Positions 1-64,000 of a DNA stretch of 64,000 nt are shown here, in pieces. The notes under the pieces were generated by a model. It saw only the letters and a list, made by a program, of their open reading frames with translations. It had not been told where the DNA came from and did not search any database. The stretch's first letter is position 1. Every line of letters starts with the position of its first letter. The stretch lies in assembly GCF_003044185.1 (NCBI RefSeq), contig NZ_PYYB01000005.1, forward strand, positions 124,001 through 188,000, in the 5' to 3' direction. A program made the position numbers and the translations under genes. This DNA comes from Paraconexibacter algicola (GTDB taxonomy: Bacteria > Actinomycetota > Thermoleophilia > Solirubrobacterales > Solirubrobacteraceae).

Positions 1-897
1 GCCGCCTGGACCCGCAGCGACGCCGACGTCCTCTGCTACATGGACGTCGACCTCTCGACCGACCTCGACGCGCTGCTGCCGCTCGTCGCGCCGCTCGTGT
101 CCGGGCACTCCGAGCTCGCGATCGGCACGCGCCTGTCGCGCAGCTCGCGGGTCGTGCGCGGTCCCAAGCGCGAGGTCATCTCGCGCAGCTACAACCAGCT
201 GCTGCGCTGGACGCTCGGCGCCCGCTTCTCCGACGCGCAGTGCGGCTTCAAGGCGATCCGCGCCGACGTCGCCCGCGAGCTGCTGCCGCAGGTGCGCGAC
301 GAGGCCTGGTTCTTCGACACCGAGCTGCTCGTGCTCGCCCAGCGCGAGGGCCGGCGCATCCACGAGGTGCCGGTCGACTGGGTCGACGACCCCGACTCGC
401 GCGTCGACATCGTCTCGACCGCCATGGAGGACCTGCGCGGCATCGTGCGGCTCCTCGCGGCCGCGCGGCTGACCCGCTTCCTCGCCGTCGGCGTCGCGTC
501 CACGCTCGCCTACGTCGTGCTGTTCCTGCTGCTGCGCTCGCCGCTGGACGCCGCGGGCGCCAACGCCGCGGCGCTCGCGATCACCGCGGTCGGCAACACG
601 CAGGCCAACCGCCGCTTCACCTTCGCGATCCGCGGCCGGCACGAGCTCGTGCGCCAGCACCTGGCGGGCGCGATCGTGTTCGTCCTCACGCTCGGCCTCA
701 CCAGCGGCGCGCTCGGCGTCCTGCACGGCCTCGACGCCGCACCGTCGCGCGCGGTCGAGCTCCTGGTGCTCGTGGCCGCGAGCGTCTGCGCGACCGTCAC
801 CCGCTACGTCGCGCTGCGGACCTGGGTGTTCGCCCGCGAGGGCCGGCGCACGGTGCTGCGCCGCGCCGTCGGCTCGATCGCCCGCGTCGGTCTCTGA
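1..897 (+). CDS. GT2 (DPM1-like) glycosyltransferase with C-terminal GtrA domain, 5' truncated
   Basis: The reading frame is already open at base 1, so the N-terminus lies outside the window. The visible part begins with a GT-A metal-binding DxD motif (YMDVDLST) and continues with the second half of a polyprenyl-phosphate sugar synthase domain (WFFDTELLVLA, HEVPVDWVDD). From about base 470 comes a four-helix GtrA-type membrane domain with the typical NRRFTF segment. Such proteins transfer a hexose from a nucleotide sugar to polyprenyl phosphate and help flip the product across the membrane. The next gene is a PMT-like glycosyltransferase that could use the lipid-linked sugar, as in ykcC-ykcB pairs. 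The family call is seen in the sequence; the donor sugar is unknown. Confidence 0.88.
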   Translation, partial: AAWTRSDADVLCYMDVDLSTDLDALLPLVAPLVSGHSELAIGTRLSRSSRVVRGPKREVISRSYNQLLRWTLGARFSDAQCGFKAIRADVARELLPQVRDEAWFFDTELLVLAQREGRRIHEVPVDWVDDPDSRVDIVSTAMEDLRGIVRLLAAARLTRFLAVGVASTLAYVVLFLLLRSPLDAAGANAAALAITAVGNTQANRRFTFAIRGRHELVRQHLAGAIVFVLTLGLTSGALGVLHGLDAAPSRAVELLVLVAASVCATVTRYVALRTWVFAREGRRTVLRRAVGSIARVGL

Positions 898-949
898 CCC
901 GCGCCCGTCCCGTCCTCCGTCGTCCGCTCCTCCGAAAGGCCTGACCACC

Positions 950-3049
950 GTGTCGACCCCGTCCGTCTCCCTGCCGCTGCGCGGCCGCTCCACCACCGAC
1001 CGTGCGCGCGGCGCCCGCTCCCCCTCCGCCGTGCTCGCCTGGGCGCGCCGTCGTCCCGAGCTGCTCGCGCTGCTCGTCCTCGCCGCGGTCCTGAACCTCT
1101 GGGGCCTGGACCGCAACGGCTTCGCCAACGAGTACTACGCCGCCGGCGTCCGGTCGATGACCGAGAGCTGGCACGCGTTCCTCTACGGGTCGTTCGACGC
1201 CGCCGGCGTCATGACCGTCGACAAGCCGCCGCTGGCCCTGTGGATCCAGGCCGCCTCCGCGAAGGTCCTGGGCTTCAACTCCTGGGGCCTGCTCGTGCCG
1301 CAGGCGCTCATGGGCGTCGCGAGCGTCGCGCTCGTGTACGACCTGACCCGCCGCACGTTCGGGCGCGGCGCCGGCTTCGCCGCCGGCCTCGTGATGGCGA
1401 CGACCCCGGTGATCGTCGCCGTGTCCCGCCACAACAACCCCGACGCGCTGCTCGTGCTCTGCTCGGTCGCCGCCCTGTGGTTCCTCGTCCGCGGCCTGCA
1501 GGACGGCGCCAGCCGCTGGCTCGTGCTCGCCGGCGTGGCCGTCGGGCTCGGCTTCGAGGCGAAGATGGCCGCGGCGCTCATGGTCGTGCCCGGGATCGTC
1601 GCCGCCTGGATGTGGGTCGCGCCGCGCGGCCGCCTCGCCGCGGTCCGCCAGCTGCTCGCCGGTGGCGCGGCGATGGCGGTCGTCGGGCTCGCCTGGCCGG
1701 TGCTCGTGTGGCTCACGCCCGCCGCCGACCGGCCGTGGGTGTCCGGCACCTCCGACAACAGCATCTGGTCGCTGATCCTCGGCTACAACGGCCTCGGCCG
1801 CCTGTTCGGCCAGGACGGCGGGCCGGGCGGCGGGGCCGGCGGCCCCGGTGGTGGCGGCCCGGGCGGCGGCGTCTTCGGCGGCGAGCCCGGCGCGCTGCGG
1901 CTGCTCAACGACGCGCTCGGCGGGCAGGGCGGCTGGATGCTCGGCTTCGCGCTCGTCGCCGGGGTCGCGGTGCTCGTGTCCTCGCGGCTGCGCCGCAGCG
2001 ACGCCCGCACCGGCTGGCTCGTGGCGATCGGCGGCTCGTTCCTCGTCACCGCGGTCGCGTTCAGCCGCGCCGAGGGGATCTTCCACCCCTACTACGTCTC
2101 GCTGCTCGCCCCGTTCACCGCCGCGCTCGTCGGGGCCGGCGTCGGGCAGATGGTCCGCGACCGGGGGATCGCGATGCGGATCCTCGGGCCGCTGATGATC
2201 GCCGGCGGGATCGCCACCGAGCTCGTCGTGCTCGGGGACATCGACGGCCAGTTCGGCTGGCTGCCGCCCGTGCTCGTCGTCGCCGGCGTCGTGGTGTCCG
2301 CGCTGCTGGCGTTCGGCGTGCCCCGCAAGGTGCGGGCGATCGCGGTCGCGACCGTCCTCGGCGCCCTGCTCCTCGCCCCGGCGACGTGGGCGTTCCAGAC
2401 GCTCGGGCACGCCACCAGCGGCACCTTCCCGGCCGGCGGCCCCGCCGGGGTCGGGATGGGCATGGGCGGCCCGGGCGGTCCCGGCGGCATGCGCGGTGGC
2501 CCGGGCGGCCCCGGCGGCATGCGCGCGTCCGGCCCGCCGCCCGCGGGCGCCTTCCCCGGTGCGCCGCCGTCCGGTGTCGCGCCCTCCGGGGTGCCCGGCG
2601 GGACCACGGCCACCCCGGCGACGCCCTCGGGCACGGTCCCCGGGACGCCCGGGACGCGCACCGGCGGCGGCGGGCCGTTCGGTGGCAACGCGCAGTCGCT
2701 GACCGCGGCGGTCGCCCACGCGAAGACCCACGGGGGCGGCACCGTCGTCGTCGCCAGCCAGAGCGGCGCGGCCGGCTCGCTCATCAGCTCCGGGGCCGAC
2801 GTCGCGGCCATCGGCGGCTTCTCCGGTCGCGAGAGCCAGGTCACCGTCGCGTGGCTCGCCGACGCCGTCGAGCGCGGGCAGATCCGCTACGTGCTCGCCG
2901 ACAGCAGCGGCGGCGGCATGCGCAACGACGGCCGCGTCGGGGCGAGCGACGTGCTCGCGGTCGCCGCCCAGGTCGGCACCCCGGTCAGCAGCGTCGACGG
3001 GCTCTACGACCTGCAGGGGCTCGCGGACGCCCTGCGGGCCGCCGCCTGA
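950..3049 (+). CDS. PMT/ArnT-like membrane glycosyltransferase (YkcB-type)
   Basis: A 699-residue integral membrane protein of the dolichyl-phosphate-mannose-type glycosyltransferase superfamily. The start is GTG at 950, preceded by a GAAAGG ribosome site at 933-938. The N-terminal loop with NGFANEYYAAGVRSM and VDKPPLALWIQA is the usual signature of this actinobacterial/ykcB group, followed by about ten hydrophobic segments. Two low-complexity glycine-rich stretches stand out: one around residues 287-312 and a longer Gly/Pro/Met/Ala-rich one around residues 500-580, between the last membrane helix and a soluble C-terminal domain. It probably transfers a sugar from the polyprenyl-phosphate carrier made by the upstream GT2-GtrA protein onto an extracytoplasmic acceptor. 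The acceptor is unknown. Confidence 0.85.
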   Translation: MSTPSVSLPLRGRSTTDRARGARSPSAVLAWARRRPELLALLVLAAVLNLWGLDRNGFANEYYAAGVRSMTESWHAFLYGSFDAAGVMTVDKPPLALWIQAASAKVLGFNSWGLLVPQALMGVASVALVYDLTRRTFGRGAGFAAGLVMATTPVIVAVSRHNNPDALLVLCSVAALWFLVRGLQDGASRWLVLAGVAVGLGFEAKMAAALMVVPGIVAAWMWVAPRGRLAAVRQLLAGGAAMAVVGLAWPVLVWLTPAADRPWVSGTSDNSIWSLILGYNGLGRLFGQDGGPGGGAGGPGGGGPGGGVFGGEPGALRLLNDALGGQGGWMLGFALVAGVAVLVSSRLRRSDARTGWLVAIGGSFLVTAVAFSRAEGIFHPYYVSLLAPFTAALVGAGVGQMVRDRGIAMRILGPLMIAGGIATELVVLGDIDGQFGWLPPVLVVAGVVVSALLAFGVPRKVRAIAVATVLGALLLAPATWAFQTLGHATSGTFPAGGPAGVGMGMGGPGGPGGMRGGPGGPGGMRASGPPPAGAFPGAPPSGVAPSGVPGGTTATPATPSGTVPGTPGTRTGGGGPFGGNAQSLTAAVAHAKTHGGGTVVVASQSGAAGSLISSGADVAAIGGFSGRESQVTVAWLADAVERGQIRYVLADSSGGGMRNDGRVGASDVLAVAAQVGTPVSSVDGLYDLQGLADALRAAA

Positions 3050-3085
3050 CGCGCGACGAGCCGGCGACGGCGGGCGGGGGACGCG

Positions 3086-3091
3086 TATCCT
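3086..3091 (+). promoter_or_regulatory. -10 element (TATCCT) of truA
   Basis: TATCCT lies 10 bases before the truA ATG, so the transcript would start at or within a few bases of the start codon. No Shine-Dalgarno sequence is seen in the gap. This agrees with the leaderless pattern repeated throughout the window. Confidence 0.5.
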
Positions 3092-3101
3092 CGCCCGCCG
3101 T

Positions 3102-3845
3102 ATGGCCACGAGCCGCCTGGTGATCGAGTACGACGGGACCGCCTTCCACGGCTGGGCGCGGCAGCCCGGGCAGCGCACCGTGCAGGGCGAGCTCGAACGG
3201 GTCCTCGCCGTCGTCGCGCGCCGCGAGGTCCCGCTCACCGTCGCCGGGCGCACCGACACCGGGGTCCACGCCCGCGGCCAGGTCGCCTCCCACGACGGGC
3301 CGCCGCTGCCGCTGCGCAACCTCAACGCGCTGCTCCCCGAGGACGTCGCCGTCACGGCGTCGCTGCCGTGCCGCGAGGGCTTCGACGCCCGCCGCGACGC
3401 CCTGTGGCGCTCCTACCGGTACGAGATCTGCACCCGGCACGTGCGGCCCGTGTTCGGACGCACCACGGCCCTGCACCTGCGGTCCGCCCCCGACCTCGAC
3501 GTGCTCCAGGACTGCGCCGCCCTGCTGCCCGGCACCCACGACTTCACCGCGTTCACGCCGACCGAGACCGAGCACGTGCACTTCTCCCGCACGATCCACG
3601 AGGCGTCGTGGACGGCGACCGCGGACGGCATGACGTTCACGATCCGCGCCGACGCGTTCATGCGGCACATGAACCGCGCGCTCGTGGGGACGATGCTCGA
3701 CGTCGCCGCCGGCCGGCTCACCCGCAGCGCGTTCGCGGCGCTGCTCGCCGGCGCGCCGCGCAGCCACGCCGGGATGACGGCGCCCCCGCACGGCCTGACG
3801 TTCACCGGGGTCGGCTACCCGCCCGAGATCCTGCGGCCCGACTGA
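3102..3845 (+). CDS. truA: tRNA pseudouridine(38-40) synthase TruA
   Basis: A 247-residue protein of normal TruA length. It isomerises uridines 38-40 in the tRNA anticodon arm to pseudouridine in the cytoplasm. The N-terminus (IEYDGTAFHGWARQPG) and the catalytic motif AGRTDTGVHA, with the nucleophilic aspartate at D52, are clear. The C-terminal half carries RADAFMRHMNR, equivalent to the conserved region near the second domain's active-site cleft. The ATG at 3102 sits 10 bases after a TATCCT -10 box, so translation is likely leaderless. In many actinobacteria truA follows rplQ, but here it follows a glycosyltransferase and precedes surE. Confidence 0.96.
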   Translation: MATSRLVIEYDGTAFHGWARQPGQRTVQGELERVLAVVARREVPLTVAGRTDTGVHARGQVASHDGPPLPLRNLNALLPEDVAVTASLPCREGFDARRDALWRSYRYEICTRHVRPVFGRTTALHLRSAPDLDVLQDCAALLPGTHDFTAFTPTETEHVHFSRTIHEASWTATADGMTFTIRADAFMRHMNRALVGTMLDVAAGRLTRSAFAALLAGAPRSHAGMTAPPHGLTFTGVGYPPEILRPD

Positions 3846-3854
3846 CGCCGTCGA

Positions 3855-3860
3855 TAGGTT
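3855..3860 (+). promoter_or_regulatory. -10 element (TAGGTT) of surE
   Basis: TAGGTT is followed by six bases and then the surE GTG. It lies in the 21-base gap between truA and surE, suggesting that surE has its own leaderless transcript although the genes look like an operon. Confidence 0.5.
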
Positions 3861-3866
3861 GGTCCG

Positions 3867-4682
3867 GTGCGCGTGCTGCTGACCAACGACGACGGGATCG
3901 AGGCGGAGGGCCTGCACGTCCTGCGGCGGGCGCTGCGCGCGCTCCCGGGCGTGCAGGTGGTCACGATCGCCCCCGACGGGAACCGCAGCGCGATCGGCCG
4001 CGGGATCACCACCCGGCGGCCGCTCGTGGTCGAGCGGATCGACTTCGACGACGGCGACCACGGCTTCGCGACCGACGGCACGCCGGTCGACTGCGTGCGG
4101 CTCGCGTCGCTCGGGCTCGTCGAGGGCTTCACGGCCGACCTCGTCGTCGCCGGCATCAACCACGGCTCCAACCTCGGGGACGACATCACCTACTCGGGCA
4201 CCGTCGCCGCTGCGATGGAGGGCGTCGTGCTGGGCCTCCCGGCGATCGCCGTGTCGCAGCAGAGCGACGCGCGCGAGATGGACTTCCGCCTCGGGGACGC
4301 GTTCGACTTCACCGTCGCCGCGCGGTTCGTCGCGCGCGTCGTCGAGGAGCTCGAGGAGATCCCGCTGCCGCCCGCGACGCTGCTGAACGTCAACGTGCCC
4401 GCGGGGGAGCCCTCGGGTGTGGAGGTCGCGCGGCTGGGGAAGCGGATCTACCGTGACGAGCTGCGCGAGCACGACCTCGACGACCACGGCCGCCGCCGCT
4501 ACTGGATCTACGGGACGGACCCGACCTACCACGACGAGCCCGGCACCGACCTGTCGGCGGTCGCCGCGGGGCGCATCACGGTGACGCCGCTGCACCTCGA
4601 CCTCACGCAGCACGACGGCATCGGGCCGCTGTCGATGCACGACCTGTCGCGGCTGCTGGCCCCGGCCAGCCGCGACGTCTGA
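3867..4682 (+). CDS. surE: 5'/3'-nucleotidase SurE
   Basis: A 271-residue metal-dependent nucleoside monophosphatase of the SurE family, cytoplasmic, with activity on 5'- and 3'-nucleotides and short polyphosphate. The N-terminal metal site LLTNDDGI (D8, D9), the PDGNRSAIGR loop and the AGINHGSNLGDDITYSGT motif are all present. The start is GTG at 3867, six bases after a TAGGTT -10 box. The stop at 4680-4682 is followed only four bases later by the ligA GTG. The C-terminus is the extended version common in bacteria (VTPLHLDLT). Nothing appears broken. Confidence 0.95.
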   Translation: MRVLLTNDDGIEAEGLHVLRRALRALPGVQVVTIAPDGNRSAIGRGITTRRPLVVERIDFDDGDHGFATDGTPVDCVRLASLGLVEGFTADLVVAGINHGSNLGDDITYSGTVAAAMEGVVLGLPAIAVSQQSDAREMDFRLGDAFDFTVAARFVARVVEELEEIPLPPATLLNVNVPAGEPSGVEVARLGKRIYRDELREHDLDDHGRRRYWIYGTDPTYHDEPGTDLSAVAAGRITVTPLHLDLTQHDGIGPLSMHDLSRLLAPASRDV

Positions 4683-4686
4683 GGGC

Positions 4687-6753
4687 GTGACCGCGGACGC
4701 GACGACCCGCGCGCGCGTGGCGGAGCTGCGCGCACAGGTCGACCACCACGCGCGGCGCTACCACGAGGACGACGACCCCGAGATCGGCGACGACGCCTAC
4801 GACGCGCTCGTCGAGGAGCTCCGGGCGCTCGAGGCCGCCCATCCCGAGCTGGCGGCCGACGACTCGCCCGCCCGTCGCGTCGGCGGTGCGCCGGTCGCGC
4901 GGCTCGGGAAGGTCGAGCACCTGCAGCCGATGCTCTCGCTCGCCAACGTCCGCGACGCGCAGGAGCTGCGCGACTGGGTCGGGCGGATGCGCAACCACCT
5001 CGCGCGCGAGGGGCTCGCCGACGTCCCGTTCCGCTACGTCTGCGAGCCGAAGGTCGACGGCCTCGCGATCTCGCTGCTCTACCGCGACGGGACGCTCGAG
5101 CGCGCGGCCACGCGCGGCAACGGGGAGATCGGGGAGGACGTGACCCACAACGTCCGCGCGATCGCCGAGGTGCCCATGACGCTCGGACCGGACGCCCCGC
5201 CGCTCGTCGAGGTCCGCGGCGAGATCTACATGCGCGTCTCGGACTTCACCGCGCTCAACGAGCGCCGTGCCGCCGCCGGCCGCTCGACGTTCATGAACCC
5301 CCGCAACAGCGCGGCGGGCACGATCCGCCAGCTCGACCCGGCGCTCGCCGCCGAGCGGCCGCTGTCGCTGTGGGCCTACGGGATCGGCGCGCGCGACGGC
5401 CTCCCGCACGGCGGGCACGAGCAGGACCTCGACTGGCTGCGCTCCCACGGCTTCCCGGTGAACGGCGACGTCGTCGCGCTCGACGACGAGGACGCGGTGA
5501 TCGCCCGCTGCGCCTGGTGGCAGGAGCGCCGCGGCGCGCTCGACTTCGAGATCGACGGGGTCGTCGTCAAGCTCGACGACCACGAGCAGCGGCGGCGCCT
5601 CGGCGCCGTCGGCCGCGACCCGCGCTGGGCGGTCGCCTGGAAGTTCCCGCCGAGCACGGCGGTCACGCGGCTGCAGCGGGTGATCTGGAACGTCGGCAAG
5701 TACGGGGACCTCCATCCGTTCGCGGTGCTGGAGCCGGTGGCGGTGAGCGGCGTGACCGTGAAGCTCGCCACGCTCCACAACGAGGAGGACCTCGCGCGCA
5801 AGGACGTGCGGCCCGGCGACGACGTCATCGTGCTGCGGGCCGGCGACGTGATCCCGCAGGTCGTCTCGCCCGCCCCGCACGTCGTGGAACGGCCCGACCG
5901 GGCGGCGCCTCCCCGACCGCCCGACGCCTGCCCGTCGTGCGGCACCGCGATCGTCAAGCCGGGCGCGTTCTCGCGCTGCCCCAACCGCGCCTGCCCGGCC
6001 CGGCAGTGGCAGCTGCTCAAGCACTTCGCCTCGCAGGGCGCCATGGACGTCGACGGGCTGGGGGAGCGGCAGGTCGCCCAGCTCCAGGAGGCCGGGCTCG
6101 TCGCGTCCGCCGCCGACTTCTACCGCCTCGACGTCGCCGCGCTGACGGCCCTCGACGGCGTCGGCCCGGTCAGCGCCCAGCGGCTCGTCGACGCGATCGC
6201 CGCATCCCGCGAGCGCCCGTTCTCCCGCGTCCTCTACGCCATCGGGATCGAGGGCGTCGGGGCGGTCACCGGACGCAACCTCGCGCAGCGGTTCCGCACG
6301 ATCGACGCGTTGCTTCACGCCGACCCGGACGCGATCGCGCAGACCCCGGGGATCGGCCCGGTCGTCGCCGCGCTCATCCACGAGCAGCTCGCCGACCCGC
6401 AGATGCGCGCGCTCGTCGCCGACCTGCGGGCGCTCGGCCTGGTGTTCGAGCAGGCGGGCGCCGCGCCGGGGGAGGGGACCCTCGACGGCCGCACGGTCGT
6501 GCTCACCGGCACGCTGCCGACGCTCACCCGCGAGGAGGCGGCCGAGCGGATCCTCGCCGCCGGCGGGCGCGTCACCTCGTCGGTGTCGGGGCGCACCGAC
6601 GCCCTCGCGGCCGGGGACGGGGCGGGCGCCGCCAAGCTCGAGAAGGCGCAGCGGCTCGGGATCCCGGTGATCGACGAGCCGACGCTGCTGGCGGTCCTCG
6701 CCGGGGACGCGCCGCTGCCCGGGCGCGGCGGGGCCGACGACCCGCCGGGCTAG
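4687..6753 (+). CDS. ligA: NAD+-dependent DNA ligase LigA
   Basis: A 688-residue DNA ligase that seals nicks during replication and repair using NAD+. The adenylation domain contains the nucleophilic lysine K122 in EPKVDGLAIS. An OB fold follows, then a C4 zinc finger formed by C415, C418, C431 and C436, helix-hairpin-helix repeats (DGVGPVSAQRL, PGIGPVVAAL) and a C-terminal BRCT domain from about residue 598 (RTVVLTGTLPTLTREEA). Length and domain order are typical. The GTG start lies four bases after the surE stop, indicating translation coupling. The 3' end overlaps the convergent repeat-protein gene by four bases. Confidence 0.97.
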   Translation: MTADATTRARVAELRAQVDHHARRYHEDDDPEIGDDAYDALVEELRALEAAHPELAADDSPARRVGGAPVARLGKVEHLQPMLSLANVRDAQELRDWVGRMRNHLAREGLADVPFRYVCEPKVDGLAISLLYRDGTLERAATRGNGEIGEDVTHNVRAIAEVPMTLGPDAPPLVEVRGEIYMRVSDFTALNERRAAAGRSTFMNPRNSAAGTIRQLDPALAAERPLSLWAYGIGARDGLPHGGHEQDLDWLRSHGFPVNGDVVALDDEDAVIARCAWWQERRGALDFEIDGVVVKLDDHEQRRRLGAVGRDPRWAVAWKFPPSTAVTRLQRVIWNVGKYGDLHPFAVLEPVAVSGVTVKLATLHNEEDLARKDVRPGDDVIVLRAGDVIPQVVSPAPHVVERPDRAAPPRPPDACPSCGTAIVKPGAFSRCPNRACPARQWQLLKHFASQGAMDVDGLGERQVAQLQEAGLVASAADFYRLDVAALTALDGVGPVSAQRLVDAIAASRERPFSRVLYAIGIEGVGAVTGRNLAQRFRTIDALLHADPDAIAQTPGIGPVVAALIHEQLADPQMRALVADLRALGLVFEQAGAAPGEGTLDGRTVVLTGTLPTLTREEAAERILAAGGRVTSSVSGRTDALAAGDGAGAAKLEKAQRLGIPVIDEPTLLAVLAGDAPLPGRGGADDPPG

Positions 6754-8303
6754 CGTCCGGCGACGCGCAGCACCCGCGACTCGCCCCGCACGAGCGTGCG
6801 CGTCGTCGGCACCACCCGGATCCGGTAGCGGCTCGTCGTGCGCGGCGCGCGGATCGTCACGGCGTAGCGGGAGCGGGGCCCCGCCGGCACGGTCCGCGTC
6901 CGCCGGACCGTGACCGCCCGGCCCGACCGGGTGATCTTCTGCAGCGACACGGTGGCGTTGCCGCGCGGCGCGACGTTGCCCGAGAACCGCACGCGACCGC
7001 CGCGCCGCCGCTGGACGCGGATGCCGACCCGCGGGCGGACGCTCAGGCGCACCGTGCGGCTCTCGACCGCCCGTCCCGCGATCGTGGTGCGGACCCGGTA
7101 GCGGGTCGTGCGCTGCGGGTTCACGGTGAAGGTGAAGGCGCCGGTGGCGGACGCGGTGAGCTCCCCGACGCGGGCGAACGGGTCGCGGAACGGGTACGCG
7201 GTGCCGACGAGCGTGACGCGCGCGCCGGCCGTCCCGGTGCCGCTGACCGTGCCGATCACCCGGGCGCTCGAGCCCCACGTCACCGGGTCGGGCGACAGCT
7301 GCAGGCTCGCGACCGCCGGGACCACGGGGGTGGTGAACGACTTCGTGGCCCCGCGCCGCGTGCCGCCGTCGCTGGTCACCACGAACCGCACGTAGTGCCG
7401 GACCGCCGGCGTGAGGCCCGGCACGGCGATCGCGACCGGGACGGCGCCGTCCCCGCTGCCGAGGTCCACCGACGGGGTGCGGCGCCCGAAGCGGGTGCTC
7501 GTGCCCCATTCCACGTACGCGGTCGTGCGGCGGCCGTTGGGGTCCACGCGCCCGTTGAGCACGGCGCTCGTGGGGGTCAGGTCGGTGACGCTGCCGGTCG
7601 ACAGGCCCGCCTGCGGAGGAGCGGGCGTCGTGAAGGTGCGGTTGGCGCCGACCGTCTCGCCGCCCGCGTTCGTCGCGCGGACCCGGTAGTTGTAGGTGCG
7701 CCGCGGGGCGAGCCCGGACAGCGTGGCGGAGATCGTCCGCGCCGCCGAGTCGGTCCCCGCGTCGATCGCCGCGGTCCGCGAGCCGTACGCAGTGCTGGTG
7801 CCGTACTCGAACACCACCGAGGTGCGGGCGCCGCCCGGGTTCACCGACGCGGAGACCCGCGCGGAGGAGGCGGTGACCGACGACGCCCCGGAGGTGCTGG
7901 CCACCGGCCGCGGCGGGGTCGCGGCGTCGGTCGTGAAGGTCCGGTCCTCGCCGACCGTCGTGCCGTCGGCGTTGGTCGCGCGCAGCCGGTAGTGGTAGGT
8001 CGTCCCCGCCGTCAGGCCCGTCAGGTCGGCCTCGACCGCGAGGTCCACCGTGCCGTTGCCGGCGTCGCGCGCGCTCGTGCTGGTGCCGTAGCCGGTCGTG
8101 GTGCCGTACTCGAACGCGTAGGTCGTCGCGACCCCCGCGGGGTTGACCGTGCCCGCGACCTGCGCGGAGGTCTGGCCGACCGCGGTGGCCGCGCCGGTCG
8201 TGGCCGCCGGTGGGCCGGCCGCGAGGGCGACGGTGGCGGCGAGGCCCGTCAGCAGCAGGACGACGGCGGCGAGGGTGCGCAGGAGCGGACGGCGGGAGGT
8301 CAC
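6750..8303 (-). CDS. Secreted protein with three fibronectin-III-like repeats
   Basis: A 517-residue protein starting at GTG 8303, with an N-terminal signal or anchor helix (RTLAAVVLLLTGLAATVALA, residues about 9-28). Three repeats of roughly 98 residues follow (about 33-130, 131-228 and 229-330). Each carries the pattern FEYGT(S/T)T.YG, then a central TY(H/N)YR(L/V)RATNA strand and a closing R(T/S)FTT. The remainder (about 331-517) is beta-rich and basic, with many threonine, valine and arginine residues, and resembles two further Ig-like modules. No catalytic motif was found. It is probably a cell-surface adhesive or structural protein. The gene stands alone and converges on ligA. Confidence 0.75.
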   Translation of the reverse strand: MTSRRPLLRTLAAVVLLLTGLAATVALAAGPPAATTGAATAVGQTSAQVAGTVNPAGVATTYAFEYGTTTGYGTSTSARDAGNGTVDLAVEADLTGLTAGTTYHYRLRATNADGTTVGEDRTFTTDAATPPRPVASTSGASSVTASSARVSASVNPGGARTSVVFEYGTSTAYGSRTAAIDAGTDSAARTISATLSGLAPRRTYNYRVRATNAGGETVGANRTFTTPAPPQAGLSTGSVTDLTPTSAVLNGRVDPNGRRTTAYVEWGTSTRFGRRTPSVDLGSGDGAVPVAIAVPGLTPAVRHYVRFVVTSDGGTRRGATKSFTTPVVPAVASLQLSPDPVTWGSSARVIGTVSGTGTAGARVTLVGTAYPFRDPFARVGELTASATGAFTFTVNPQRTTRYRVRTTIAGRAVESRTVRLSVRPRVGIRVQRRRGGRVRFSGNVAPRGNATVSLQKITRSGRAVTVRRTRTVPAGPRSRYAVTIRAPRTTSRYRIRVVPTTRTLVRGESRVLRVAGR

Positions 8304-8370
8304 ATCTGCGGCAACCCGCGCACGCGCCCAGGGTTGCGCCGATCGCTCGCGCGCGCCCGGTTGGGGTTCG

Positions 8371-8384
8371 CCACGGGCCCGTGG
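8371..8384. repeat. 14-base perfect palindrome ahead of the methyltransferase operon
   Basis: CCACGGGCCCGTGG is a perfect palindrome eight bases upstream of the ATG at 8393, in the 89-base divergent gap. It may be an operator controlling the methyltransferase-PhyH operon. In GC-rich DNA such short palindromes also occur by chance. Confidence 0.3.
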
Positions 8385-8392
8385 GGTAGGCG

Positions 8393-9325
8393 ATGGACCT
8401 GTCCTCCCTGCCTGCCGACCGGTCCGACGACGACGACACCGCCGCCCGCAGCCTCGCCCACTGGAGCGAGGCCGGTCGCAGCGAGATGGAGGCGTTCTAC
8501 GCCTTCGCCTCGCTCGACTACGAGCTGCTGGCCCGCGCCCTGCCCTGGGACGCGACGCTCACCGCCGTCCGCGACCGTCGGTCGCTCGGCGCCGGCACGC
8601 CGCTGCGGCTGCTGGACGTCGCCTGCGGCTCCGGGAAGTTCCCCGCCGCGCTGCTGGCCGGACCGCGGCTGCGCGACCACCTCGAGGCGGGCATCGACTA
8701 CGCCCTGCTGGACCCGAGCGCGTTCTCCATCGCCGAGGCGGCCGGCGTGCTGGCCCCGCCGTTCGTCCGCGGGGCCGCGTACGAGACGACCCTCGAGGAC
8801 CTCGACCCGTCCGCGGGCCCGTGGGACGTCGTCTGGGCCACGCACGCCCTGTACGCGCTGCGTCCCGACCGGCTGCAGCAGGCGGCCGATCGGTTCGTCG
8901 CGGCGATCGCGCCGGGCGGCCTCGGGTTCCTCGCCCAGGGCGCCGGCGGTGGGCACTACCTGCGCGTCTACGAGGCGTTTCTGCGCGGCGTCCGCGGCAG
9001 CGGCACGCCCTACCTCGGCGGTGAGCAGGTGGCCGACGCGCTCGAGCGCGCAGGCGCCGCGCGCGACCTGCGGGTCCACCGTCACCACCTCCACTACGAG
9101 CACCGCGTCCCGCTCGACGACCTCGGGCTGCTCGAGGGATACCTGCAGCGCTGCCTCTTCGACGACACGCTCGGCCTCGACGAGATGCTCGTCGCCCCGC
9201 AGCTGGGCACCTACCTCGCCGGCTGCCGCGACGAGCAGGCCGGCGTCTACCGCTTCGCACAGGACGTCCTGTGCGCCACCGTCCTCCCCGAAGGAGTCCC
9301 GTCACCGTGGACAGCCGCATCCTGA
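8393..9325 (+). CDS. Class I SAM-dependent methyltransferase
   Basis: A 310-residue protein with a Rossmann methyltransferase core. The SAM-binding motif I is LRLLDVACGSGKFPAALL, followed by an acidic residue at the end of strand 2 and a WDVVWATHALYAL motif IV/post-I region. The last 100 residues form an extension not typical of small methyltransferases (VPLDDLGLLEGYLQRCLF and beyond). No specific subfamily is recognised, and the substrate is unknown. It is the first gene of a tight three-gene operon. Its 3' end overlaps the start of the dioxygenase gene by 19 bases, so the two are translated together. The ATG at 8393 lacks a strong ribosome site; a later start is possible. Confidence 0.75.
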   Translation: MDLSSLPADRSDDDDTAARSLAHWSEAGRSEMEAFYAFASLDYELLARALPWDATLTAVRDRRSLGAGTPLRLLDVACGSGKFPAALLAGPRLRDHLEAGIDYALLDPSAFSIAEAAGVLAPPFVRGAAYETTLEDLDPSAGPWDVVWATHALYALRPDRLQQAADRFVAAIAPGGLGFLAQGAGGGHYLRVYEAFLRGVRGSGTPYLGGEQVADALERAGAARDLRVHRHHLHYEHRVPLDDLGLLEGYLQRCLFDDTLGLDEMLVAPQLGTYLAGCRDEQAGVYRFAQDVLCATVLPEGVPSPWTAAS

Positions 9326-10275
9326 GCGCCGAGCACGCCCGCGAGTCCGGGGTCGACCGGCCCTGGGAGCAGACCAACGAGGACTGGTGGGACTGGTACC
9401 TCTCGCTCGCCGACGCGCGCGACGGGGCGCCGACCGAGCTCGTCGCGGTCGACCCGCCGGACGCCGTCGCCCTGCCGACGCTCGACGAGCTCCGGGAGGA
9501 GCTCGCCACCCCGTACGAGCTCGGGTCCGAGGCCGTGGAGCGGTTCGAGCGCGACGGCTACGTCAAGCTCCGCGACGTGCTCTCGCCCGGCGCCCTCGCC
9601 GCCGGCCGCGCCGAGGTGCTGCGACTGGCCGCCGCCGGGGACGGTCCCGGCCGGTCCGGCTTCCTCAGCATGGACCTGATGTGGCGCAGCGGCTCGGAGG
9701 TCCTCGAGCTGTTCGCGCTGTCGCCGCGGATCGGTCGCATCGCCGCCGACCTCCTGCAGGTCGCGGAGGTGCGGCTCTACCACGACAACGTGCTCTCCAA
9801 GGAGCCCGGCTGCGGCCGCACCCCCTGGCACTTCGACGCCCACCACTTCCCGATCGCCAGCCGCGACGTGGTGACCAGCTGGGTGCCGCTCCAGGCGATC
9901 CCCGCCCCGATGGGCCCGCTGGCGTTCGCCGCCGGCAAGGACGTCTGGAAGACCGCCGAGGCCGTCGACTTCTCCTCCACCGACGACTCCTACGACCGCG
10001 GCGTCGCCGAGGCGTTCCGCGCGGCGGACGTGCAGGTCGACGACTCGCCGTTCGCGCTGGGCGAGATCTCCTTCCACCACTCGTGGTGCTTCCACTACGC
10101 CCGGCCCAACGCGACGACGCAGCCGCGGATGGTCCACGCCTCGACGTACTTCGCCGACGGCGCCCGGCTGGTGGACGAGCCGACCATGGTCTCGGGCGAC
10201 TGGCAGCGCTTCATGCCCGGCGCCCGGCCCGGCGCGGTCATCGACACGCCGCTGAACCCGATCGTCTCCCGGTGA
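9307..10275 (+). CDS. Phytanoyl-CoA dioxygenase (PhyH) family Fe(II)/2-oxoglutarate oxygenase
   Basis: A 322-residue protein of the PhyH superfamily, which couples 2-oxoglutarate decarboxylation to substrate hydroxylation at a non-haem iron. The iron-binding HxD is visible in TPWHFDAHHFP and the distal histidine in EISFHHSWCFHYARPN, followed by the arginine-containing strand that holds 2-oxoglutarate. The N-terminus has a conserved aromatic-rich start (NEDWWDWYLSLADA). The GTG at 9307 is chosen because AAGGAG at 9291-9296 is correctly spaced; the upstream in-frame ATG at 9271 has no such site. It sits between two methyltransferases, overlapping both, so the three likely modify one small molecule. 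The substrate is unknown. Confidence 0.85.
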   Translation: MDSRILSAEHARESGVDRPWEQTNEDWWDWYLSLADARDGAPTELVAVDPPDAVALPTLDELREELATPYELGSEAVERFERDGYVKLRDVLSPGALAAGRAEVLRLAAAGDGPGRSGFLSMDLMWRSGSEVLELFALSPRIGRIAADLLQVAEVRLYHDNVLSKEPGCGRTPWHFDAHHFPIASRDVVTSWVPLQAIPAPMGPLAFAAGKDVWKTAEAVDFSSTDDSYDRGVAEAFRAADVQVDDSPFALGEISFHHSWCFHYARPNATTQPRMVHASTYFADGARLVDEPTMVSGDWQRFMPGARPGAVIDTPLNPIVSR

Positions 10276-10898
10276 GCCCCGAGCGGACCGCGGCGCCCGG
10301 CGCCGACTACTGGCGGGCCCGTGCCCGCGCGCTCGGGGAGCGCGCCGTCATCTCGACCGACCACCCGGACGGCGCGGCGCTCGACGACGTGACCGCCCGG
10401 CACCGCGCCCACGTGCTCCCGGCGCTCGCCGCCGAGCTCGACGGCACCGAGCGGACCGTCCTGGACCTCGGCTGCGGCACCGGCCGGCTGACGGCCGACC
10501 TCGCCGCCGCGGTCGGCGGCCGCGCGATCGGCGTCGACCCGGTGCCCGAGCTGCTGGCGCTCGCCCCCGCGTCGGCGGCCACGGAGTTCCGCACGCTGGA
10601 GGTCGGCGAGCCCCTGCCGCTGGCCGACGACGAGGTCGACGTCGTGTTCACCCTCACCGTGCTGGGCGGGCTGCTCCACGACGACGAGCTCGACGCCACC
10701 GCCGGTGAGATCCGCCGGGTGTTGCGCCCGGGCGGGCTGCTCCTGCTCGCCGAGTCGGTGTCCGACCTGCCGCGCGTCGAGCACTGGGTGCCGCGCTCGG
10801 CCGACGACTACGCGCAGGCGTTCCCCTGGGCGGACCTGCGCGTGGCGGCCCGCTTCGACGACGCCGGCGACCCGATCGCGGTGCTGGCCGGGCGCTGA
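10272..10898 (+). CDS. Class I SAM-dependent methyltransferase (UbiE/Methyltransf_11-like)
   Basis: A 208-residue methyltransferase whose GTG start overlaps the PhyH stop in a GTGA junction. Motif I is TVLDLGCGTGRLTADLA, motif II has the acidic GVDPVPEL, and the IRRVLRPGGLLLLAES strand is the usual motif IV-V region of Methyltransf_11 enzymes. It is the third gene of the operon starting at 8393. The frame is open for thousands of bases upstream, but only this last part has methyltransferase sequence and a coupled start. The substrate is unknown; it most likely acts on the same molecule as its two partners. Confidence 0.82.
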   Translation: MSPERTAAPGADYWRARARALGERAVISTDHPDGAALDDVTARHRAHVLPALAAELDGTERTVLDLGCGTGRLTADLAAAVGGRAIGVDPVPELLALAPASAATEFRTLEVGEPLPLADDEVDVVFTLTVLGGLLHDDELDATAGEIRRVLRPGGLLLLAESVSDLPRVEHWVPRSADDYAQAFPWADLRVAARFDDAGDPIAVLAGR

Positions 10899-10907
10899 GC
10901 GGGCGGC

Positions 10908-12138
10908 TCAGCCGTCCAGCGAGGCGATCTTCGGGACCATGCGGTCCTCGATGCGCTTGGCGGCCAGCGCGTCGACCGCGTTCTCCAGCAGCGAGAAGTA
11001 CACGCTGCGGCCCCCGGTGGTCGTGCAGAAGCCGCTCAGCGCGCTGACGCCCCGCAGCGTGCCCGTCTTCGCGCTGCAACGGCCCTCGGCCGCCGTCCCG
11101 CGCATGCGCCCGGCGAGGGTGCCGCTGCGGCCGATCACCGGCAGCGAGGTCCGCCACGCGGTCCGCACGTCGGCCGGCTGGCGGTCCATCGCCTGCAGCA
11201 GCGTCACGAGTTGGCGCGGGGAGGCCTTGTCGGCGCGCGAGAGGCCCGAGCCGTCGACCATCGCGGTCGGCCGCACCCCGATCCCGCGCAGCGTCGTGCG
11301 CATCACCGCGATGCCCGCGGCGGTCGTGCCCGCGGTCCCGAAGCGGGCCCCGAGGCCCTTCACGAGCATCTCGGCGTAGAAGTTGTCCGACGGCTGGTTC
11401 GTCGTGGCGGCCAGCTGCGCCATCGGCGGGGAGTCGACCGTGGCCAGCGGCGCGGCGAGGTCGACGTCGGCCCGGGGGAGGGTCTGCACGCGCGGCATGC
11501 CCGAGCGTGATCTTCGCCGCGCGCAGGAACGCGTGGAGCCGCTCGGCGGCCTCCAGCGCGGGCCCGCCCGCCGGGTCCGGCCGCCCGTGCGACCAGGTCA
11601 GTGCGCCGAGCCAGCCGCCGAGGTCGTCGTCGGGGCGGAAGCCGGAGTCGTAGCTGCCGCGGCGCCGGTCGAACAGGGACTCGTCGGCGAGGACGCCGCC
11701 GCGGACGCGCCGCACGCCCGCCGTCTTCAGCTCGGCGACGAGCGCCTTCAGCGCGACGTCGTTGAGCGCCGGGTCGCCGGCGCCGACGAGGTGCAGGTCG
11801 TCGATCGACCCGTCCTCGACCTCCCCGCCGGGCGGGGCGAGCACGCGCGTCTCGAGCGTCGCGCGCGGCCCGAACTTCAGCAGCGCGGCGGCGGTCGTGA
11901 ACAGCTTCTCGTTGGAGGCCGGGCTGAGCGACGTGGTCGCGCGGCGCTGGAAGAGGACCTTCCCGGTGCGGGCGTCGACGACGAGCGCGGCGGCCTGGGA
12001 GCCCAGGCGCTGGTGCAGCGTCGAGAGCTGCGCCTTGAGCCGGGACTCGTCGAGGGCGTGCGCGGGGGCGGCGGAGAGGGCCGCGAGCACGAGGCCCAGG
12101 ACGGCCGCGCCGGCGCGGGAGCGACGGTGGGACGACAT
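10908..12138 (-). pseudogene. dacB: D-Ala-D-Ala carboxypeptidase/endopeptidase, PBP4 (DacB) family, interrupted by a one-base frameshift
   Basis: The gene begins at ATG 12138 with a signal peptide (AGAAVLGLVLAALSAAPAHA, about 9-28) and the SxxK active site in SPASNEKLF (S75, K78). That frame reads correctly down to KITLG near 11503, then turns into nonsense. The continuation lies in the next frame from about 11498 to 10908 and contains the SxN motif (NQPSDNFYAEML) and KTG (SAKTGTLRGVS). Removing one base from the GGG run at 11500-11502 (minus strand) joins the halves as TLGMPRVQ and gives 409 residues, a normal family length. All three catalytic motifs survive, so this is either a recent inactivation or a sequencing error. 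A TACCGT -10 box precedes the start by nine bases. Confidence 0.8.
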
Positions 12139-12147
12139 GCGCGCACC

Positions 12148-12153
12148 ACGGTA
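12148..12153 (-). promoter_or_regulatory. -10 element (TACCGT) of the dacB-like gene
   Basis: On the minus strand TACCGT is followed by nine bases and then the ATG at 12138, consistent with a leaderless or nearly leaderless transcript. Confidence 0.45.
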
Positions 12154-12204
12154 GCGGCCGGACCCGTCGGCGCGCGCCGGACCGGGCTCCGGGTTGTGGT
12201 GCGC

Positions 12205-13311
12205 TCAGGCGACCGCGGTCTCGAGGGCGCGCGCGACGCGCTCGACGTCCTGCGGGCGGTGCGGCACGGTCAGCCGGATCCGTGCGGGGTCCCCGAGCGG
12301 GCCGCCGCTGCGGACCGCGATGCCCGCGCGCTGCAGGTGCTCGGCGAGGTCGCCGCCGCCGTGCCCGCGCGCGCCGATCCACAGCACGTTGGCCTGCGAC
12401 GGGGTGACCGTCAGCGGCAGCCCGGCGACCGCCTCGAGCAGCCGGGCGCGCTGCGCGGTGATGACGGCGGCGCGCTGGGCGGGCAGGCCCGCGTGGTGGC
12501 GGACGGCCTCGAGCACCCCGGCGACGGCGAGGTCGCCGAGCCCGAGCGACGGCTCGAGCTGCTCCAGCAGCGCGGCGGCGTCCGGGCCGCCGACCGCGTA
12601 GCCGCAGCGCAGGCCCGCCAGGCCCCACGCCTTGGAGAACGTGCGGAACACCAGCAGCCGGGGGTGCTCGGCGGTGAGGTGCAGCGCGGCGTCGCGCTCC
12701 TCGGCGGTGACGTAGTCGCGCAGCGCCTCGTCGAGCACGACGACGACCCGCTCGGGCAGCGCGGTCAGGAGCCGCGCGAGCTCGCCGCGGCGCAGCAGCT
12801 CCCCGGTCGGGTCGTTGGGGTTGGCCAGCGCGACGATCCGGGTGCGCTCGTTGACCGCGCGCAGCAGCGCGTCGACCGAGAACCCCGGGACCGGGACCGC
12901 GACGCCCTGCGCCGCCCGGGCGACGATCGGGTGCAGCGGGTAGCCGGGCCACGGCGTGACGAGCTCGTCCCCGGGGGCCAGCAGCGCGTGCGCGGCGGCG
13001 GTCATCAGCTGCGCGGACCCGTCCCCGACGACGACGCGTTCGGGCTCCAGCCCCAGCGCGTGGGCGAGCTCCCCGCGCAGCTCGCCGCCCTGGCGCTCCT
13101 GGTAGCGGTGCAGGCCGCGGCGCGCCGCGTAGGTGATCGCGTCGACCACGCGGGAGGGCGGGTACTCCGGCCAGGTGGTGACCGAGAGGTCCAGCGGCTC
13201 GACGCGCGAGAGCGCGCTGCGCCGGCGCTCCTGCGCCTCCTCGCGCAGGCCGCGGTTGACCTCCTCGGCGGGGACCGCCTCGAACTGCCGGTAGTAGTCG
13301 CGGATGCCCAC
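12205..13311 (-). CDS. HisC-like class I/II aminotransferase (PLP-dependent)
   Basis: A 368-residue fold-type I PLP enzyme. Visible landmarks are the substrate-binding N-terminus (LDLSVTTWPEYPPSRVV), ALANPNDPTGELL with the conserved asparagine, the aspartate strand VVVVLDEALRDYV, and the PLP lysine in RTFSKAWGLAGLRCGY. The C-terminal arginine motif is in RSGGPLGDPARIRLTV. It resembles histidinol-phosphate aminotransferase and the CobD-type decarboxylases, but no his or cob gene is nearby, so the reaction is left open. The start is GTG at 13311, fourteen bases below the upstream membrane-protein gene, and the two probably form one transcript from the promoter at 13806. Confidence 0.8.
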   Translation of the reverse strand: MGIRDYYRQFEAVPAEEVNRGLREEAQERRRSALSRVEPLDLSVTTWPEYPPSRVVDAITYAARRGLHRYQERQGGELRGELAHALGLEPERVVVGDGSAQLMTAAAHALLAPGDELVTPWPGYPLHPIVARAAQGVAVPVPGFSVDALLRAVNERTRIVALANPNDPTGELLRRGELARLLTALPERVVVVLDEALRDYVTAEERDAALHLTAEHPRLLVFRTFSKAWGLAGLRCGYAVGGPDAAALLEQLEPSLGLGDLAVAGVLEAVRHHAGLPAQRAAVITAQRARLLEAVAGLPLTVTPSQANVLWIGARGHGGGDLAEHLQRAGIAVRSGGPLGDPARIRLTVPHRPQDVERVARALETAVA

Positions 13312-13325
13312 CGTCGGCGCCCCGG

Positions 13326-13799
13326 TCAGCCGGTCGGGGCCAGCGAGGCCCCGGGCCCGGCGATGAGCAGCAGCCAGCCGATGAACAGCGTCGCGCCGAT
13401 CGCGGCGGTGATCCCGAAGACGCGGCCGATCACCCCGTCGCGCTGGTCGATGCCCGCCGCGCGCCGCACGAGGATCCACAGCTGGTCGAGCCGCTTGAGC
13501 ACCATCAGGCCGCCGAACAGGACGGCCAGCAGGACCGCGAAGCCGACGAGCAGCCCGACGCCGAGGTTGTCGGTGCGGAACTGCACCTGCGAGGCGACCC
13601 ACAGCGACCCGGCGGGGATCGGTCCCCAGTAGAGCGCCGAGATCAGCGCCATCAGCCCGAGGATCGCGGCGGCGAGCAGCCGGTCGATCCGCTGCCGGGA
13701 CGCGCTGCCCCGCTGGGGCAGCGCGCGGTACTTCACCGGGGCGGTTCCCGGGCGTCGCCCGATGAACAGCCCGCCGTTGTCGGTGGGATCCGTCCTCAC
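13326..13799 (-). CDS. Small membrane protein of unknown function
   Basis: A 157-residue protein with a basic N-terminal tail and three hydrophobic segments (about residues 41-62, 79-101 and 125-150). The last loop contains a short basic/acidic stretch (RRAAGIDQRDGVIGRVFG). I do not recognise a family. The GTG at 13799 lies six bases after a TACCCT -10 box, giving a leaderless start. The stop is 14 bases before the aminotransferase start, so the pair look co-transcribed. Confidence 0.6.
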   Translation of the reverse strand: MRTDPTDNGGLFIGRRPGTAPVKYRALPQRGSASRQRIDRLLAAAILGLMALISALYWGPIPAGSLWVASQVQFRTDNLGVGLLVGFAVLLAVLFGGLMVLKRLDQLWILVRRAAGIDQRDGVIGRVFGITAAIGATLFIGWLLLIAGPGASLAPTG

Positions 13800-13805
13800 A
13801 CGCGC

Positions 13806-13811
13806 AGGGTA
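13806..13811 (-). promoter_or_regulatory. -10 element (TACCCT) of the membrane protein-aminotransferase pair
   Basis: On the minus strand TACCCT is followed by six bases and the GTG at 13799. It fits the leaderless promoter pattern. Confidence 0.45.
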
Positions 13812-13829
13812 GCGCGGCGTGCGCGCGCG

Positions 13830-15617
13830 TCAGCCGGCATACAGGGCGTCGAACCGGTCGGCGTACTTCTCGTTGACGACGTTGCGCTTGACCTTGAGCG
13901 TCGGGGTCAGCTCGCCGGTCTCCTGCGAGAGGTCGTGCTCGAGGATGAAGAAGCGCTTGACCTGCTCGACCTGCGCGTACTTCGCGTTGGCCTTGTCGAG
14001 CTCCGCCTGGATCAGCGCGTGGACCTCGGGGTGGGCGGCGAGCGCGGCGATGCTCGTGTCCTCGATCCCGGCCGCGGTGGCCCAGGGGACGATCTCCTCC
14101 TCGTCGAGCGTGATGAGCATCGACGGGTACGCGCGACGGTCGCCGTGCATCATCGCCTGCGAGACCCAGCGGCTCTGCTTCATGTCGTTCTCGAGGTTCG
14201 CGGGCGTGAGGTTCTTGCCGCCCGCGGTGATGATGATGTCCTTCTTGCGGCCGACGATCGTGAGGTAGCCGTCGTCGTCGAGCCGGCCGAGGTCGCCGGT
14301 GTGCAGCCAGCCGTCGACGATCGTCCCGAACGACGCGTCGTCGTTCTTGTAGTAGCCCTGGAAGATGTTCGCGCCGCGCACGAGCACCTCGCCGTCGTCG
14401 GCGATCCGCAGCTCGACGCCCGGCAGCGCCCGGCCGACCGTGCCGAACCGGTGGTGCTCGATCGTGGAGATCGTCGACGCGGTGGCCGTCTCGGTCATGC
14501 CGTAGCCCTCCATGACCGGGACGCCGCAGGCGAAGAAGAACTCGAGGATGTCCTTCGCGATCGGGGCGGCGCCGGTGACCGCCTGGCGGACGTTGCCACC
14601 GAACGCGGCGCGCACGTTGCGGAACAGGCGCTCCTCCGCCTGCTCGAACGGGCCGCGCAGCTCGTCGGGGATCGGCACGCCGGCCGCCTCGAGCTCCCGG
14701 ACCTTGACGCCGAGCTTCGTGGCGGCCTGGATCAGCGCCGGGTCGCCCTGCGAGGTGACGAGCGTGTAGATCTTCTCGAAGATCCGGGGGACCGACGGCA
14801 GGTAGCTGGGCTGGACCTCCTGGAGCTCCCCGACGATCGCCTTGGGGTCGCCGCCGAAGTACGCGATCGTCGAGCCGAGGTCGATGCTCAGCAGCTGGAT
14901 CAGCAGCGCGAACGAGTGCGCCAGCGGCAGGAACAGGTACGTGACGTCGCCCTCGTGCAGCACGTCGACCTGCTCGCACATGTCGAGGATCGCGCGGTAG
15001 TTGCCGTGGCTGAGCACGCAGCCCTTCGGCGGCCCGGTGGTGCCCGACGTGTAGATGAACGTGAACGGGTCCTCGGGGCGTACGGCGGCGGCGCGCTCGC
15101 GCAGCTCCGCCTCGCCGCGCGCGCGGCCGCGCTCGCGCAGGTCGGCGACCGGGATCGCGTCGCCGACGTCCCCGGCGGGGTCGACGACGATGACGTGCCG
15201 CAGCGCGGGCAGCCGGTCGCGGACGGCGGTGATCTTCGCGACCTGGTCCGCGTCCTCGCAGACGACGGCGACGGCCTCGGAGTTGCCGACGACCCACTCG
15301 CACTCCTGCGGCGAGTTGGTCGGGTAGATCGGGACGACGACCGCGCCGGCGCTCGAGATGGCGAGGTCGGCGTAGGTCCAGTCGGGGCGGGTCGTGGCGA
15401 GGATCGCCACGCGGTCGCCGGGGGCGATGCCCAGGTCGATGAGTCCGCGCCCGATCTCGCTGGTGATCGCGCCGACCTCGGCGAACGTGACGTCGCGCCA
15501 CTCGCCGCCGGTCTTGTAGCGGACGAGCGGGCGGTCGGCGAACTGCTCGGCGGCGAGGCCGATGAGGTCCGCGATCGTCGCGGACCCGGTGTTCTCGACG
15601 GGGGTGGACGCCTCCAT
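13830..15617 (-). CDS. Long-chain acyl-CoA synthetase (FadD15-like)
   Basis: A 595-residue AMP-forming acyl-CoA ligase that activates fatty acids with ATP and CoA. The P-loop-like A3 motif FTFIYTSGTTGPPKG, the VMEGYGMTETATAS motif, YKNDDASFGTIVDGWLHTGD and the C-terminal GRKKDIIITAGGKNLTP hinge/lysine region are present in the right order. Sequence style matches the FadD15/FACL group of actinobacteria. The ATG at 15617 is preceded by GAGGAG at about 15624-15629. The 5' leader holds a 7-bp GC hairpin (15644-15662). The gene is likely used for fatty acid activation for lipid synthesis or beta-oxidation, in keeping with the acyl-CoA dehydrogenases elsewhere in the window. Confidence 0.93.
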   Translation of the reverse strand: MEASTPVENTGSATIADLIGLAAEQFADRPLVRYKTGGEWRDVTFAEVGAITSEIGRGLIDLGIAPGDRVAILATTRPDWTYADLAISSAGAVVVPIYPTNSPQECEWVVGNSEAVAVVCEDADQVAKITAVRDRLPALRHVIVVDPAGDVGDAIPVADLRERGRARGEAELRERAAAVRPEDPFTFIYTSGTTGPPKGCVLSHGNYRAILDMCEQVDVLHEGDVTYLFLPLAHSFALLIQLLSIDLGSTIAYFGGDPKAIVGELQEVQPSYLPSVPRIFEKIYTLVTSQGDPALIQAATKLGVKVRELEAAGVPIPDELRGPFEQAEERLFRNVRAAFGGNVRQAVTGAAPIAKDILEFFFACGVPVMEGYGMTETATASTISTIEHHRFGTVGRALPGVELRIADDGEVLVRGANIFQGYYKNDDASFGTIVDGWLHTGDLGRLDDDGYLTIVGRKKDIIITAGGKNLTPANLENDMKQSRWVSQAMMHGDRRAYPSMLITLDEEEIVPWATAAGIEDTSIAALAAHPEVHALIQAELDKANAKYAQVEQVKRFFILEHDLSQETGELTPTLKVKRNVVNEKYADRFDALYAG

Positions 15618-15643
15618 CGTTGCTCCTCTCCTCGGGGACCCAG

Positions 15644-15675
15644 CCGCCCGCGGGGCGGGCGGTGGATCGATGCTA
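15644..15675 (-). promoter_or_regulatory. Leader hairpin and -10 (TAGCAT) ahead of fadD15-like gene
   Basis: On the minus strand TAGCAT (15670-15675) could be the -10 box. It is followed in the leader by CCGCCCG-N5-CGGGCGG (15644-15662), a perfect 7-bp stem, before the GAGGAG ribosome site. Neither element is proven. Confidence 0.3.
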
Positions 15676-15722
15676 TCCGCAGTCCGCGGGGTCGCGGGGA
15701 GGGTGCGGTGCGGCGCGGAGGC

Positions 15723-15902
15723 TCAGGCGGATGCCGGTGTCGGCCGTTCGGCGGACTGCTGGTGCAGGCTCGCCATGAAGAGGGTCTTGTCGATGCGGCC
15801 CTGGAAGATCGGGACCCCCAGCTCGACGCACTTCTCGATCACGTCCCGCCGGCTGAGACCGGTCTCTCGGGCGAGCTCGGTGGGCGTCAGGTGAATGGCC
15901 AT
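15723..15902 (-). CDS. Small helix-turn-helix-like protein (59 aa)
   Basis: A 59-residue protein starting at ATG 15902 with a strong AGGAGG site (15913-15918). The sequence LTPTELARETGLSRRDVIEKCVE looks like a helix-turn-helix, followed by a short beta segment (LGVPIFQGRIDKTLF). The arrangement resembles the small helical N-terminal modules of IF-2 or MerR/excisionase-type DNA binders, but it is too short for confident assignment. The gene has an unusually good promoter and an inverted repeat in its leader, so it may be an abundant DNA- or RNA-binding regulator that controls itself. Function unknown. Confidence 0.65.
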   Translation of the reverse strand: MAIHLTPTELARETGLSRRDVIEKCVELGVPIFQGRIDKTLFMASLHQQSAERPTPASA

Positions 15903-15924
15903 TCGGGTGGGACCTCCTGGTGGT

Positions 15925-15939
15925 TCGTGACGATCACGA
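15925..15939. repeat. Inverted repeat TCGTGA-CGA-TCACGA in the leader of the small HTH gene
   Basis: A perfect 6-bp inverted repeat with three-base spacer lies between the -10 box and the ribosome site of the 59-residue HTH-like gene. This is a natural place for an autorepressor operator. Confidence 0.4.
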
Positions 15940-15951
15940 CATGACCGTTCG

Positions 15952-15980
15952 ACCGTACACCCGGTCACGGACACCATCAA
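15952..15980 (-). promoter_or_regulatory. Promoter TTGATG-N17-TACGGT for the small HTH gene
   Basis: On the minus strand TTGATG (15975-15980) and TACGGT (15952-15957) are separated by 17 bases, close to the housekeeping consensus. The leader of about 40 bases carries an inverted repeat and AGGAGG. Confidence 0.6.
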
Positions 15981-16021
15981 CTAAAGGTTTGCTCAACCAC
16001 GACGGCCGTCGCGGCGCCCGG

Positions 16022-16786
16022 TCAGATCGGGTTCCAGATGTCCACGAAGTGGTGCGTGACGCCGTGCCGGGCGGCGAGGTGGTCGCCGAGCGCGCGGACC
16101 CCGTGGGTCTCGGTCGCGTAGTGGCCGGCGGCGACGAACGTGATCGCGTTCTCGCGCGCGGCGAGCATCGCCCGCTCGGCGGGCTCGCCGGTGACGAACG
16201 CGTCGAGGCCCGCCGCGACCGCCTCGTGCAGGTGGTCGCTCCCCGCCCCCGAGACGATGCCGACGCGGCGCACGCGCTCCGGGCCCGCGTCGAACACCAG
16301 CGGCTCGCGGTCGTGGCAGACGCCGCGCACGCGGGAGACGAGCTCCTCGCGGGTGATCCCGTCCCCGGGGAACGTGCCGGCCACGCCGATCGTGCGGCCC
16401 TTGTGGACGCCGAACGCCTCCCAGCGCTCGCAGCCGATCCCGCGCGCGAGCAGGGCGTTGTTGCCGAGCTCGAGGTGCGCGTCGAGCGGCAGGTGGTAGG
16501 CCGCGAGCGAGATCTCGCGCTCGAGCAGGAGCCGCAGGCGACGCGCGGCGGGCCGGTCGAGCGCCAGCGGCGCGCCGTGCCAGAACAGGCCGTGGTGCAC
16601 GAGCACGAGGTCGGCGTCGAGGGCGACCGCCCGCTCGAGCAGCTCGAGACCGGCGGACACGCCGGTGACGACCGTCGCGACCGTCCCCCGGCCGGGGACC
16701 TGCAGGCCGTTGGGCGCGTAGTCCGGGAACCCCGGCGCGTCCAGCAGCGTGTCGAGATCGGCGAGCAGGTCGTCCAGAAGCGCCAT
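16022..16786 (-). CDS. NIF3/YbgI-family dinuclear metal protein (DUF34)
   Basis: A 254-residue protein of the Nif3-like family (GTP cyclohydrolase I type 2 / DUF34), a widely conserved hexameric ring with two metal ions per subunit whose biochemical role is not settled. The conserved histidines of LVLVHHGLFWHG, the YHLPLDAH motif, the FVTGEPAERAML segment and the C-terminal AAGHYATETHGVRALGDHL metal ligands are all seen. The ATG at 16786 begins MALLDDLLADLDTLLDAPGF, the normal start of the family. The gene is divergent from the sigma factor gene. Nothing is unusual about length or motifs. Confidence 0.9.
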   Translation of the reverse strand: MALLDDLLADLDTLLDAPGFPDYAPNGLQVPGRGTVATVVTGVSAGLELLERAVALDADLVLVHHGLFWHGAPLALDRPAARRLRLLLEREISLAAYHLPLDAHLELGNNALLARGIGCERWEAFGVHKGRTIGVAGTFPGDGITREELVSRVRGVCHDREPLVFDAGPERVRRVGIVSGAGSDHLHEAVAAGLDAFVTGEPAERAMLAARENAITFVAAGHYATETHGVRALGDHLAARHGVTHHFVDIWNPI

Positions 16787-16848
16787 GGCCCGGTACGACA
16801 CACGGTCGAGGCGCGATTGTCCAGCGGGCCGAACCTGCACGCCACGCC

Positions 16849-16878
16849 TTGCCCGGGGCCTCCACTGAACGCTAGAGT
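16849..16878 (+). promoter_or_regulatory. Promoter TTGCCC-N18-TAGAGT for the sigma-factor gene
   Basis: TTGCCC (16849-16854) and TAGAGT (16873-16878) are 18 bases apart. Transcription would begin near 16885, downstream of the only conventional upstream start (TTG 16817), which supports initiation further in, at 16940. Confidence 0.5.
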
Positions 16879-16939
16879 TCGCGCCCGGTGCGGCGCACGG
16901 ACGCCGCCGCTGCCGCCACCCGGGTCCAGGAGAACGACC

Positions 16940-18517
16940 ATCGCTGCCACCGCTCCCACGTTCGTCCCCGTCTGCCGGGCGAACACCGACACGACGGACC
17001 CCGACCTCGTCGCCGCGGTCCGGCGCGGGGACGACCAGGCGTTCGAGCTGCTCTACGAGCGCTACCACCGGCGGATCGCCGCCTACATCTTCGGGATGGT
17101 CGGCGACTACGGCCGCGCGGAGGACATCGCGCAGGACGTGTTCATGTCGGCGCTGCGCCGCATGCGGGAGACCGACCGGCCGATCGCGTTCAAGCCCTGG
17201 GTGTACGAGATCGCGAAGAACGCCTGCATCGACCAGTTCCGGCGGTCGCGGCGCACCGAGGAGGTCTCCTACGACGCCGACGAGGGCCTCGGGGCCGTCG
17301 ACTACGGCAAGCTCGTGACGACCGGGCCCGCCCCCGACGTGGCGGTCGACCAGAAGATGTCGATCGACCACCTGCGCGGCGCGTTCGGCGGGCTCAGCGA
17401 GACGCACCACCAGATCCTCGTCATGCGCGAGCTCGAGGGGCTGAGCTACCGCGAGATCGGCGAGCGCCTGGGCATGAGCCGCGCCTCCGTGGAATCGACG
17501 CTGTTCCGCGCCCGCCGGCGGCTCTCGGAGGAGTACGAGGAGCTGAGCTCCGGCGAGCGCTGCTCGCGCGTGCAGCTGATCATCGCCCAGGCCGCGGGGA
17601 CCGCGCTCGGGGCCCGCGACCAGCGCAAGCTCGGCAAGCACGTCGCGCACTGCCAGTCCTGCCGTCGCGAGGCGCACCTCGCCGGCCTCGACCTCGCCGT
17701 GCTGCGGCCGCGACCCGTGCGCAGCCGCCTCGCGGCGCTGCTGCCGCTGCCCGCGTTCCTGCGCCGGCGCCTGGAGGGCGACGAGGGGGGCCTCGGCTCC
17801 GGGCTCGCCGCCGGGCACCACGCACCCGCCGTCGCCCAGTGGAGCGCGCAGATGTCCGCTGCCGTCGACCCGGCGGTCGCCGGCTGGGCGAAGGCCGCCG
17901 TGGCTGCCGCGACGATCGCCGTCGCCGGGCTCGGCGCCGGTCAGGTCGGGGGCGACGACCGCATCGACCTCCGCGCCGGGCTGCCCGGCAACGCCGTCAC
18001 GGAGGGCCTCGGCGCCGCGCCCGAGCGCTCGGCCGTCCCGGCGGCGGCGACCGCGGAGCGTCCCGCGGGGACCGCCACGGGCGCCGTCCGGCCCGCGTCG
18101 TCGGCGGCCGCGACCGCGACGCCCGCCCCGGCGAGCCCGTCGGGCCCGTCGGCCGCCGGCGTGGCCGGCACCACCGCCGACGCCGTGCGCGAGACCTCCC
18201 CGGTCGCCCCGCTGCTCGGCGGCGGCAGCACCGGCGACGCGCCGTCGGCCCCGGCCGTCGCACCCGCCGACGCGCTGAAGCTGCCGCTGCAGACCGGTGA
18301 CCCGACCGCGACGGCCACCGGCGACGGCCGCCCGCCGTCGAGCCGCCAGGAGGACCTCACGCAGGCCGTCGAGGACGTCGTCTCGGCGCTGCCGTCGGTG
18401 CCCGCGCCGCAGACCGTCGTCCCGACGCCGCAGGGGGCGACGCCCGACCCGCGCACCGGGGTCGCGGACGCGCTGGGCGACGCGACGTCCGCCGTCACCG
18501 GGGCGCTCGCGCCCTGA
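16940..18517 (+). CDS. ECF-type sigma factor fused to zinc-finger anti-sigma-like region and membrane tail, probable ATC start
   Basis: A 525-residue protein. Residues about 20-85 are sigma region 2 (DDQAFELLYERYHRRIAAYI, GRAEDIAQDVFM) and about 130-185 region 4 (LSETHHQILVMRELEGLSYREIGERL). Then comes a zinc-finger-like stretch with Cys, His and CxxC (HVAHCQSCRREAHLAG), a hydrophobic segment (about 315-335, AAATIAVAGLGAGQ) and a long Ala/Pro/Thr-rich tail. The frame has no ATG, GTG or CTG between the promoter and sigma region 2. AGGAG at 16928-16932 is spaced seven bases before an ATC codon at 16940, so ATC is the likely initiator. A TTG at 16817 is the alternative. The fusion suggests a membrane-tethered sigma factor that carries its own inhibitor domain. 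Confidence 0.8.
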   Translation: MAATAPTFVPVCRANTDTTDPDLVAAVRRGDDQAFELLYERYHRRIAAYIFGMVGDYGRAEDIAQDVFMSALRRMRETDRPIAFKPWVYEIAKNACIDQFRRSRRTEEVSYDADEGLGAVDYGKLVTTGPAPDVAVDQKMSIDHLRGAFGGLSETHHQILVMRELEGLSYREIGERLGMSRASVESTLFRARRRLSEEYEELSSGERCSRVQLIIAQAAGTALGARDQRKLGKHVAHCQSCRREAHLAGLDLAVLRPRPVRSRLAALLPLPAFLRRRLEGDEGGLGSGLAAGHHAPAVAQWSAQMSAAVDPAVAGWAKAAVAAATIAVAGLGAGQVGGDDRIDLRAGLPGNAVTEGLGAAPERSAVPAAATAERPAGTATGAVRPASSAAATATPAPASPSGPSAAGVAGTTADAVRETSPVAPLLGGGSTGDAPSAPAVAPADALKLPLQTGDPTATATGDGRPPSSRQEDLTQAVEDVVSALPSVPAPQTVVPTPQGATPDPRTGVADALGDATSAVTGALAP

Positions 18518-18573
18518 GCGTCCCCGGGCCCGTGCCGCGCGGTGACGTGGGGCGGGCCTGGCACACTGACGGC

Positions 18574-18828
18574 GTGCCCGATCCGACGCTCGCGGACGAC
18601 GACTTCGCCGCCTCGCTGACCGACTCCAGCCTGTACTCGATCGGCGCGTACTTCTGCGACCGGCACCCCGAGCTCGTCGAGGACGTGCTGGCGCAGAGCG
18701 TCGACATCGAGCAGCAGGGGCTGCGCGCCTGGGCGACGACGGAGGGCACGAGCGTCGAGACGGCCTTCCAGACGCTCGTGACCGGGCTGGCGGTGCGGTA
18801 CTTCTCCGCGGTCGCGGGCGGCGGCTGA
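18574..18828 (+). CDS. Small protein of unknown function (84 aa)
   Basis: An acidic 84-residue protein with no recognised domain, predicted largely helical (VLAQSVDIEQQGLRAWATTEG, TAFQTLVTGLAVRYFSAVAG). The GTG at 18574 is preferred over the in-frame GTG at 18532 because a CACACT hexamer ends six bases before it, the spacing seen at other leaderless starts here. It converges with the topoisomerase gene, whose stop is four bases away. It could be a regulator or a stress protein; nothing in the sequence decides. Confidence 0.55.
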   Translation: MPDPTLADDDFAASLTDSSLYSIGAYFCDRHPELVEDVLAQSVDIEQQGLRAWATTEGTSVETAFQTLVTGLAVRYFSAVAGGG

Positions 18829-18832
18829 GCGG

Positions 18833-19918
18833 TCAGCCGCCGAGCAGGTCGAGGACCGCCGCCTCGATCGAGCCGTGGGTGGCGAGCACCCCGGGGTCGG
18901 GGAGCGCGGCGAGGTCCAGCACCGCCTCGGCGACCGTCTCGCCCGCGGTCCAGCGGTCGAACACGCGCGGGTCGATGTAGGAGGACCGGCACACCGCGGG
19001 CGTGTTGCCGAGGTAGCGGGCGACCTCGTCCGCCGCGCGCTTCATCACGCGCTCCTGCGCGCGCCGCGAGGTGCCCGCCGCGGGCTCCGCGATCGAGACC
19101 GCGACCGCCGCGAGCACGGTGGCGTTCCACGTCCGGAAGGCCTTGGCGCTGACGTCGTCCAGCCCGGTCGCCTCGCGGATGTACGCGTTGACGGCCTCCG
19201 CGCGGACGGGGTGCCAGCCGGTCGCGTCGCGGTGCGCGAACAGCCGATCGCCGCCGCTGCGACGGCGCCGGAGGGTTCCGACGATCTCGGCGGCACGCGC
19301 GTCGACGACGTTCTGCACGCGACGCCGCCCGTGCTTGGCGGTGTAGTCGAAGACGAGCACGTCGTCGTGCGCGATCTGCACGTGGCGCTTCTCGAGCGTC
19401 GTGAGGCCGAACGTGCGGTTCTTCGCGGCGTAGGTCTCGGTGCCGACCCGGAAGAACCCGCGGTCCAGCAGCCGCACGACGCAGGCCAGCACGGTCGCCT
19501 CGTCGCGGTCGTCCCCGGCGATGTCCGCGTCGACTCGGGCGCGCAGGTCCGGCAGCGAGCGCGCGAACCGGGCGGTGCAGTCGAACTTCGCGCGCGACCG
19601 ACGCGCGACGTGGTCGGGGTGGTAGCGGTACTGGCGCCGGCCGGCCGCGTCGGTGCCGGTCGCCTGCACGTGGCCCTGCGGGTCGGGGCAGACCCACACG
19701 TCCTTCCAGGCGGGCGGGATCGCGAGCGCGCGGACGCGGTCGCGATGCTCGGTCCCGCGGATGCGCCGACCCCGCTGGTCGAGCAGCTCGAAGCCCCGCC
19801 CGCGGCGACGCAGGCGCCAGCCGGGGCCCGACGGATCGGAGCGGCGGACGCGGGGACGGCGGGTGGGCGCGCTCGACGGGGGCACGGCGAGGGCGTGCCC
19901 GGCGCCCGGGTGTCGCAT
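18833..19918 (-). CDS. DNA topoisomerase IB
   Basis: A 361-residue poxvirus/eukaryote-type topoisomerase IB, which relaxes supercoils by nicking one strand through a 3'-phosphotyrosine. The N-terminal domain (RIRGTEHRDRVRALAIPPAW, DVWVCPDPQGHVQATG) and the catalytic domain with KHGRRRV, NAYIREATG..DVSAKAFRTWNATV and the catalytic tyrosine region RSSYIDPRV are clear. The start is placed at ATG 19918. The frame stays open further upstream, but that would run into the tRNA-Pro gene. TopIB is patchily distributed in bacteria and often acquired, although base composition here is like its neighbours. Confidence 0.92.
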   Translation of the reverse strand: MRHPGAGHALAVPPSSAPTRRPRVRRSDPSGPGWRLRRRGRGFELLDQRGRRIRGTEHRDRVRALAIPPAWKDVWVCPDPQGHVQATGTDAAGRRQYRYHPDHVARRSRAKFDCTARFARSLPDLRARVDADIAGDDRDEATVLACVVRLLDRGFFRVGTETYAAKNRTFGLTTLEKRHVQIAHDDVLVFDYTAKHGRRRVQNVVDARAAEIVGTLRRRRSGGDRLFAHRDATGWHPVRAEAVNAYIREATGLDDVSAKAFRTWNATVLAAVAVSIAEPAAGTSRRAQERVMKRAADEVARYLGNTPAVCRSSYIDPRVFDRWTAGETVAEAVLDLAALPDPGVLATHGSIEAAVLDLLGG

Positions 19919-20008
19919 GCGCGGCGTGCGCGGCCGCGCGCCAGGGCGGGCGCGGGCGGGACCGCACGGCACCGCGAGGCCCGTCCGTGAGATACTGCAG
20001 GCCGATCC

Positions 20009-20082
20009 CGGGGCGTGGCGCAGCCTGGTAGCGCGCACCGTTCGGGTCGGTGAGGTCCCCGGTTCGAATCCGGGCGCCCCGA
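20009..20082 (+). tRNA. tRNA-Pro (anticodon CGG)
   Basis: A 74-base cloverleaf with acceptor stem CGGGGCG/CGCCCCG, an anticodon stem CACCG/CGGTG, loop TTCGGGT giving anticodon CGG (20043-20045), and T arm CCCGG-TTCGAAT-CCGGG. The discriminator is A82 and the CCA end is not encoded. It decodes CCG, a very common codon in this genome. It is divergent from the topoisomerase gene and followed by two hairpins. Confidence 0.95.
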
Positions 20083-20110
20083 TCGAGCAGCACAGACCCG
20101 AGAAGCACCT

Positions 20111-20126
20111 CCCCGAGCAGTCGGGG
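20111..20126. terminator. Small hairpin downstream of tRNA-Pro
   Basis: CCCCGA-GCAG-TCGGGG is a perfect 6-bp stem with a four-base loop about 30 bases after the tRNA. It may help 3' processing or termination. It has no T tract. Confidence 0.35.
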
Positions 20127-20135
20127 ACACCAGGA

Positions 20136-20182
20136 GAAGAGGCGCCGGAGGACCGTTCAGCACGGATCTCCGGCGCCTCTTC
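20136..20182. terminator. Strong 15-bp hairpin between tRNA-Pro and the exporter operon
   Basis: A perfect 15-bp inverted repeat (20136-20150 with 20168-20182), 17-base loop. It lies between the tRNA and the convergent 68-residue gene and could stop transcription from both sides. It lacks a run of T. Confidence 0.5.
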
Positions 20183-20215
20183 GCGTTGGCGCGGACGACG
20201 TGCCCGCCCGCCGCG

Positions 20216-20422
20216 TCAGCCCTGGATGCTCGCGCGCGCCGCGGTGCAGCGCGACCGCTGCGCCTCGACCCGGCGCGTCGCCGGGCGGGCGGGGCGTCCG
20301 GACGGGGCGCCGGACAGCTCGCGCAGGTACGCGGTGATGGTGGCCTCGTCGGCGCGGTGGGCCAGCGCGTTGCGGCGGGCGCCGCGCGTCGTGACCGGGG
20401 TGGGGGTGGTGCTGGGGGTCAT
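20216..20422 (-). CDS. Small protein translationally coupled to the DHA2 exporter (68 aa)
   Basis: A 68-residue basic, Thr/Arg/Ala-rich protein of unknown function. Its ATG at 20422 overlaps the exporter stop in an ATGA junction, which argues that it is a real, coupled gene. It contains a possible helix (ADEATITAYLRELSG) and no membrane segment. It is the last gene before the hairpin at 20136-20182. Confidence 0.55.
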   Translation of the reverse strand: MTPSTTPTPVTTRGARRNALAHRADEATITAYLRELSGAPSGRPARPATRRVEAQRSRCTAARASIQG

Positions 20423-21888
20423 GCGGTCTCCAGGGTCGGGATGGGCTCCGTGCGCGACACCGGACGGGGGCGCAGCAGCACGGCGGCGAGGAGGACGCCG
20501 GTCGCGGCGACGGCCGCGGCGACGGTGAAGGCGAGCTGGTAGCCCGCGACGAGCGAGGGCTTCAGCGCACCGCCGGCCTCGACGAGGCCCGCGGTGTGGT
20601 CGTCGGCGATCGTGCTGAGGACGGCGACGCCGAGGGCGCCCGCCACCTGCTGGCTGACGTTCGTGACGCCCGAGCCGAGGCCCGCGTCCTGGCGCGGGAC
20701 GCCGGCCATGGCGATCGTGAGCAGCGGCTGGAAGGCGCTGCCGATGCCCAGGCCGATCGCGAAGCAGGCGAGGAACACGGTCGGGAAGAACGCGGTCTGC
20801 GTCCCGGCGGTGCTGAACAGGAAGAGGCCGACGGTCGCGCTCGACATGCCCCCGAGCAGCACCGGGTACGGCCCGAAGCGCTCGACCAGGCGGGTCGTGA
20901 CGCCGCGCGACAGGACCGCGACGGTGAGCGTCCAGGGCAGGAACGCCGCCCCGGTCTCGATCGGGCCCAGGCCGCGGACGCGCTCGAGGTACAGGGTGCC
21001 GAGGAAGAACGTGCTGTACATGCCGACGACCAGCAGCGACCGCACGGCGTTGGCCTGCACGACGCCGTGGACGGTGAGGATCCGCAGCGGCATGATCGGC
21101 TCGGCGATCCGCCGCTCCAGCGACACGAACGCCGCCATCAGCACCGCGGCGAGGGCGGCGAGGCCGAGGACCGGGGTGGAGAGCCAGCCGTGCGTGCTCA
21201 CCTGCACGATCGCGGCGATGCCGACCATCAGCGAGGTCGTCACGAGGGCGGCGCCCGCCCAGTCGACGTGGTGGCCGAGCCCCAGGCCGCGGTCACGCGG
21301 CACGAACCGCCGGCCGAGCAGCACGGTCGCCAGGCCGATCGGCGCGTTGACGAGGAAGATCCAGTGCCAGCTGAGCGCCTCGGTCAGCAGGCCGCCGGCG
21401 AGCAGGCCGAGGGAGCCGCCGGCGACGGACACGAACACGTAGGCGCTCATCGCGCGTGCCTGGTCGGGACCGGGGCGGAAGTTCGTGACGATGATCGCGA
21501 GGATCACCGACGCCTGGGCGGCGGCGCCGACGCCCTGCAGGAAGCGGGCGGCGACGAGCGCGCCGCCGCTGGGGGCCAGGGCGCACAGCAGCGACGCGAC
21601 GGTGAAGACCACGACGCCGGACAGGAAGATCGTCCGCCGGCCGACGAGGTCGCCGAGCCGGCCGGCGAGCAGCAGCAGGCTGCCGAAGCTGATGAGGAAC
21701 GCGTTGACGACCCAGGTCAGCGCCGACGAGCTGAAGCCGAGGTCGTCCTGGATGGTGGGGAGGGCGACGTTCACGATCGTCGCGTCGAGCACGATCATCA
21801 GCTGTGCGAGGCAGACGGTGGCGAGCATCGCCCAGGGGCGGTCGACGGACGGTCGAGGGGAGGGTGACGGGGGCGGCGTGGGGGTCAT
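20419..21888 (-). CDS. MFS drug exporter, DHA2 (EmrB/QacA) family, 14 membrane helices
   Basis: A 489-residue proton-driven efflux permease. The DHA2 signature MIVLDATIVNVALPTIQDDL in helix 1, the motif A loop GRLGDLVGRR and the antiporter motif C region in helix 5 (AGGSLGLLAGGLLTEALSW) are seen. Hydrophobicity supports 14 helices. I chose ATG 21888; a GTG three codons upstream (21897) is possible. It is divergent from a TetR gene and transcribed from a near-consensus promoter whose -35/-10 spacer is itself an operator. This is the usual arrangement for a drug- or metabolite-induced exporter. The substrate is unknown. Confidence 0.92.
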   Translation of the reverse strand: MTPTPPPSPSPRPSVDRPWAMLATVCLAQLMIVLDATIVNVALPTIQDDLGFSSSALTWVVNAFLISFGSLLLLAGRLGDLVGRRTIFLSGVVVFTVASLLCALAPSGGALVAARFLQGVGAAAQASVILAIIVTNFRPGPDQARAMSAYVFVSVAGGSLGLLAGGLLTEALSWHWIFLVNAPIGLATVLLGRRFVPRDRGLGLGHHVDWAGAALVTTSLMVGIAAIVQVSTHGWLSTPVLGLAALAAVLMAAFVSLERRIAEPIMPLRILTVHGVVQANAVRSLLVVGMYSTFFLGTLYLERVRGLGPIETGAAFLPWTLTVAVLSRGVTTRLVERFGPYPVLLGGMSSATVGLFLFSTAGTQTAFFPTVFLACFAIGLGIGSAFQPLLTIAMAGVPRQDAGLGSGVTNVSQQVAGALGVAVLSTIADDHTAGLVEAGGALKPSLVAGYQLAFTVAAAVAATGVLLAAVLLRPRPVSRTEPIPTLETA

Positions 21889-21903
21889 GGTGTGCACCGG
21901 ACC

Positions 21904-21932
21904 TTGAGACGAGGAGGGGGGAGCGCTAAAGT
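21904..21932 (+). promoter_or_regulatory. Promoter TTGAGA-N17-TAAAGT for tetR
   Basis: TTGAGA (21904-21909) and TAAAGT (21927-21932) are 17 bases apart, reading toward the TetR gene. Operator O1 begins at the last base of the -10 box and covers the expected transcription start, so the repressor should shut its own gene. Confidence 0.6.
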
Positions 21933-21946
21933 GGAGGGCGCCTCCA
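21932..21946. promoter_or_regulatory. TetR operator O1
   Basis: TGGAGG-GCG-CCTCCA: 6-bp arms, three-base centre. First of three matching sites in the divergent tetR/exporter region, overlying the tetR transcription start. Confidence 0.65.
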
Positions 21947-21954
21947 GAAAGAAG

Positions 21955-21969
21955 TGGAGGGTGCCTCCG
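21955..21969. promoter_or_regulatory. TetR operator O2
   Basis: TGGAGG-GTG-CCTCCG: second copy, 23 bases (centre to centre) from O1, inside the leaders of both divergent transcripts. Confidence 0.6.
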
Positions 21970-21980
21970 GTTCGAGACGG

Positions 21981-22010
21981 ACTATATGGAGGCCGCCTCC
22001 GTTTTGTCAA
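21981..22010 (-). promoter_or_regulatory. Promoter TTGACA-N18-TATAGT for the DHA2 exporter
   Basis: On the minus strand TTGACA (22005-22010) and TATAGT (21981-21986) are separated by 18 bases, the best match to the housekeeping promoter consensus in the window. Operator O3 lies wholly within the spacer, so repressor binding would block polymerase directly. Confidence 0.75.
21987..22001. promoter_or_regulatory. TetR operator O3
   Basis: TGGAGG-CCG-CCTCCG: third copy, lying between -35 and -10 of the exporter promoter, 32 bases from O2. Confidence 0.65.
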
Positions 22011-22023
22011 GGACGGTTCCGTC

Positions 22024-22620
22024 ATGACCTCGATCGATCCCACGTCCACCGCCGCGCCCGCGCTCCTGCAGCGCCCCCGGCGCGCGGACGCGCTGCGCAA
22101 CTACGAGAAGATCCTCGCCGCCGCCCGCGAGGCGTTCGCCCAGGGCGGCGAGTCAACCGCGCTCGAAGAGATCGCCCGCCGCGCGGAGGTGGGCATCGGC
22201 ACGCTCTACCGCAACTTCCCCAACCGGCAGGCGCTGCTCGAGGCGCTCTACCTCGGCGAGGTCGAGCAGGTCTGCCGTGGTGCCGCCGAGCTCACCGCGA
22301 CCGACCCGTGGGGGGCCCTCGAGGAGTGGCTCGTCGACCGCGTCGCCGCCTACATCGCGACGAAGCAGGCCCTCGCCGGACAGCTGCTGCAGTACCTCGA
22401 CGCCGACGCGCCGCTGTTCGCCACATCGCGCGAGGCGCTCTGGGCCGCGGGGGAGCCGCTCCTGCGCGCCGCCCAGGAGGCCGGGGCCGTCCGCGAGGAC
22501 GTGACGATCGTCGAGCTGCTGCAGCTCGTCGTCGGGATCGTGAAGATCCCCTGCAGCGCCGAGGCGCAGCGCGAGCGCATCCTGCGGCTCGCGCTCGACG
22601 GCCTGCGCTACGGCGCCTGA
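22024..22620 (+). CDS. TetR-family repressor of the adjacent DHA2 exporter
   Basis: A 198-residue TetR-type regulator. The N-terminal DNA-binding domain is clear (NYEKILAAAREAFAQGG, LEEIARRAEVGIGTLYRNF), followed by an all-helical ligand-binding domain that is probably dimeric. ATG 22024 is chosen because AAGGA at 22009-22013 is correctly spaced; the open frame upstream would cover the promoter and operators. Divergence from the exporter and the three TGGAGG-N3-CCTCC sites indicate that it represses both genes until an inducer, probably the exporter's substrate, binds. The last 13 bases overlap the convergent second TetR gene. Confidence 0.92.
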   Translation: MTSIDPTSTAAPALLQRPRRADALRNYEKILAAAREAFAQGGESTALEEIARRAEVGIGTLYRNFPNRQALLEALYLGEVEQVCRGAAELTATDPWGALEEWLVDRVAAYIATKQALAGQLLQYLDADAPLFATSREALWAAGEPLLRAAQEAGAVREDVTIVELLQLVVGIVKIPCSAEAQRERILRLALDGLRYGA

Positions 22621-23243
22621 CGCGTCGCGCCCGCGTCGTCGAGGCCGAGCGTCGCCGCCCACATCCCGAGCACCGCGGCGTGCGCCTCGTCCACGCCGAC
22701 CAGCGGCTCGCGCCCGAACACGGTCGTGAGGTACGCGACGTTTGCGTGGTGCAGCAGCCGCGCGGTCTCGCGAGGTGCCGCGATCGGCGCGCCCTGGGCG
22801 GCCGCACGCTCGACCACGCCCGCGACGAGCGCGACGTAGCGCTCGTGCACGCCGTCGAGCACCGCCTCGACCGCGGCGTCGTGGATCGCCGCCTCGCCCA
22901 GCGCGCGCACCAGCGGGCCGTGCTCGGCGAACGCCTCGACCGCCCGCCGCAGCCCCTCCTCCAGTGCGGCGCGGTCCAGCGAGGAGAGGGCGACCAGCTC
23001 CTCGTGCGCGTCCAGCAGCGCCCCGAACGCATCCTGCCCGACCCGCAGCACGAGGTCCGGGAGGTCGTCGAAGTGGCGGTAGAACTGCGTCCGCGCGAGC
23101 CCCGCGTCCTGCATGACCTCCTCGACCGTCACCTCCCGGAACGGCCGGCGACGCAGCGCCGCCTCCGCGGCCGCGACGATCGCGGCGCGGTTCTCGCCGC
23201 GAGCGGCGCGCAGACGGGTCCGACGGACCTCCGGGGCGGGCAC
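22608..23243 (-). CDS. TetR-family regulator, divergent from the TAT propeller/sulfatase operon
   Basis: A 211-residue regulator with a TetR helix-turn-helix (REVTVEEVMQDAGLARTQFY) and a helical C-terminal sensor domain. The start is GTG 23243, seven bases after a TACGGT -10 box. The intergenic region to the divergent TAT propeller gene holds a perfect 9-bp inverted repeat (23264-23295) that overlaps the promoter area of both genes, so this protein probably controls itself and the propeller-sulfatase operon. The inducer is unknown. Confidence 0.88.
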   Translation of the reverse strand: MPAPEVRRTRLRAARGENRAAIVAAAEAALRRRPFREVTVEEVMQDAGLARTQFYRHFDDLPDLVLRVGQDAFGALLDAHEELVALSSLDRAALEEGLRRAVEAFAEHGPLVRALGEAAIHDAAVEAVLDGVHERYVALVAGVVERAAAQGAPIAAPRETARLLHHANVAYLTTVFGREPLVGVDEAHAAVLGMWAATLGLDDAGATRQAP

Positions 23244-23250
23244 CCGACCG

Positions 23251-23256
23251 ACCGTA
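23251..23256 (-). promoter_or_regulatory. -10 element (TACGGT) of the second tetR
   Basis: On the minus strand TACGGT is followed by seven bases and the GTG at 23243; leaderless pattern. Confidence 0.45.
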
Positions 23257-23263
23257 GCAGGCC

Positions 23264-23295
23264 GATGTGACAGTGCGTTGACGCCGTGTCACATC
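23264..23295. promoter_or_regulatory. Inverted repeat GATGTGACA-N14-TGTCACATC, probable TetR operator
   Basis: Perfect 9-bp arms with a 14-base centre in the gap between the divergent TetR gene and the propeller gene. The -35 of the propeller promoter lies inside the centre. It is likely the binding site for the adjacent TetR protein. Confidence 0.55.
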
Positions 23296-23307
23296 CGTGG
23301 TTAGGCT
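23278..23307 (+). promoter_or_regulatory. Promoter TTGACG-N18-TAGGCT for the propeller-sulfatase operon
   Basis: TTGACG (23278-23283) and TAGGCT (23302-23307) are 18 bases apart. The GTG start follows eight bases later, so the mRNA would be leaderless. Confidence 0.6.
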
Positions 23308-23315
23308 CGCCCACC

Positions 23316-24278
23316 GTGCCCCTGACCGTCACCCCGACCCGGCGTCAGCTGCTGCAGGGAGGCGCGGGTCTCGCCGCCGCCGCGGCGCTGCCCGCGCCCA
23401 CCGCCACGGCGGCCCCGCGCCCCACCGACCGGCGTCCCGACGTCGTCCACCGCGGCCGGTCGATCGCCGTCAGCCCCGACGGGCGCCGCCTCGCCGTCGC
23501 GCACGCCGCCCGCCGGACCCTCGAGCTGACCGACCGCCGCGCCCGCGCCACACGCCGCGTCACGCTCGACGGGCAGCCCGCGGAGCTCGCCTGGGCGCCC
23601 AGCGGCGGCCTCCTCGCCGTCACCACCGCGTTCTGGGACGCCCCCGGCCTCGAGCTGCACGGCCTCGACGGCCGCCGCACCCGCCTGGACGTCGGCCCCG
23701 CCCCGCTCGCGGTCGCGATCACCGACCGGCCGCGCCGGATCGTCGTCGCCGGCGGGGAGCAGGAGGGCACCCTCCACGTCCTCTCCGGCCCCGGCTACGC
23801 GCAGCGCCGCGTCGTGCCGCTCGGCGCGGTCCCGCGCGGGCTCGCCGTCCACGGCGACCGCGCCTGGGTCGCGCTGCAGGCCGAGGACGCCGTCGTGCAC
23901 GTCGACCTCGCCACCGGCGCCGTGCTGCGCCGCGTCGGCGTCCCCGCGCTGCCCGACCGGATCGCCATCCGCCCCGACGGCGCACGGCTGCTCGTCGCCC
24001 ACGGCGGCCCCGCCCGGGACCTCACCGAGCTCGAGACCCGCCGCGGCGGGCGCCGGCGCGCGCTCGCCGCCGCGCCCGCCGTCGGCGCGGTCGCCTACGC
24101 GCCCGGCGGACGCCGGCTCGCTGCGCTCCCCGAGGCCGCCGCGGTGCTGTCGATCGACGCGCGCGGCCGCCGCCGCCGGCTGCCCACCGTCTCCGGCCCG
24201 CGCGGTCTCGCGGTCGCCGGCCGCCACGTCTTCGTCGTCAGCGCCACCACCGGGAAGGTCGGGAGGGTCCGTCCATGA
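23316..24278 (+). CDS. TAT-exported beta-propeller protein
   Basis: A 320-residue protein with a twin-arginine signal (RRQLLQGGAGLAAAAALPAP, about residues 9-28). The rest is made of repeats of about 42 residues with YVTN/WD40-like strands (IAVSPDGRRLAVAHA, LAWAPSGGLLAVTT, IAIRPDGARLLVAHG, VAYAPGGRRLAALPE), consistent with a six- or seven-bladed propeller outside the membrane. The GTG at 23316 is preferred because of the leaderless promoter. The stop overlaps the sulfatase ATG (ATGA), so both are made together. It may bind a substrate or protect the sulfatase; no catalytic residues are seen. Confidence 0.72.
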   Translation: MPLTVTPTRRQLLQGGAGLAAAAALPAPTATAAPRPTDRRPDVVHRGRSIAVSPDGRRLAVAHAARRTLELTDRRARATRRVTLDGQPAELAWAPSGGLLAVTTAFWDAPGLELHGLDGRRTRLDVGPAPLAVAITDRPRRIVVAGGEQEGTLHVLSGPGYAQRRVVPLGAVPRGLAVHGDRAWVALQAEDAVVHVDLATGAVLRRVGVPALPDRIAIRPDGARLLVAHGGPARDLTELETRRGGRRRALAAAPAVGAVAYAPGGRRLAALPEAAAVLSIDARGRRRRLPTVSGPRGLAVAGRHVFVVSATTGKVGRVRP

Positions 24279-26053
24279 GCATCGACCGCCGCAGGCTCCT
24301 CACCCGCGCCGCGCAGCTCGGGGCCGCGGCGACGCTCGCGCCCGTGCTCGACGCGCAGGCCCGCGACGAGCGCCCGCCGAACATCCTCATCCTCATGACC
24401 GACCAGGAGCGCCACCGCGACCGGCTCCCGGACGACCTCCCGGTCCCCGCCCGCTGCTGGATGGACGAGCACGGCACGAACATCGACCGCTTCCACAGCT
24501 CCTCGATGGCCTGCACCCCGTCGCGCGGCTGCCTGTGGACCGGCATGTACGGCCCGCAGACCGGCCTCTACGGGACGTTCATCGTCGGCGCGCAGTTCAA
24601 CGTCGACCCGTCGATCCCGACGATCGGCGACCTCTTCAAGAGCATCGGCTACCGGACCGCGTTCTTCGGCAAGTGGCACCTCTCCTACCCGGGCGAGATC
24701 CCCACCAGCGCCGAGACCGCGCTCGACACGCTGCAGGGCAACCCGCTGCGCGGCAACGGGTTCGACGACTCCGTCATCTCCCCGCCCTCGGACGTCTCCG
24801 CCTACAACGACGGCTACGTCAACGACCCGATCTGGACGCGGCAGGCGCTCGACTGGCTCGACGCGCACGGGAAGGACGAGCAGCCCTGGCTGTGCATCCT
24901 GTCGCTGCTCAACCCGCACGACATCCAGTACTACCCGCGCGGCTTCGCCGTGGACTTCGAACGCCCCGACTACGGGATGGAGCCCGACCCGTCGTGGTTC
25001 GAGGAGCCGAAGCTCGACGACAAGCCCTCGGGCCAGGAGCGGTTCCGCAAGGTCGTCGAGGTCATCAGCGGCACCCCCGCGGGCGGGGCGCGGCGGGAGG
25101 GCTACGTGCGCTCGCTGCTCAACCTGTACTGCGACCTCATCGTCGGGACCGACGAGATGCTCCAGGCGATGATCAAGAAGGTCATCGACCTCGGGGTGCT
25201 CGACGACACGGTGCTCGTGCGCACGGCCGACCACGGGGAGCTCGGCGGCGCGCACGGCCTGCAGAACAAGGGCACCACGATGTACGACGAGCAGAACCGC
25301 ATCCCGTTCACCGTCGTGTACCCGAAGCGGTTCCCGGCGGGCGGGCGGTCGCGCGCGCTCGGGGAGCAGGTCGACCTCCTGCCCACGCTGCTCGAGCTCG
25401 GCGGGGTCGCCGACCCGGTGGCGCGGTTCCCGTGGCTGCGCGGCGTGTCGCTCGTGTCCGCGCTCGAGCAGCCCGAGTCGCCCGGCCCGCGCAGCGAGAT
25501 CCTCTACCGGATCGACGAGTTCGCGATCACGAGCGTCGGCAACGAGAAGCCCACCAACACCCACATCCGGGCGTTCTTCGACGGGCGCTACAAGTTCGCG
25601 CGCTACGTCGCGGTGAAGGACGGCTGGTTCGCCGGCCCGGAGTTCGTCGCCTCCCAGGAGTACGAGCTGTACGACACCTGGGAGGACCCGTACGAGATCC
25701 GCAACCTCGCCAACGACCGCGGCTACGCCGCGCTGCGCGACGACCTGCTCGCCCGGCTCGGGGAGCTCGAGAAGGCGAAGTGGGGGCCGGTCGGCCTCCC
25801 GGCGTTCGGGCCCGGTCAGCCGATCGACGCGTTGCCCGTCGTCCCGAACGCCGGCATCACCCAGGGCGGCGTGCCGAGCCCGTGGCCCGACACCGGACGG
25901 CCCGGCTCCTACCTGATCGTCCCCGGCCGCCAGCCGACCCCCACCAGCTGGCTCTACGAGGGCGAGCTGCCCGCCACGATCGGGGGCGGCCCGACACCGG
26001 ACGGCGTCGAGCTCGCCGCGTTCTTCTGCGAGCTGATGCCGCGCGGCTCGTAA
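24275..26053 (+). CDS. TAT-exported type I sulfatase (formylglycine-dependent)
   Basis: A 592-residue sulfatase of the alkaline-phosphatase superfamily. A twin-arginine signal (DRRRLLTRAAQLGAAATLAP) precedes the metal-binding strand NILILMTDQERHRD. The full signature CTPSRGCLWTG contains the cysteine that formylglycine-generating enzyme converts to the catalytic residue. The later motifs GKWHLSYPG and VRTADHGELGGAHGLQNKG supply the usual Lys/His and Asp/His ligands. It hydrolyses an organic sulfate ester outside the membrane; the substrate is unknown. It is coupled to the propeller gene by ATGA and probably controlled by the divergent TetR. No maturase gene lies in the window. Confidence 0.9.
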   Translation: MSIDRRRLLTRAAQLGAAATLAPVLDAQARDERPPNILILMTDQERHRDRLPDDLPVPARCWMDEHGTNIDRFHSSSMACTPSRGCLWTGMYGPQTGLYGTFIVGAQFNVDPSIPTIGDLFKSIGYRTAFFGKWHLSYPGEIPTSAETALDTLQGNPLRGNGFDDSVISPPSDVSAYNDGYVNDPIWTRQALDWLDAHGKDEQPWLCILSLLNPHDIQYYPRGFAVDFERPDYGMEPDPSWFEEPKLDDKPSGQERFRKVVEVISGTPAGGARREGYVRSLLNLYCDLIVGTDEMLQAMIKKVIDLGVLDDTVLVRTADHGELGGAHGLQNKGTTMYDEQNRIPFTVVYPKRFPAGGRSRALGEQVDLLPTLLELGGVADPVARFPWLRGVSLVSALEQPESPGPRSEILYRIDEFAITSVGNEKPTNTHIRAFFDGRYKFARYVAVKDGWFAGPEFVASQEYELYDTWEDPYEIRNLANDRGYAALRDDLLARLGELEKAKWGPVGLPAFGPGQPIDALPVVPNAGITQGGVPSPWPDTGRPGSYLIVPGRQPTPTSWLYEGELPATIGGGPTPDGVELAAFFCELMPRGS

Positions 26054-26083
26054 GTCCCGGCGCCCGCGCGCGTTGGAGGGGAC

Positions 26084-27340
26084 ATGGGCAGACGACGCAC
26101 CCGGACCACCCCCGTCTCCTGGGCGGCCTTCGCCGCCCAGGACGTCGACGAGGCCCGGGCCGGCCGGCCGTCGGCGGACCTGCGCGCCTATGCGGCCGAG
26201 CGCGACCTGCACTTCGGCGGCGACCGACGCCAGCTGCGCGTCCTGGGCGGCGTCCCGCGGTGGAACGAGTACATCCACAACTGCTGCGCCGGACGCCTCG
26301 GCGACCGCCGACAGGGCGTCGTGCAGCACGAGCTGCTCGAGATCGGGTTCGCGACCTCCGAGCACTCCGGCCACCGGCTCGCGATGGGCGGCGACTTCGC
26401 GAAGGTCAAGCTGCGCGGCGACCTGCGCCTGGCCGACCTGCTGCCGCTCGCCCACCTCTTCAGCGGTGTGCGGGACGCGCCCGGACCGTTCCCCGCGGAC
26501 ACCGCGACGGTGCCGGTCACGGCCGTCGTCCTGCACGTGCCGCAGGCCGCGCTGCTGTCGCGGTTCACCGTGCGCTCCGCCGACCGGCTGCGCAACGCGG
26601 ACGGGCCGCCGCTGGACCCCCACGGCCTCGCCGGCTACCGCCTGCGCGGCCGGGACGCGTTCGAGCCCGCCGCGTGGGAGCGGCTGCTGCCCCGCGCCGC
26701 CGGGGCGCTCGGCGCGCTCGCCGGACCGTACGTCTCGTTCGAGGCGGGGACCGCGCTCGTCGCCCTGCGCGTCGGCGGCTTCGTCGCCGACCCGGGGCGG
26801 CTCGACGCGCTCGTCGCACACGCGCTCACGCTCGCCGACGCGGTGGCCGACGTCGTCGCACCGCCGCCGCACCCGGACACGCGGTTTCACCTCCCGCTGC
26901 CGCCCGCGCCCGCCGAGGAGCCGATGCAGGACGCCGACCGCTGGGGCGCGACGCTCGACGACGCCGCCGCGCAGTGGGGCCTGCGGCGCGAGGACCCGGA
27001 CGCGCTGCACCGCGCCTACCCGGCGCTTCCGGTGCCGGGACGCTCCCGCGGCGTGCTCGCCGGCGAGCTCCCCGGCGGCGCGCGCGGTCGCTTGACGTTC
27101 CACCAGCATCGCCGCGGCGACCTCTCGCTGCTGGCGGCCGCCCTGTTCGAGCGCCGGCCGGGGGCGCCCGAGCTGCCGCCCGGCGGCGTCAACGACGACG
27201 GGTCCGGCATGCGGGTCGCCGCCGTCGGGGACCTCGTCGCGTGCTGGAGCCAGACGATGGACGACGGGCAGCTCGCGGTGACCGCCACCGCTGAACGCGG
27301 GCGGCGGGCGGCGGCGTCGCTCGGGCAGCTCGCCGGGTAG
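26084..27340 (+). CDS. Unrecognised 418-residue protein downstream of the sulfatase
   Basis: A soluble, arginine- and alanine-rich 418-residue protein with no signal peptide. The start ATG 26084 follows GGAGGGG by a few bases. I do not recognise a family. Features include a His/Cys-containing motif (PRWNEYIHNCCAGRLG), GHRLAMGGDFAKVKLRGDL and a C-terminal module (LTFHQHRRGDLSLLAAALFE ... GGVNDDGSGMRVAAVGDLV). Histidines and acidic residues are plentiful but form no known catalytic signature. It lies 30 bases after the sulfatase in the same direction and may belong to the same transcript. Confidence 0.6.
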   Translation: MGRRRTRTTPVSWAAFAAQDVDEARAGRPSADLRAYAAERDLHFGGDRRQLRVLGGVPRWNEYIHNCCAGRLGDRRQGVVQHELLEIGFATSEHSGHRLAMGGDFAKVKLRGDLRLADLLPLAHLFSGVRDAPGPFPADTATVPVTAVVLHVPQAALLSRFTVRSADRLRNADGPPLDPHGLAGYRLRGRDAFEPAAWERLLPRAAGALGALAGPYVSFEAGTALVALRVGGFVADPGRLDALVAHALTLADAVADVVAPPPHPDTRFHLPLPPAPAEEPMQDADRWGATLDDAAAQWGLRREDPDALHRAYPALPVPGRSRGVLAGELPGGARGRLTFHQHRRGDLSLLAAALFERRPGAPELPPGGVNDDGSGMRVAAVGDLVACWSQTMDDGQLAVTATAERGRRAAASLGQLAG

Positions 27341-27361
27341 CGGGGGCGGGGCTGCCGTCGG

Positions 27362-27526
27362 TCAGTCCGTGCGCTTGAGGTGTCGGGCGAGCTCCTGCAC
27401 GGCCGCCGCCAGCTCCTCGACCGCCCGGCGGGTGGACGGATCCTCGATCCCGGCGGCCGCGCTGCGCGCCTTCTGCGCGTGCTCGTGCAGCGACGCCACG
27501 AGCGCGCCGGTCCGTGGGTCGGTCAT
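27362..27526 (-). CDS. Small helical protein (54 aa)
   Basis: A 54-residue protein from ATG 27526, predicted as a helical hairpin or coiled coil (SLHEHAQKARSAAAGIED, VEELAAAVQELARHLKRTD). No family is known to me. It converges on the 418-residue gene, 21 bases from its stop. A GGCGGGG stretch before the ATG could serve as a ribosome site. The call rests on composition and position only. Confidence 0.45.
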   Translation of the reverse strand: MTDPRTGALVASLHEHAQKARSAAAGIEDPSTRRAVEELAAAVQELARHLKRTD

Positions 27527-27766
27527 CCCCGCGCCGCCGCGTGCGTGGTGTGCGCCGGCGCAGCCGCGCGCCCGTCGGCCGTCTCGCTCGGTCCCCGCAT
27601 CGGCACATCCCACACCATCGCCCCGACGGCTCCCTGCCACCAGGGCTTCGTGAGAGTCCTCTGAGAAGGGCGCCCCGTGCGACCCGCGACGCGGTTGACT
27701 GGCGGGCATCCGGGGAACGAGGTCCCCGGGACCACCACCGTCAACGTGCAAGGAAGAGAACCCCAC

Positions 27767-28795
27767 ATGAAGCTCCCCCGTCTCGCCGGTGCGCTCGCCG
27801 GCGCCGCGGCGCTCGCGGTCACCGCGCTCGGCGCCGGTGCCGGGCCCGCCGCCGCGGCCCCCTACTGTCCCGCCGGCGCGAAGGCCGGCTTCGCGAAGGT
27901 GCAGCTGTTCGCCGACGGCAACTGCGGTGGCGGCTCGGTCATCGTGAAGATCGGCGTCGAGGGCGACCGGCCGAACTTCCGCGCCTTCACGAACTACGAC
28001 GGCAAGGTCTACAACGTCAGCAACACCCGGTCCTCGGTCGCGATCGCGGACGGGTACTGCATCCGCCTCTTCGACGGCCTGAACTACGGCGGCGACCAGT
28101 CCAACGTCCTCTGCGCGACGAGCGGCACCGCCTACTACGGCCTCTTCGCGTTCAACGACCGCACCTCCTCGATGCGCGTCTGCCGCGCCAGCGCCCAGGC
28201 GGGCTGCGCGCGCGGCGGCTCCGGCGCCACCCCGGCGCCCAACCCGACGCCCGCGCCGAACCCGACGCCGGCCCCGAGCCCGTCGCCGGGCGCCGGCGGC
28301 TTCCCGCGCGACGTCACCAAGGCCTCCGACGCGGCGCGCTACGACGACGCCGCCGCCTGGGCCGGCGGGCGCAACTGCACCGGCGGCTTCACCCCGGGTG
28401 CCAAGCGCATGCAGGCCTGGCTCCGCGCGAACTACGGCAAGGCGTCGATCGGCGGCTACAACTGCCGTCCGAACACCGCGAACCCGAGCAAGACGAGCAT
28501 CCACGGCGTCGGTCGCGCCAACGACTGGTTCCGTGACGCGGGCAGCCCCAAGCACCGCAAGCAGGTCGCGGACTTCATCCGCCGCATGAGCGCCAACGGC
28601 GCCGCGATGGCGCGCGCCATGGGCGTCCAGTACTGGATCTGGAACAAGAAGCAGTACAGCGTCCGCGGCACCTCGGTCCTCGTGCGCTCGTACGGCGGCC
28701 CCAACCCGCACACCGACCACGTGCACCTCGAGATGAACCTCGCCGGCTCGCGCCTGCAGACCTCCTACTGGAAGCTGCCCGGCGCCGCCGGCTGA
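27767..28795 (+). CDS. Secreted protein: crystallin/I36-like domain, Pro-rich linker, M15-like (ARB_07466-type) C-terminal domain
   Basis: A 342-residue secreted protein. The ATG at 27767 has AAGGAAGAG upstream; a signal peptide (LAGALAGAAALAVTALGAGA, about 6-25) follows. Residues about 32-145 are cysteine-containing and beta-rich, with paired motifs (VQLFADGNCGGGSV, IRLFDGLNYGGDQS) like beta/gamma-crystallin or peptidase-inhibitor I36 folds. A repeated NPTPAP linker leads to a domain (about 175-342) with IHGVGRANDWF and NPHTDHVHLEMN, resembling the zinc-ligand pattern of M15/ARB_07466-like peptidoglycan-acting domains. It may bind and cleave cell-wall or surface polymers. The enzyme activity is inferred, not shown. 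Confidence 0.75.
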   Translation: MKLPRLAGALAGAAALAVTALGAGAGPAAAAPYCPAGAKAGFAKVQLFADGNCGGGSVIVKIGVEGDRPNFRAFTNYDGKVYNVSNTRSSVAIADGYCIRLFDGLNYGGDQSNVLCATSGTAYYGLFAFNDRTSSMRVCRASAQAGCARGGSGATPAPNPTPAPNPTPAPSPSPGAGGFPRDVTKASDAARYDDAAAWAGGRNCTGGFTPGAKRMQAWLRANYGKASIGGYNCRPNTANPSKTSIHGVGRANDWFRDAGSPKHRKQVADFIRRMSANGAAMARAMGVQYWIWNKKQYSVRGTSVLVRSYGGPNPHTDHVHLEMNLAGSRLQTSYWKLPGAAG

Positions 28796-28820
28796 GCCCC
28801 ACCCGACCCCGTCCCACGAC

Positions 28821-28845
28821 CGCGCCCCGGCCCCGCCGGGGCGCG
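28821..28845. terminator. Bidirectional hairpin terminator
   Basis: CGCGCCCCGG-N5-CCGGGGCGCG, perfect 10-bp stem, between two convergent genes (stops at 28795 and 28864). No T tract. Confidence 0.55.
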
Positions 28846-28863
28846 CGTCGTCCCGGGTCGACG

Positions 28864-30042
28864 TCAGCGCTCGCCGGCGCTGCGGCGCGCCTTCGCCGCG
28901 CGCCGCGCGATCGACCAGCGGTGCGTCTCGTTGCTCCCGTCGTAGATCCGGAACGGCCGGACCTCGGCGACCATCCGCCCGAGCGGGTGCGCGAGGATCC
29001 CGTCGCTGCCGCACAGCTGCACCGCGTTGTCGACGATCCGGCCGACCGCCTCGCTGACGTGGACCTTCGCGATGCTCGACGCCATCGTCGGGTTGCCGTT
29101 GCCCGTGTCGAGGATCCAGGCGGTCTTCTGGATGATCGCGCGGCTCGTCTCGACGTCGATGAGGCTGTCGGCGATCAGCCGCTGGGCGAGGCCGAGGTCC
29201 GCCAGGCGCGAGCCGAACGCCTCGCGCTCGTTGGCGCGGTCGATCGCCACGTCCAGGGCGCGGCGCGCCAGCCCGAGCCAGCGCATGCAGTGCGTCAGCC
29301 GCGCCGGGGCCAGGCGCACCTGCGCGTAGCGGAAGCCCTCGTCGGGCGCGCCCAGCACCTGGTCGTCCGCGACCCGCACGTCGGTGAAGCGCATGTGCGC
29401 GTGCCCGCCCGGGCTGATCCGGTCGATCGTGTCGACCGACTCGAGCACCTCGTAGCCCGGCGTGTCGGCGGGCACGAGGAACATCGTCGCGCCGCGCTCC
29501 CCGGTGCGGGCCATGACGATCGCGAACGCCGCGCCCTCCCCGCCGGTGATGAACCACTTCTCGCCGCTGATGCTCCAGCCGCCGTCGACGCGCTCGGCGA
29601 CCGTGCGCAGCATCGACGGGTCCGAGCCCGCGCCGGGCGGCGGCTCGGTCATCGCGAACGCGGAGCGCGTGCGGCCCTCGGCCAGCGGGCGCAGGAACCG
29701 CTCGACCTGCTCGGGCGAGGCGATCTTCTCGAGCATCGCCATGTTGCCCTCGTCGGGGGCGGCGCAGTTCAGCGCCAGCGGTCCGAGCAGCGACTGACCG
29801 GCCTCCTCGAACACGACCGCCTGGCCGCGGACGTCGAGCCCCAGACCGCCGAGCTCCTCCCCGAGGTGGGGGACGAACAGCCCCGCGTCCTTCGCGGCGT
29901 CCTGCAGCTCGGCGCGCAGCGCGTCGTCGGGACCGTGCCCGGGCGCCCGGTCGCGGTCCTCCAGGGGCAGCACGACGTCACGGACGAACGCGGCGGTGCG
30001 CTCCTGCAGCGCGGTGAGCTCGGGGGAGAGCGAGAAGTCCAT
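28864..30042 (-). CDS. Acyl-CoA dehydrogenase
   Basis: A 392-residue flavoprotein of the acyl-CoA dehydrogenase family, catalysing FAD-dependent alpha,beta-desaturation of an acyl-CoA. Landmarks are the N-terminal helical domain, AFAMTEPPPGAGSDPS (FAD/substrate strand), GGWSISGEKWFITGG, and the C-terminal VQLCGSDGILAHPLGRMVAEVRPFRIYDGSNETHR segment that contacts FAD. The catalytic glutamate position near RIYDGSNE is not of the usual YEGT(S)xE form, so the substrate class is uncertain. ATG 30042 lies six bases after TAGGCT, suggesting leaderless transcription. It stands alone. Confidence 0.9.
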   Translation of the reverse strand: MDFSLSPELTALQERTAAFVRDVVLPLEDRDRAPGHGPDDALRAELQDAAKDAGLFVPHLGEELGGLGLDVRGQAVVFEEAGQSLLGPLALNCAAPDEGNMAMLEKIASPEQVERFLRPLAEGRTRSAFAMTEPPPGAGSDPSMLRTVAERVDGGWSISGEKWFITGGEGAAFAIVMARTGERGATMFLVPADTPGYEVLESVDTIDRISPGGHAHMRFTDVRVADDQVLGAPDEGFRYAQVRLAPARLTHCMRWLGLARRALDVAIDRANEREAFGSRLADLGLAQRLIADSLIDVETSRAIIQKTAWILDTGNGNPTMASSIAKVHVSEAVGRIVDNAVQLCGSDGILAHPLGRMVAEVRPFRIYDGSNETHRWSIARRAAKARRSAGER

Positions 30043-30048
30043 GCCGTC

Positions 30049-30054
30049 AGCCTA
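30049..30054 (-). promoter_or_regulatory. -10 element (TAGGCT) of the acyl-CoA dehydrogenase gene
   Basis: On the minus strand TAGGCT is followed by six bases and ATG 30042; leaderless pattern. Confidence 0.5.
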
Positions 30055-30139
30055 TGCACCACGAGTCGCGCGCGGGCGCCCGGGCCGTCACGGCACTGGA
30101 GGGTCCTCCGGGCGCGGCGCGTCCGGCCGCGGGCTCCCG

Positions 30140-30145
30140 TAGCCT
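30140..30145 (+). promoter_or_regulatory. -10 element (TAGCCT) of the ABC exporter operon
   Basis: TAGCCT is followed by nine bases and GTG 30155; leaderless or nearly so. Confidence 0.45.
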
Positions 30146-30154
30146 CCCGCCCGC

Positions 30155-31105
30155 GTGACCTTGATCGACGCCCAGGGACTCACCAAGCGCTTCGGCGCGC
30201 GGATCGCCGTCGACGCCGTCGACCTCGCGGTCCGACCCGGCGTCTGCTTCGGCTTCCTCGGACCCAACGGGGCCGGCAAGACGACGATGATCCGGCTGCT
30301 GCTCGGCCTCGCGCGGCCCGACACCGGCCGCGTGCTGATCGGCGGGCACGACGTCGCCCAGCGCCCGTCGCTCGCGCTCTCCAGCGTGGGGGCGATCGTC
30401 GAGGAGCCGCGCTTCCACCCGCATCTCACCGGGGTCGAGAACCTGCGCGTGCACGCCCCGCTCGTCGGCGACGGCGCGGCGGCGCGGATCCCGTCGCTGC
30501 TGGAGCGCGTCGGCCTGCACGGCCGCGGCGACGAGAAGGTCAAGGGCTACTCGATGGGCATGCGCCAGCGGCTCGGCGTCGCCCGCGCCCTCCTCGGCGA
30601 CCCGCAGCTGCTCGTGCTCGACGAGCCCACCAACGGCCTCGACGCCGAGGGCATGGCGGAGTTCCGCACCCTGATCCGCAGCATGGTCGAGGAGGAGGGC
30701 CGCACGGTCTTCCTGTCCTCCCACCTGCTCGACGAGATGCAGAAGCTCTGCGACGAGGTCGCGATCGTCGAGCAGGGCCGCATCATCACCCAGACCACCG
30801 TCCGCGAGCTCCTGCACGGCGCCACCGGCACGCGCACCCTGATCCTCGACTGCGACGACCCGGCGCGCGCGACCGACCTGCTCGGCCGCGTGACCGGCGT
30901 GACGCGCGTCGCGCCGAGCGCCGGGCCCGACGGGGAGCCCGTCCTGGCCGTGACCTGCGAGGGCGGCCGCGAGACCGCGATCGCGGTCAGCCGCGCGCTG
31001 GTCGAGGCGGGGATCGGGCTCGCCGAGCTGCGCGTCGACGCGCTGTCGCTCGAGCGGCGCTACCTCGACATCACCCGTGAGGCGTCCGGGGGAGGACCCG
31101 CGTGA
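30155..31105 (+). CDS. ABC-2 type exporter, ATP-binding subunit
   Basis: A 316-residue ATPase with Walker A GPNGAGKTT, signature YSMGMRQRLGVARALLG, Walker B LLVLDEPTNGLD and the switch histidine in VFLSSHLLDEM. About 90 residues after the nucleotide-binding domain form the C-terminal regulatory extension common in drug and antibiotic exporters (DrrA/BcrA type). The GTG start is leaderless. The 3' end overlaps the permease gene by a GTGA junction. Together they form a simple exporter; the substrate is unknown. Confidence 0.93.
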   Translation: MTLIDAQGLTKRFGARIAVDAVDLAVRPGVCFGFLGPNGAGKTTMIRLLLGLARPDTGRVLIGGHDVAQRPSLALSSVGAIVEEPRFHPHLTGVENLRVHAPLVGDGAAARIPSLLERVGLHGRGDEKVKGYSMGMRQRLGVARALLGDPQLLVLDEPTNGLDAEGMAEFRTLIRSMVEEEGRTVFLSSHLLDEMQKLCDEVAIVEQGRIITQTTVRELLHGATGTRTLILDCDDPARATDLLGRVTGVTRVAPSAGPDGEPVLAVTCEGGRETAIAVSRALVEAGIGLAELRVDALSLERRYLDITREASGGGPA

Positions 31106-31845
31106 TCGCGCTCGTCGCCGCCGACCTGCTGAAGCTGCGCCGCCGTCGCGGCCTGTGGTTCACGACACTGCTGCTGCCCAGCGCGCTCGTGCTGCTGATC
31201 GTCCTGCTGACGATCACCGACACGGTCGACGGGGACGGCGGCGGGCAGTTCGTCGAGGACTTCTCCTACGCGACGACGCTCATCGCCACGATCCTCGCGT
31301 CGCTCGTCGGCGCCCGGCTCGGCAGCGAGGAGCGCGCCGCCGGGACGCTGCGCTACCAGCTGCTGACCGGCACCTCCCGCGGGCGCCTGTATCTCGCGAA
31401 GGTCGGCGCGCTCGTCGCGGTCTGCGTCGCGCTCACCGGCGCCGCCACGCTGACGATGACCATCGGCTCGGTCGTCGTGCCGCTCAACGGCGCGGACGCC
31501 ACCACCGTCGGGGACGTCCTCGCGGCGTTCTGGGCGGTCTTCCTGCAGTCGTTCGCCTACGGGGCGCTCGCGTTCGGCGTCGGCGCCCTGATGGGCTCCA
31601 CCGGTCCGGCGATCGCGGTCGCGCTCGTCCTCAGCCTCGTCGGCGTCAACCTGCTCTCGGCGCTGACGCTCATCGACGACTGGTTCCGCCACCTCGTGCT
31701 CAGCCTCGGCATCGACCGGCTGACGTTCGACGACGCCGAGCCCGAGGACCGCGTGAGCGTCGTCGCCGCGATCCTCATGGTCGCCGCCTGGTCGGGCGGC
31801 GCGCTCCTCGCCGGCTGGCTGCGGATCCGCCGGATCGAGGTCTAG
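31102..31845 (+). CDS. ABC-2 type exporter, permease subunit
   Basis: A 247-residue membrane protein with about six hydrophobic helices (LWFTTLLLPSALVLLIVLLT, TTLIATILASLVGARLG and others). The motif GSEERAAGTLRYQLLTGTSRGRLY after helix 2 is typical of ABC-2 permeases, where the cytoplasmic coupling element precedes the next helix. The start GTG 31102 overlaps the ATPase stop, so the subunits are made in equal amounts. The substrate is unknown. Confidence 0.88.
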   Translation: MIALVAADLLKLRRRRGLWFTTLLLPSALVLLIVLLTITDTVDGDGGGQFVEDFSYATTLIATILASLVGARLGSEERAAGTLRYQLLTGTSRGRLYLAKVGALVAVCVALTGAATLTMTIGSVVVPLNGADATTVGDVLAAFWAVFLQSFAYGALAFGVGALMGSTGPAIAVALVLSLVGVNLLSALTLIDDWFRHLVLSLGIDRLTFDDAEPEDRVSVVAAILMVAAWSGGALLAGWLRIRRIEV

Positions 31846-31857
31846 GAGCCCCAGGCC

Positions 31858-33165
31858 CTAGCCGGCCGCCGCCGCCGCGACGACGCCGGCCGCGATCCGG
31901 TCGACGTCGTAGGGCTCGCACACGTACGGGGGCATCGTGTAGACGAGGTCGCGGAACGGCCGCAGCCACACGCCCTGCGCGATCGCCGCCGCGGTCGCGG
32001 CCGCCACGTCGACCGGATGGTCGAGCTGCACCACGCCGACCGCGCCGAGCACCCGCACGTCCGCGACCCCGGGCAGCTCCCGCGCCGGCGCCAGGCCGTC
32101 GCGCAGCGCCGTCTCGATCGCCGGGACCGCGCGTCGCCACTCGGTGCCGCCCTCGCGCGCGGGCCGCTCGAGCAGGTCGAGGCTCGCGAGCGCGGTCGCG
32201 CACGCCAGCGGGTTGGCCATGAACGTCGGGCCGTGCATCAGCGCGCCGCCCTCGCCGCCGCTGATGCCCTCCGCCACCCGTGTCGTGCACAGCGCGGCGG
32301 CGAGCGTCATGTAGCCGCCGGTGAGCGCCTTCCCGACCGTGAGGATGTCCGGGGCGATCCCGGCGTGGTCGCAGCCGAACAGCGCGCCGGTCCGGCCGAA
32401 GCCGGTGGCGATCTCGTCGGCGAGCAGCAGCAGGCCGTGCTCGTCGCAGAGCTCGCGCAGCCGCCGCAGGTACGCCGGGGCGTAGGGGTGCATGCCGCCC
32501 GCGCCCTGCAGGACCGGCTCGACGACGACGGCGGCGAGCTCGTGCGCGTGGCGGGCGACGAGCGCGTCGATGTGCGCGAGGTACGCCTCGTCGACGGGGG
32601 CGTCGACGCCGCGCGGCGGCCGGTCGGCGAACACGTGCGCGGGCAGCACGCCGGTGAACAGCTGGTGCATGCCGCCCACCGGGTCGCACAGCGCCATCGC
32701 CCCGAAGGTGTCCCCGTGGTAGCCGCCGCGCAGGCTCAGCAGCCGCGTGCGGCCCGGCCGTCCCGCGGCCCGCTGGAACTGCAGCGCCATCTTGATCGCG
32801 ACCTCGATGCTGACCGAGCCCGAGTCGCAGAGGAAGACGTGCTCGAGGCCCGCGGGGGACAGCTCCACGAGCCGCTGCGCCAGCCGGATGCCCGGCTCGT
32901 GCGTGAGGCCGCCGAACATCACGTGCGCCATGCGGCCGAGCTGCCCGGTCACCGCCGCGTCGAGCACCGGGTGGCGGTAGCCGTGGATCGCGCACCACCA
33001 CGAGGACATGCCGTCGATCAGCTCGCGGCCGCCGTCGAGCTCGAGCCGCACGCCGCGCGCGCCCACCACCGGCCGCGGCGGCACCGCCGCCGGGATCGGG
33101 CCGTAGGGATGCCAGACGTGGCGGGTGTCGGCCGCCAGCAGCGCGGTCCAGTCGGTCGCGGTCAC
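31858..33165 (-). CDS. bioA: Adenosylmethionine-8-amino-7-oxononanoate aminotransferase BioA
   Basis: A 435-residue PLP-dependent class III aminotransferase that makes 7,8-diaminopelargonate from KAPA using SAM as amino donor (biotin synthesis). Key features are HVWHPYGP near the N-terminus, [16 protein letters not shown] with the double tryptophan, [31 protein letters not shown], and the PLP lysine in [13 protein letters not shown]. The GTG at 33165 lies seven bases after TACCGT; an upstream in-frame GTG would overlap this promoter. No other bio gene is adjacent. The biotin would serve the acyl-CoA carboxylase whose beta subunit is encoded at 39288. Confidence 0.95.
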
Positions 33166-33172
33166 GCGCCGC

Positions 33173-33178
33173 ACGGTA
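33173..33178 (-). promoter_or_regulatory. -10 element (TACCGT) of bioA
   Basis: On the minus strand TACCGT is followed by seven bases and GTG 33165; same sequence and spacing as the promoter at 58460-58465. Confidence 0.5.
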
Positions 33179-33282
33179 CTGCCGGACGGGGCGCGCCCGC
33201 GCGCCGGGGGTCCCCGCCGTTCGGGGGGTCGACGGGGGCCCGGACGGGGCCTCCCGGCACCGCGGGGGGCGGCGCAGCAGCG

Positions 33283-34392
33283 ATGATGGGCGACGTGACC
33301 AGCACCCCGACCGTCGACGCCCTGCACCAGATGGTCTCGCTGCTCGCCGACGTCGAGCACGTGTCGCCGGGGGCGCCGTTCTACGACCGCCTCGCCGAGG
33401 CCGCCTGCCGCATGGCCGGCATGCACCGGGCGATCATCTTCCTCTACGACGACGAGGAGCGCCGCGTGCGCAGCGTCGGCGCGCACGGCATCGAGGCGTC
33501 CGCGTTCGCCGACCTCCAGGTGACCGCGCGGACCGTGCCGATCGCGCTGCGCGCCCTCAGCGACGACGCGGTCGTCGAGGCCGGCCCACAGGTCGAGCGC
33601 GACATCCCGCCCGAGCTCGTCGAGCGGTTCAACGCCGAGCACGTCGCCTGCTCGCCGATGTCCGCGGGCGGCAAGTGGTTCGGGGTCGTGCTCGTCGACC
33701 GCAAGGACCCGCACCCCCTCCAGGCGCAGGAGCGCGAGGCGCTGTTCCTCCTGGGCAAGCTCGCGGCGCTCGCCGCCGCCGCCCGGCTCGCCACCCGCCA
33801 GCAGGAGCAGACGCGGCGCCTGGCCGAGCGGATCGACCTCGCCCGCGACGTCCACGACCACGCGATCCAGCGGCTGTTCGGCGTGTCGCTCGCGCTCGCG
33901 GGCGACGGCCCGCTCGACGCCGAGGACCGCGCGCGCTGCGCCGCCGAGGTCGAGACCGCGCTCCAGGAGCTGCGCGACGTCGTCCAGCGGCCGCTCGCGC
34001 GCGTGACGCGCCCGGACGCCCCGGGCTTCCAGGACGAGCTCGGGCGGCTCGTCGCCCGCGAGGCGGGGCCCGCGGTCACCGTCGAGCAGGACGGCCCGGT
34101 GCCCGCCGCGCTGGACGCGCTGGCCGCGTCGGTGCTGCGCGAGGCCGTCCGCAACGTCCGCAAGCATGCGCGCGCCAGCACCGTGGTCGTGCGCGTCGGC
34201 GCCCACGGCGACGCGTTCCGGCTCGAGGTCGTCAACGACGGGGTGCCGGACGCGACGCCGACGGTCCCGTCGACCGGCCTGGGCCTGCGGCTCGCCGCGT
34301 TCGAGGCACTGGGTGCGGGAGGTCTCGTGGAGTTCGGTCGAGCGGAGGAGAGCACATGGCGGGTCAGGCTGACGGCACCGCTGCCGTCGTGA
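33283..34392 (+). CDS. GAF-domain sensor histidine kinase (NarL-type partner)
   Basis: A 369-residue cytoplasmic kinase. Residues about 20-170 form a GAF domain that may sense a small ligand or redox state. The HisKA_3 dimerisation helix carries the phosphorylated histidine H191 in [20 protein letters not shown]. The HATPase domain has [15 protein letters not shown] (N box) and the [13 protein letters not shown] lid. This resembles the DevS/DosS group but has one GAF only. ATG 33283 is used; ATG 33286 and GTG 33295 are alternatives, the last lying seven bases after a GATGAT hexamer. The stop overlaps the response-regulator gene by 37 bases. Confidence 0.88.
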
Positions 34393-35012
34393 ACGACGAG
34401 GGCAGCAGCTACGACGGGCCACGCCTGCGCGTCCTGATCGTCGACGACCACGACGTCGTCCACTGGGGGCTGCGGCTGATGCTCGGCCGCCAGCCCTGGG
34501 TCCGCGGCTGCCTGCACGCCCGCACCGGCGACGAGGCGCAGGACCTCGCGCGCCGCGGCAGCCCGCACGTGGCGCTCGTCGACCTGTTCGTCGCCGAGGA
34601 GTCCGGACCCGAGATCTGCTCGCGAATCCTCGAGGTCTCGCCGTCCACGCGGGTCGCGTTCATCTCCGGGGCGGGCCGGATCAGCGCCGCCGCGGCACGC
34701 GCCGCGGGCGCCCGCGGGTTCGTCCCCAAGGACTGGCCGGCCGACAAGGTCGCCGACGCGGTCCGGGCGCTCGGCAACGGCCGCACCGTCTTCGCCGAGG
34801 CGCCCGACACGCCCGCCGCGTCGCTCTCGCCGCGCGAGCGGGACGTCCTCGAGCTGATCGCGACCGGCGCCACGAACGCCGAGATCGCCGCCACGCTGCA
34901 CCTCTCGCCGCACACGGTGAAGGAGCACGCCAGCGCCGTGTACCGCAAGCTCGAGGTCCGCAACCGGGCCGAGGCGGTGCAGCGCGCGCAGCGCCTCGGG
35001 CTCGTCGCCTGA
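34356..35012 (+). CDS. NarL/LuxR-type response regulator
   Basis: A 218-residue regulator with receiver domain and C-terminal LuxR helix-turn-helix. The acidic pocket [15 protein letters not shown], the phospho-acceptor aspartate in [14 protein letters not shown] and the lysine of GFVPKDWP are present. The DNA-binding domain is [20 protein letters not shown] to [20 protein letters not shown]. The start ATG 34356 has GGAGG seven bases upstream and lies inside the kinase gene, so the pair is co-expressed. The fatty acid operon starts about 110 bases downstream, after a hairpin; whether the pair regulates it is not known. Confidence 0.93.
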
Positions 35013-35034
35013 CCGTCCCCCGCCGTTCGTCGGG

Positions 35035-35081
35035 TCGGCCCGCGGGCGACCCCCCGGACCGGCGGGGACCCCACCCGCGGG
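35035..35081 (+). terminator. Hairpin between the two-component system and the fab operon
   Basis: GGCCCGCGGG (35035-35044) and CCCGCGGGCC (35072-35081) form a perfect 10-bp stem enclosing GC-rich sequence able to pair further. Probable terminator of the regulator transcript; no T tract. Confidence 0.4.
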
Positions 35082-35120
35082 CCCCGCACCGCGCCCGCCG
35101 ACGGTGGGAGGTTCGACGGG

Positions 35121-35981
35121 ATGCCGAGCACCGCCATCCTCTTCCCGGGACAGGGGAGCCACACCGCCGAGATGGCCGCGGAGACCGCGGCCCTGCGGCC
35201 GGACCTGCTCGCCCACGTCGTCGAGGTCGTGGGGGAGGACCCGTTCCCGCGCGCCGCGGAGAGCACCGCGTTCGCGCAGCCCGCGATCCTCTGCGCCGCG
35301 CTCGCGCGCTTCTCGCAGCTGGCCCCGACGCTCGACGGGCCGGTCGTCGCGCTCGGCCACTCGCTCGGCGAGCTCGGGGCGCTCGTCGCCGCCGGGCAGC
35401 TCGACGAGCTCGACGCCCTCGCCCTCGCCGCCGAACGCGGGCGGCTCATGGCCGCCGCGGGCACGGGCGGCATGGTCGCGGTCCTCGGCGGCACGATCGA
35501 GCAGGCCACCGAGCTCGCGGACTCCTTCGGGCTCACCGTCGCCAACGACAACGCGCCCGGGCAGGTCGTGCTCGCCGGCAGCGAGGCCGACACGAAGGCC
35601 GCCGCCCGCGGGGCGCGCGGCGTCGGGCTGCGCGCGCTGCGCCTCGACGTCACCGGCGCGTTCCACTCCCCGGCGATGGCCGCCGCCCGCGACGGCTTCG
35701 AGGCGGCGCTGCACGCCGCGACCTTCACCGACGTGCCCGTCGGCTCCGCGGCGTTCTCGCCGACGACCGTCGCGCCGGTCACCGACCCGGTCGCCGTGCT
35801 CTCGCAGGCGCTGACCTCCCCGGTGCGGTTCCGCGAGGCGGTCCTCGCGCTCCACGAGGCCGGGGTGCGCCGCTGGATCGAGACCGGCCCCGGCGACGTC
35901 CTCGCGAAGCTCGTCGGCCGGATCCTCGATGCGCCCGACGTCCGCGTCCACACCGTGCGGGAGGCCGCCGATGTCGCCTGA
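35121..35981 (+). CDS. fabD: Malonyl-CoA:ACP transacylase FabD
   Basis: A 286-residue enzyme that transfers malonyl from CoA to acyl carrier protein in the cytoplasm. The N-terminal FPGQGSH motif, the nucleophile S81 in ALGHSLGELGALVAAG, and the histidine in VTGAFHSPAMAAA are all seen, with length slightly below the usual 300. It is the first gene of an eight-gene FAS-II operon. The stop overlaps the next gene by 11 bases. Confidence 0.95.
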   Translation: MPSTAILFPGQGSHTAEMAAETAALRPDLLAHVVEVVGEDPFPRAAESTAFAQPAILCAALARFSQLAPTLDGPVVALGHSLGELGALVAAGQLDELDALALAAERGRLMAAAGTGGMVAVLGGTIEQATELADSFGLTVANDNAPGQVVLAGSEADTKAAARGARGVGLRALRLDVTGAFHSPAMAAARDGFEAALHAATFTDVPVGSAAFSPTTVAPVTDPVAVLSQALTSPVRFREAVLALHEAGVRRWIETGPGDVLAKLVGRILDAPDVRVHTVREAADVA

Positions 35982-37029
35982 GACCGCGACCGCGACGGTC
36001 GCCCCGGCGGCGCCCGCCCGGCCCGCCGGGCTGCGCGTCGCGACGATCGGCGCGGCCTGCCACGCGCTCCCCGCCACCGTGCTGGGCACCGACGAGATCG
36101 CGGCCCGGCTCGGCGTCGAGGGCGACTGGCTCGTCAGCCGCACCGGCATCCGCTCACGCCGGGTGCTCGCCGAGGGCGAGCTGCTCACCGACCTCTGCGA
36201 GGCGGCGGCGCGCGGCTCGCTGGCCCGCGCCGGCCTGGCCGCGGCCGACGTCGACCTCGTCCTCGTCTGCACGATCACGCCCGACCAGCGCTGCCCGGCG
36301 CTCGCGCCGCTGCTCGCCGACCGCCTCGGGGCGAGCGGTGCGTTCGCGATGGACGTGGGGGCCGCGTGCACCGGGTACCTCGCCGGCCTCACCGTCGCCG
36401 CCGCCCAGATCGAGACCGGGCGCGCGCGCACCGTGCTGCTCGTCGGGGCCGACGCGATCCGCACCCGCCTCGTCGACCCGGACGACCGCGCCACCGCCGG
36501 CCTGTTCGGCGACGGCGCCGCCGCGACCGTCCTGCGCGCCGCCGACCCGGACCCGGGCGGCGGCCCGGCGGGGGTCGGGCCGGTGCTGCTCGGCGCCGAC
36601 GGCGCGGGCGCCCCACACATCCACGCGGGCGTCGACACGCCGCTGCACATGGACGGCCACGAGACCTTCCGCACCGCCATCACCCGGCTGTCCGACATGG
36701 CGCTCCAGGCCTGCGCCGCCGCCGGCGTGACGTTGCAGGACATCGATCTCGTCGTCATGCACCAGGCCAACCAGCGCATCACCGCCGCGGTCGGCCGCCG
36801 CCTCGGGATCGCCGACGACCGGGTCGTCGACTGCATCGAGCACGTCGGCAACCTCTCCGGCGGCTCGATCCCCGTCGCGCTGTCGCTCGCCGCCGACGAG
36901 GGCCGCCTGCCCGACGGCGCGCTCGTGCTGCTCGCCGCCTTCGGCGCCGGGTTCACCTGGGGCGGCAGCGTCGTGCGCTGGGGCCTGCCGACCGCCGACC
37001 CGACCACCGCCCTCCAGGAGCCCGCATGA
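35971..37029 (+). CDS. fabH: Beta-ketoacyl-ACP synthase III FabH
   Basis: A 352-residue condensing enzyme that starts chains from an acyl-CoA and malonyl-ACP. The catalytic triad is C133 (MDVGAACTGYLAGL), His in VVMHQANQRI and Asn in EHVGNLSGGS. The preceding RTGIRSRRVLAEGE loop is also typical. ATG 35971 follows a GGGAGG site and lies within the end of fabD; the N-terminal 20 residues are a Pro/Ala-rich addition. The acyl-CoA it prefers (acetyl, branched or longer) cannot be told from sequence. Confidence 0.95.
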   Translation: MSPETATATVAPAAPARPAGLRVATIGAACHALPATVLGTDEIAARLGVEGDWLVSRTGIRSRRVLAEGELLTDLCEAAARGSLARAGLAAADVDLVLVCTITPDQRCPALAPLLADRLGASGAFAMDVGAACTGYLAGLTVAAAQIETGRARTVLLVGADAIRTRLVDPDDRATAGLFGDGAAATVLRAADPDPGGGPAGVGPVLLGADGAGAPHIHAGVDTPLHMDGHETFRTAITRLSDMALQACAAAGVTLQDIDLVVMHQANQRITAAVGRRLGIADDRVVDCIEHVGNLSGGSIPVALSLAADEGRLPDGALVLLAAFGAGFTWGGSVVRWGLPTADPTTALQEPA

Positions 37030-37808
37030 GCACCGCCACGCAGACCACGCCCGACCGTCCCGCCGCCCCGGCGGTCGCCGTCCGCGCGCCCGCGCTCGTC
37101 ACGGGCGGCTCGCGCGGCATCGGCGCCGCGACCGCCCGCGCCCTCGCCGCCGCCGGGCATCCGGTCGCCGTCGCCTACCGCTCCGGCGCCGACGAGGCCC
37201 GCGCGGTCGTCGCCTCGATCGAGGAGCTCGGCGGGCGCGCCGTAGCGATCCAGGCGGACGTCACCGACCCCGACGCCGACGTGCGGCTGCTCGACGGGGC
37301 CGCCGAAGGGCTCGGCGACCGCGTCCTCGTCCTCGTCAACAACGCAGGGGTGCGCGTCGACGGGCTCACCGCCCAGCTCGACGACGCCGGCTGGGACACG
37401 ACGATCGACACGAACCTCAGCGCCGCGTTCCGGCTGACCCGCCGCGCGCTCGGTCCGATGCTGCGCGCCCGCCACGGTCGCGTCGTGAACGTCAGCTCGA
37501 TCGCCGGGCTGCGCGCGAACGCCGGCCAGCCCGCCTACGCCGCCGCGAAGGCCGGGCTGATGGCGTTCACCAGCACCGCCGCGGTCGAGGTCGCGCGCCG
37601 CGGCGTCACCGTCAACGCGGTCGCCCCCGGCTTCATCGCCACGGACATGACCGCCGACCTGCCGACCGACGAGCTCGCCCGGAGCATCCCCGCGCGCCGC
37701 CTCGGGACCCCCGAGGAGATCGCCGCGGCAATCGCCTTCCTCGTCTCCGACGCGGCCGCCTACATCACCGGAACCACCCTCGTGGTCGACGGCGGACTGT
37801 CCGCCTAG
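37026..37808 (+). CDS. fabG: 3-oxoacyl-ACP reductase FabG
   Basis: A 260-residue short-chain dehydrogenase, NADPH-dependent, reducing 3-ketoacyl-ACP. The nucleotide-binding ALVTGGSRGIGAATA, the NNAG motif (LVNNAGVRVDGL), catalytic serine in VVNVSSIAGL and YxxxK in AYAAAKAGLMAF are present. An unusual N-terminal extension of about 22 residues (Thr/Pro/Ala-rich) precedes the Rossmann fold. The ATG overlaps the fabH stop (ATGA). Position between fabH and acpP supports a role in FAS-II rather than another SDR reaction. Confidence 0.93.
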   Translation: MSTATQTTPDRPAAPAVAVRAPALVTGGSRGIGAATARALAAAGHPVAVAYRSGADEARAVVASIEELGGRAVAIQADVTDPDADVRLLDGAAEGLGDRVLVLVNNAGVRVDGLTAQLDDAGWDTTIDTNLSAAFRLTRRALGPMLRARHGRVVNVSSIAGLRANAGQPAYAAAKAGLMAFTSTAAVEVARRGVTVNAVAPGFIATDMTADLPTDELARSIPARRLGTPEEIAAAIAFLVSDAAAYITGTTLVVDGGLSA

Positions 37809-37840
37809 ACCCGCACACCCAGAGAGCAAAGGAACCCCAC

Positions 37841-38092
37841 ATGTCATCCACCACCGTCACCCCCGAGGCCGTCGAGGCCGTCATCTTCGAGGCGCTGAAG
37901 GGCTTCGGCGTCGAGGAGGAGCTGCTGACCCGCGACGCCGAGATCACCGCCCTGGACATCGACTCGCTCGACCTCGCGGAGCTCGCGCAGGTCCTCGACG
38001 ACGAGCTCGGCGTCGAGATCAAGGGCGACGACGTCAAGGGCATCACGATCGTCGCGGACCTCATCGACCGCGTGGTCGCGAAGGCCGCATGA
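37841..38092 (+). CDS. acpP: Acyl carrier protein
   Basis: An 83-residue acidic four-helix protein that carries growing acyl chains on a 4'-phosphopantetheine arm. The attachment serine is S42 in TALDIDSLDLAELAQVL. ATG 37841 has AAAGGA upstream, and the 32-base gap from fabG is the largest inside the operon, in keeping with independent high-level translation. The stop overlaps the fabF start. Confidence 0.95.
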   Translation: MSSTTVTPEAVEAVIFEALKGFGVEEELLTRDAEITALDIDSLDLAELAQVLDDELGVEIKGDDVKGITIVADLIDRVVAKAA

Positions 38093-39291
38093 GCCGCGTC
38101 GTCGTCACCGGGGTCGGAGCGGTCACCCCGCTGGGCGTCGGCGCCGCGCAGCTCCACGAGGGCTGGGTCGGCGCGCGCAGCGGGATCGAGGCCGGCATCG
38201 GCGCCTGCTCCGACTTCGAGCCGACGACGGTCCTCAGCCGCAAGGAGGCGCGGCGCGCCGACCGCTGCACGCAGCTCGCGCTCGCCGCCGCCCACGAGGC
38301 GCTCGAGCAGGCCGGGTTCGCGGCCGGGCTGCCGTACGACGCGTCACGCGTCGCCTGCGTGCTCGGCACCGGCATCGGCGGCGTGACGACGCTCGAGCAC
38401 GGCCACGACATGCTCCGCGACCGCGGCCCCGAGAAGGTGCCGCCGCTGAGCGTGCCGATGATGATGCCCAACGCCCCCGCCGGGCAGGTCGCGATGCACC
38501 ACGGCCTGCGCGGCGAGTCCTTCGGCGTCGTGTCCGCCTGCGCGGCGGGCGCGCACGCGATCGGCGCCGCGATGCGCATGGTCCGGGCCGGGGACGCCGA
38601 CGCGGTCGTCTGCGGGGGCGCGGAGTCCGCGCTCACGCCGCTCACGCACGCGGCGTTCGCCGCGCTGGACGCCACGTCCGCCTCCGGGATCTCGCGGCCG
38701 TTCGACGCGCGCCGCGACGGCTTTGTCATGGGGGAGGGGGCCGGTGTCCTCGTCCTCGAGCGCGAGGAGGACGCCCGCGCCCGCGGTGCGGAGATCCTCG
38801 GCGTGATCGCCGGCTACGGCGCCACGTCCGACGCGCACCACCTGACCGCACCGCACCCGGAGGGCGAGGGGGCGGCCGAGGCGATCGCCCGCGCGCTCCT
38901 GGACGCGAAGCTCGCCGCCGCCGACGTCGACTACGTCAACGCGCACGGCACCTCGACCCCGCTGAACGACCGCGCCGAGACGCTCGCGATCGAGCGCGCG
39001 CTCGGGGACCGCGCCCGCGAGATCCCCGTGTCGTCGCTGAAGTCGGCGATCGGCCACCTGCTCGGCGCCGCCGGGGCGGTCGAGTCGATCGCGACGATCA
39101 TGGCGCTTCGCGACGGCGTCGCGCCGCCGACGCTCGGCTGGGAGGAGCGCGAGGTCGGCATGGAGCTCGACTACGTGCCCGGGCAGGCCAAGCCGCTCGC
39201 CGTCCGCGACCGGCCGCCGGTCGCGCTGTCCAACTCGTTCGGCTTCGGCGGCCACAACGCCGTCGTCTGCCTGCAGGGAGCCGCCGCATGA
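38089..39291 (+). CDS. fabF: Beta-ketoacyl-ACP synthase II FabF
   Basis: A 400-residue elongating condensing enzyme. The nucleophile is C151 (VVSACAAGAHAIG), with histidines in VNAHGTSTPLND and KSAIGHLLGAAG and the lysine of the same motif. The C-terminal SNSFGFGGHNAVV is typical. ATG 38089 overlaps the acpP stop (ATGA), and its own stop overlaps accD. It is the only elongation synthase in the operon, so one KAS may serve most chain lengths. In mycobacteria the equivalent is KasA/KasB. Confidence 0.95.
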   Translation: MSRVVVTGVGAVTPLGVGAAQLHEGWVGARSGIEAGIGACSDFEPTTVLSRKEARRADRCTQLALAAAHEALEQAGFAAGLPYDASRVACVLGTGIGGVTTLEHGHDMLRDRGPEKVPPLSVPMMMPNAPAGQVAMHHGLRGESFGVVSACAAGAHAIGAAMRMVRAGDADAVVCGGAESALTPLTHAAFAALDATSASGISRPFDARRDGFVMGEGAGVLVLEREEDARARGAEILGVIAGYGATSDAHHLTAPHPEGEGAAEAIARALLDAKLAAADVDYVNAHGTSTPLNDRAETLAIERALGDRAREIPVSSLKSAIGHLLGAAGAVESIATIMALRDGVAPPTLGWEEREVGMELDYVPGQAKPLAVRDRPPVALSNSFGFGGHNAVVCLQGAAA

Positions 39292-40826
39292 GCACCCCGA
39301 TGCGCACCGCCGGGATGGCGGAGACCGAGGTCCCGATCGGCCGCCCGCGCGCGCCGTTCCCGGGCCGCCCGCCCGCCGCGGCCGCCGCGCCGACGCCGGC
39401 CGCGCCCGCCGCGCCGCTGACCACCGTGCAGCGACTCGAGCGGCTCTGCGACCCGGGCTCGCTGCGCGTGCTGCGCAGCGAGGTCCGCTCCCCGTTCACC
39501 GACCGCGCGGGGGACGGGGACGGCGTCGCCGTCGGCTCCGGGGAGATCGACGGCCGCCCGGTCGTCGTCTACGCCGAGGACCCCAAGGCGCTCGGCGGCT
39601 CGCTCGGCGCCGCGCACGCGATGTCGATCTGTCGCGCCATGGACATCGCCGAGCGGGCCCAGGTGCCGGTCGTCGGCCTCGTCTCCAGCGCCGGCGCCCG
39701 CCTGCAGGAGGGCCTCGCCGCGCTCGCCGGGTACGGCGAGATCTTCCACCGGATCGTCAAGCTCTCCGGGGTCGTGCCGCAGATCAGCGTCGTCTGCGGG
39801 CCATCCGCCGGCGGCGGCGCGTACGCGCCCGCGCTCACCGACCTCGTGATCATGACCCGCGAGGCCGCGATGTTCCTCACCGGCCCCGGGGTGGTGCGCG
39901 AGGTCATGGCCGAGGACGTCGACGCCGCCGCGCTCGGCGGCCCGCGCGTGCAGTCCACCAACGGGGTCTGCCACCTCGTCGGCGAGGACGAGGCGCAGGC
40001 CGTGCAGCTCGCGCGCCGCGCGCTGTCCTACCTGCCGTCGTTCGCGGGCGGGCCGCTGCCGCAGCGCCCGTACACCCACGAGCACGCCGACCCGGGCCGG
40101 CACGTCCCGGCCGAGCACCGCAAGGTCTACGACGTCCGCGACGTGATCGGCGACGTCGTCGACCGCGGCGCGATGCTCGAGCTCGCCCCGCGCTGGGCGC
40201 GCAACATCGTCACCGCGTTCGCGCGCGTGGAGGGCTCCCCGGTCGGGGTGCTCGCCAACCAGCCGCGCCATCTCGGCGGCGTGATCGACGCCGACGCCGC
40301 CCAGAAGGCCGCGCGGTTCGTGCGCACCTGCCACCTGTTCGGCCTGCCGCTCGTCGTGCTCGTCGACACCCCGGGCTTCCTGCCCGGCACCCGTCAGGAG
40401 TCCGCGGGCGTGATCCGCCACGGCGCGAAGCTCGTCCACGCGTTCGCGGAGGCCGACGTCCCGAAGATCACGTTCGTCCTGCGCAAGAGCTACGGCGGCG
40501 CGCACATCGCGATGAACTCCGGGGCGCTCGGCGCCGACATGACGTTCGCCTGGCCGGCCGCGCAGCTCGGCGTGATGGGCGCCCCGCAGGCCGTCCAGTT
40601 CGTCAACAAGCGCGAGCTCGCCGCCGCGGAGGACCCCGTGGCCGAGCGCTCCCGCCTCGCCGCGATCTACGAGGAGCAGCAGCTCGACTCGCGGGTCGCC
40701 GCGACCGGCGGCTGGGTCGACGAGCGCATCGACCCGGCCGACACCCGGGACCGCGTCGCCTGGGCGATGCGGCTGCTCGCCGGCCGGACCCGCAGCACGC
40801 CCCGCGCCCACAACATCCCGCTCTAG
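39288..40826 (+). CDS. accD: Acyl-CoA carboxylase carboxyltransferase (beta) subunit, AccD/PccB type
   Basis: A 512-residue two-domain carboxyltransferase that moves CO2 from carboxybiotin to acetyl- or propionyl-CoA. The N-half has SSAGARLQEGLAALAGYGEI and GPSAGGGAYAPALTD, the C-half VDTPGFLPGTRQE and RKSYGGAHIAMNS, the two oxyanion regions of the AccD/PccB fold. About 45 Pro/Ala-rich residues precede the domain. The ATG overlaps the fabF stop. Its place in a fatty-acid operon suggests that it makes malonyl-CoA for FabD. The biotin-carrying alpha subunit is not in the window. Confidence 0.92.
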   Translation: MSTPMRTAGMAETEVPIGRPRAPFPGRPPAAAAAPTPAAPAAPLTTVQRLERLCDPGSLRVLRSEVRSPFTDRAGDGDGVAVGSGEIDGRPVVVYAEDPKALGGSLGAAHAMSICRAMDIAERAQVPVVGLVSSAGARLQEGLAALAGYGEIFHRIVKLSGVVPQISVVCGPSAGGGAYAPALTDLVIMTREAAMFLTGPGVVREVMAEDVDAAALGGPRVQSTNGVCHLVGEDEAQAVQLARRALSYLPSFAGGPLPQRPYTHEHADPGRHVPAEHRKVYDVRDVIGDVVDRGAMLELAPRWARNIVTAFARVEGSPVGVLANQPRHLGGVIDADAAQKAARFVRTCHLFGLPLVVLVDTPGFLPGTRQESAGVIRHGAKLVHAFAEADVPKITFVLRKSYGGAHIAMNSGALGADMTFAWPAAQLGVMGAPQAVQFVNKRELAAAEDPVAERSRLAAIYEEQQLDSRVAATGGWVDERIDPADTRDRVAWAMRLLAGRTRSTPRAHNIPL

Positions 40827-40838
40827 GAGGCCTGACCG

Positions 40839-41369
40839 ATGTTCGGCACCGCACCGTGGTTCGACGACCTGCAGGAGGGGGCGAGCGTCCCCGGACGGGG
40901 GCGCACCGTCACCGAGGCGGACGTCGTCGCCTTCGCCACGCTCACCGGCGACTTCCACCCCCAGCACGTCGACGAGGCGTGGTCCGCCGACGGCCCGTTC
41001 GGCGGTCGCGTCGCGCACGGCATGCTGATCGCGTCCTACGCGGTCGGCCTGCTGCAGCTGCCGTTCGAGCGGATCGTCGCGCTGCGCCGCGTCAAGGACC
41101 TGACGTTCAAGCGGCCGGTCCGGCTCGGGGACACGATCCGGGCTGAGGCGACGATCGAGGCGCTGCGCGACCTCGACGACCAGGCCGGCATGGTCACCTG
41201 CCGCGTGAAGGTGCTCGGGGCGGGCGGGCAGCTCGTCGCCCGGATGGCGATCGAGGTGCTCTGGCGCCGCGAGCAGCCCGTCGCCGCGCCCGAGGAGCCG
41301 TCGGTCGACGACGCGCTCGCCTCCCTGGCCCGTCCCCGGACCCCCGCCTTCGTGGCGATCCCGTTCTGA
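40839..41369 (+). CDS. MaoC-type (R)-3-hydroxyacyl dehydratase, probable FAS-II dehydratase
   Basis: A 176-residue hot-dog-fold hydratase/dehydratase. The catalytic loop is TGDFHPQHVDEAW, a DxHPxH version of the usual DxNPxH, followed by GRVAHGML. AGGAGG lies eight bases before ATG 40839. The operon has no fabZ or fabA, so this MaoC protein probably performs the dehydration step, as HadB does in mycobacterial FAS-II. The C-terminal 35 residues are an extra tail. The final A of the TGA stop is also the A of the fabI ATG. Confidence 0.88.
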   Translation: MFGTAPWFDDLQEGASVPGRGRTVTEADVVAFATLTGDFHPQHVDEAWSADGPFGGRVAHGMLIASYAVGLLQLPFERIVALRRVKDLTFKRPVRLGDTIRAEATIEALRDLDDQAGMVTCRVKVLGAGGQLVARMAIEVLWRREQPVAAPEEPSVDDALASLARPRTPAFVAIPF

Positions 41370-42187
41370 TGGCCGGTCTGCTGGAGGGGCGCCGCCTGCT
41401 CGTCACCGGCGTCGTCACGAAGAGCTCGATCGCCTTCCACGTCGCCCGGCGCGCGCAGGAGGAGGGGGCGGAGGTCCTGCTGACCGGGTTCGGCCGCACC
41501 CGGCGGATGACCGAGCGGGCCGCCGGCCGCCTGCCGCAGCCCGCCGAGGTCGTGGAGCTCGACGTCACGAACGCCGACGACCTCGCCGCGATCGGCCCGA
41601 TCGTCGCCGACCGCTTCGGCCACCTCGACGGGCTGCTGCACGGGATCGCGTTCGCGCCCGGCGACGCCATCGGCGGCAACTTCCTCGACGCCCCGGTCGG
41701 CTCGACGCTGACCGCCTTCCACATCAGCGCCGTGTCGCTGCGCGACCTCGTCGTGGCGCTGCGCCCGCAGCTGGCCGCCGCCCCCGACGGCGGCGCGGTC
41801 GTCGGCCTGGACTTCGACGGGACCGTCGCCTGGCCGCACTACGACTGGATGGGCGTCGCGAAGGCGGGCCTGGAGGCGGTCACCCGCTATCTGGCGCGGG
41901 ACCTCGGGGAGGAGCGCATCCGCGTGAACCTCGTCGCGTCCGGCCCGATCGAGACGCTCGCCGCCTCCGGGATCGACGGCTTCGACCGCCTCGCCACGAC
42001 CTGGGAGCAGGCCGCGCCGCTGGGCTGGGACGTCACCGACCCCGAGCCGGTGGCGGACGCGTCCCTGTTCCTGCTGTCGCCGCTCTCGCGGGTCGTCAGC
42101 GGCCACGTGCTGCACGCCGACGGCGGCGCCCACGCCGTCCGCGGCGCATCCGCCGCGGTGCCGGCCGAGGTCGCCCTCCCGGCCTGA
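41369..42187 (+). CDS. fabI: Enoyl-ACP reductase, FabI/InhA type
   Basis: A 272-residue NADH-dependent enoyl reductase completing the elongation cycle. It aligns closely by eye with mycobacterial InhA: VTKSSIAFHVARRAQEEGAE at the cofactor site, GLDFDGTVAWPHYDWMGVAK with F149, Y158 and K165 falling at the same residue numbers as in InhA, and LVASGPIETLAASGI. At the position of InhA Ser94 the sequence reads LLHGIAFAP, so glycine replaces serine. ATG 41369 overlaps the dehydratase stop. It is the last gene of the operon and is followed by a long hairpin. Confidence 0.93.
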   Translation: MAGLLEGRRLLVTGVVTKSSIAFHVARRAQEEGAEVLLTGFGRTRRMTERAAGRLPQPAEVVELDVTNADDLAAIGPIVADRFGHLDGLLHGIAFAPGDAIGGNFLDAPVGSTLTAFHISAVSLRDLVVALRPQLAAAPDGGAVVGLDFDGTVAWPHYDWMGVAKAGLEAVTRYLARDLGEERIRVNLVASGPIETLAASGIDGFDRLATTWEQAAPLGWDVTDPEPVADASLFLLSPLSRVVSGHVLHADGGAHAVRGASAAVPAEVALPA

Positions 42188-42200
42188 CCGCCGCCCGCGC

Positions 42201-42245
42201 CGAACAGGGAGTTGTTCGCCCTCCGGCGGAAGAACTCCCTGTTCG
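42201..42245. terminator. Long hairpin between fab operon and gdx
   Basis: 17-bp inverted repeat with one mismatch (42201-42217 with 42229-42245, arms CGAACAGGGAGTT(G/C)TTC), 11-base loop. The arms are much less GC-rich than the surroundings. It sits between convergent fabI and gdx and probably terminates both; no T tract. Confidence 0.6.
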
Positions 42246-42269
42246 ACGCCGTGGTCAGGGGCGGGGCGC

Positions 42270-42587
42270 TCAGGCCTCCGTGAGCGCCAGCCAGACGATG
42301 CCCGCGGCGATCAGGGCGATCGCCGCGAGGCGCGACGGGGTCGCCGCCTCGCCGAGCAACGCCATCCCCAGCAGCGCGGTGCCGACCGCCCCGGTCCCCG
42401 TCCAGATCGCGTAGGCGGTCCCGACCGGGAGCCGCTGCAGCGCGAGCGACAGCAGCACGACGCTGCCGATCGCCGCGACGAGGAACACGAGCGACGGGCC
42501 GAGCTGCGAGAGCCCGTCGGAGCGCTTCAGCGCCAGCGCCCACACGACCTCCAGCGCGGCGGCGGAGAACAACGAGATCCAGACCAT
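42270..42587 (-). CDS. gdx: Guanidinium exporter Gdx (SugE), SMR family
   Basis: A 105-residue, four-helix small multidrug resistance transporter working as a dual-topology dimer. The helix-1 glutamate lies in AALEVVWALALKRSDGL, and LPVGTAYAIWTGTGAVGTAL in helix 3 is the SugE/Gdx signature rather than that of EmrE. Gdx proteins export guanidinium in exchange for protons. ATG 42587 has GAAGGG (42596-42601) eight bases before it; the upstream GTG 42596 would destroy that site. A guanidine-III riboswitch lies just upstream, confirming the substrate by context. Confidence 0.95.
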   Translation of the reverse strand: MVWISLFSAAALEVVWALALKRSDGLSQLGPSLVFLVAAIGSVVLLSLALQRLPVGTAYAIWTGTGAVGTALLGMALLGEAATPSRLAAIALIAAGIVWLALTEA

Positions 42588-42618
42588 GACGAGCACCCTT
42601 CGGGACGAGGAACACGGG

Positions 42619-42659
42619 GCGTCGTCTTGTCGGGTCCGGGTACGGCGCGTCTCGTCCGG
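42619..42659 (-). promoter_or_regulatory. Guanidine-III (ykkC-III) riboswitch
   Basis: Read on the minus strand, the 41 bases begin CCGGACGAGACGCGCCGTAC, then CCGGACCCGACAAGACGACGC. This follows the compact guanidine-III consensus as I remember it (CCGGACGAGG.GCGCC, GUACCCGG, GACAAGACGGCGC). The 5' CCGG can form the pseudoknot with CCGG in the middle, and GCGCCGT pairs with ACGACGC with one C-A mismatch. It ends 17 bases before the GAAGGG ribosome site of gdx, so ligand binding most likely controls translation. Confidence 0.85.
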
Positions 42660-42681
42660 TCGCCCACGGGGGCGAGATCCG

Positions 42682-42687
42682 AGGCTA
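42682..42687 (-). promoter_or_regulatory. -10 element (TAGCCT) of gdx
   Basis: On the minus strand TAGCCT lies about 22 bases before the riboswitch, giving an mRNA that starts near 42676 and contains the whole aptamer. No convincing -35 was found. Confidence 0.4.
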
Positions 42688-42754
42688 GCACCGCCCGTGA
42701 CGATTTCGTGAAGGCGGTGAAACCGGACGCGAACGGCGGCGTTCAGAAGCCTCG

Positions 42755-44362
42755 ATGCCCTCCCGTCGTCTCCTCACCCGGCGCGAGCTGACGTTCGCCG
42801 GCTCCGGCCTGCTGCTCGCCGCCCAGGTGCCCTCCGCCTGGGGCGCCCGGCTGCTCACCACGAAGGCCGCCGTCGGGCGCGGCACGTTCGAGGACGGCGT
42901 CGCCAGCGGCGACCCGGCTCCCGACGCGATGGTCTTCTGGAGCCGCCTGACGACCGAGCAGCAGCGCTCCGGTGCCGAGCTCGTCGTCGCCGAGGACCCC
43001 GAGCTGCGCCGCACGGTCGCGACCGCGGTGGTCCCGACCGCCCGTGCGATGGACGGCGCCCTGAAGGCGCGCATCACCGGCCTGAAGCCGGACACGGTCT
43101 ACCACTACGTCTGGCGCTCGGCCGACGACGTCTCCCCGGTCGGCCGGACGAAGACCGCGCCGGCCCCGGACTCCGACGTGCCCCTGCGCCTCGCGTACTC
43201 CTCCTGCCAGAACTGGCCGGCCGGGTTCTTCACCGGCCACCAGGACGCGGCCGCGCTCGACGTCCTGGACCTCTACCTGTTCCTCGGCGACTACACCTAC
43301 GAGTACGGGCCCGAGACCGGGGTGACGCGCGACCGCGACGTGCCCGCGCCGACCGTCGACCTGAAGAGCTACCGCGAGCGGCTGAAGATGTACCGCTCCG
43401 ACCCGGGCCTGCGCGAGCTGCACCGGCTGCACCCGGTCGCCCACATCTGGGACGACCACGAGGTCGCCGACAACTACTCCGACAACCGGCCGCGGCCGAG
43501 CGACCTGCAGCGCGCCGCCGGCTACCAGGCCTCGTTCGAGTGGCTGCCGCGGCTGCCCAGCGCCGGGGAGCGCTACGGCATCTACCGCACCTACCGGCTG
43601 GGCCGCATGGCCGACGTGATCCTGCTCGACCAGCGCCAGTACCGCACCGGGGACGGAGACGGCAAGCCCCGGTCGATCCTCGGTCCCCGCCAGCAGGCGT
43701 GGTTCGTGGAGGAGCTGCGCCGCTCGCCCGCGCGCTGGCGGATCGTCGCCAACCAGGCGATGTTCGTGCCGCTCGGGGTCGCCGGACGCGGCGTCAACAC
43801 CGACCAGTGGGACGGCTACCCGGCCGACCGCGCCGAGATCCTCCAGACGCTGCGATCGGTGCCGAACACGATCTTCGTCACCGGGGACATCCACACGTTC
43901 TTCACCGCGAAGGTCCTCGCCGACGGCGGGGCGTCCGGCCCGTCGGTCGCGACCGAGTTCGTCGGCGGCTCGGTCACCTCGTCCGGCTTCCCGGCGCTCG
44001 CCGGCGTCGAGAGCCTGGCGATCGGCGCCGCGAACCCGTGGATCACCTACACCAACGGCGGCGATCACGGCTACGCGCAGGTCGACCTCGCCGCCGACGC
44101 CGCGACCGTCCGCTACCGCGTCGGGCCGATCACCACGCCGACCGCGACGCTGCGCACCCTCGCCGAGTACCGCCAGCCGCTCGGCGCCAACGACTACGAG
44201 ACCGTCAGCCAGCAGCCGTCGGGCACGCCGCGGCTCGCCGCGCCCGCGACCGGGCGTGCGCTGCGCTCCGAGCGCGTCGACGGGGCGCTCGCCGCCCGCC
44301 GCCGCCGGCACGAGCGGCTCGTCCGACGAGCCCGGCTGCGCGCGGAGAGGAGGGGCCGCTGA
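42755..44362 (+). CDS. phoD: PhoD-type alkaline phosphatase/phosphodiesterase, TAT-exported
   Basis: A 535-residue exported phosphatase. A twin-arginine signal (SRRLLTRRELTFAGSGLLL, about 3-21) is followed by the PhoD N-terminal Ig-like domain (GVASGDPAPDAMVFWSRL) and a metallophosphatase core with LAYSSCQNWPAGF, FLGDYTYEYG, HIWDDHEVADN and FVTGDIHTFFTAKV. These give the Ca/Fe metal ligands and the conserved cysteine of the family. It releases phosphate from esters outside the membrane. The gene is divergent from gdx. The stop overlaps the next ATG (TGATG). Confidence 0.92.
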   Translation: MPSRRLLTRRELTFAGSGLLLAAQVPSAWGARLLTTKAAVGRGTFEDGVASGDPAPDAMVFWSRLTTEQQRSGAELVVAEDPELRRTVATAVVPTARAMDGALKARITGLKPDTVYHYVWRSADDVSPVGRTKTAPAPDSDVPLRLAYSSCQNWPAGFFTGHQDAAALDVLDLYLFLGDYTYEYGPETGVTRDRDVPAPTVDLKSYRERLKMYRSDPGLRELHRLHPVAHIWDDHEVADNYSDNRPRPSDLQRAAGYQASFEWLPRLPSAGERYGIYRTYRLGRMADVILLDQRQYRTGDGDGKPRSILGPRQQAWFVEELRRSPARWRIVANQAMFVPLGVAGRGVNTDQWDGYPADRAEILQTLRSVPNTIFVTGDIHTFFTAKVLADGGASGPSVATEFVGGSVTSSGFPALAGVESLAIGAANPWITYTNGGDHGYAQVDLAADAATVRYRVGPITTPTATLRTLAEYRQPLGANDYETVSQQPSGTPRLAAPATGRALRSERVDGALAARRRRHERLVRRARLRAERRGR

Positions 44363-45318
44363 TGCCCGCCCGCACCCGTCCCTCCCGTGAAGTCGCGCCC
44401 GCCCGGACGCGGGCCGCGCTGCGCACGGCGCTGGCGCTCGCGCTGCTCGCCGCGGCGACCGCCGCGGACGCCCGCGCGCAGGCCCCGGCGTCCGACGCGC
44501 CGGGCGCCCCCGCGGCGTTCACGACCTTCAGCGCCGAGAACGGCAGCCCGACGACGCTGCAGGCGCAGGCGCCGCTGGCCGGGACGTCCGCCGACCCGGG
44601 CGTGCCGCGCTGCCTGGGCCCGCGCTCGTTCGCCCGCACCAGCTGGGCGGTCGTGCCCGCCGCCGACCGCAGCCGCGTCGTGCGGGTCAGCGCGCTCACC
44701 CCGTCGCTGGAGCCCGACGAGGCGCCGCAGCTCGCCGCCTTCGTCCAGCCCGCCGCCGGGACGCAGACGCGCGAGCCGCAGGCGTGCGACGAGGGCGCCG
44801 GGCTGCTGGACCGCAGCAGCGCGGTCGAGCTGCGCGTGCCCGCCGGCCGCGCCGTGCTCGTGCAGGTCGGCCAGCCGGCCGCCGCCCGCGCCGCGCGCGC
44901 CGTGCTCGAGCTGCAGACCACCGACCTGCCCGCGGCCGCGAACCCGCCCGGAGACCGCGCCGGGACCGCGCGCACGCTGCCGCTCGGCCGCACCCGCACG
45001 GTGCCGCTGGCGGGCGCCACCCTCACCGAGGAGGACCCCGCGCAGCCCGCCTGCCCCGCCGGCGGGACGGTGTGGCGTCGCGTGACGATCCGTCGCGCCG
45101 GCACCTACCGGGTCCTCGCCACCGGCCGGACGCTCGGCACGCTGACCGCGTTCGTCGGCTCGCGGCCGCGCGGCGCCGGGGCCCGGGCGTGCGTCAACCG
45201 CTCGCGCAGCGACCGGATGCGGCTGCGGCTGCGGCTGCGCGCGGGCAACGTCCTGTGGCTGCGCCTCGGCGTCGACCGCTCCGACGCGGGCAGCGCGCGG
45301 CTGCGCATCGGTCGCTGA
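44362..45318 (+). CDS. Secreted protein of unknown function downstream of phoD
   Basis: A 318-residue protein with a basic N-terminus and signal peptide (RTALALALLAAATAADARAQ, about 21-40). The rest is Ala/Arg/Thr-rich, probably beta-rich, with two similar halves. Each holds a PxCxG-type motif (PGVPRCLGPRSF; AQPACPAGGTVWRRV) and later cysteines (QACDEGAG; ARACVNRS), suggesting two disulfide-stabilised domains. No catalytic motif is recognised. ATG 44362 has GAGGAGGGG upstream and overlaps the phoD stop. Confidence 0.65.
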   Translation: MPARTRPSREVAPARTRAALRTALALALLAAATAADARAQAPASDAPGAPAAFTTFSAENGSPTTLQAQAPLAGTSADPGVPRCLGPRSFARTSWAVVPAADRSRVVRVSALTPSLEPDEAPQLAAFVQPAAGTQTREPQACDEGAGLLDRSSAVELRVPAGRAVLVQVGQPAAARAARAVLELQTTDLPAAANPPGDRAGTARTLPLGRTRTVPLAGATLTEEDPAQPACPAGGTVWRRVTIRRAGTYRVLATGRTLGTLTAFVGSRPRGAGARACVNRSRSDRMRLRLRLRAGNVLWLRLGVDRSDAGSARLRIGR

Positions 45319-45335
45319 GCACCCGGCGGCGCTGG

Positions 45336-45341
45336 GATACT
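45336..45341 (+). promoter_or_regulatory. -10 element (GATACT) of the AraC-type gene
   Basis: GATACT is followed by nine bases and ATG 45351; near-leaderless. Confidence 0.4.
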
Positions 45342-45350
45342 CGCGCGGCG

Positions 45351-45788
45351 ATGGTCGCCGTCCCGCCCGAACGACACCTCGTCCGCGGCCGCGACCTCGC
45401 CGACCGCCGCTACGCCGACCCGGAGCTGACCGTCGCGCACATGGCGGCCGCGGCCGGGCTCTCTCGCGCGCACTTCACCCGCGAGTTCCGGCGCGTGTTC
45501 GGCGAGACGCCGCGCGGCTACCTGCTCACCCGCCGCATGGAGCGCGCCGCCGCGCTGCTGCGGCACACCGACCACGCGGTGGCGGACATCTGCCTCGAGG
45601 TCGGCCTGCGGTCGGTCGGCTCGTTCACGAGCACGTTCACCCGGCACCACGGGTGCTCGCCGACGGCCTACCGGGCGGCCGCCCCGCCCGCGCAGGTGTA
45701 CGCGCGGATCCCCGCCTGCGTCGTGCGCGTCCACGGCCGTCCGCGACACCGCACGTTTGGAGAAGACAGCGCGGACGCGCCCGCCTAG
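45351..45788 (+). CDS. AraC-type transcriptional regulator, DNA-binding domain only
   Basis: A 145-residue regulator with two helix-turn-helix units (ELTVAHMAAAAGLSRAHFTR; HAVADICLEVGLRSVGSFTS) and the conserved FTRHHGCSPTAYR end. There is no separate sensor domain, only a 35-residue C-terminal tail. It sits ten bases before a VOC protein gene with its own promoter. Pairing of a short AraC regulator with a VOC enzyme is common in actinobacteria, so it probably controls that gene. Confidence 0.87.
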   Translation: MVAVPPERHLVRGRDLADRRYADPELTVAHMAAAAGLSRAHFTREFRRVFGETPRGYLLTRRMERAAALLRHTDHAVADICLEVGLRSVGSFTSTFTRHHGCSPTAYRAAAPPAQVYARIPACVVRVHGRPRHRTFGEDSADAPA

Positions 45789-45791
45789 GGT
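45786..45791 (+). promoter_or_regulatory. -10 element (TAGGGT) of the VOC gene
   Basis: TAGGGT overlaps the last three bases of the AraC gene (its TAG stop supplies the TAG) and is followed by seven bases and ATG 45799; leaderless. Confidence 0.5.
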
Positions 45792-45798
45792 CCCGGAC

Positions 45799-46224
45799 AT
45801 GACCACCATCCGCATGAACGCCACGCAGCTCTGGGTCCACGACCAGGACGAGGCGCTGCGCTTCTACACCGAGAAGGTCGGCCTCGAGCTGAAGGAGGAC
45901 GTGACCGTCGCCGAGATGGGGAACTTCCGCTGGCTGACCGTCGGCGCCCCCGGCCAGGACGCGTCGATCGTCCTGATGGCGATCCCGGGCGCCCCGATGT
46001 TCGACGACGCCACCCAGGGCGAGATCCGCGCCCTGATGGGGAAGGGCTACGCGGGGACCGTGTTCTTCTCCACCGACGACTGCCGCGCCCGCCACGCCGA
46101 GATGGCCGCGCTGGGCGTCGAGTTCACCCAGGAGCCGACCGAGACCCCGTACGGCATCGACTGCGGCTTCCGCGACCCGTCGGGCAACCACCTGCGGATG
46201 GTCGAGCCGCCCGCCGGGGCCTGA
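45799..46224 (+). CDS. VOC (glyoxalase/dioxygenase-fold) family protein
   Basis: A 141-residue protein with two beta-alpha-beta-beta-beta modules of the vicinal oxygen chelate fold ([40 protein letters not shown]) and the end motif [14 protein letters not shown]. The putative metal ligands are His near the N-terminus and Glu in MVEPP. It could be a glyoxalase-like detoxification enzyme or a resistance protein; sequence does not decide. ATG 45799 is chosen because of the leaderless promoter. A longer frame from 45757 overlaps the AraC gene. Confidence 0.85.
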
Positions 46225-46268
46225 CCACTCGCGGCGGACCGGCCCGGGCGGTTTGCCATGCTGAGCGC

Positions 46269-47324
46269 ATGGAGCTCGGCATCTACACGTTCGCGGAGCT
46301 GGGGACCGACCCCCGCACCGGCCGCACCGCCACCCCGCAGCAGCGGATGGCGCAGCTGCTTCAGGAGATCGAGCTCGCCGACCAGGTCGGCCTCGACGTG
46401 TTCGGGATCGGGGAGCACCACCGGCCCGACTACCTCGTCTCCGCGCCCGCGGTCGTGCTGGGGGCGGCCGCCGCGCGCACGTCCCGGATCCGGCTGAGCA
46501 GCGCCGTCACGGTCCTCAGCTCCGCCGATCCGGTCCGCGTCTTCCAGGACTTCTCCACGGTCGACCTCCTCTCCGGCGGCCGCGCGGAGATCATGGCCGG
46601 CCGCGGCTCGTTCATCGAGTCGTTCCCGCTGTTCGGCCAGGACCTCGACGACTACGACGCGCTCTTCGCCGAGCACCTCGACCTGCTGCTCACCCTCCGC
46701 GAGCAGGAGGTCGTGACCTGGCCGGCCGGGGAGGGCACGTCCCGGCACCGGGCCCCGATCGACCACCGCGGCGTGTACCCCCGGCCGGTCCAGGACCCGA
46801 TCCCCCTGTGGGTCGCGGTCGGCGGCACGCCGCAGTCCGCGGTGCGCGCCGGCGCGCTGGGCCTGCCGCTGGCGCTCGCGATCATCGGCGGCCAGCCGGA
46901 GCGGTTCGCGCCGTTCGCGCAGCTGCACCGCCAGGCGGGGGAGGGCGCCGGGCACGGCCGCCTGCCGATGAGCATCAACTGCCACGGCTTCGTCGCCGAG
47001 ACCTCCCAGGCCGCGCGCGACATCGCGTTCCCGCCGTTCGCGCAGATGATGAACCGCATCGGCGCGGAGCGCGGCTGGCCGCCGCTGCGCCGCCACGACT
47101 TCGACGCCAGCACCGGGCTGCGCGGCGCGAACATGGTCGGCAGCCCGCAGGAGGTCGTCGAGAAGATCCTCTTCCAGCACGAGGTCTTCGGCCACGACCG
47201 CACGCTCGTGCAGTTCAGCGTCGGCCCGATGGAGCACGCCGACCTGCTGCGCAGCATCGAGCTGTTCGGCACCGAGGTCGCGCCCGCGGTCCGCAGCGCG
47301 CTGGCGACGACCGCCGTCGCCTGA
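46269..47324 (+). CDS. LLM-class flavin-dependent oxidoreductase (luciferase-like)
   Basis: A 351-residue bacterial-luciferase-fold monooxygenase. [40 protein letters not shown] and [17 protein letters not shown] are hallmarks of the FMN-dependent LLM group with the family-specific EHH motif. The flavin (FMN or F420) and substrate are unknown. A CATGCT hexamer ends six bases before ATG 46269, another possible leaderless start. It is followed by a separately promoted secreted hydrolase. Confidence 0.9.
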
Positions 47325-47334
47325 GCGCCCCGGG

Positions 47335-47340
47335 TACGCT
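47335..47340 (+). promoter_or_regulatory. -10 element (TACGCT) of the CocE/S15-like gene
   Basis: TACGCT is followed by seven bases and ATG 47348; leaderless. Confidence 0.5.
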
Positions 47341-47347
47341 CCGCCGC

Positions 47348-49125
47348 ATGAGGAGGAGCACAATCCGGGCGATCGCGGCCGTGGCCGCCGCGCTGCCCGC
47401 CCTGGCACCCGCCGGGGCGCAGGCGCGCGACCAGGCGGTCCGCAGCTTCGACGGCACGACGCTGTCGACGTCGTTCTTCCCCGCCGCGGGCCTGAAGCCG
47501 GGCGAGCGCGCGCCGACCGTCCTGCAGACCCACGGCTGGGGACTCACGCGCACCACGAACCCCGACGCCACGTCCAACGAGGACGTCGGCTCGGTCGGCG
47601 TCGGCGTGCTGCGCCGCGCCGGCTACAACGTCCTGACCTGGGACAGCCGCGGCTTCGGCCAGTCCGGCGGGACCGTCACCGTCGACGCCCCCGAGTTCGA
47701 GGGACGCGACGTCATGGCGCTCGTCGACTGGGTCGCGCAGCAGCCCGAGGCGCTGCTGGACGGCGACGGCGACCCGCGCGTCGGCATGCAGGGCCCGTCC
47801 TACGCGGGCGGGATCGAGCTCGTCGCCGCCGGCCTCGACCCGCGGATCGACGTCATCGCCCCCGACATCGCCTGGCACTCGCTCACCACCGCCCTCAACC
47901 GCGACGGGCTCGCGAAGTTCGGCTGGGGCGCGGCGCTGCTGGCGGTCGGCACGCCGACCTCGCTCGGCCTGGGCCTGTTCAGCCCCTACGGTCCGGAGAC
48001 CGGGACGCTCGCCCCGCAGCTCATCCGCGCGGCGGTGGACGGTGCCGCCACCGGTCGCTTCTCGCCCGAGGTCGACGCGTTCCTCGAGTCCCGCGGCCCG
48101 AAGGACCTCGTGCGCCGCATCCGCGTCCCGACGCTGCTGACCCAGGGCACCGCGGACACGCTGTTCACGCCGTCGGAGGCGATGCGCAACTACGAGATCC
48201 TCCGCGACGCGCGCGTGCCGGTGAAGATGGTCTGGTTCTGCGGCGGTCACGGCGTCTGCCTGACCGGCAACGTGCCGAGCGTCGAGCGTGCGGTCCTGCC
48301 GTGGCTGGCGCGCTGGCTGCGGCGCGACGCGAGCGTGGACACGGGTCCCCGGTTCGAGTGGGTCGCCGACGACGGACAGCGGCGCAGCGCCGCGGACTTC
48401 CCGCTCGCCGCCGGGCCCCCGCTCGCCGCCGAGGGCGCGGGCACGGTGGCGATCACCCCGGTCGAGACGCTCAACGGCCTCGTCGTCGTCGCGCGCCCGG
48501 GACTGCAGGGCGTGCGCGTGCCGATCCCCGCGGTCCGCGAGGAGACGGACGTCGTCGGCGAGCCCGAGGTCACCGTCACCTACCGGGCGACCGGCCTCGG
48601 CACCGACGATCACGTCTTCGGCCAGCTGGTCGACGAGGTCCGCGGCGTCGTGGTGGGCAACCAGTCGACGCCGATCCCGGTGCTGCTCGACGGACAGGAG
48701 CACACGGTCACGCGGCGGCTCGAGGGCGTCGCGATGCGCGTCACCCCGGGGAGCCGCTACCGCTTCGAGCTCGTCGGCGGGTCGAACCTCTACGGGATCA
48801 CGCGCGGGACCGCGGTCGTGTCCGTGTCGCGGGCGCGCGTGACGCTCCCGACCGGTGACGCGGCCGCGACCGTCGACCGTGACGCGCTCGGCCTGCCGCC
48901 CGCCACGCGCTGCGTCAGCCGCCGGCAGTTCACGATCCGCCTGAGCGCCCCGCGCGGTCAGCGGCTGCGCAGCGCCACGGTCTTCGTCGGGACCAGGCGG
49001 GTCCGGGTCGTGCGCGGCCGCCGGCTGACCGCGCGGATCGACCTGCGCGGCCTGCCGAAGGGCACCGTGCGCGTGAAGATCGTCGCCCGCACGACCGCGG
49101 GGCGGACCGTCGAGCAGGTCCGCCG

Positions 49126-49153
<28 letters not shown>
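47348..49153 (+). CDS. Secreted CocE/NonD (S15-like) alpha/beta hydrolase
   Basis: A 601-residue secreted hydrolase. The signal peptide is [20 protein letters not shown]. The alpha/beta-hydrolase core includes [27 protein letters not shown], the nucleophile serine in [13 protein letters not shown], an aspartate in [11 protein letters not shown] and the histidine of [11 protein letters not shown]. After residue about 340 comes a jelly-roll-like domain as in X-Pro dipeptidyl-peptidase and cocaine esterase, then a cysteine-containing basic C-terminal module. It likely cleaves an ester or amide outside the cell. Its last 28 bases overlap the convergent kinase gene. Confidence 0.83.
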
Positions 49154-50976
<1,823 letters not shown>

Positions 50977-50982
50977 CCGACG

Positions 50983-50988
50983 ATTATG
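50983..50988 (-). promoter_or_regulatory. -10 element (CATAAT) of the hybrid kinase
   Basis: On the minus strand CATAAT is followed by six bases and ATG 50976; leaderless. Confidence 0.5.
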
Positions 50989-51004
50989 CGACGTGCTGTC
51001 GCGG

Positions 51005-51778
51005 TCAGCCAGTCGTCCGCGCCGATCCGCGCAGGATCGTGCGCGCCGAGAGCGCGGGATCGTCGAGCATCGGCAGGTGGCTGCAGCCCGGGAGGGTGAT
51101 CGACACCGCGCGGGGGACGAGCGCGCGGGCCGGCGGCGTCACGAGCCGGTCGAGCTCCCCCCAGGCGAGCAGCACCGGGACGCGGATCCGCTCGCCGCCG
51201 GTGAAGTGGCCGCTGCGCATCGCGCGGTTCGTGGCCGCGAACGCGGGCGCGCTCGCGTAGGCGCTGGCGACCCGCAGGGCGTCCTGCGGGGAGACGTCCC
51301 CGGGGCGGGCGACGATCCCCAGCAATGCGGCCCGCCGGCCGAGCCCGGTGCGCATGAGCGCCGGCAGCGCCGGCCGCAGCGTCCGCGCGACCCGGTGCAT
51401 GACGAACGGCTTGGGCGGCAGCGGTCGCTCCCACAGCGCCGGGCAGAGCCCGGTGACCGAGGCCACCACGTCGCGCCGGGCGAGCTCGAGCGCGATCCAG
51501 CCGCCCAGCGAGTTGCCGGCGACGTGGGGTCGCTCGAGGCCGATCTCGCCCAGGAAGCGGGCGAGCTGCTCGGCGATGGCGGCCGGGGTCGGCACGACGT
51601 CCTGCGCCAGCGGCGCCGACGCGCCGAACCCGGGCAGGTCGACGGTCACCACCTCGCGCTCGGCGCGGAGGTGCTCGACGACCCCGTCCCAGACCTGCCG
51701 CTCCCCGCCGAGGCCGTGCAGCAGGACGACCGGCGGGCCGGTGCCCGTCCGGTCGTACGCGATGCCGGTGGCGCTCAC
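51005..51778 (-). CDS. Alpha/beta hydrolase in the lipid-modification operon
   Basis: A 257-residue alpha/beta-hydrolase. [20 protein letters not shown] holds the oxyanion HG, the nucleophile serine lies in [15 protein letters not shown], the acid in [13 protein letters not shown] and the histidine in [13 protein letters not shown]. The GTG at 51778 overlaps the stop of the DUF1365-CFA gene (GTGA). It is the last gene of a three-gene operon starting at 55097. It may release or remodel modified fatty acids; the substrate is inferred from context only. Confidence 0.88.
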
Positions 51779-53832
51779 GCCACGTGGCGGGTGTGCGGTC
51801 CGTCGTCGGCGAGGTGCAGCGTCGTCACCGGCGCGCTCGTCGGCTGGTCGGGCAGCCCGGGGAGGAGCGCCTCGCCACGGAACCGCGGGCCCGCGAGCAG
51901 GATCTGGACGTCCTGGATCCGGCGCTCGGCGAAGCCGCCCTCGCAGTAGGCGAGGTAGAGCGACCAGATGCGACGGAACTGCTTGTCGTAGCGCTGCTCG
52001 TCCAGGGCGCCCGCGGCGGCGGCCTGCTCGAAGCGCTCGCGCCACGCGGCGAGCGTCGTGACGTAGTGCGGCGTGATGTCCTCGAGCTGCACGTTGCGCA
52101 GCGCGGTGAACGACCCGACGCAGCGCTGGATCTCGCGCACGGACGGCAGGCAGCCGCCGGGGAAGATCAGCTGGTTGATGAAGCTCTTCGTGGCCTTCTC
52201 GACGTCGTAGGCGCGGTCGTCGATCGTGATCGCCTGCAGGAGCATCAGGCCGTCGTCGGCGAGCCGCTCGCCGCAGACGCGGAAGAACGTCGGGAAGTCG
52301 CGCCAGCCGACCGCCTCGATCATCTCGATCGACACGAGCTTCGAGTACGTGCCGGTGAGGTTGCGGTAGTCCTCCAGCAGGACGGTGATGCGGTCCTGCA
52401 GGCCGGCGGCGCGGACGCGCTCGACGGCCAGCGCGTGCTGCTCGCGCGAGATCGTCGTGGTGGTGACGCGGCAGCCGCTGCGGCGCGCGGCGTGGATGGC
52501 GAGACCGCCCCAGCCCGTGCCGATCTCCAGCAGATGGTCGTCGGGACCGAGCTCGAGCTTGTCGCAGATGCGGTCGAGCTTGCACAGCTGCGCCTCGTGC
52601 AGGGTCGCCTCGGGCGTCGGGTAGATCGCCGACGAGTACATCATCGTCTCGTCGAGCATCAGCCCGTAGAGGTCGTTGCCGAGGTCGTAGTGCGCGCTGA
52701 TCTGCTCCTTGGAGCGGTCGATCGTGTTGCGTCGCGCGGTGGCGACCGCGCCCTGGACGGGGGCGAGCACGGGACGCAGGCGACGCCGGTACGCGTCGCC
52801 GCGGTGGATGTTGCGCGCCGCGATCCGCACGATCCCGACGAGGTCGTCGGCGTCCCACCAGCCGTCGCGGTAGCTCTCCGCGAGCCCGAGGCTGCCCTTC
52901 AGCAGGGCGCGGTACGCGCGCTCGTCGTGGATCGTGACCGTCGCGCGCAGCGGCGTGCCGGTCCCGTCCTTCCAGGCGTCCCCGACGGTCGTCGAGCCGT
53001 GCGCGTCGACGAGCGTGAGCTCCCCGTCGCGGATCCAGTGCTTGAGGAGACCGTGCAGGACGGTCCGGGTCTTCGATGCGCGCATGTCCTTCACCGGGTG
53101 GGGGTGGTAGGGGGCGCCCTTGAGCTTGAGCCGCAGGGCGTTGGAGTAGATCAGCGCGCCCGTGCGGGCGCTCTGGAGGGGGAAGCGGGCGAGCAGCCGT
53201 GCCAGCGCGGCGCCGGACAGCTCCTCGCGGCGGAGGTTGAGCGTCGCGTCGAACGCGCTCTCCCCGTCGCTGGCGATGTGGATGCTCCAGGTCGGGCCGG
53301 GCCGCGTGAGCCGGAACCGGTAGCGCTGGGCCATGCCCATCAGCGGCGAGACGTGGAAGACCTTCTCGAACGCGAGGTCCTGCACGCGCGCGTCCGGGTC
53401 GCAGGCGGCGACGTAGGCGTGGCGCTCGTTCCACGGCGTGTTCTCGACGTCGGCGACGATCGCGACCGGGGCGTCGTCGTCCTTCGGGGAGAAGCAGAGG
53501 TAGAAGCTGACGGGGTTGAACGCGCGGCCGAACGTCCGCGGCGTCGTGAGCACGCCGATGCGGCCGGTGGGCCGGGTGCCGAGCCGCTCCTGCACGAGAT
53601 CGCGCACGGCGACGTCGAGCGGCACCGCCGGGTCGCCCAGCAGGTCCGCGCGCGAGACGCCGCCGGGTGTGCGGGGCCGGCGCGCCGACCACAGCGGGGC
53701 GTGCGCGAACAGCTCGTCGGCCTCCTCGAGGTCGATCCAGAGCATGCCGACGTCGTAGGTGAACGCGTGCGCGATCGGCGTCGTGCGGCGGTGGCGGACG
53801 GTGCCGCGGTAGATGGCGGAGCGCCGCGTCAC
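51775..53832 (-). CDS. DUF1365-cyclopropane-fatty-acyl-phospholipid synthase fusion
   Basis: A single uninterrupted 685-residue frame. Residues about 1-245 are DUF1365 (SAIYRGTVRHRRTTPIAHAF, FGRAFNPVSFYLCFS, VENTPWNERHAYV). Residues about 255-685 are a cyclopropane synthase/SAM methyltransferase: SAHYDLGNDLYGLMLDETMM, the SAM motif DHLLEIGTGWGGLAIHAA, SIEMIEAVGWRDFPTFFRVC, FINQLIFPGGCLPS and FRRIWSLYLAYCEGGF. Elsewhere these are usually separate neighbouring genes. The methyltransferase half should add a one-carbon unit to unsaturated phospholipid chains; DUF1365 has no proven activity. GTG 53832 overlaps the FAD-protein stop. Confidence 0.9.
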   Translation of the reverse strand: MTRRSAIYRGTVRHRRTTPIAHAFTYDVGMLWIDLEEADELFAHAPLWSARRPRTPGGVSRADLLGDPAVPLDVAVRDLVQERLGTRPTGRIGVLTTPRTFGRAFNPVSFYLCFSPKDDDAPVAIVADVENTPWNERHAYVAACDPDARVQDLAFEKVFHVSPLMGMAQRYRFRLTRPGPTWSIHIASDGESAFDATLNLRREELSGAALARLLARFPLQSARTGALIYSNALRLKLKGAPYHPHPVKDMRASKTRTVLHGLLKHWIRDGELTLVDAHGSTTVGDAWKDGTGTPLRATVTIHDERAYRALLKGSLGLAESYRDGWWDADDLVGIVRIAARNIHRGDAYRRRLRPVLAPVQGAVATARRNTIDRSKEQISAHYDLGNDLYGLMLDETMMYSSAIYPTPEATLHEAQLCKLDRICDKLELGPDDHLLEIGTGWGGLAIHAARRSGCRVTTTTISREQHALAVERVRAAGLQDRITVLLEDYRNLTGTYSKLVSIEMIEAVGWRDFPTFFRVCGERLADDGLMLLQAITIDDRAYDVEKATKSFINQLIFPGGCLPSVREIQRCVGSFTALRNVQLEDITPHYVTTLAAWRERFEQAAAAGALDEQRYDKQFRRIWSLYLAYCEGGFAERRIQDVQILLAGPRFRGEALLPGLPDQPTSAPVTTLHLADDGPHTRHVA

Positions 53833-55097
53833 GCGGGCGAACCGACCTGGCTGCGGCCCACGCCCGGCAGTGCCTGCAGCGCGCTGAAGACGCCGTCCTC
53901 GTGGAACCCCCAGCGCCAGTACGCCCCGCAGAAGTGGGTCCGGCGCACGCCGCTGATCTCCCCGTGACGGGCCTGGGCGGCGACGCCCTCCGGGGTGAAG
54001 ACCGGGTGCGCGTACTGGATGACCTCGACGATCTTCGCCGGGTCGATGCGGTCGGTGAGGTTCAGCGTCACGCAGAAGTCGTGCGGCGCGTCGAGGCCCA
54101 TCAGGTGGTTCATGCCGTACGTCACGGTCGTGCGGGCCTGGGGCTCGTCGAGCAGGTGGAAGTTCCACGCCTGGCGGGCGGCGTGGCGGCGGGGGAGCAT
54201 CCGCGTGTCGGTGTGCAGCACCGCCTCGTTGGGCTGGTAGGGGAAGCAGGCGAGCAGCTCGCGCTCCAGCGGCGTCGCGTCGTCCCCGAGGATCGCGAGC
54301 GCCTGGTCGGCGTGGCAGGCGAGGATGACCTCGTCGAACCGCTCGGGCTCGCCGCCCACGGGGGTGACCTCGACGTGGGTGTCGAACCGCCGGACGCTCG
54401 CGACCGGGGTCGAGGTGCGGACCGGGCGCTCGAGCCGCGCGGTGATGGCCCGCACGTAGGTCTGCGAGCCCCCGGCGATCGTCATCCACGTCGGCCGGTC
54501 GCGGAAGCTCAGCATCCCGTGGTTGGCGAAGAACTGCGCCATGAACCGGATCGGGAACGCGTCGAGCTGGTCGGGCTCGGCGGACCACACGGCGCTCGCC
54601 TGCGGGACGATCAGCCGGTCGCGGAAGAAGTCCGAGTAGCCGCCCGCGCGCAGGAAGGCGAGCAGCGACAGGTCGCCGCGCAGGTCGGTGGGGTCGGCGA
54701 CGATCGCCGCGAGCTCCTTGTTGAAGCGCAGCAGGTCGCGGATCATCCGCAGGAACGCCGGGCGCACCGCGTTGCGCGGCTGGCAGAACAGGCCCTTCGG
54801 GGTGCCCGCGTACTCGAAGTCCTCGCCCTCGGCGGTGACGCTGAAGCCCATGTGCGTCTCGCGGCGGGCGACGCCGAGCTCGTCCATCATCGCGAGGAAG
54901 TTCGGGTAGGTGCGGTCGTTGCAGACGATGAAGCCCGTGTCGATGTCCCACGCGCCCGCGTCGGTCTCGACGTGCACGGTGTTCGTGTGGCCGCCGACGT
55001 AGGGGCCGGCCTCGAACAGCGTGAGGCCGTGCTCCGCGTGGAGGTGGTGGGCGGCCGTGAGGCCGGAGATGCCGGTGCCGATGATCGCGATGTGCAT
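53829..55097 (-). CDS. FAD-dependent amine-oxidase-like oxidoreductase
   Basis: A 422-residue flavoprotein with the FAD-binding IAIIGTGISGLTAAHHL (GxGxxG) and the FEAGPYVGGHTNTV strand. It contains the conserved VHVETDAGAWDIDTGFIVCN and C-terminal RTHFCGAYWRWGFHEDGVFS motifs of the NAD(P)-binding/amine oxidase group that accompanies cfa and DUF1365 genes. In related clusters such proteins oxidise or reduce acyl chains together with the CFA-like methyltransferase (for example in furan or methyl-branched fatty acid pathways). First gene of the operon; a 23-base palindrome (55173-55195) lies upstream. Confidence 0.88.
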   Translation of the reverse strand: MHIAIIGTGISGLTAAHHLHAEHGLTLFEAGPYVGGHTNTVHVETDAGAWDIDTGFIVCNDRTYPNFLAMMDELGVARRETHMGFSVTAEGEDFEYAGTPKGLFCQPRNAVRPAFLRMIRDLLRFNKELAAIVADPTDLRGDLSLLAFLRAGGYSDFFRDRLIVPQASAVWSAEPDQLDAFPIRFMAQFFANHGMLSFRDRPTWMTIAGGSQTYVRAITARLERPVRTSTPVASVRRFDTHVEVTPVGGEPERFDEVILACHADQALAILGDDATPLERELLACFPYQPNEAVLHTDTRMLPRRHAARQAWNFHLLDEPQARTTVTYGMNHLMGLDAPHDFCVTLNLTDRIDPAKIVEVIQYAHPVFTPEGVAAQARHGEISGVRRTHFCGAYWRWGFHEDGVFSALQALPGVGRSQVGSPA

Positions 55098-55172
55098 GCG
55101 CTACGGGATCTTCGCGCGAACCGCGGCGGCGGATCAGTTCGCCGCCCCGGCGCCGACGGTCCTCGTGTGATC

Positions 55173-55195
55173 TCCGTCACACTCGGTGTGACGGA
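55173..55195. promoter_or_regulatory. Perfect operator-like palindrome in the FAD operon/M23 divergent region
   Basis: TCCGTCACAC-TCG-GTGTGACGGA: 10-bp perfect arms, three-base centre. It lies five bases before TAACCT (-10, plus strand) and 76 bases upstream of the FAD-gene ATG, so it could control either gene. Confidence 0.55.
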
Positions 55196-55199
55196 CCTG

Positions 55200-55205
55200 T
55201 AACCT
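55200..55205 (+). promoter_or_regulatory. -10 element (TAACCT) of the M23 peptidase gene
   Basis: TAACCT just downstream of the palindrome would start an mRNA near 55212, giving a 150-base leader. Confidence 0.4.
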
Positions 55206-55363
55206 GCCTGCTGTCAGGGGGTTTCTCCCGACGAGCGACGCGCCCCGGGGGGCTGGGGCGTGAACGCGAAGGACTGGATCGGTCGGGGGACCAGCATCCG
55301 GGCCGCCACCCACCAAGGGGTGGTTCGACTGCACGCACCCGCCCGATCCCGAGAGTCCAGAAC
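55206..55363 (+). promoter_or_regulatory. Structured leader of the M23 peptidase gene, possible c-di-AMP (ydaO-yuaA) riboswitch
   Basis: The 150-base untranslated leader contains GGACTGGATCGG, which can pair with CCGATCCCGAGAGTCC near its end, plus GGGGGACC and GGGGTGGTTC motifs in between. Order and spacing recall the ydaO-yuaA aptamer (GGGGGACC, GGGGUGAAUC, CCGAACCCG), which in actinobacteria often precedes cell-wall peptidase genes. The match is loose (no AAUC, no CAGCUAACC), so this is a candidate only. Confidence 0.38.
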
Positions 55364-56248
55364 ATGCACCGAGCGCTGACGGTGGCCCTGACGGCCGCCG
55401 CCCTGATCATCGTGCCGGCCGAGTCGTCCGGCGCCCCGATGGACCCCGGCGCCGGCGGCGTCTCCGCCGACGCCCCGGCCGCCACCGCGACCCCCGAGGG
55501 CTCGAGCGAGCTCGTCGCCGCGATCGCTGCGCGCCGCGTCCTGCTCGCCGGCCCGCGGCCGCAGACCCTCACCTTCACGGTGCCGGGCAGCGGCACCGCC
55601 GCCGTCGTCGTGGAGCTGTACCGCTCCGGGGCCGTCGCGCCCGTCGAGCGCTGGGAGCTGCGCGACGTCACCCGCGGCGAGGAGCAGCGGCTGCGCTGGG
55701 ACGGCGGCGCCGAGGACGGCCGCGGCGAGAAGGACGGGCGCTACCGCTTCCGCATCGGCGTCGACGGGGCCGCCCCCGCACCGGTCGCCGAGTCGTTCGA
55801 GTACCTGCGCGCGTACTTCCCGGTCCGTGGCCCGCACGTCTACGGGGACGGTCCCGGGGCTGGTCGCGGCCATCAGGGGCAGGACATCCTCGCCGACTGC
55901 GGCACGCCGCTCCTGGCCGCCCGCGGCGGCACCGTCGAGCGGGCCGGCTACGACGGCGGCGGCGGGAACTACGTCGTGATCGACGTCGTCGGCTCGCCGA
56001 GCGACATGGTCTACATGCACCTGCAGCAGCCCTCGCCGCTGAAGGCCGGCGACGACGTGCACACCGGGCAGCGGATCGGCGACGTCGGCACGACCGGCCG
56101 CTCGACCGCCTGCCACCTGCACTTCGAGCTGTGGAGCGGTCCCGGCTACTTCACCGGCGGGCGGCCGATCGACCCGTCCCGGCAGCTGCGGCTGTGGGAC
56201 GAGCAGAGCGGCGGCAACCGCGACGTGACCGCCGCCAAGCGCCGCTGA
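55364..56248 (+). CDS. Secreted M23-family peptidase (LytM/lysostaphin type)
   Basis: A 294-residue secreted zinc endopeptidase that probably cleaves peptidoglycan cross-links. A signal peptide (ALTVALTAAALIIVPAESSG) is followed by an Ig-like FlgD-type domain (about 60-135) and the M23 domain, with zinc ligands in GRGHQGQDILADCG and the HxH of TACHLHFELWSG. ATG 55364 begins the signal peptide. It lies behind a long structured leader that may be a riboswitch. Followed by a hairpin and the DUF808 gene. Confidence 0.9.
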   Translation: MHRALTVALTAAALIIVPAESSGAPMDPGAGGVSADAPAATATPEGSSELVAAIAARRVLLAGPRPQTLTFTVPGSGTAAVVVELYRSGAVAPVERWELRDVTRGEEQRLRWDGGAEDGRGEKDGRYRFRIGVDGAAPAPVAESFEYLRAYFPVRGPHVYGDGPGAGRGHQGQDILADCGTPLLAARGGTVERAGYDGGGGNYVVIDVVGSPSDMVYMHLQQPSPLKAGDDVHTGQRIGDVGTTGRSTACHLHFELWSGPGYFTGGRPIDPSRQLRLWDEQSGGNRDVTAAKRR

Positions 56249-56259
56249 GCACCCCTTCC

Positions 56260-56274
56260 GGGGGCGCCGCCCCC
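56260..56274 (+). terminator. GC hairpin after the M23 gene
   Basis: GGGGGC-GCC-GCCCCC, perfect 6-bp stem, 12 bases after the stop. A TACCCT hexamer follows (56275-56280) that could be the -10 of the DUF808 gene. Confidence 0.35.
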
Positions 56275-56316
56275 TACCCTGTGGCGCGTGAGAACCCCTC
56301 GTAGGACGGTCCGGGC

Positions 56317-57255
56317 GTGAGCGCCGGACTCGCCGCACTGCTCGACGACGTCGCCGCGATCGCGCGCGTCGCCGCCGCGTCGATCGACGACGTCGCCGCC
56401 GGCGCCAGCCGCGCGAGCGTGAAGGCTGCCGGCGTCATCGTCGACGACGCCGCCGTGACGCCCCGCTACGTGCAGGGCTTCGCGCCCGAGCGCGAGCTGC
56501 CGATGATCCGGCGCATCGCGCAGGGGTCGCTGCGCAACAAGCTCCTGTTCATCCTGCCCGCGGCGCTGCTGCTGAGCGAGTTCCTGGACTGGCTGCTGAC
56601 CCCGCTGCTGATGGTCGGCGGCGCCTACCTGTGCTTCGAGGGCGCTGAGAAGATCTGGGAGAAGATCGGTCCCGGCCACCACGGGGAGGCGGCCGCCCCG
56701 GTCACCGAGCTCGGACCCGACCAGGAGGAGGAGCTCGTGGGCGGCGCGATCCGCACGGACTTCATCCTCTCGGCCGAGATCATGGTGATCTCGCTCAACG
56801 AGGTCACCGACGAGCCGTTCCTCACGCGCGCGATGATCCTCGTCCTCGTCGCCTTCGCGATCACCGCGCTGGTCTACGGGGCGGTCGCCCTGATCGTGAA
56901 GATGGACGACATCGGGCTGCGGCTCGTCCAGACCCGCGAGGGCTTCGCCGCCCGGTTCGGCCGCGGCCTCGTGCGCGGGATGCCGATCGTCATGGGCGTG
57001 CTGTCCACGGTCGGCATCGCGGCGATGCTGTGGGTCGGCGGCCACATCCTGCTCGTCGGCCTCGACGACCTCGGCGTGCACGCGCTCTACGACGCCGTGC
57101 ACCACCTCGAGGAGGACGTCCACGACGCGCTCGGGGCGGTCGGCGGCGTCGGGGCCTGGCTGACGAACACCGGCGCGTCGGCGCTGCTGGGCGTCGTCGT
57201 CGGCGCGGTGATCGTGGCGATCATGCACCGGGTGCGTCCCGGGCACGCCCACTGA
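56317..57255 (+). CDS. DUF808 (YedI-type) membrane protein
   Basis: A 312-residue integral membrane protein of the DUF808 family. The characteristic N-terminus AGLAALLDDVAAIARVAAAS and the conserved loop SAGLAALLDD...AAGVIVDDAAVTPRYVQGF are followed by about seven hydrophobic helices, with GGAYLCFEGAEKIWE and DFILSAEIMVISLNEV as family landmarks. Function is unknown throughout the family. The start is GTG 56317. The stop is 24 bases from the convergent acyl-CoA dehydrogenase gene. Confidence 0.88.
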   Translation: MSAGLAALLDDVAAIARVAAASIDDVAAGASRASVKAAGVIVDDAAVTPRYVQGFAPERELPMIRRIAQGSLRNKLLFILPAALLLSEFLDWLLTPLLMVGGAYLCFEGAEKIWEKIGPGHHGEAAAPVTELGPDQEEELVGGAIRTDFILSAEIMVISLNEVTDEPFLTRAMILVLVAFAITALVYGAVALIVKMDDIGLRLVQTREGFAARFGRGLVRGMPIVMGVLSTVGIAAMLWVGGHILLVGLDDLGVHALYDAVHHLEEDVHDALGAVGGVGAWLTNTGASALLGVVVGAVIVAIMHRVRPGHAH

Positions 57256-57279
57256 GGGCGCGCCCGGAGCGGGCCGGTC

Positions 57280-58452
<1,173 letters not shown>

Positions 58453-58459
58453 GGCCTGG

Positions 58460-58465
58460 ACGGTA
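58460..58465 (-). promoter_or_regulatory. -10 element (TACCGT) of the FadE-type gene
   Basis: On the minus strand TACCGT is followed by seven bases and ATG 58452; leaderless, identical in sequence and spacing to the bioA promoter. Confidence 0.5.
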
Positions 58466-58491
58466 GCGCTCCGCGACGGCCTCGGACAGGC

Positions 58492-58519
58492 CGTTCGACT
58501 GAACGTCGTCGTTCGATTG
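58492..58519. repeat. CGTTCGA(C/T)TG direct repeat with inverted half-site, divergent fadE/mce region
   Basis: CGTTCGACTG (58492-58501) and CGTTCGATTG (58510-58519) repeat with an 18-base period; the first copy is also part of CGTTC-GACT-GAACG, a 5-bp inverted repeat. Likely binding site of a regulator controlling the acyl-CoA dehydrogenase, the mce operon, or both. A possible mce -10 (TATCGT) is at 58546-58551. Confidence 0.45.
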
Positions 58520-58610
58520 GTGACGCACCCGACCGCTGTCCGGGGTATCGTGCGCGCCGCAGCACACGACGGGGTCATCGCACAGCGTCGCCAGCGGCGT
58601 GGGAGCCCGA

Positions 58611-60029
58611 GTGGAGAGCACACAGATCGAGCAGCAGGGAGGAGGGGGAATCGGCGCCGTCGGTCGCGCCGCGATCGCCGCTGCCCTCGCGCTCGTGGCG
58701 CTGCTCGCCGTGCTGGTGCTGACCGGGGACGAGCCCTACACGGTCAAGGCCCGCTTCCAGGCCGCCACCCAGATGGTCGAGGGCAACCTCGTCCAGAGCG
58801 GCGGCCGCAAGGTCGGGCTCGTCAAGCAGATCGAGCTCACCGACGACGGCCAGGCCGAGCTGACGCTCGAGCTCGACGACGACGTGGCGCCCCTGCGCGA
58901 GGGCACACGCGCCACGTTGCGGCTCGCGTCGCTGTCGAGCATCGTCGGCCGCTACGTCGACCTGCAGATCCCGGAGGAGACACCCGGCTCCCCGCGCGCC
59001 ACGATCGCCGACGGCGGCGTCCTGCCGACCGCCAGCACGACCTCCGCGGTCGACATCGACCAGCTCTTCTCGCTGTTCGACGACAAGACCAAGCGCGGGC
59101 TGCGCGACTTCATCCGCGGCAACGGCACGCTCTACGCGGGCCGCGAGGCGCAGGCCCGGGCGGGCTTCCAGTACCTCAACCCGACGCTCATCGCCTCCCA
59201 GCGCCTGTTCGCCGAGGTCAACCGCGACACGCCGCTGCTGCAGCGCTTCCTGCTCGCCAACGCGCGGCTCGTCACCGACATCGCCGAGCGCTCCGCGGAC
59301 CTCAGCGCGCTGATCGACGGCCTCGCCGACACGACGGGCGCGATCGCGACCGAGGAGGACGACCTCTCGCGCGCCATCGCGCGCCTGCCCGACTTCATGC
59401 GGCGCAGCAACACGACGTTCGTGAACCTGCGCTCCGCGCTCGACGACGTCGAGCCGCTGCTCGAGGAGTCCCGGCCGGTCACCCCGAAGCTGCGGCGCGT
59501 GCTCGCGCAGCTGCGGCCGCTCGCGCAGACCGCGCGTCCGGTCGTGCGCGACCTGTCGAGGACGATCCGCCGGGACGGCAAGGACAACGACCTCATCGAG
59601 CTCGGCCGCGCCGTGCTGCCGTTCCGCGACCAGGTCGTCGCGACGAAGGTCCGCAACGGCCAGGAGCGCCCGGGCACGTTCCCGACGACCGCGAAGTCGC
59701 TCGCCGGCTCGCGCGAGCACCTCGCCTTCCTGCGCCCCTACGCGGTCGACCTCACCGGCTGGTTCGACGACTTCAGCCACTCCGGCGTCTACGACGCCAA
59801 CGGCTCGGTGAGCCGCAACGCCCTGACGGTCAACGCGTTCGCGCTCGCCGACGGGGTGCTGCAGCCGATCCCGCCGGCGCTGCGCGACGCGCTGTTCCAG
59901 ACCACCGCCTCGGTCAGCCAGAACAACCGCTGCCCGGGCTCGGCCGAGCGTCCCGCCGCCGACGGCTCCAACCCGTACGTGCCCGAGGGCTTCGACTGCG
60001 ACCGCACCCAGGTGCCCCCGGGACGATGA
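58611..60029 (+). CDS. Mce/MlaD-family lipid-transport protein (1st of four)
   Basis: A 472-residue protein with an N-terminal membrane anchor (AAIAAALALVALLAVLVLTG), one MCE domain (about 48-120, VKARFQAATQMVEGNLVQSGG, GRYVDLQIP) and a long helical region typical of actinobacterial Mce subunits, ending with a cysteine-containing tail. Mce proteins form a hexameric channel that carries lipids or sterols between cell surface and membrane. GTG 58611 is chosen for GGGAG five bases upstream; GTG 58599 is an alternative. The 3' end overlaps the next Mce gene (ATGA). No yrbE permease gene precedes it. Confidence 0.9.
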   Translation: MESTQIEQQGGGGIGAVGRAAIAAALALVALLAVLVLTGDEPYTVKARFQAATQMVEGNLVQSGGRKVGLVKQIELTDDGQAELTLELDDDVAPLREGTRATLRLASLSSIVGRYVDLQIPEETPGSPRATIADGGVLPTASTTSAVDIDQLFSLFDDKTKRGLRDFIRGNGTLYAGREAQARAGFQYLNPTLIASQRLFAEVNRDTPLLQRFLLANARLVTDIAERSADLSALIDGLADTTGAIATEEDDLSRAIARLPDFMRRSNTTFVNLRSALDDVEPLLEESRPVTPKLRRVLAQLRPLAQTARPVVRDLSRTIRRDGKDNDLIELGRAVLPFRDQVVATKVRNGQERPGTFPTTAKSLAGSREHLAFLRPYAVDLTGWFDDFSHSGVYDANGSVSRNALTVNAFALADGVLQPIPPALRDALFQTTASVSQNNRCPGSAERPAADGSNPYVPEGFDCDRTQVPPGR

Positions 60030-61618
60030 AGCGCGCGCTCCTCGGCCTCCTCGCGCTCGCGCTCGTGGCGACCTTCGCGGTCGTCGGCACCGGCGCGGGC
60101 GACGGCGACGGCAACCCGACCTACTGGGTCGAGCTCGACAACGCGTTCGGGCTGATCGAGGGCGCCGACGTGAAGGTCGCCGGGGTCCGCTCCGGCCAGA
60201 TCAAGACGATGGAGATCACGCGCGACGACTACCGCGCCCGCGTCGAGATCGAGATCACGCAGGACGGATTCGGCGTGCTGCGCCGCAGCGCCGTGTGCGA
60301 GACCCGCCCGCAGTCGCTGATCGGCGAGTACTTCATCGACTGCCAGCCCGGCACCGCCGGACCCGAGCTGCCGCGCGGCGGCACGATCCCCGTCGCGCAG
60401 ACGCGCTCGACCGTCCCGGTCGACCTCGTCAACGACATCTGGCGCCGCCCCTACCGCGAGCGCTTCTCGATCCTGCTCAGCGAGTTCGGCGCCGGGCTCG
60501 CGGCCCGCGGCGGCGACCTCAACGAGACGATCCGCCGCGCCGTGCCCGCGCTGCGCGAGACCGACCAGGTCCTCGCGAAGCTCGCCCAGCAGCGCCGCAC
60601 GATCCGCGACCTCTACCGCGACGCCGACACGGTCGTCACCGCGCTGGCCGACAACCGCGACGACGTCGTGCGGTTCGTCCGCGAGGCGCGCGACACCGCG
60701 GCGGCGAGCGGGTCGCGCAGCGACGAGCTGCGCGAGCAGTTCCGCGCGCTCCCGACCTTCCTCGCCGAGCTCCAGCCGACGATGCGGCTGCTCGGCCGCG
60801 CCGCCGACCGGCAGGTGCCCGCGCTGCGGACCCTGTCCGCGCAGGCGCCGCGTCTGACCCGCTTCCTCGACGCCTTCGGCGACTTCTCGCAGGCGTCGCG
60901 GCCCTCGACCGCCTCGCTCGCGCAGGCCGCGCGCGCCGGCCGCACCGCGGTCGTCGCGCTGCGCCCGCAGGTCCGGCGCCTCAGCCGCGCGGTCACCGAC
61001 CTGCCCGAGCTGGCGCAGAACCTCGCGATCACGCTCGAGCACCTCGACGACCCCGCCAACGCCGTCGAGGACGACGCCCGCAACCCGCGCGGCACCGGCG
61101 GCTACACCGGGCTCGAGGCGCTGCTGCGCTACATCTTCTTCCAGGGCCAGGCCACGAACGTCTTCGACGGCAACGGCCACATGCTCAAGGTCTCCGCCTT
61201 CGTCGACGCCTCGTGCGCGTTCTACTGGGACGCCGCCCGCGCCCGCACCGACAAGGCGCGCGAGCGCTGCTCGACCGCGCTCGGCCCGCGGGCCCCGGGC
61301 ATCAACGAGCCCGACCCGACGGCGACCGGCACCACCCAGACGCGCGCGTCCGAGCGCGAGGACGACGCCCGTCCCGCGCAGCCGGCCGCCACCCCGACGC
61401 CGACCGCGCCCGCCCCGACGGCGACGCCGGCCCCGTCCGCGACGCCGCAGTCCGAGGGCCTCCTCGGCGACCTGCTCGACGGCCTGCTGCCCGACGGCGT
61501 GCTGCCGCCCAAGCTCCAGGACCAGCTCGACGGGCTCGGCGGCGCGCTGACCGGCAAGGGCCAGGGCCGCCCGCAGACGCAGAGCTCCGGCCTCCTCGAC
61601 TACCTGCTGGGGGGCTGA
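60026..61618 (+). CDS. Mce/MlaD-family lipid-transport protein (2nd of four)
   Basis: A 530-residue Mce subunit. A short membrane anchor or signal (ALLGLLALALVATFAVVGTG) precedes the MCE domain (about 32-105, YWVELDNAFGLIEGADVKVAG, SLIGEYFIDCQPG), a long helical part, and a Pro/Thr/Ala-rich linker (about 440-480) before a final Gly/Leu-rich segment (LLGDLLDGLLPDGVLPPKLQ). The ATG overlaps the upstream stop. The proline-rich tail recalls MceC/MceD-type subunits. Confidence 0.9.
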   Translation: MKRALLGLLALALVATFAVVGTGAGDGDGNPTYWVELDNAFGLIEGADVKVAGVRSGQIKTMEITRDDYRARVEIEITQDGFGVLRRSAVCETRPQSLIGEYFIDCQPGTAGPELPRGGTIPVAQTRSTVPVDLVNDIWRRPYRERFSILLSEFGAGLAARGGDLNETIRRAVPALRETDQVLAKLAQQRRTIRDLYRDADTVVTALADNRDDVVRFVREARDTAAASGSRSDELREQFRALPTFLAELQPTMRLLGRAADRQVPALRTLSAQAPRLTRFLDAFGDFSQASRPSTASLAQAARAGRTAVVALRPQVRRLSRAVTDLPELAQNLAITLEHLDDPANAVEDDARNPRGTGGYTGLEALLRYIFFQGQATNVFDGNGHMLKVSAFVDASCAFYWDAARARTDKARERCSTALGPRAPGINEPDPTATGTTQTRASEREDDARPAQPAATPTPTAPAPTATPAPSATPQSEGLLGDLLDGLLPDGVLPPKLQDQLDGLGGALTGKGQGRPQTQSSGLLDYLLGG

Positions 61619-61620
61619 GC

Positions 61621-63144
61621 GTGTCGCGCAACCGTCCCAGCGTCGTCGCCAACCCGGTCCTCGTCGGCGCCGTCACCGTCCTCATCGTCACGGTCGCGGT
61701 GTTCCTGGCGTACAACGCGAACTCCGGGCTGCCGTTCGTCCCGACCACCGAGCTGAAGGTGCGCGTCGCCAGTGGCGCGAACGTCCTGCCCGGCAACGAC
61801 GTGCGCGAGGGCGGCTTCCGCGTCGGCATCGTGTCCGACATGGAGCCCGTCCGGCTGCCGGACGGCACCACCGGGGCCGAGATCACGCTGAAGCTCGACG
61901 ACAAGGGCGACCCGCTGCCCGTCGACTCGACCGTCGACCTGCGCCCGCGCTCGGTGCTCGGCCTCAAGTACGTCGAGATCACGCGCGGCACCGCCACGCA
62001 GACGTTCCGCGACGGCGACACGCTCCCCGCCGACCAGGCGACCTTCCCGGTCGAGCTCGACGACTTCTACTCGATCTTCGACGAGCGGACGCGGACGTCC
62101 GTGCAGCGCAACGTCGAGGGCTTCGGCACCGCGCTCAGCGGCCGCGGCGTCGCCGTCAACGAGGCGATCGCCGACCTGCCGCGGTTCCTCGGCGCGCTCG
62201 AGCCGGTCATGACGGTGCTCTCCGACGAGGACACCCAGCTCGTCCGCTTCCTCAAGGAGCTCGGCGACGCCGCGCGCGTCGTCGCGCCGATCGCCGACCA
62301 GTACGCCAACCAGTTCACCGCCGGCGCGGACGTGTTCGAGGCCTGGTCGCGCGACCCCGAGAAGCTCCAGCAGACGATCGAGAAGTCCGGCCCGACGCTG
62401 CGCACCGGCATCGCGTCGCTCCGCACGCAGCGGCCGTTCCTGCGGGACTTCGCGGCCTTCAGCGGCTCCGTCGAGCGGGTCGCCCGCCAGCTGCCGCGCA
62501 CGCTGCCCCGCATCACGCCCGCCCTGGAGACCGGTGCGCGCGTCCAGCGCCGCACCCCGGAGCTCAACCGCAACCTGCGCGGCGTCCTGCAGGCCGCGGA
62601 CCGGCTCGCCCGCGACCCGGCGACGCCGGCGGCGATCCGTGGCGTCAACCGCACGGTCGACATCCTCAACCCGTTCGTGCGGTTCCTCGGCCCGCACATC
62701 ACGGTCTGCAACTACTTCAACTACGCCTGGACCCACGTCAGCGAGCACCTGACCGAGCCCGACCCGACCGGCACGTCGCAGCGCACCCTGCTCAACCAGG
62801 CCTCGCGCACGGTCAACCCGCTCGCCTCGAGCGTCGGGACGCTCGGCGCCGCCCGGCCCGCCAACGGCGAGCCGACCCTCACCGGCTCGCCGATGAACCT
62901 GCACCTGACCCCCTACGGCGCGGCGATCGACGAGCAGGGCAACGCCGACTGCGAGTCCGGGCAGCGCGGCTACCACCAGCGCCTCAACGCGTACGGCCCC
63001 GCGGACCAGAACATCGTCGTCGACCCGCACATCCCCGGGAACTCCGGCCCGACCTTCACCGGCCGGCCGCGCGTGCCCGAGGGCCAGACCTTCTCGCGCT
63101 CGCCCCAGGTGGGCCCGAAGCTGCCGCCGGAGCTCCTGCCATGA
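61621..63144 (+). CDS. Mce/MlaD-family lipid-transport protein (3rd of four)
   Basis: A 507-residue Mce subunit with anchor (VLVGAVTVLIVTVAVFLAYN), MCE domain (about 38-115, TELKVRVASGANVLPGNDVR, LGLKYVEITRG), helical region and a cysteine-containing C-terminal part (HITVCNYFNYAWTHVSEHL). GTG 61621 follows the upstream stop by two bases. The stop overlaps the next gene (ATGA). Confidence 0.9.
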   Translation: MSRNRPSVVANPVLVGAVTVLIVTVAVFLAYNANSGLPFVPTTELKVRVASGANVLPGNDVREGGFRVGIVSDMEPVRLPDGTTGAEITLKLDDKGDPLPVDSTVDLRPRSVLGLKYVEITRGTATQTFRDGDTLPADQATFPVELDDFYSIFDERTRTSVQRNVEGFGTALSGRGVAVNEAIADLPRFLGALEPVMTVLSDEDTQLVRFLKELGDAARVVAPIADQYANQFTAGADVFEAWSRDPEKLQQTIEKSGPTLRTGIASLRTQRPFLRDFAAFSGSVERVARQLPRTLPRITPALETGARVQRRTPELNRNLRGVLQAADRLARDPATPAAIRGVNRTVDILNPFVRFLGPHITVCNYFNYAWTHVSEHLTEPDPTGTSQRTLLNQASRTVNPLASSVGTLGAARPANGEPTLTGSPMNLHLTPYGAAIDEQGNADCESGQRGYHQRLNAYGPADQNIVVDPHIPGNSGPTFTGRPRVPEGQTFSRSPQVGPKLPPELLP

Positions 63145-64000
63145 GACGCGGCCAGAAGACCGCCGATCCGTTCCGCGTCGGGCTGCTCGTGCTCGTCCTC
63201 GCCGTCGTCGGCGTCTACTTCGGCTTCACGAAGGCCAACCCGCTCGCCGACCCGTTCGAGATGAAGGCCGCGTTCCGCGACGCCGCGGGCGTCAAGGCCA
63301 AGTCGCCGGTGCGCGTCGCCGGCGTCACCGTCGGCGAGGTCACGAAGGTCGAGAAGCCCGACCCCGGGTCGCCCGGCGTCGTCGTGACGATGAAGCTCCA
63401 GGACCGCGGCCTGCCCGTGCACCGCGACGCGCGCCTGAAGATCCGGCCGCGGATCTTCCTCGAGGGCAACGTCTTCATCGACATGACGCCCGGGTCGCCG
63501 ACCGCGCCGGTCGTCGGGGACGGCGACACGATCCCGCTCACGCAGACCGCGGCGCCCGTCGGCCTCGGCAAGGTCCTCGAGTCGCTGCAGGCGAACACCC
63601 GCGAGGACCTGCAGACCGTGCTGCAGGAGTACGGCAGCGCGCTGCAGGACGGCGGCGCGGCGGGCTTCAACCGCTCGATCCAGTACTGGGAGCCCGCCTA
63701 CCGCGACGGCGCGATCGTCGCCGACGCCACCCGCGGCATCCTCATCCACGACCTGTCGAACTACGTCGACCGCGCCGGCGTCGTCGCCCAGGCGCTCGAC
63801 CGCGACCCGGCCGCGCTCAAGGGCCTGATCACGAACTTCTCGACGGTCGCGGGCGCCTTCCAGGCCGAGCAGGGCAACCTGCGCCGCGCCGTCGACGTCC
63901 TCGACGACACGCTGGAGACCGGCTACCGCGCGCTCGGGGAGCTCAACACCGCCCTGCCGCCGCTGCGCCGCTTGGCGCGCGAGCTGCGTCCGGCCGTCCG
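63141..64000 (+). CDS. Mce/MlaD-family lipid-transport protein (4th, cut by window end)
   Basis: The first 286 residues of a further Mce subunit: anchor (VGLLVLVLAVVGVYFGFTKA), MCE domain (about 38-112, FEMKAAFRDAAGVKAKSPVR, IFLEGNVFIDMTPG) and the beginning of the helical region (LKGLITNFSTVAGAFQAEQG). The frame is open at base 64000, so the C-terminus lies outside. ATG 63141 overlaps the previous stop. Confidence 0.9.
   Translation, partial: MRRGQKTADPFRVGLLVLVLAVVGVYFGFTKANPLADPFEMKAAFRDAAGVKAKSPVRVAGVTVGEVTKVEKPDPGSPGVVVTMKLQDRGLPVHRDARLKIRPRIFLEGNVFIDMTPGSPTAPVVGDGDTIPLTQTAAPVGLGKVLESLQANTREDLQTVLQEYGSALQDGGAAGFNRSIQYWEPAYRDGAIVADATRGILIHDLSNYVDRAGVVAQALDRDPAALKGLITNFSTVAGAFQAEQGNLRRAVDVLDDTLETGYRALGELNTALPPLRRLARELRPAV

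What the first reader, a model, noticed from the sequence alone, without database searches (positions are those of the whole stretch)
51005..55097. DUF1365-cyclopropane synthase fusion in a FAD/methyltransferase/hydrolase operon
Genes for a flavin amine-oxidase-like protein, DUF1365 and CFA-type synthase usually lie side by side. Here the last two form one 685-residue protein, implying that DUF1365 acts directly with the methyltransferase. The hydrolase joins them by GTGA overlap. The set may make an unusual cyclic, methyl-branched or furan-type fatty acid.
Basis: partly seen in the sequence, partly recalled or inferred. Interest (0 to 1): 0.62.

Follow-up and report, generated by a model that had tools for sequence, protein, structure and literature searches.

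The report
Fused furan fatty acid enzymes
A soil-type actinobacterium carries a known three-gene set for making protective methyl-furan fatty acids, with two of the three enzymes joined into one protein; the joining is uncommon and has arisen separately at least three times in this bacterial class, but the pathway itself is already described.

Summary
Window 51775-53832(-) encodes one 685-aa protein with DUF1365 (7-246) and CFA-type methyltransferase (373-643) domains, behind an FAD amine-oxidase-like gene and before an alpha/beta hydrolase gene, joined by GTGA overlaps. The trio matches UfaD, UfaO (DUF1365) and UfaM, which make methyl-furan fatty acids in Rhodobacter and Rhodopseudomonas. The methyltransferase half is not a canonical cyclopropane synthase: E. 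coli His266 and the His after Glu239 are replaced by Gln and Ala, as in all 120 relatives compared. The fusion is not unique. In most relatives the two genes overlap by 4 nt, but all 20 loci examined from another family of the same class are fused, as is one more MAG of the window's genus; a tree needs three separate changes. The window's junction keeps a relic GTGA exactly where relatives have the overlap, so one base in a C-rich run made the fusion: real (about 85%) or an assembly error (about 15%). AlphaFold gives DUF1365 a confident barrel and no evidence of a fixed domain interface.

The parts
53829..55097 (-). UfaD-like FAD-dependent (amine-oxidase superfamily) desaturase candidate, 422 aa
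   Evidence: Pfam Amino_oxidase 2.9e-23 and NAD_binding_8; directly upstream of DUF1365 in 110 of 114 loci, 4-nt overlap in 93 of 110
51775..53832 (-). UfaO-UfaM fusion, 685 aa (stop included in the coordinates)
53095..53814 (-). DUF1365 (UfaO-like) domain, residues 7-246: predicted beta barrel plus two C-terminal helices
   Evidence: Pfam 221 bits; AlphaFold2 model mean pLDDT 92.6; H14, R16, P107, K157 invariant and H160, H138, D34, D63 nearly so in 97 separate relatives
53083..53100 (-). fusion junction, residues 245-250 (HPVKDM); relic GTGA at codons 247/248
   Evidence: relatives have the 4-nt gene overlap at this place; pLDDT under 50 at residues 245-248 in the fusion model
51904..52716 (-). 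CFA-type (UfaM-like) methyltransferase domain, residues 373-643; S401, E506, A507, Q533, I535, Y590 at the CFA-synthase active-site columns
51005..51778 (-). alpha/beta hydrolase, 257 aa; optional downstream gene
   Evidence: Pfam Abhydrolase_6 3.3e-24; directly downstream in 17 of 114 loci
55166..55181 (.). TGTGACGGAGATCACA, a perfect CRP-type palindrome 84 nt upstream of the FAD gene start
   Evidence: only match in the window (0.01 expected by chance), one of 3 sites in the genome; absent upstream of the other FAD genes tested

Best explanation
This is an operon for methylated (most likely furan) fatty acids of the Ufa type. The steps in phospholipid acyl chains would be: (1) the C-terminal half of the fusion (UfaM-like) methylates a cis-monounsaturated chain to a methyl-branched trans-olefin; (2) the separate FAD protein (UfaD-like) desaturates it to a methylated diene; (3) the N-terminal half of the fusion (DUF1365, UfaO-like) inserts oxygen from O2 to close the furan. 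The fusion ties the first and last enzymes at fixed stoichiometry. It came from a single-base shift at the ancestral 4-nt gene overlap, independently of two other fusions in the class. Shown here: domain content, gene order, non-canonical active site, three separate changes of the fusion state on the tree. Inferred from characterised homologues: the chemistry. Not known: whether the tether changes flux, and what the hydrolase does.
For: Domains and gene order. [quoted passage not shown] sphaeroides and for the R. palustris homologues (PMC7380195). The CFA half lacks residues of the cyclopropane-synthase active site: the solved cyclopropane synthases 6bqc, 5z9o and 7qos all have EH and H where this protein has E506-A507 and Q533; A and Q are invariant in 120 relatives and in 20 further fusions. 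MmaA4, which adds a methyl without closing a cyclopropane, also has Q there, and MmaA1 has A at the other site. The score is below the NCBIfam cut-offs for Cfa equivalogs. Relatives place the set beside ECF sigma, photolyase, DUF1295, SDR and MerR-DICT genes, beside a ChrR anti-sigma gene (Shinella) and beside photolyase genes, fitting a singlet-oxygen or light response. Fusion in 20 of 20 family-f5 loci and in L003/L035; three changes forced by starred branches.
Against: No product has been measured in this organism. The characterised UfaM and UfaO sequences are not held here, so homology to them rests on domain identity, gene order and the papers, not on a direct alignment. The A507/Q533 signature was not checked on R. 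sphaeroides UfaM. Related species have oleate (C18:1 w9c), not cis-vaccenate, as the main 18:1 (PMC10722151, PMC3035278), so the product may be a different isomer. No fixed arrangement of the halves is predicted (pTM 0.68).
Confidence: 0.72

Rival explanations
1. The fusion is a sequencing or assembly error: one extra base in the C-rich run ACCCCCACCCGG joins two genes that in reality overlap by GTGA, as in relatives.
For: A relic GTGA lies exactly at the ancestral overlap. The closest relative by tree, Paraconexibacter antarcticus (66% identical), is split. A frameshift-like break was seen about once per 86 kb of aligned coding sequence in this genome (1 of 3 automatic calls survived inspection).
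Against: At that rate an error inside this 30-60 bp stretch has a chance under 0.1%, somewhat more for a C-rich run, against roughly 1% of Solirubrobacterales loci with a genuine fusion (L003/L035, whose junction has no relic stop). The same fusion is fixed in family f5.
Confidence: 0.15
2. The set makes a methyl-branched or dienoic fatty acid, or an oxidised product other than a furan; DUF1365 here does another oxidation.
For: Only two alphaproteobacterial UfaO proteins have been tested (PMC7380195). The lineage is distant (about 30-42% identity to proteobacterial DUF1365). Its relatives' main 18:1 is oleate (PMC10722151).
Against: The same three-gene set is kept across phyla, and the most conserved DUF1365 residues (H14, R16, P107, K157) are kept in every relative.
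Confidence: 0.2
3. An ordinary cyclopropane fatty acid synthase with an accessory domain.
For: The Cfa family is the best PDB match (6bqc, 1.3e-55). Halomonas ufaM expression also coincided with cyclic fatty acids in E. coli (PMC12089945).
Against: His266 to Gln and the His after Glu239 to Ala, invariant in the whole DUF1365-linked family; below NCBIfam cut-offs.
Confidence: 0.06

Closest known systems
Ufa furan fatty acid pathway (UfaM RSP2144 / UfaD RSP1091 / UfaO RSP1090; RPA2569-2571)
   Same: Same three protein families; DUF1365 and FAD genes adjacent; stress-regulon neighbours in relatives
   Different: UfaO and UfaM are one protein; in R. sphaeroides ufaM lies away from ufaD and ufaO; host is an actinobacterium whose relatives have oleate-type 18:1; a hydrolase gene is attached
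AtUFAMD1 (AT3G23510), plant protein similar to UfaM and UfaD
   Same: Two Ufa enzymes in one polypeptide including the CFA-type methyltransferase (PMC10940516)
   Different: The plant protein joins UfaD and UfaM; here UfaO and UfaM are joined
DUF1365-methyltransferase protein of Desulfococcus oleovorans Hxd3 (listed once in PMC2613160)
   Same: The table lists a DUF1365-OMT domain combination
   Different: Found only as a table entry; sequence not compared here; methyltransferase typed there as OMT
Family-f5 fusions of the same class (L261-L275, L282, L283, L291, L292, L296)
   Same: Same domain order, FAD gene upstream, 669-701 aa
   Different: Longer proline-rich conserved linker; separate origin on the tree
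E. coli Cfa / mycolic acid methyltransferases
   Same: SAM-dependent CFA/CmaA family
   Different: Active-site substitutions A507 and Q533; N-terminal DUF1365

Membership tests
Ufa furan fatty acid pathway | FAD amine-oxidase-like UfaD, DUF1365 UfaO and CFA-type UfaM encoded together or in one genome | tested here: met
   single DUF1365 gene in the genome
Ufa furan fatty acid pathway | Methyltransferase distinct from canonical Cfa | tested here: met
   A507, Q533 invariant in 120 linked relatives, EH/H in solved cyclopropane synthases; NCBIfam Cfa cut-offs not reached
Ufa furan fatty acid pathway | Direct orthology to characterised RSP2144/RSP1090/RSP1091 | not tested
Ufa furan fatty acid pathway | Product: methyl-furan fatty acid, oxygen from O2 | not testable with these tools
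   needs GC-MS
Canonical cyclopropane fatty acid synthase | Active-site Cys139, Glu239, His266, Ile268 and Tyr (E. coli numbering) | tested here: not met
   window S401, E506, Q533, I535, Y590
DUF1365 (PF07103) | Pfam match over cut-off | tested here: met
   221 bits against a cut-off of 25
Calycin / nitrobindin-like barrel (fold of DUF1365) | Structural match to solved calycins | tested here: inconclusive
   Foldseek best E 0.015 (nitrobindin), VIA Z 7.3 over 132 residues, within the range of chance barrel matches

The most novel reading that the evidence does not exclude
The fusion is real and selected: first and last enzymes of a furan fatty acid pathway are tethered on the membrane with the FAD desaturase docking between them, an arrangement evolved at least three times in this class, and it makes furan isomers derived from oleate rather than cis-vaccenate.
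Probability: 0.25. Interest if true: 0.55.

Novelty: new variant of a known kind. Interest (0 to 1): 0.38.

Why it matters
It places a furan fatty acid pathway, known from alphaproteobacteria and inferred in plants, in a large uncultured-rich actinobacterial class. It gives a residue signature (EA and Q) to separate its methyltransferases from cyclopropane synthases in annotation. It also supplies natural UfaO-UfaM fusions, including a whole family with an ancient one, as tools to test channelling and to study UfaO, an oxygenase whose cofactor is unknown.

Tried and rejected
Reading Oleispira, Bermanella, Oleiphilaceae and Patulibacter loci as further fusions: the two genes are in one frame but a stop lies between them. 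Taking all automatic frameshift calls as errors: two of three in this genome were antisense ORFs. A mixed alignment of separate DUF1365 and CFA rows misaligned the halves and was not used; rows reading through stops were used instead, with only seven rows covering DUF1365. Plasmid-borne sets were searched for fusions: the DUF1365 and methyltransferase genes are annotated separately wherever both are listed in the rows shown. Among 398 Pseudomonadota genomes no uninterrupted match across both halves was listed, but fusions with a divergent linker could be missed. No solved DUF1365 relative by sequence. One paper search for Rv0448c/Rv0449c/ufaA1/SigK (from memory, the mycobacterial counterpart) found nothing held. 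Calycin fold searches gave only middling matches, and a family not listed there is not excluded.

Full report
What is there. Three genes on the minus strand, 55097 down to 51005, overlap head to tail by GTGA: an FAD-dependent amine-oxidase-superfamily protein (422 aa), a 685-aa protein with DUF1365 at 7-246 and a CFA/mycolic-acid-type methyltransferase at 373-643, and an alpha/beta hydrolase (257 aa). The genome (4.74 Mb, 6 contigs) has one DUF1365 gene, and its only other match to the methyltransferase half is 23% identical. A same-genus genome, G007, has the contig length of Paraconexibacter antarcticus NZ_CP098502, so the window comes from a Paraconexibacter-like member of the Solirubrobacterales.

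What the trio is. The three families are those of the furan fatty acid pathway of Rhodobacter sphaeroides and Rhodopseudomonas palustris: UfaM (methyltransferase; cis-vaccenate to 11Me-12t-18:1), UfaD (desaturation to 11Me-10t,12t-18:2) and UfaO, a DUF1365 protein that puts an O2-derived oxygen into the furan ring (PMC7380195). Halomonas has the three genes in a row, and its UfaM gave 11-methyl-octadec-12-enoate in E. coli (PMC12089945). Plants have a protein similar to both UfaM and UfaD (PMC10940516). The pathway assignment here is by homology and gene order; no product has been measured.

The methyltransferase half is not a canonical cyclopropane synthase. Against E. coli Cfa (6bqc), the columns of Cys139, Glu239, the following His, His266, Ile268 and the conserved Tyr read S401, E506, A507, Q533, I535, Y590. 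The roles of these E. coli residues are from general knowledge of Cfa. A507 and Q533 are invariant in 120 relatives from actinobacterial and proteobacterial loci, and in 20 further fusions; the Cys column is variable (C, S, A). In the solved set, MmaA4 also has Gln at the His266 column and MmaA1 has Ala at the column of the His after Glu239. NCBIfam Cfa models match below their cut-offs.

The fusion. In 114 distinct loci with the two genes adjacent, 75 overlap by exactly 4 nt; the FAD gene overlaps DUF1365 by 4 nt in 93 of 110. In that set the fused loci are the window, L003 (same sequence as L035, a MAG of the window's genus) and L137. Reading further loci of the class showed that all 20 loci examined of family code f5, from several genera, are fused (669-701 aa) with a longer, conserved proline-rich linker, while families f7, f10, f11 and f12 are split, mostly by the 4-nt overlap. 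On a tree of both halves (94 rows, 22 fused) the label needs three changes, all forced by starred branches; the window's sister is the split P. antarcticus pair (96), and L003's sister is the split L101 (100). If split is the ancestral state, as the many split lineages suggest, the fusion arose three times.

Is the window's fusion real? The sequence ...TACCACCCCCACCCGGTGAAGGACATG keeps a GTGA at codons 247/248, where relatives have their overlap. One base more or less in the C-rich run makes or unmakes the fusion. In 99 genes aligned to G007 (28,717 aa) one convincing frameshift was seen in this genome, about one per 86 kb. I put a real fusion at about 85%; this is a judgement, not a computed probability. 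If real, an internal start (GTG247 or ATG250) could still yield free methyltransferase.

Structure. DUF1365 alone: mean pLDDT 92.6, pTM 0.89; mostly strands between 6 and 204, then helices 207-216 and 220-237. The best matches are nitrobindin, FABP and lipocalin-like barrels, but weak (Foldseek E 0.015; VIA Z 7.3, within the range of chance). Fusion model: pLDDT 85, pTM 0.68, linker 245-248 under 50: no evidence for a fixed interface, with only seven rows covering the DUF1365 half.

Role. Loci of relatives carry ECF sigma, photolyase, DUF1295, SDR, MerR-DICT and SRPBCC genes near the set. Plasmid copies sit near ChrR anti-sigma (Shinella) or photolyase (Legionella, Pseudoalteromonas). This fits a light or singlet-oxygen response, as in R. 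sphaeroides. The window itself has none of these next to it; it has a perfect TGTGA-N6-TCACA palindrome 84 nt upstream and a hybrid histidine kinase gene starting 28 nt after the hydrolase.

Limits. Related Solirubrobacterales contain mainly oleate, so the product may be an isomer of the known furan acids (inference; PMC10722151, PMC3035278). Whether the tether matters, and what the hydrolase does, are open.

Noticed in passing
window 55166-55181: Perfect CRP-type palindrome TGTGACGGAGATCACA, one of three in the whole genome, between the operon and the divergent M23 peptidase gene; not seen upstream of the FAD gene in the relatives tested.
   Followed up: partly
window 49126-50976 (-): Hybrid histidine kinase with receiver domain starts 28 nt after the hydrolase stop on the same strand; the gene-cluster comparison grouped no counterpart of it at the P. 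antarcticus locus.
   Followed up: partly
L261-L275, L282, L283, L291, L292, L296: A whole family of the same class carries an apparently ancient DUF1365-methyltransferase fusion with a conserved proline-rich linker; G176 has two copies (L271, L272).
   Followed up: yes
L050, L059, L070: Solirubrobacter species carry the operon; C18:3 w6c(6,9,12) reported by MIDI for S. taibaiensis (PMC10722151) could be a misread methyl-diene or furan acid.
   Followed up: no
L040, L063: MAG records labelled Bifidobacterium breve and Chlamydiae carry Solirubrobacterales-type ufa operons; the labels look wrong.
   Followed up: no
L199:480-659: Likely one-base frameshift in another gene of the window's genome, relevant to its error or pseudogene rate.
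   Followed up: partly
window 58599-61618 (+): Two successive reading frames look like Mce/MlaD-type proteins (judged by eye).
   Followed up: no
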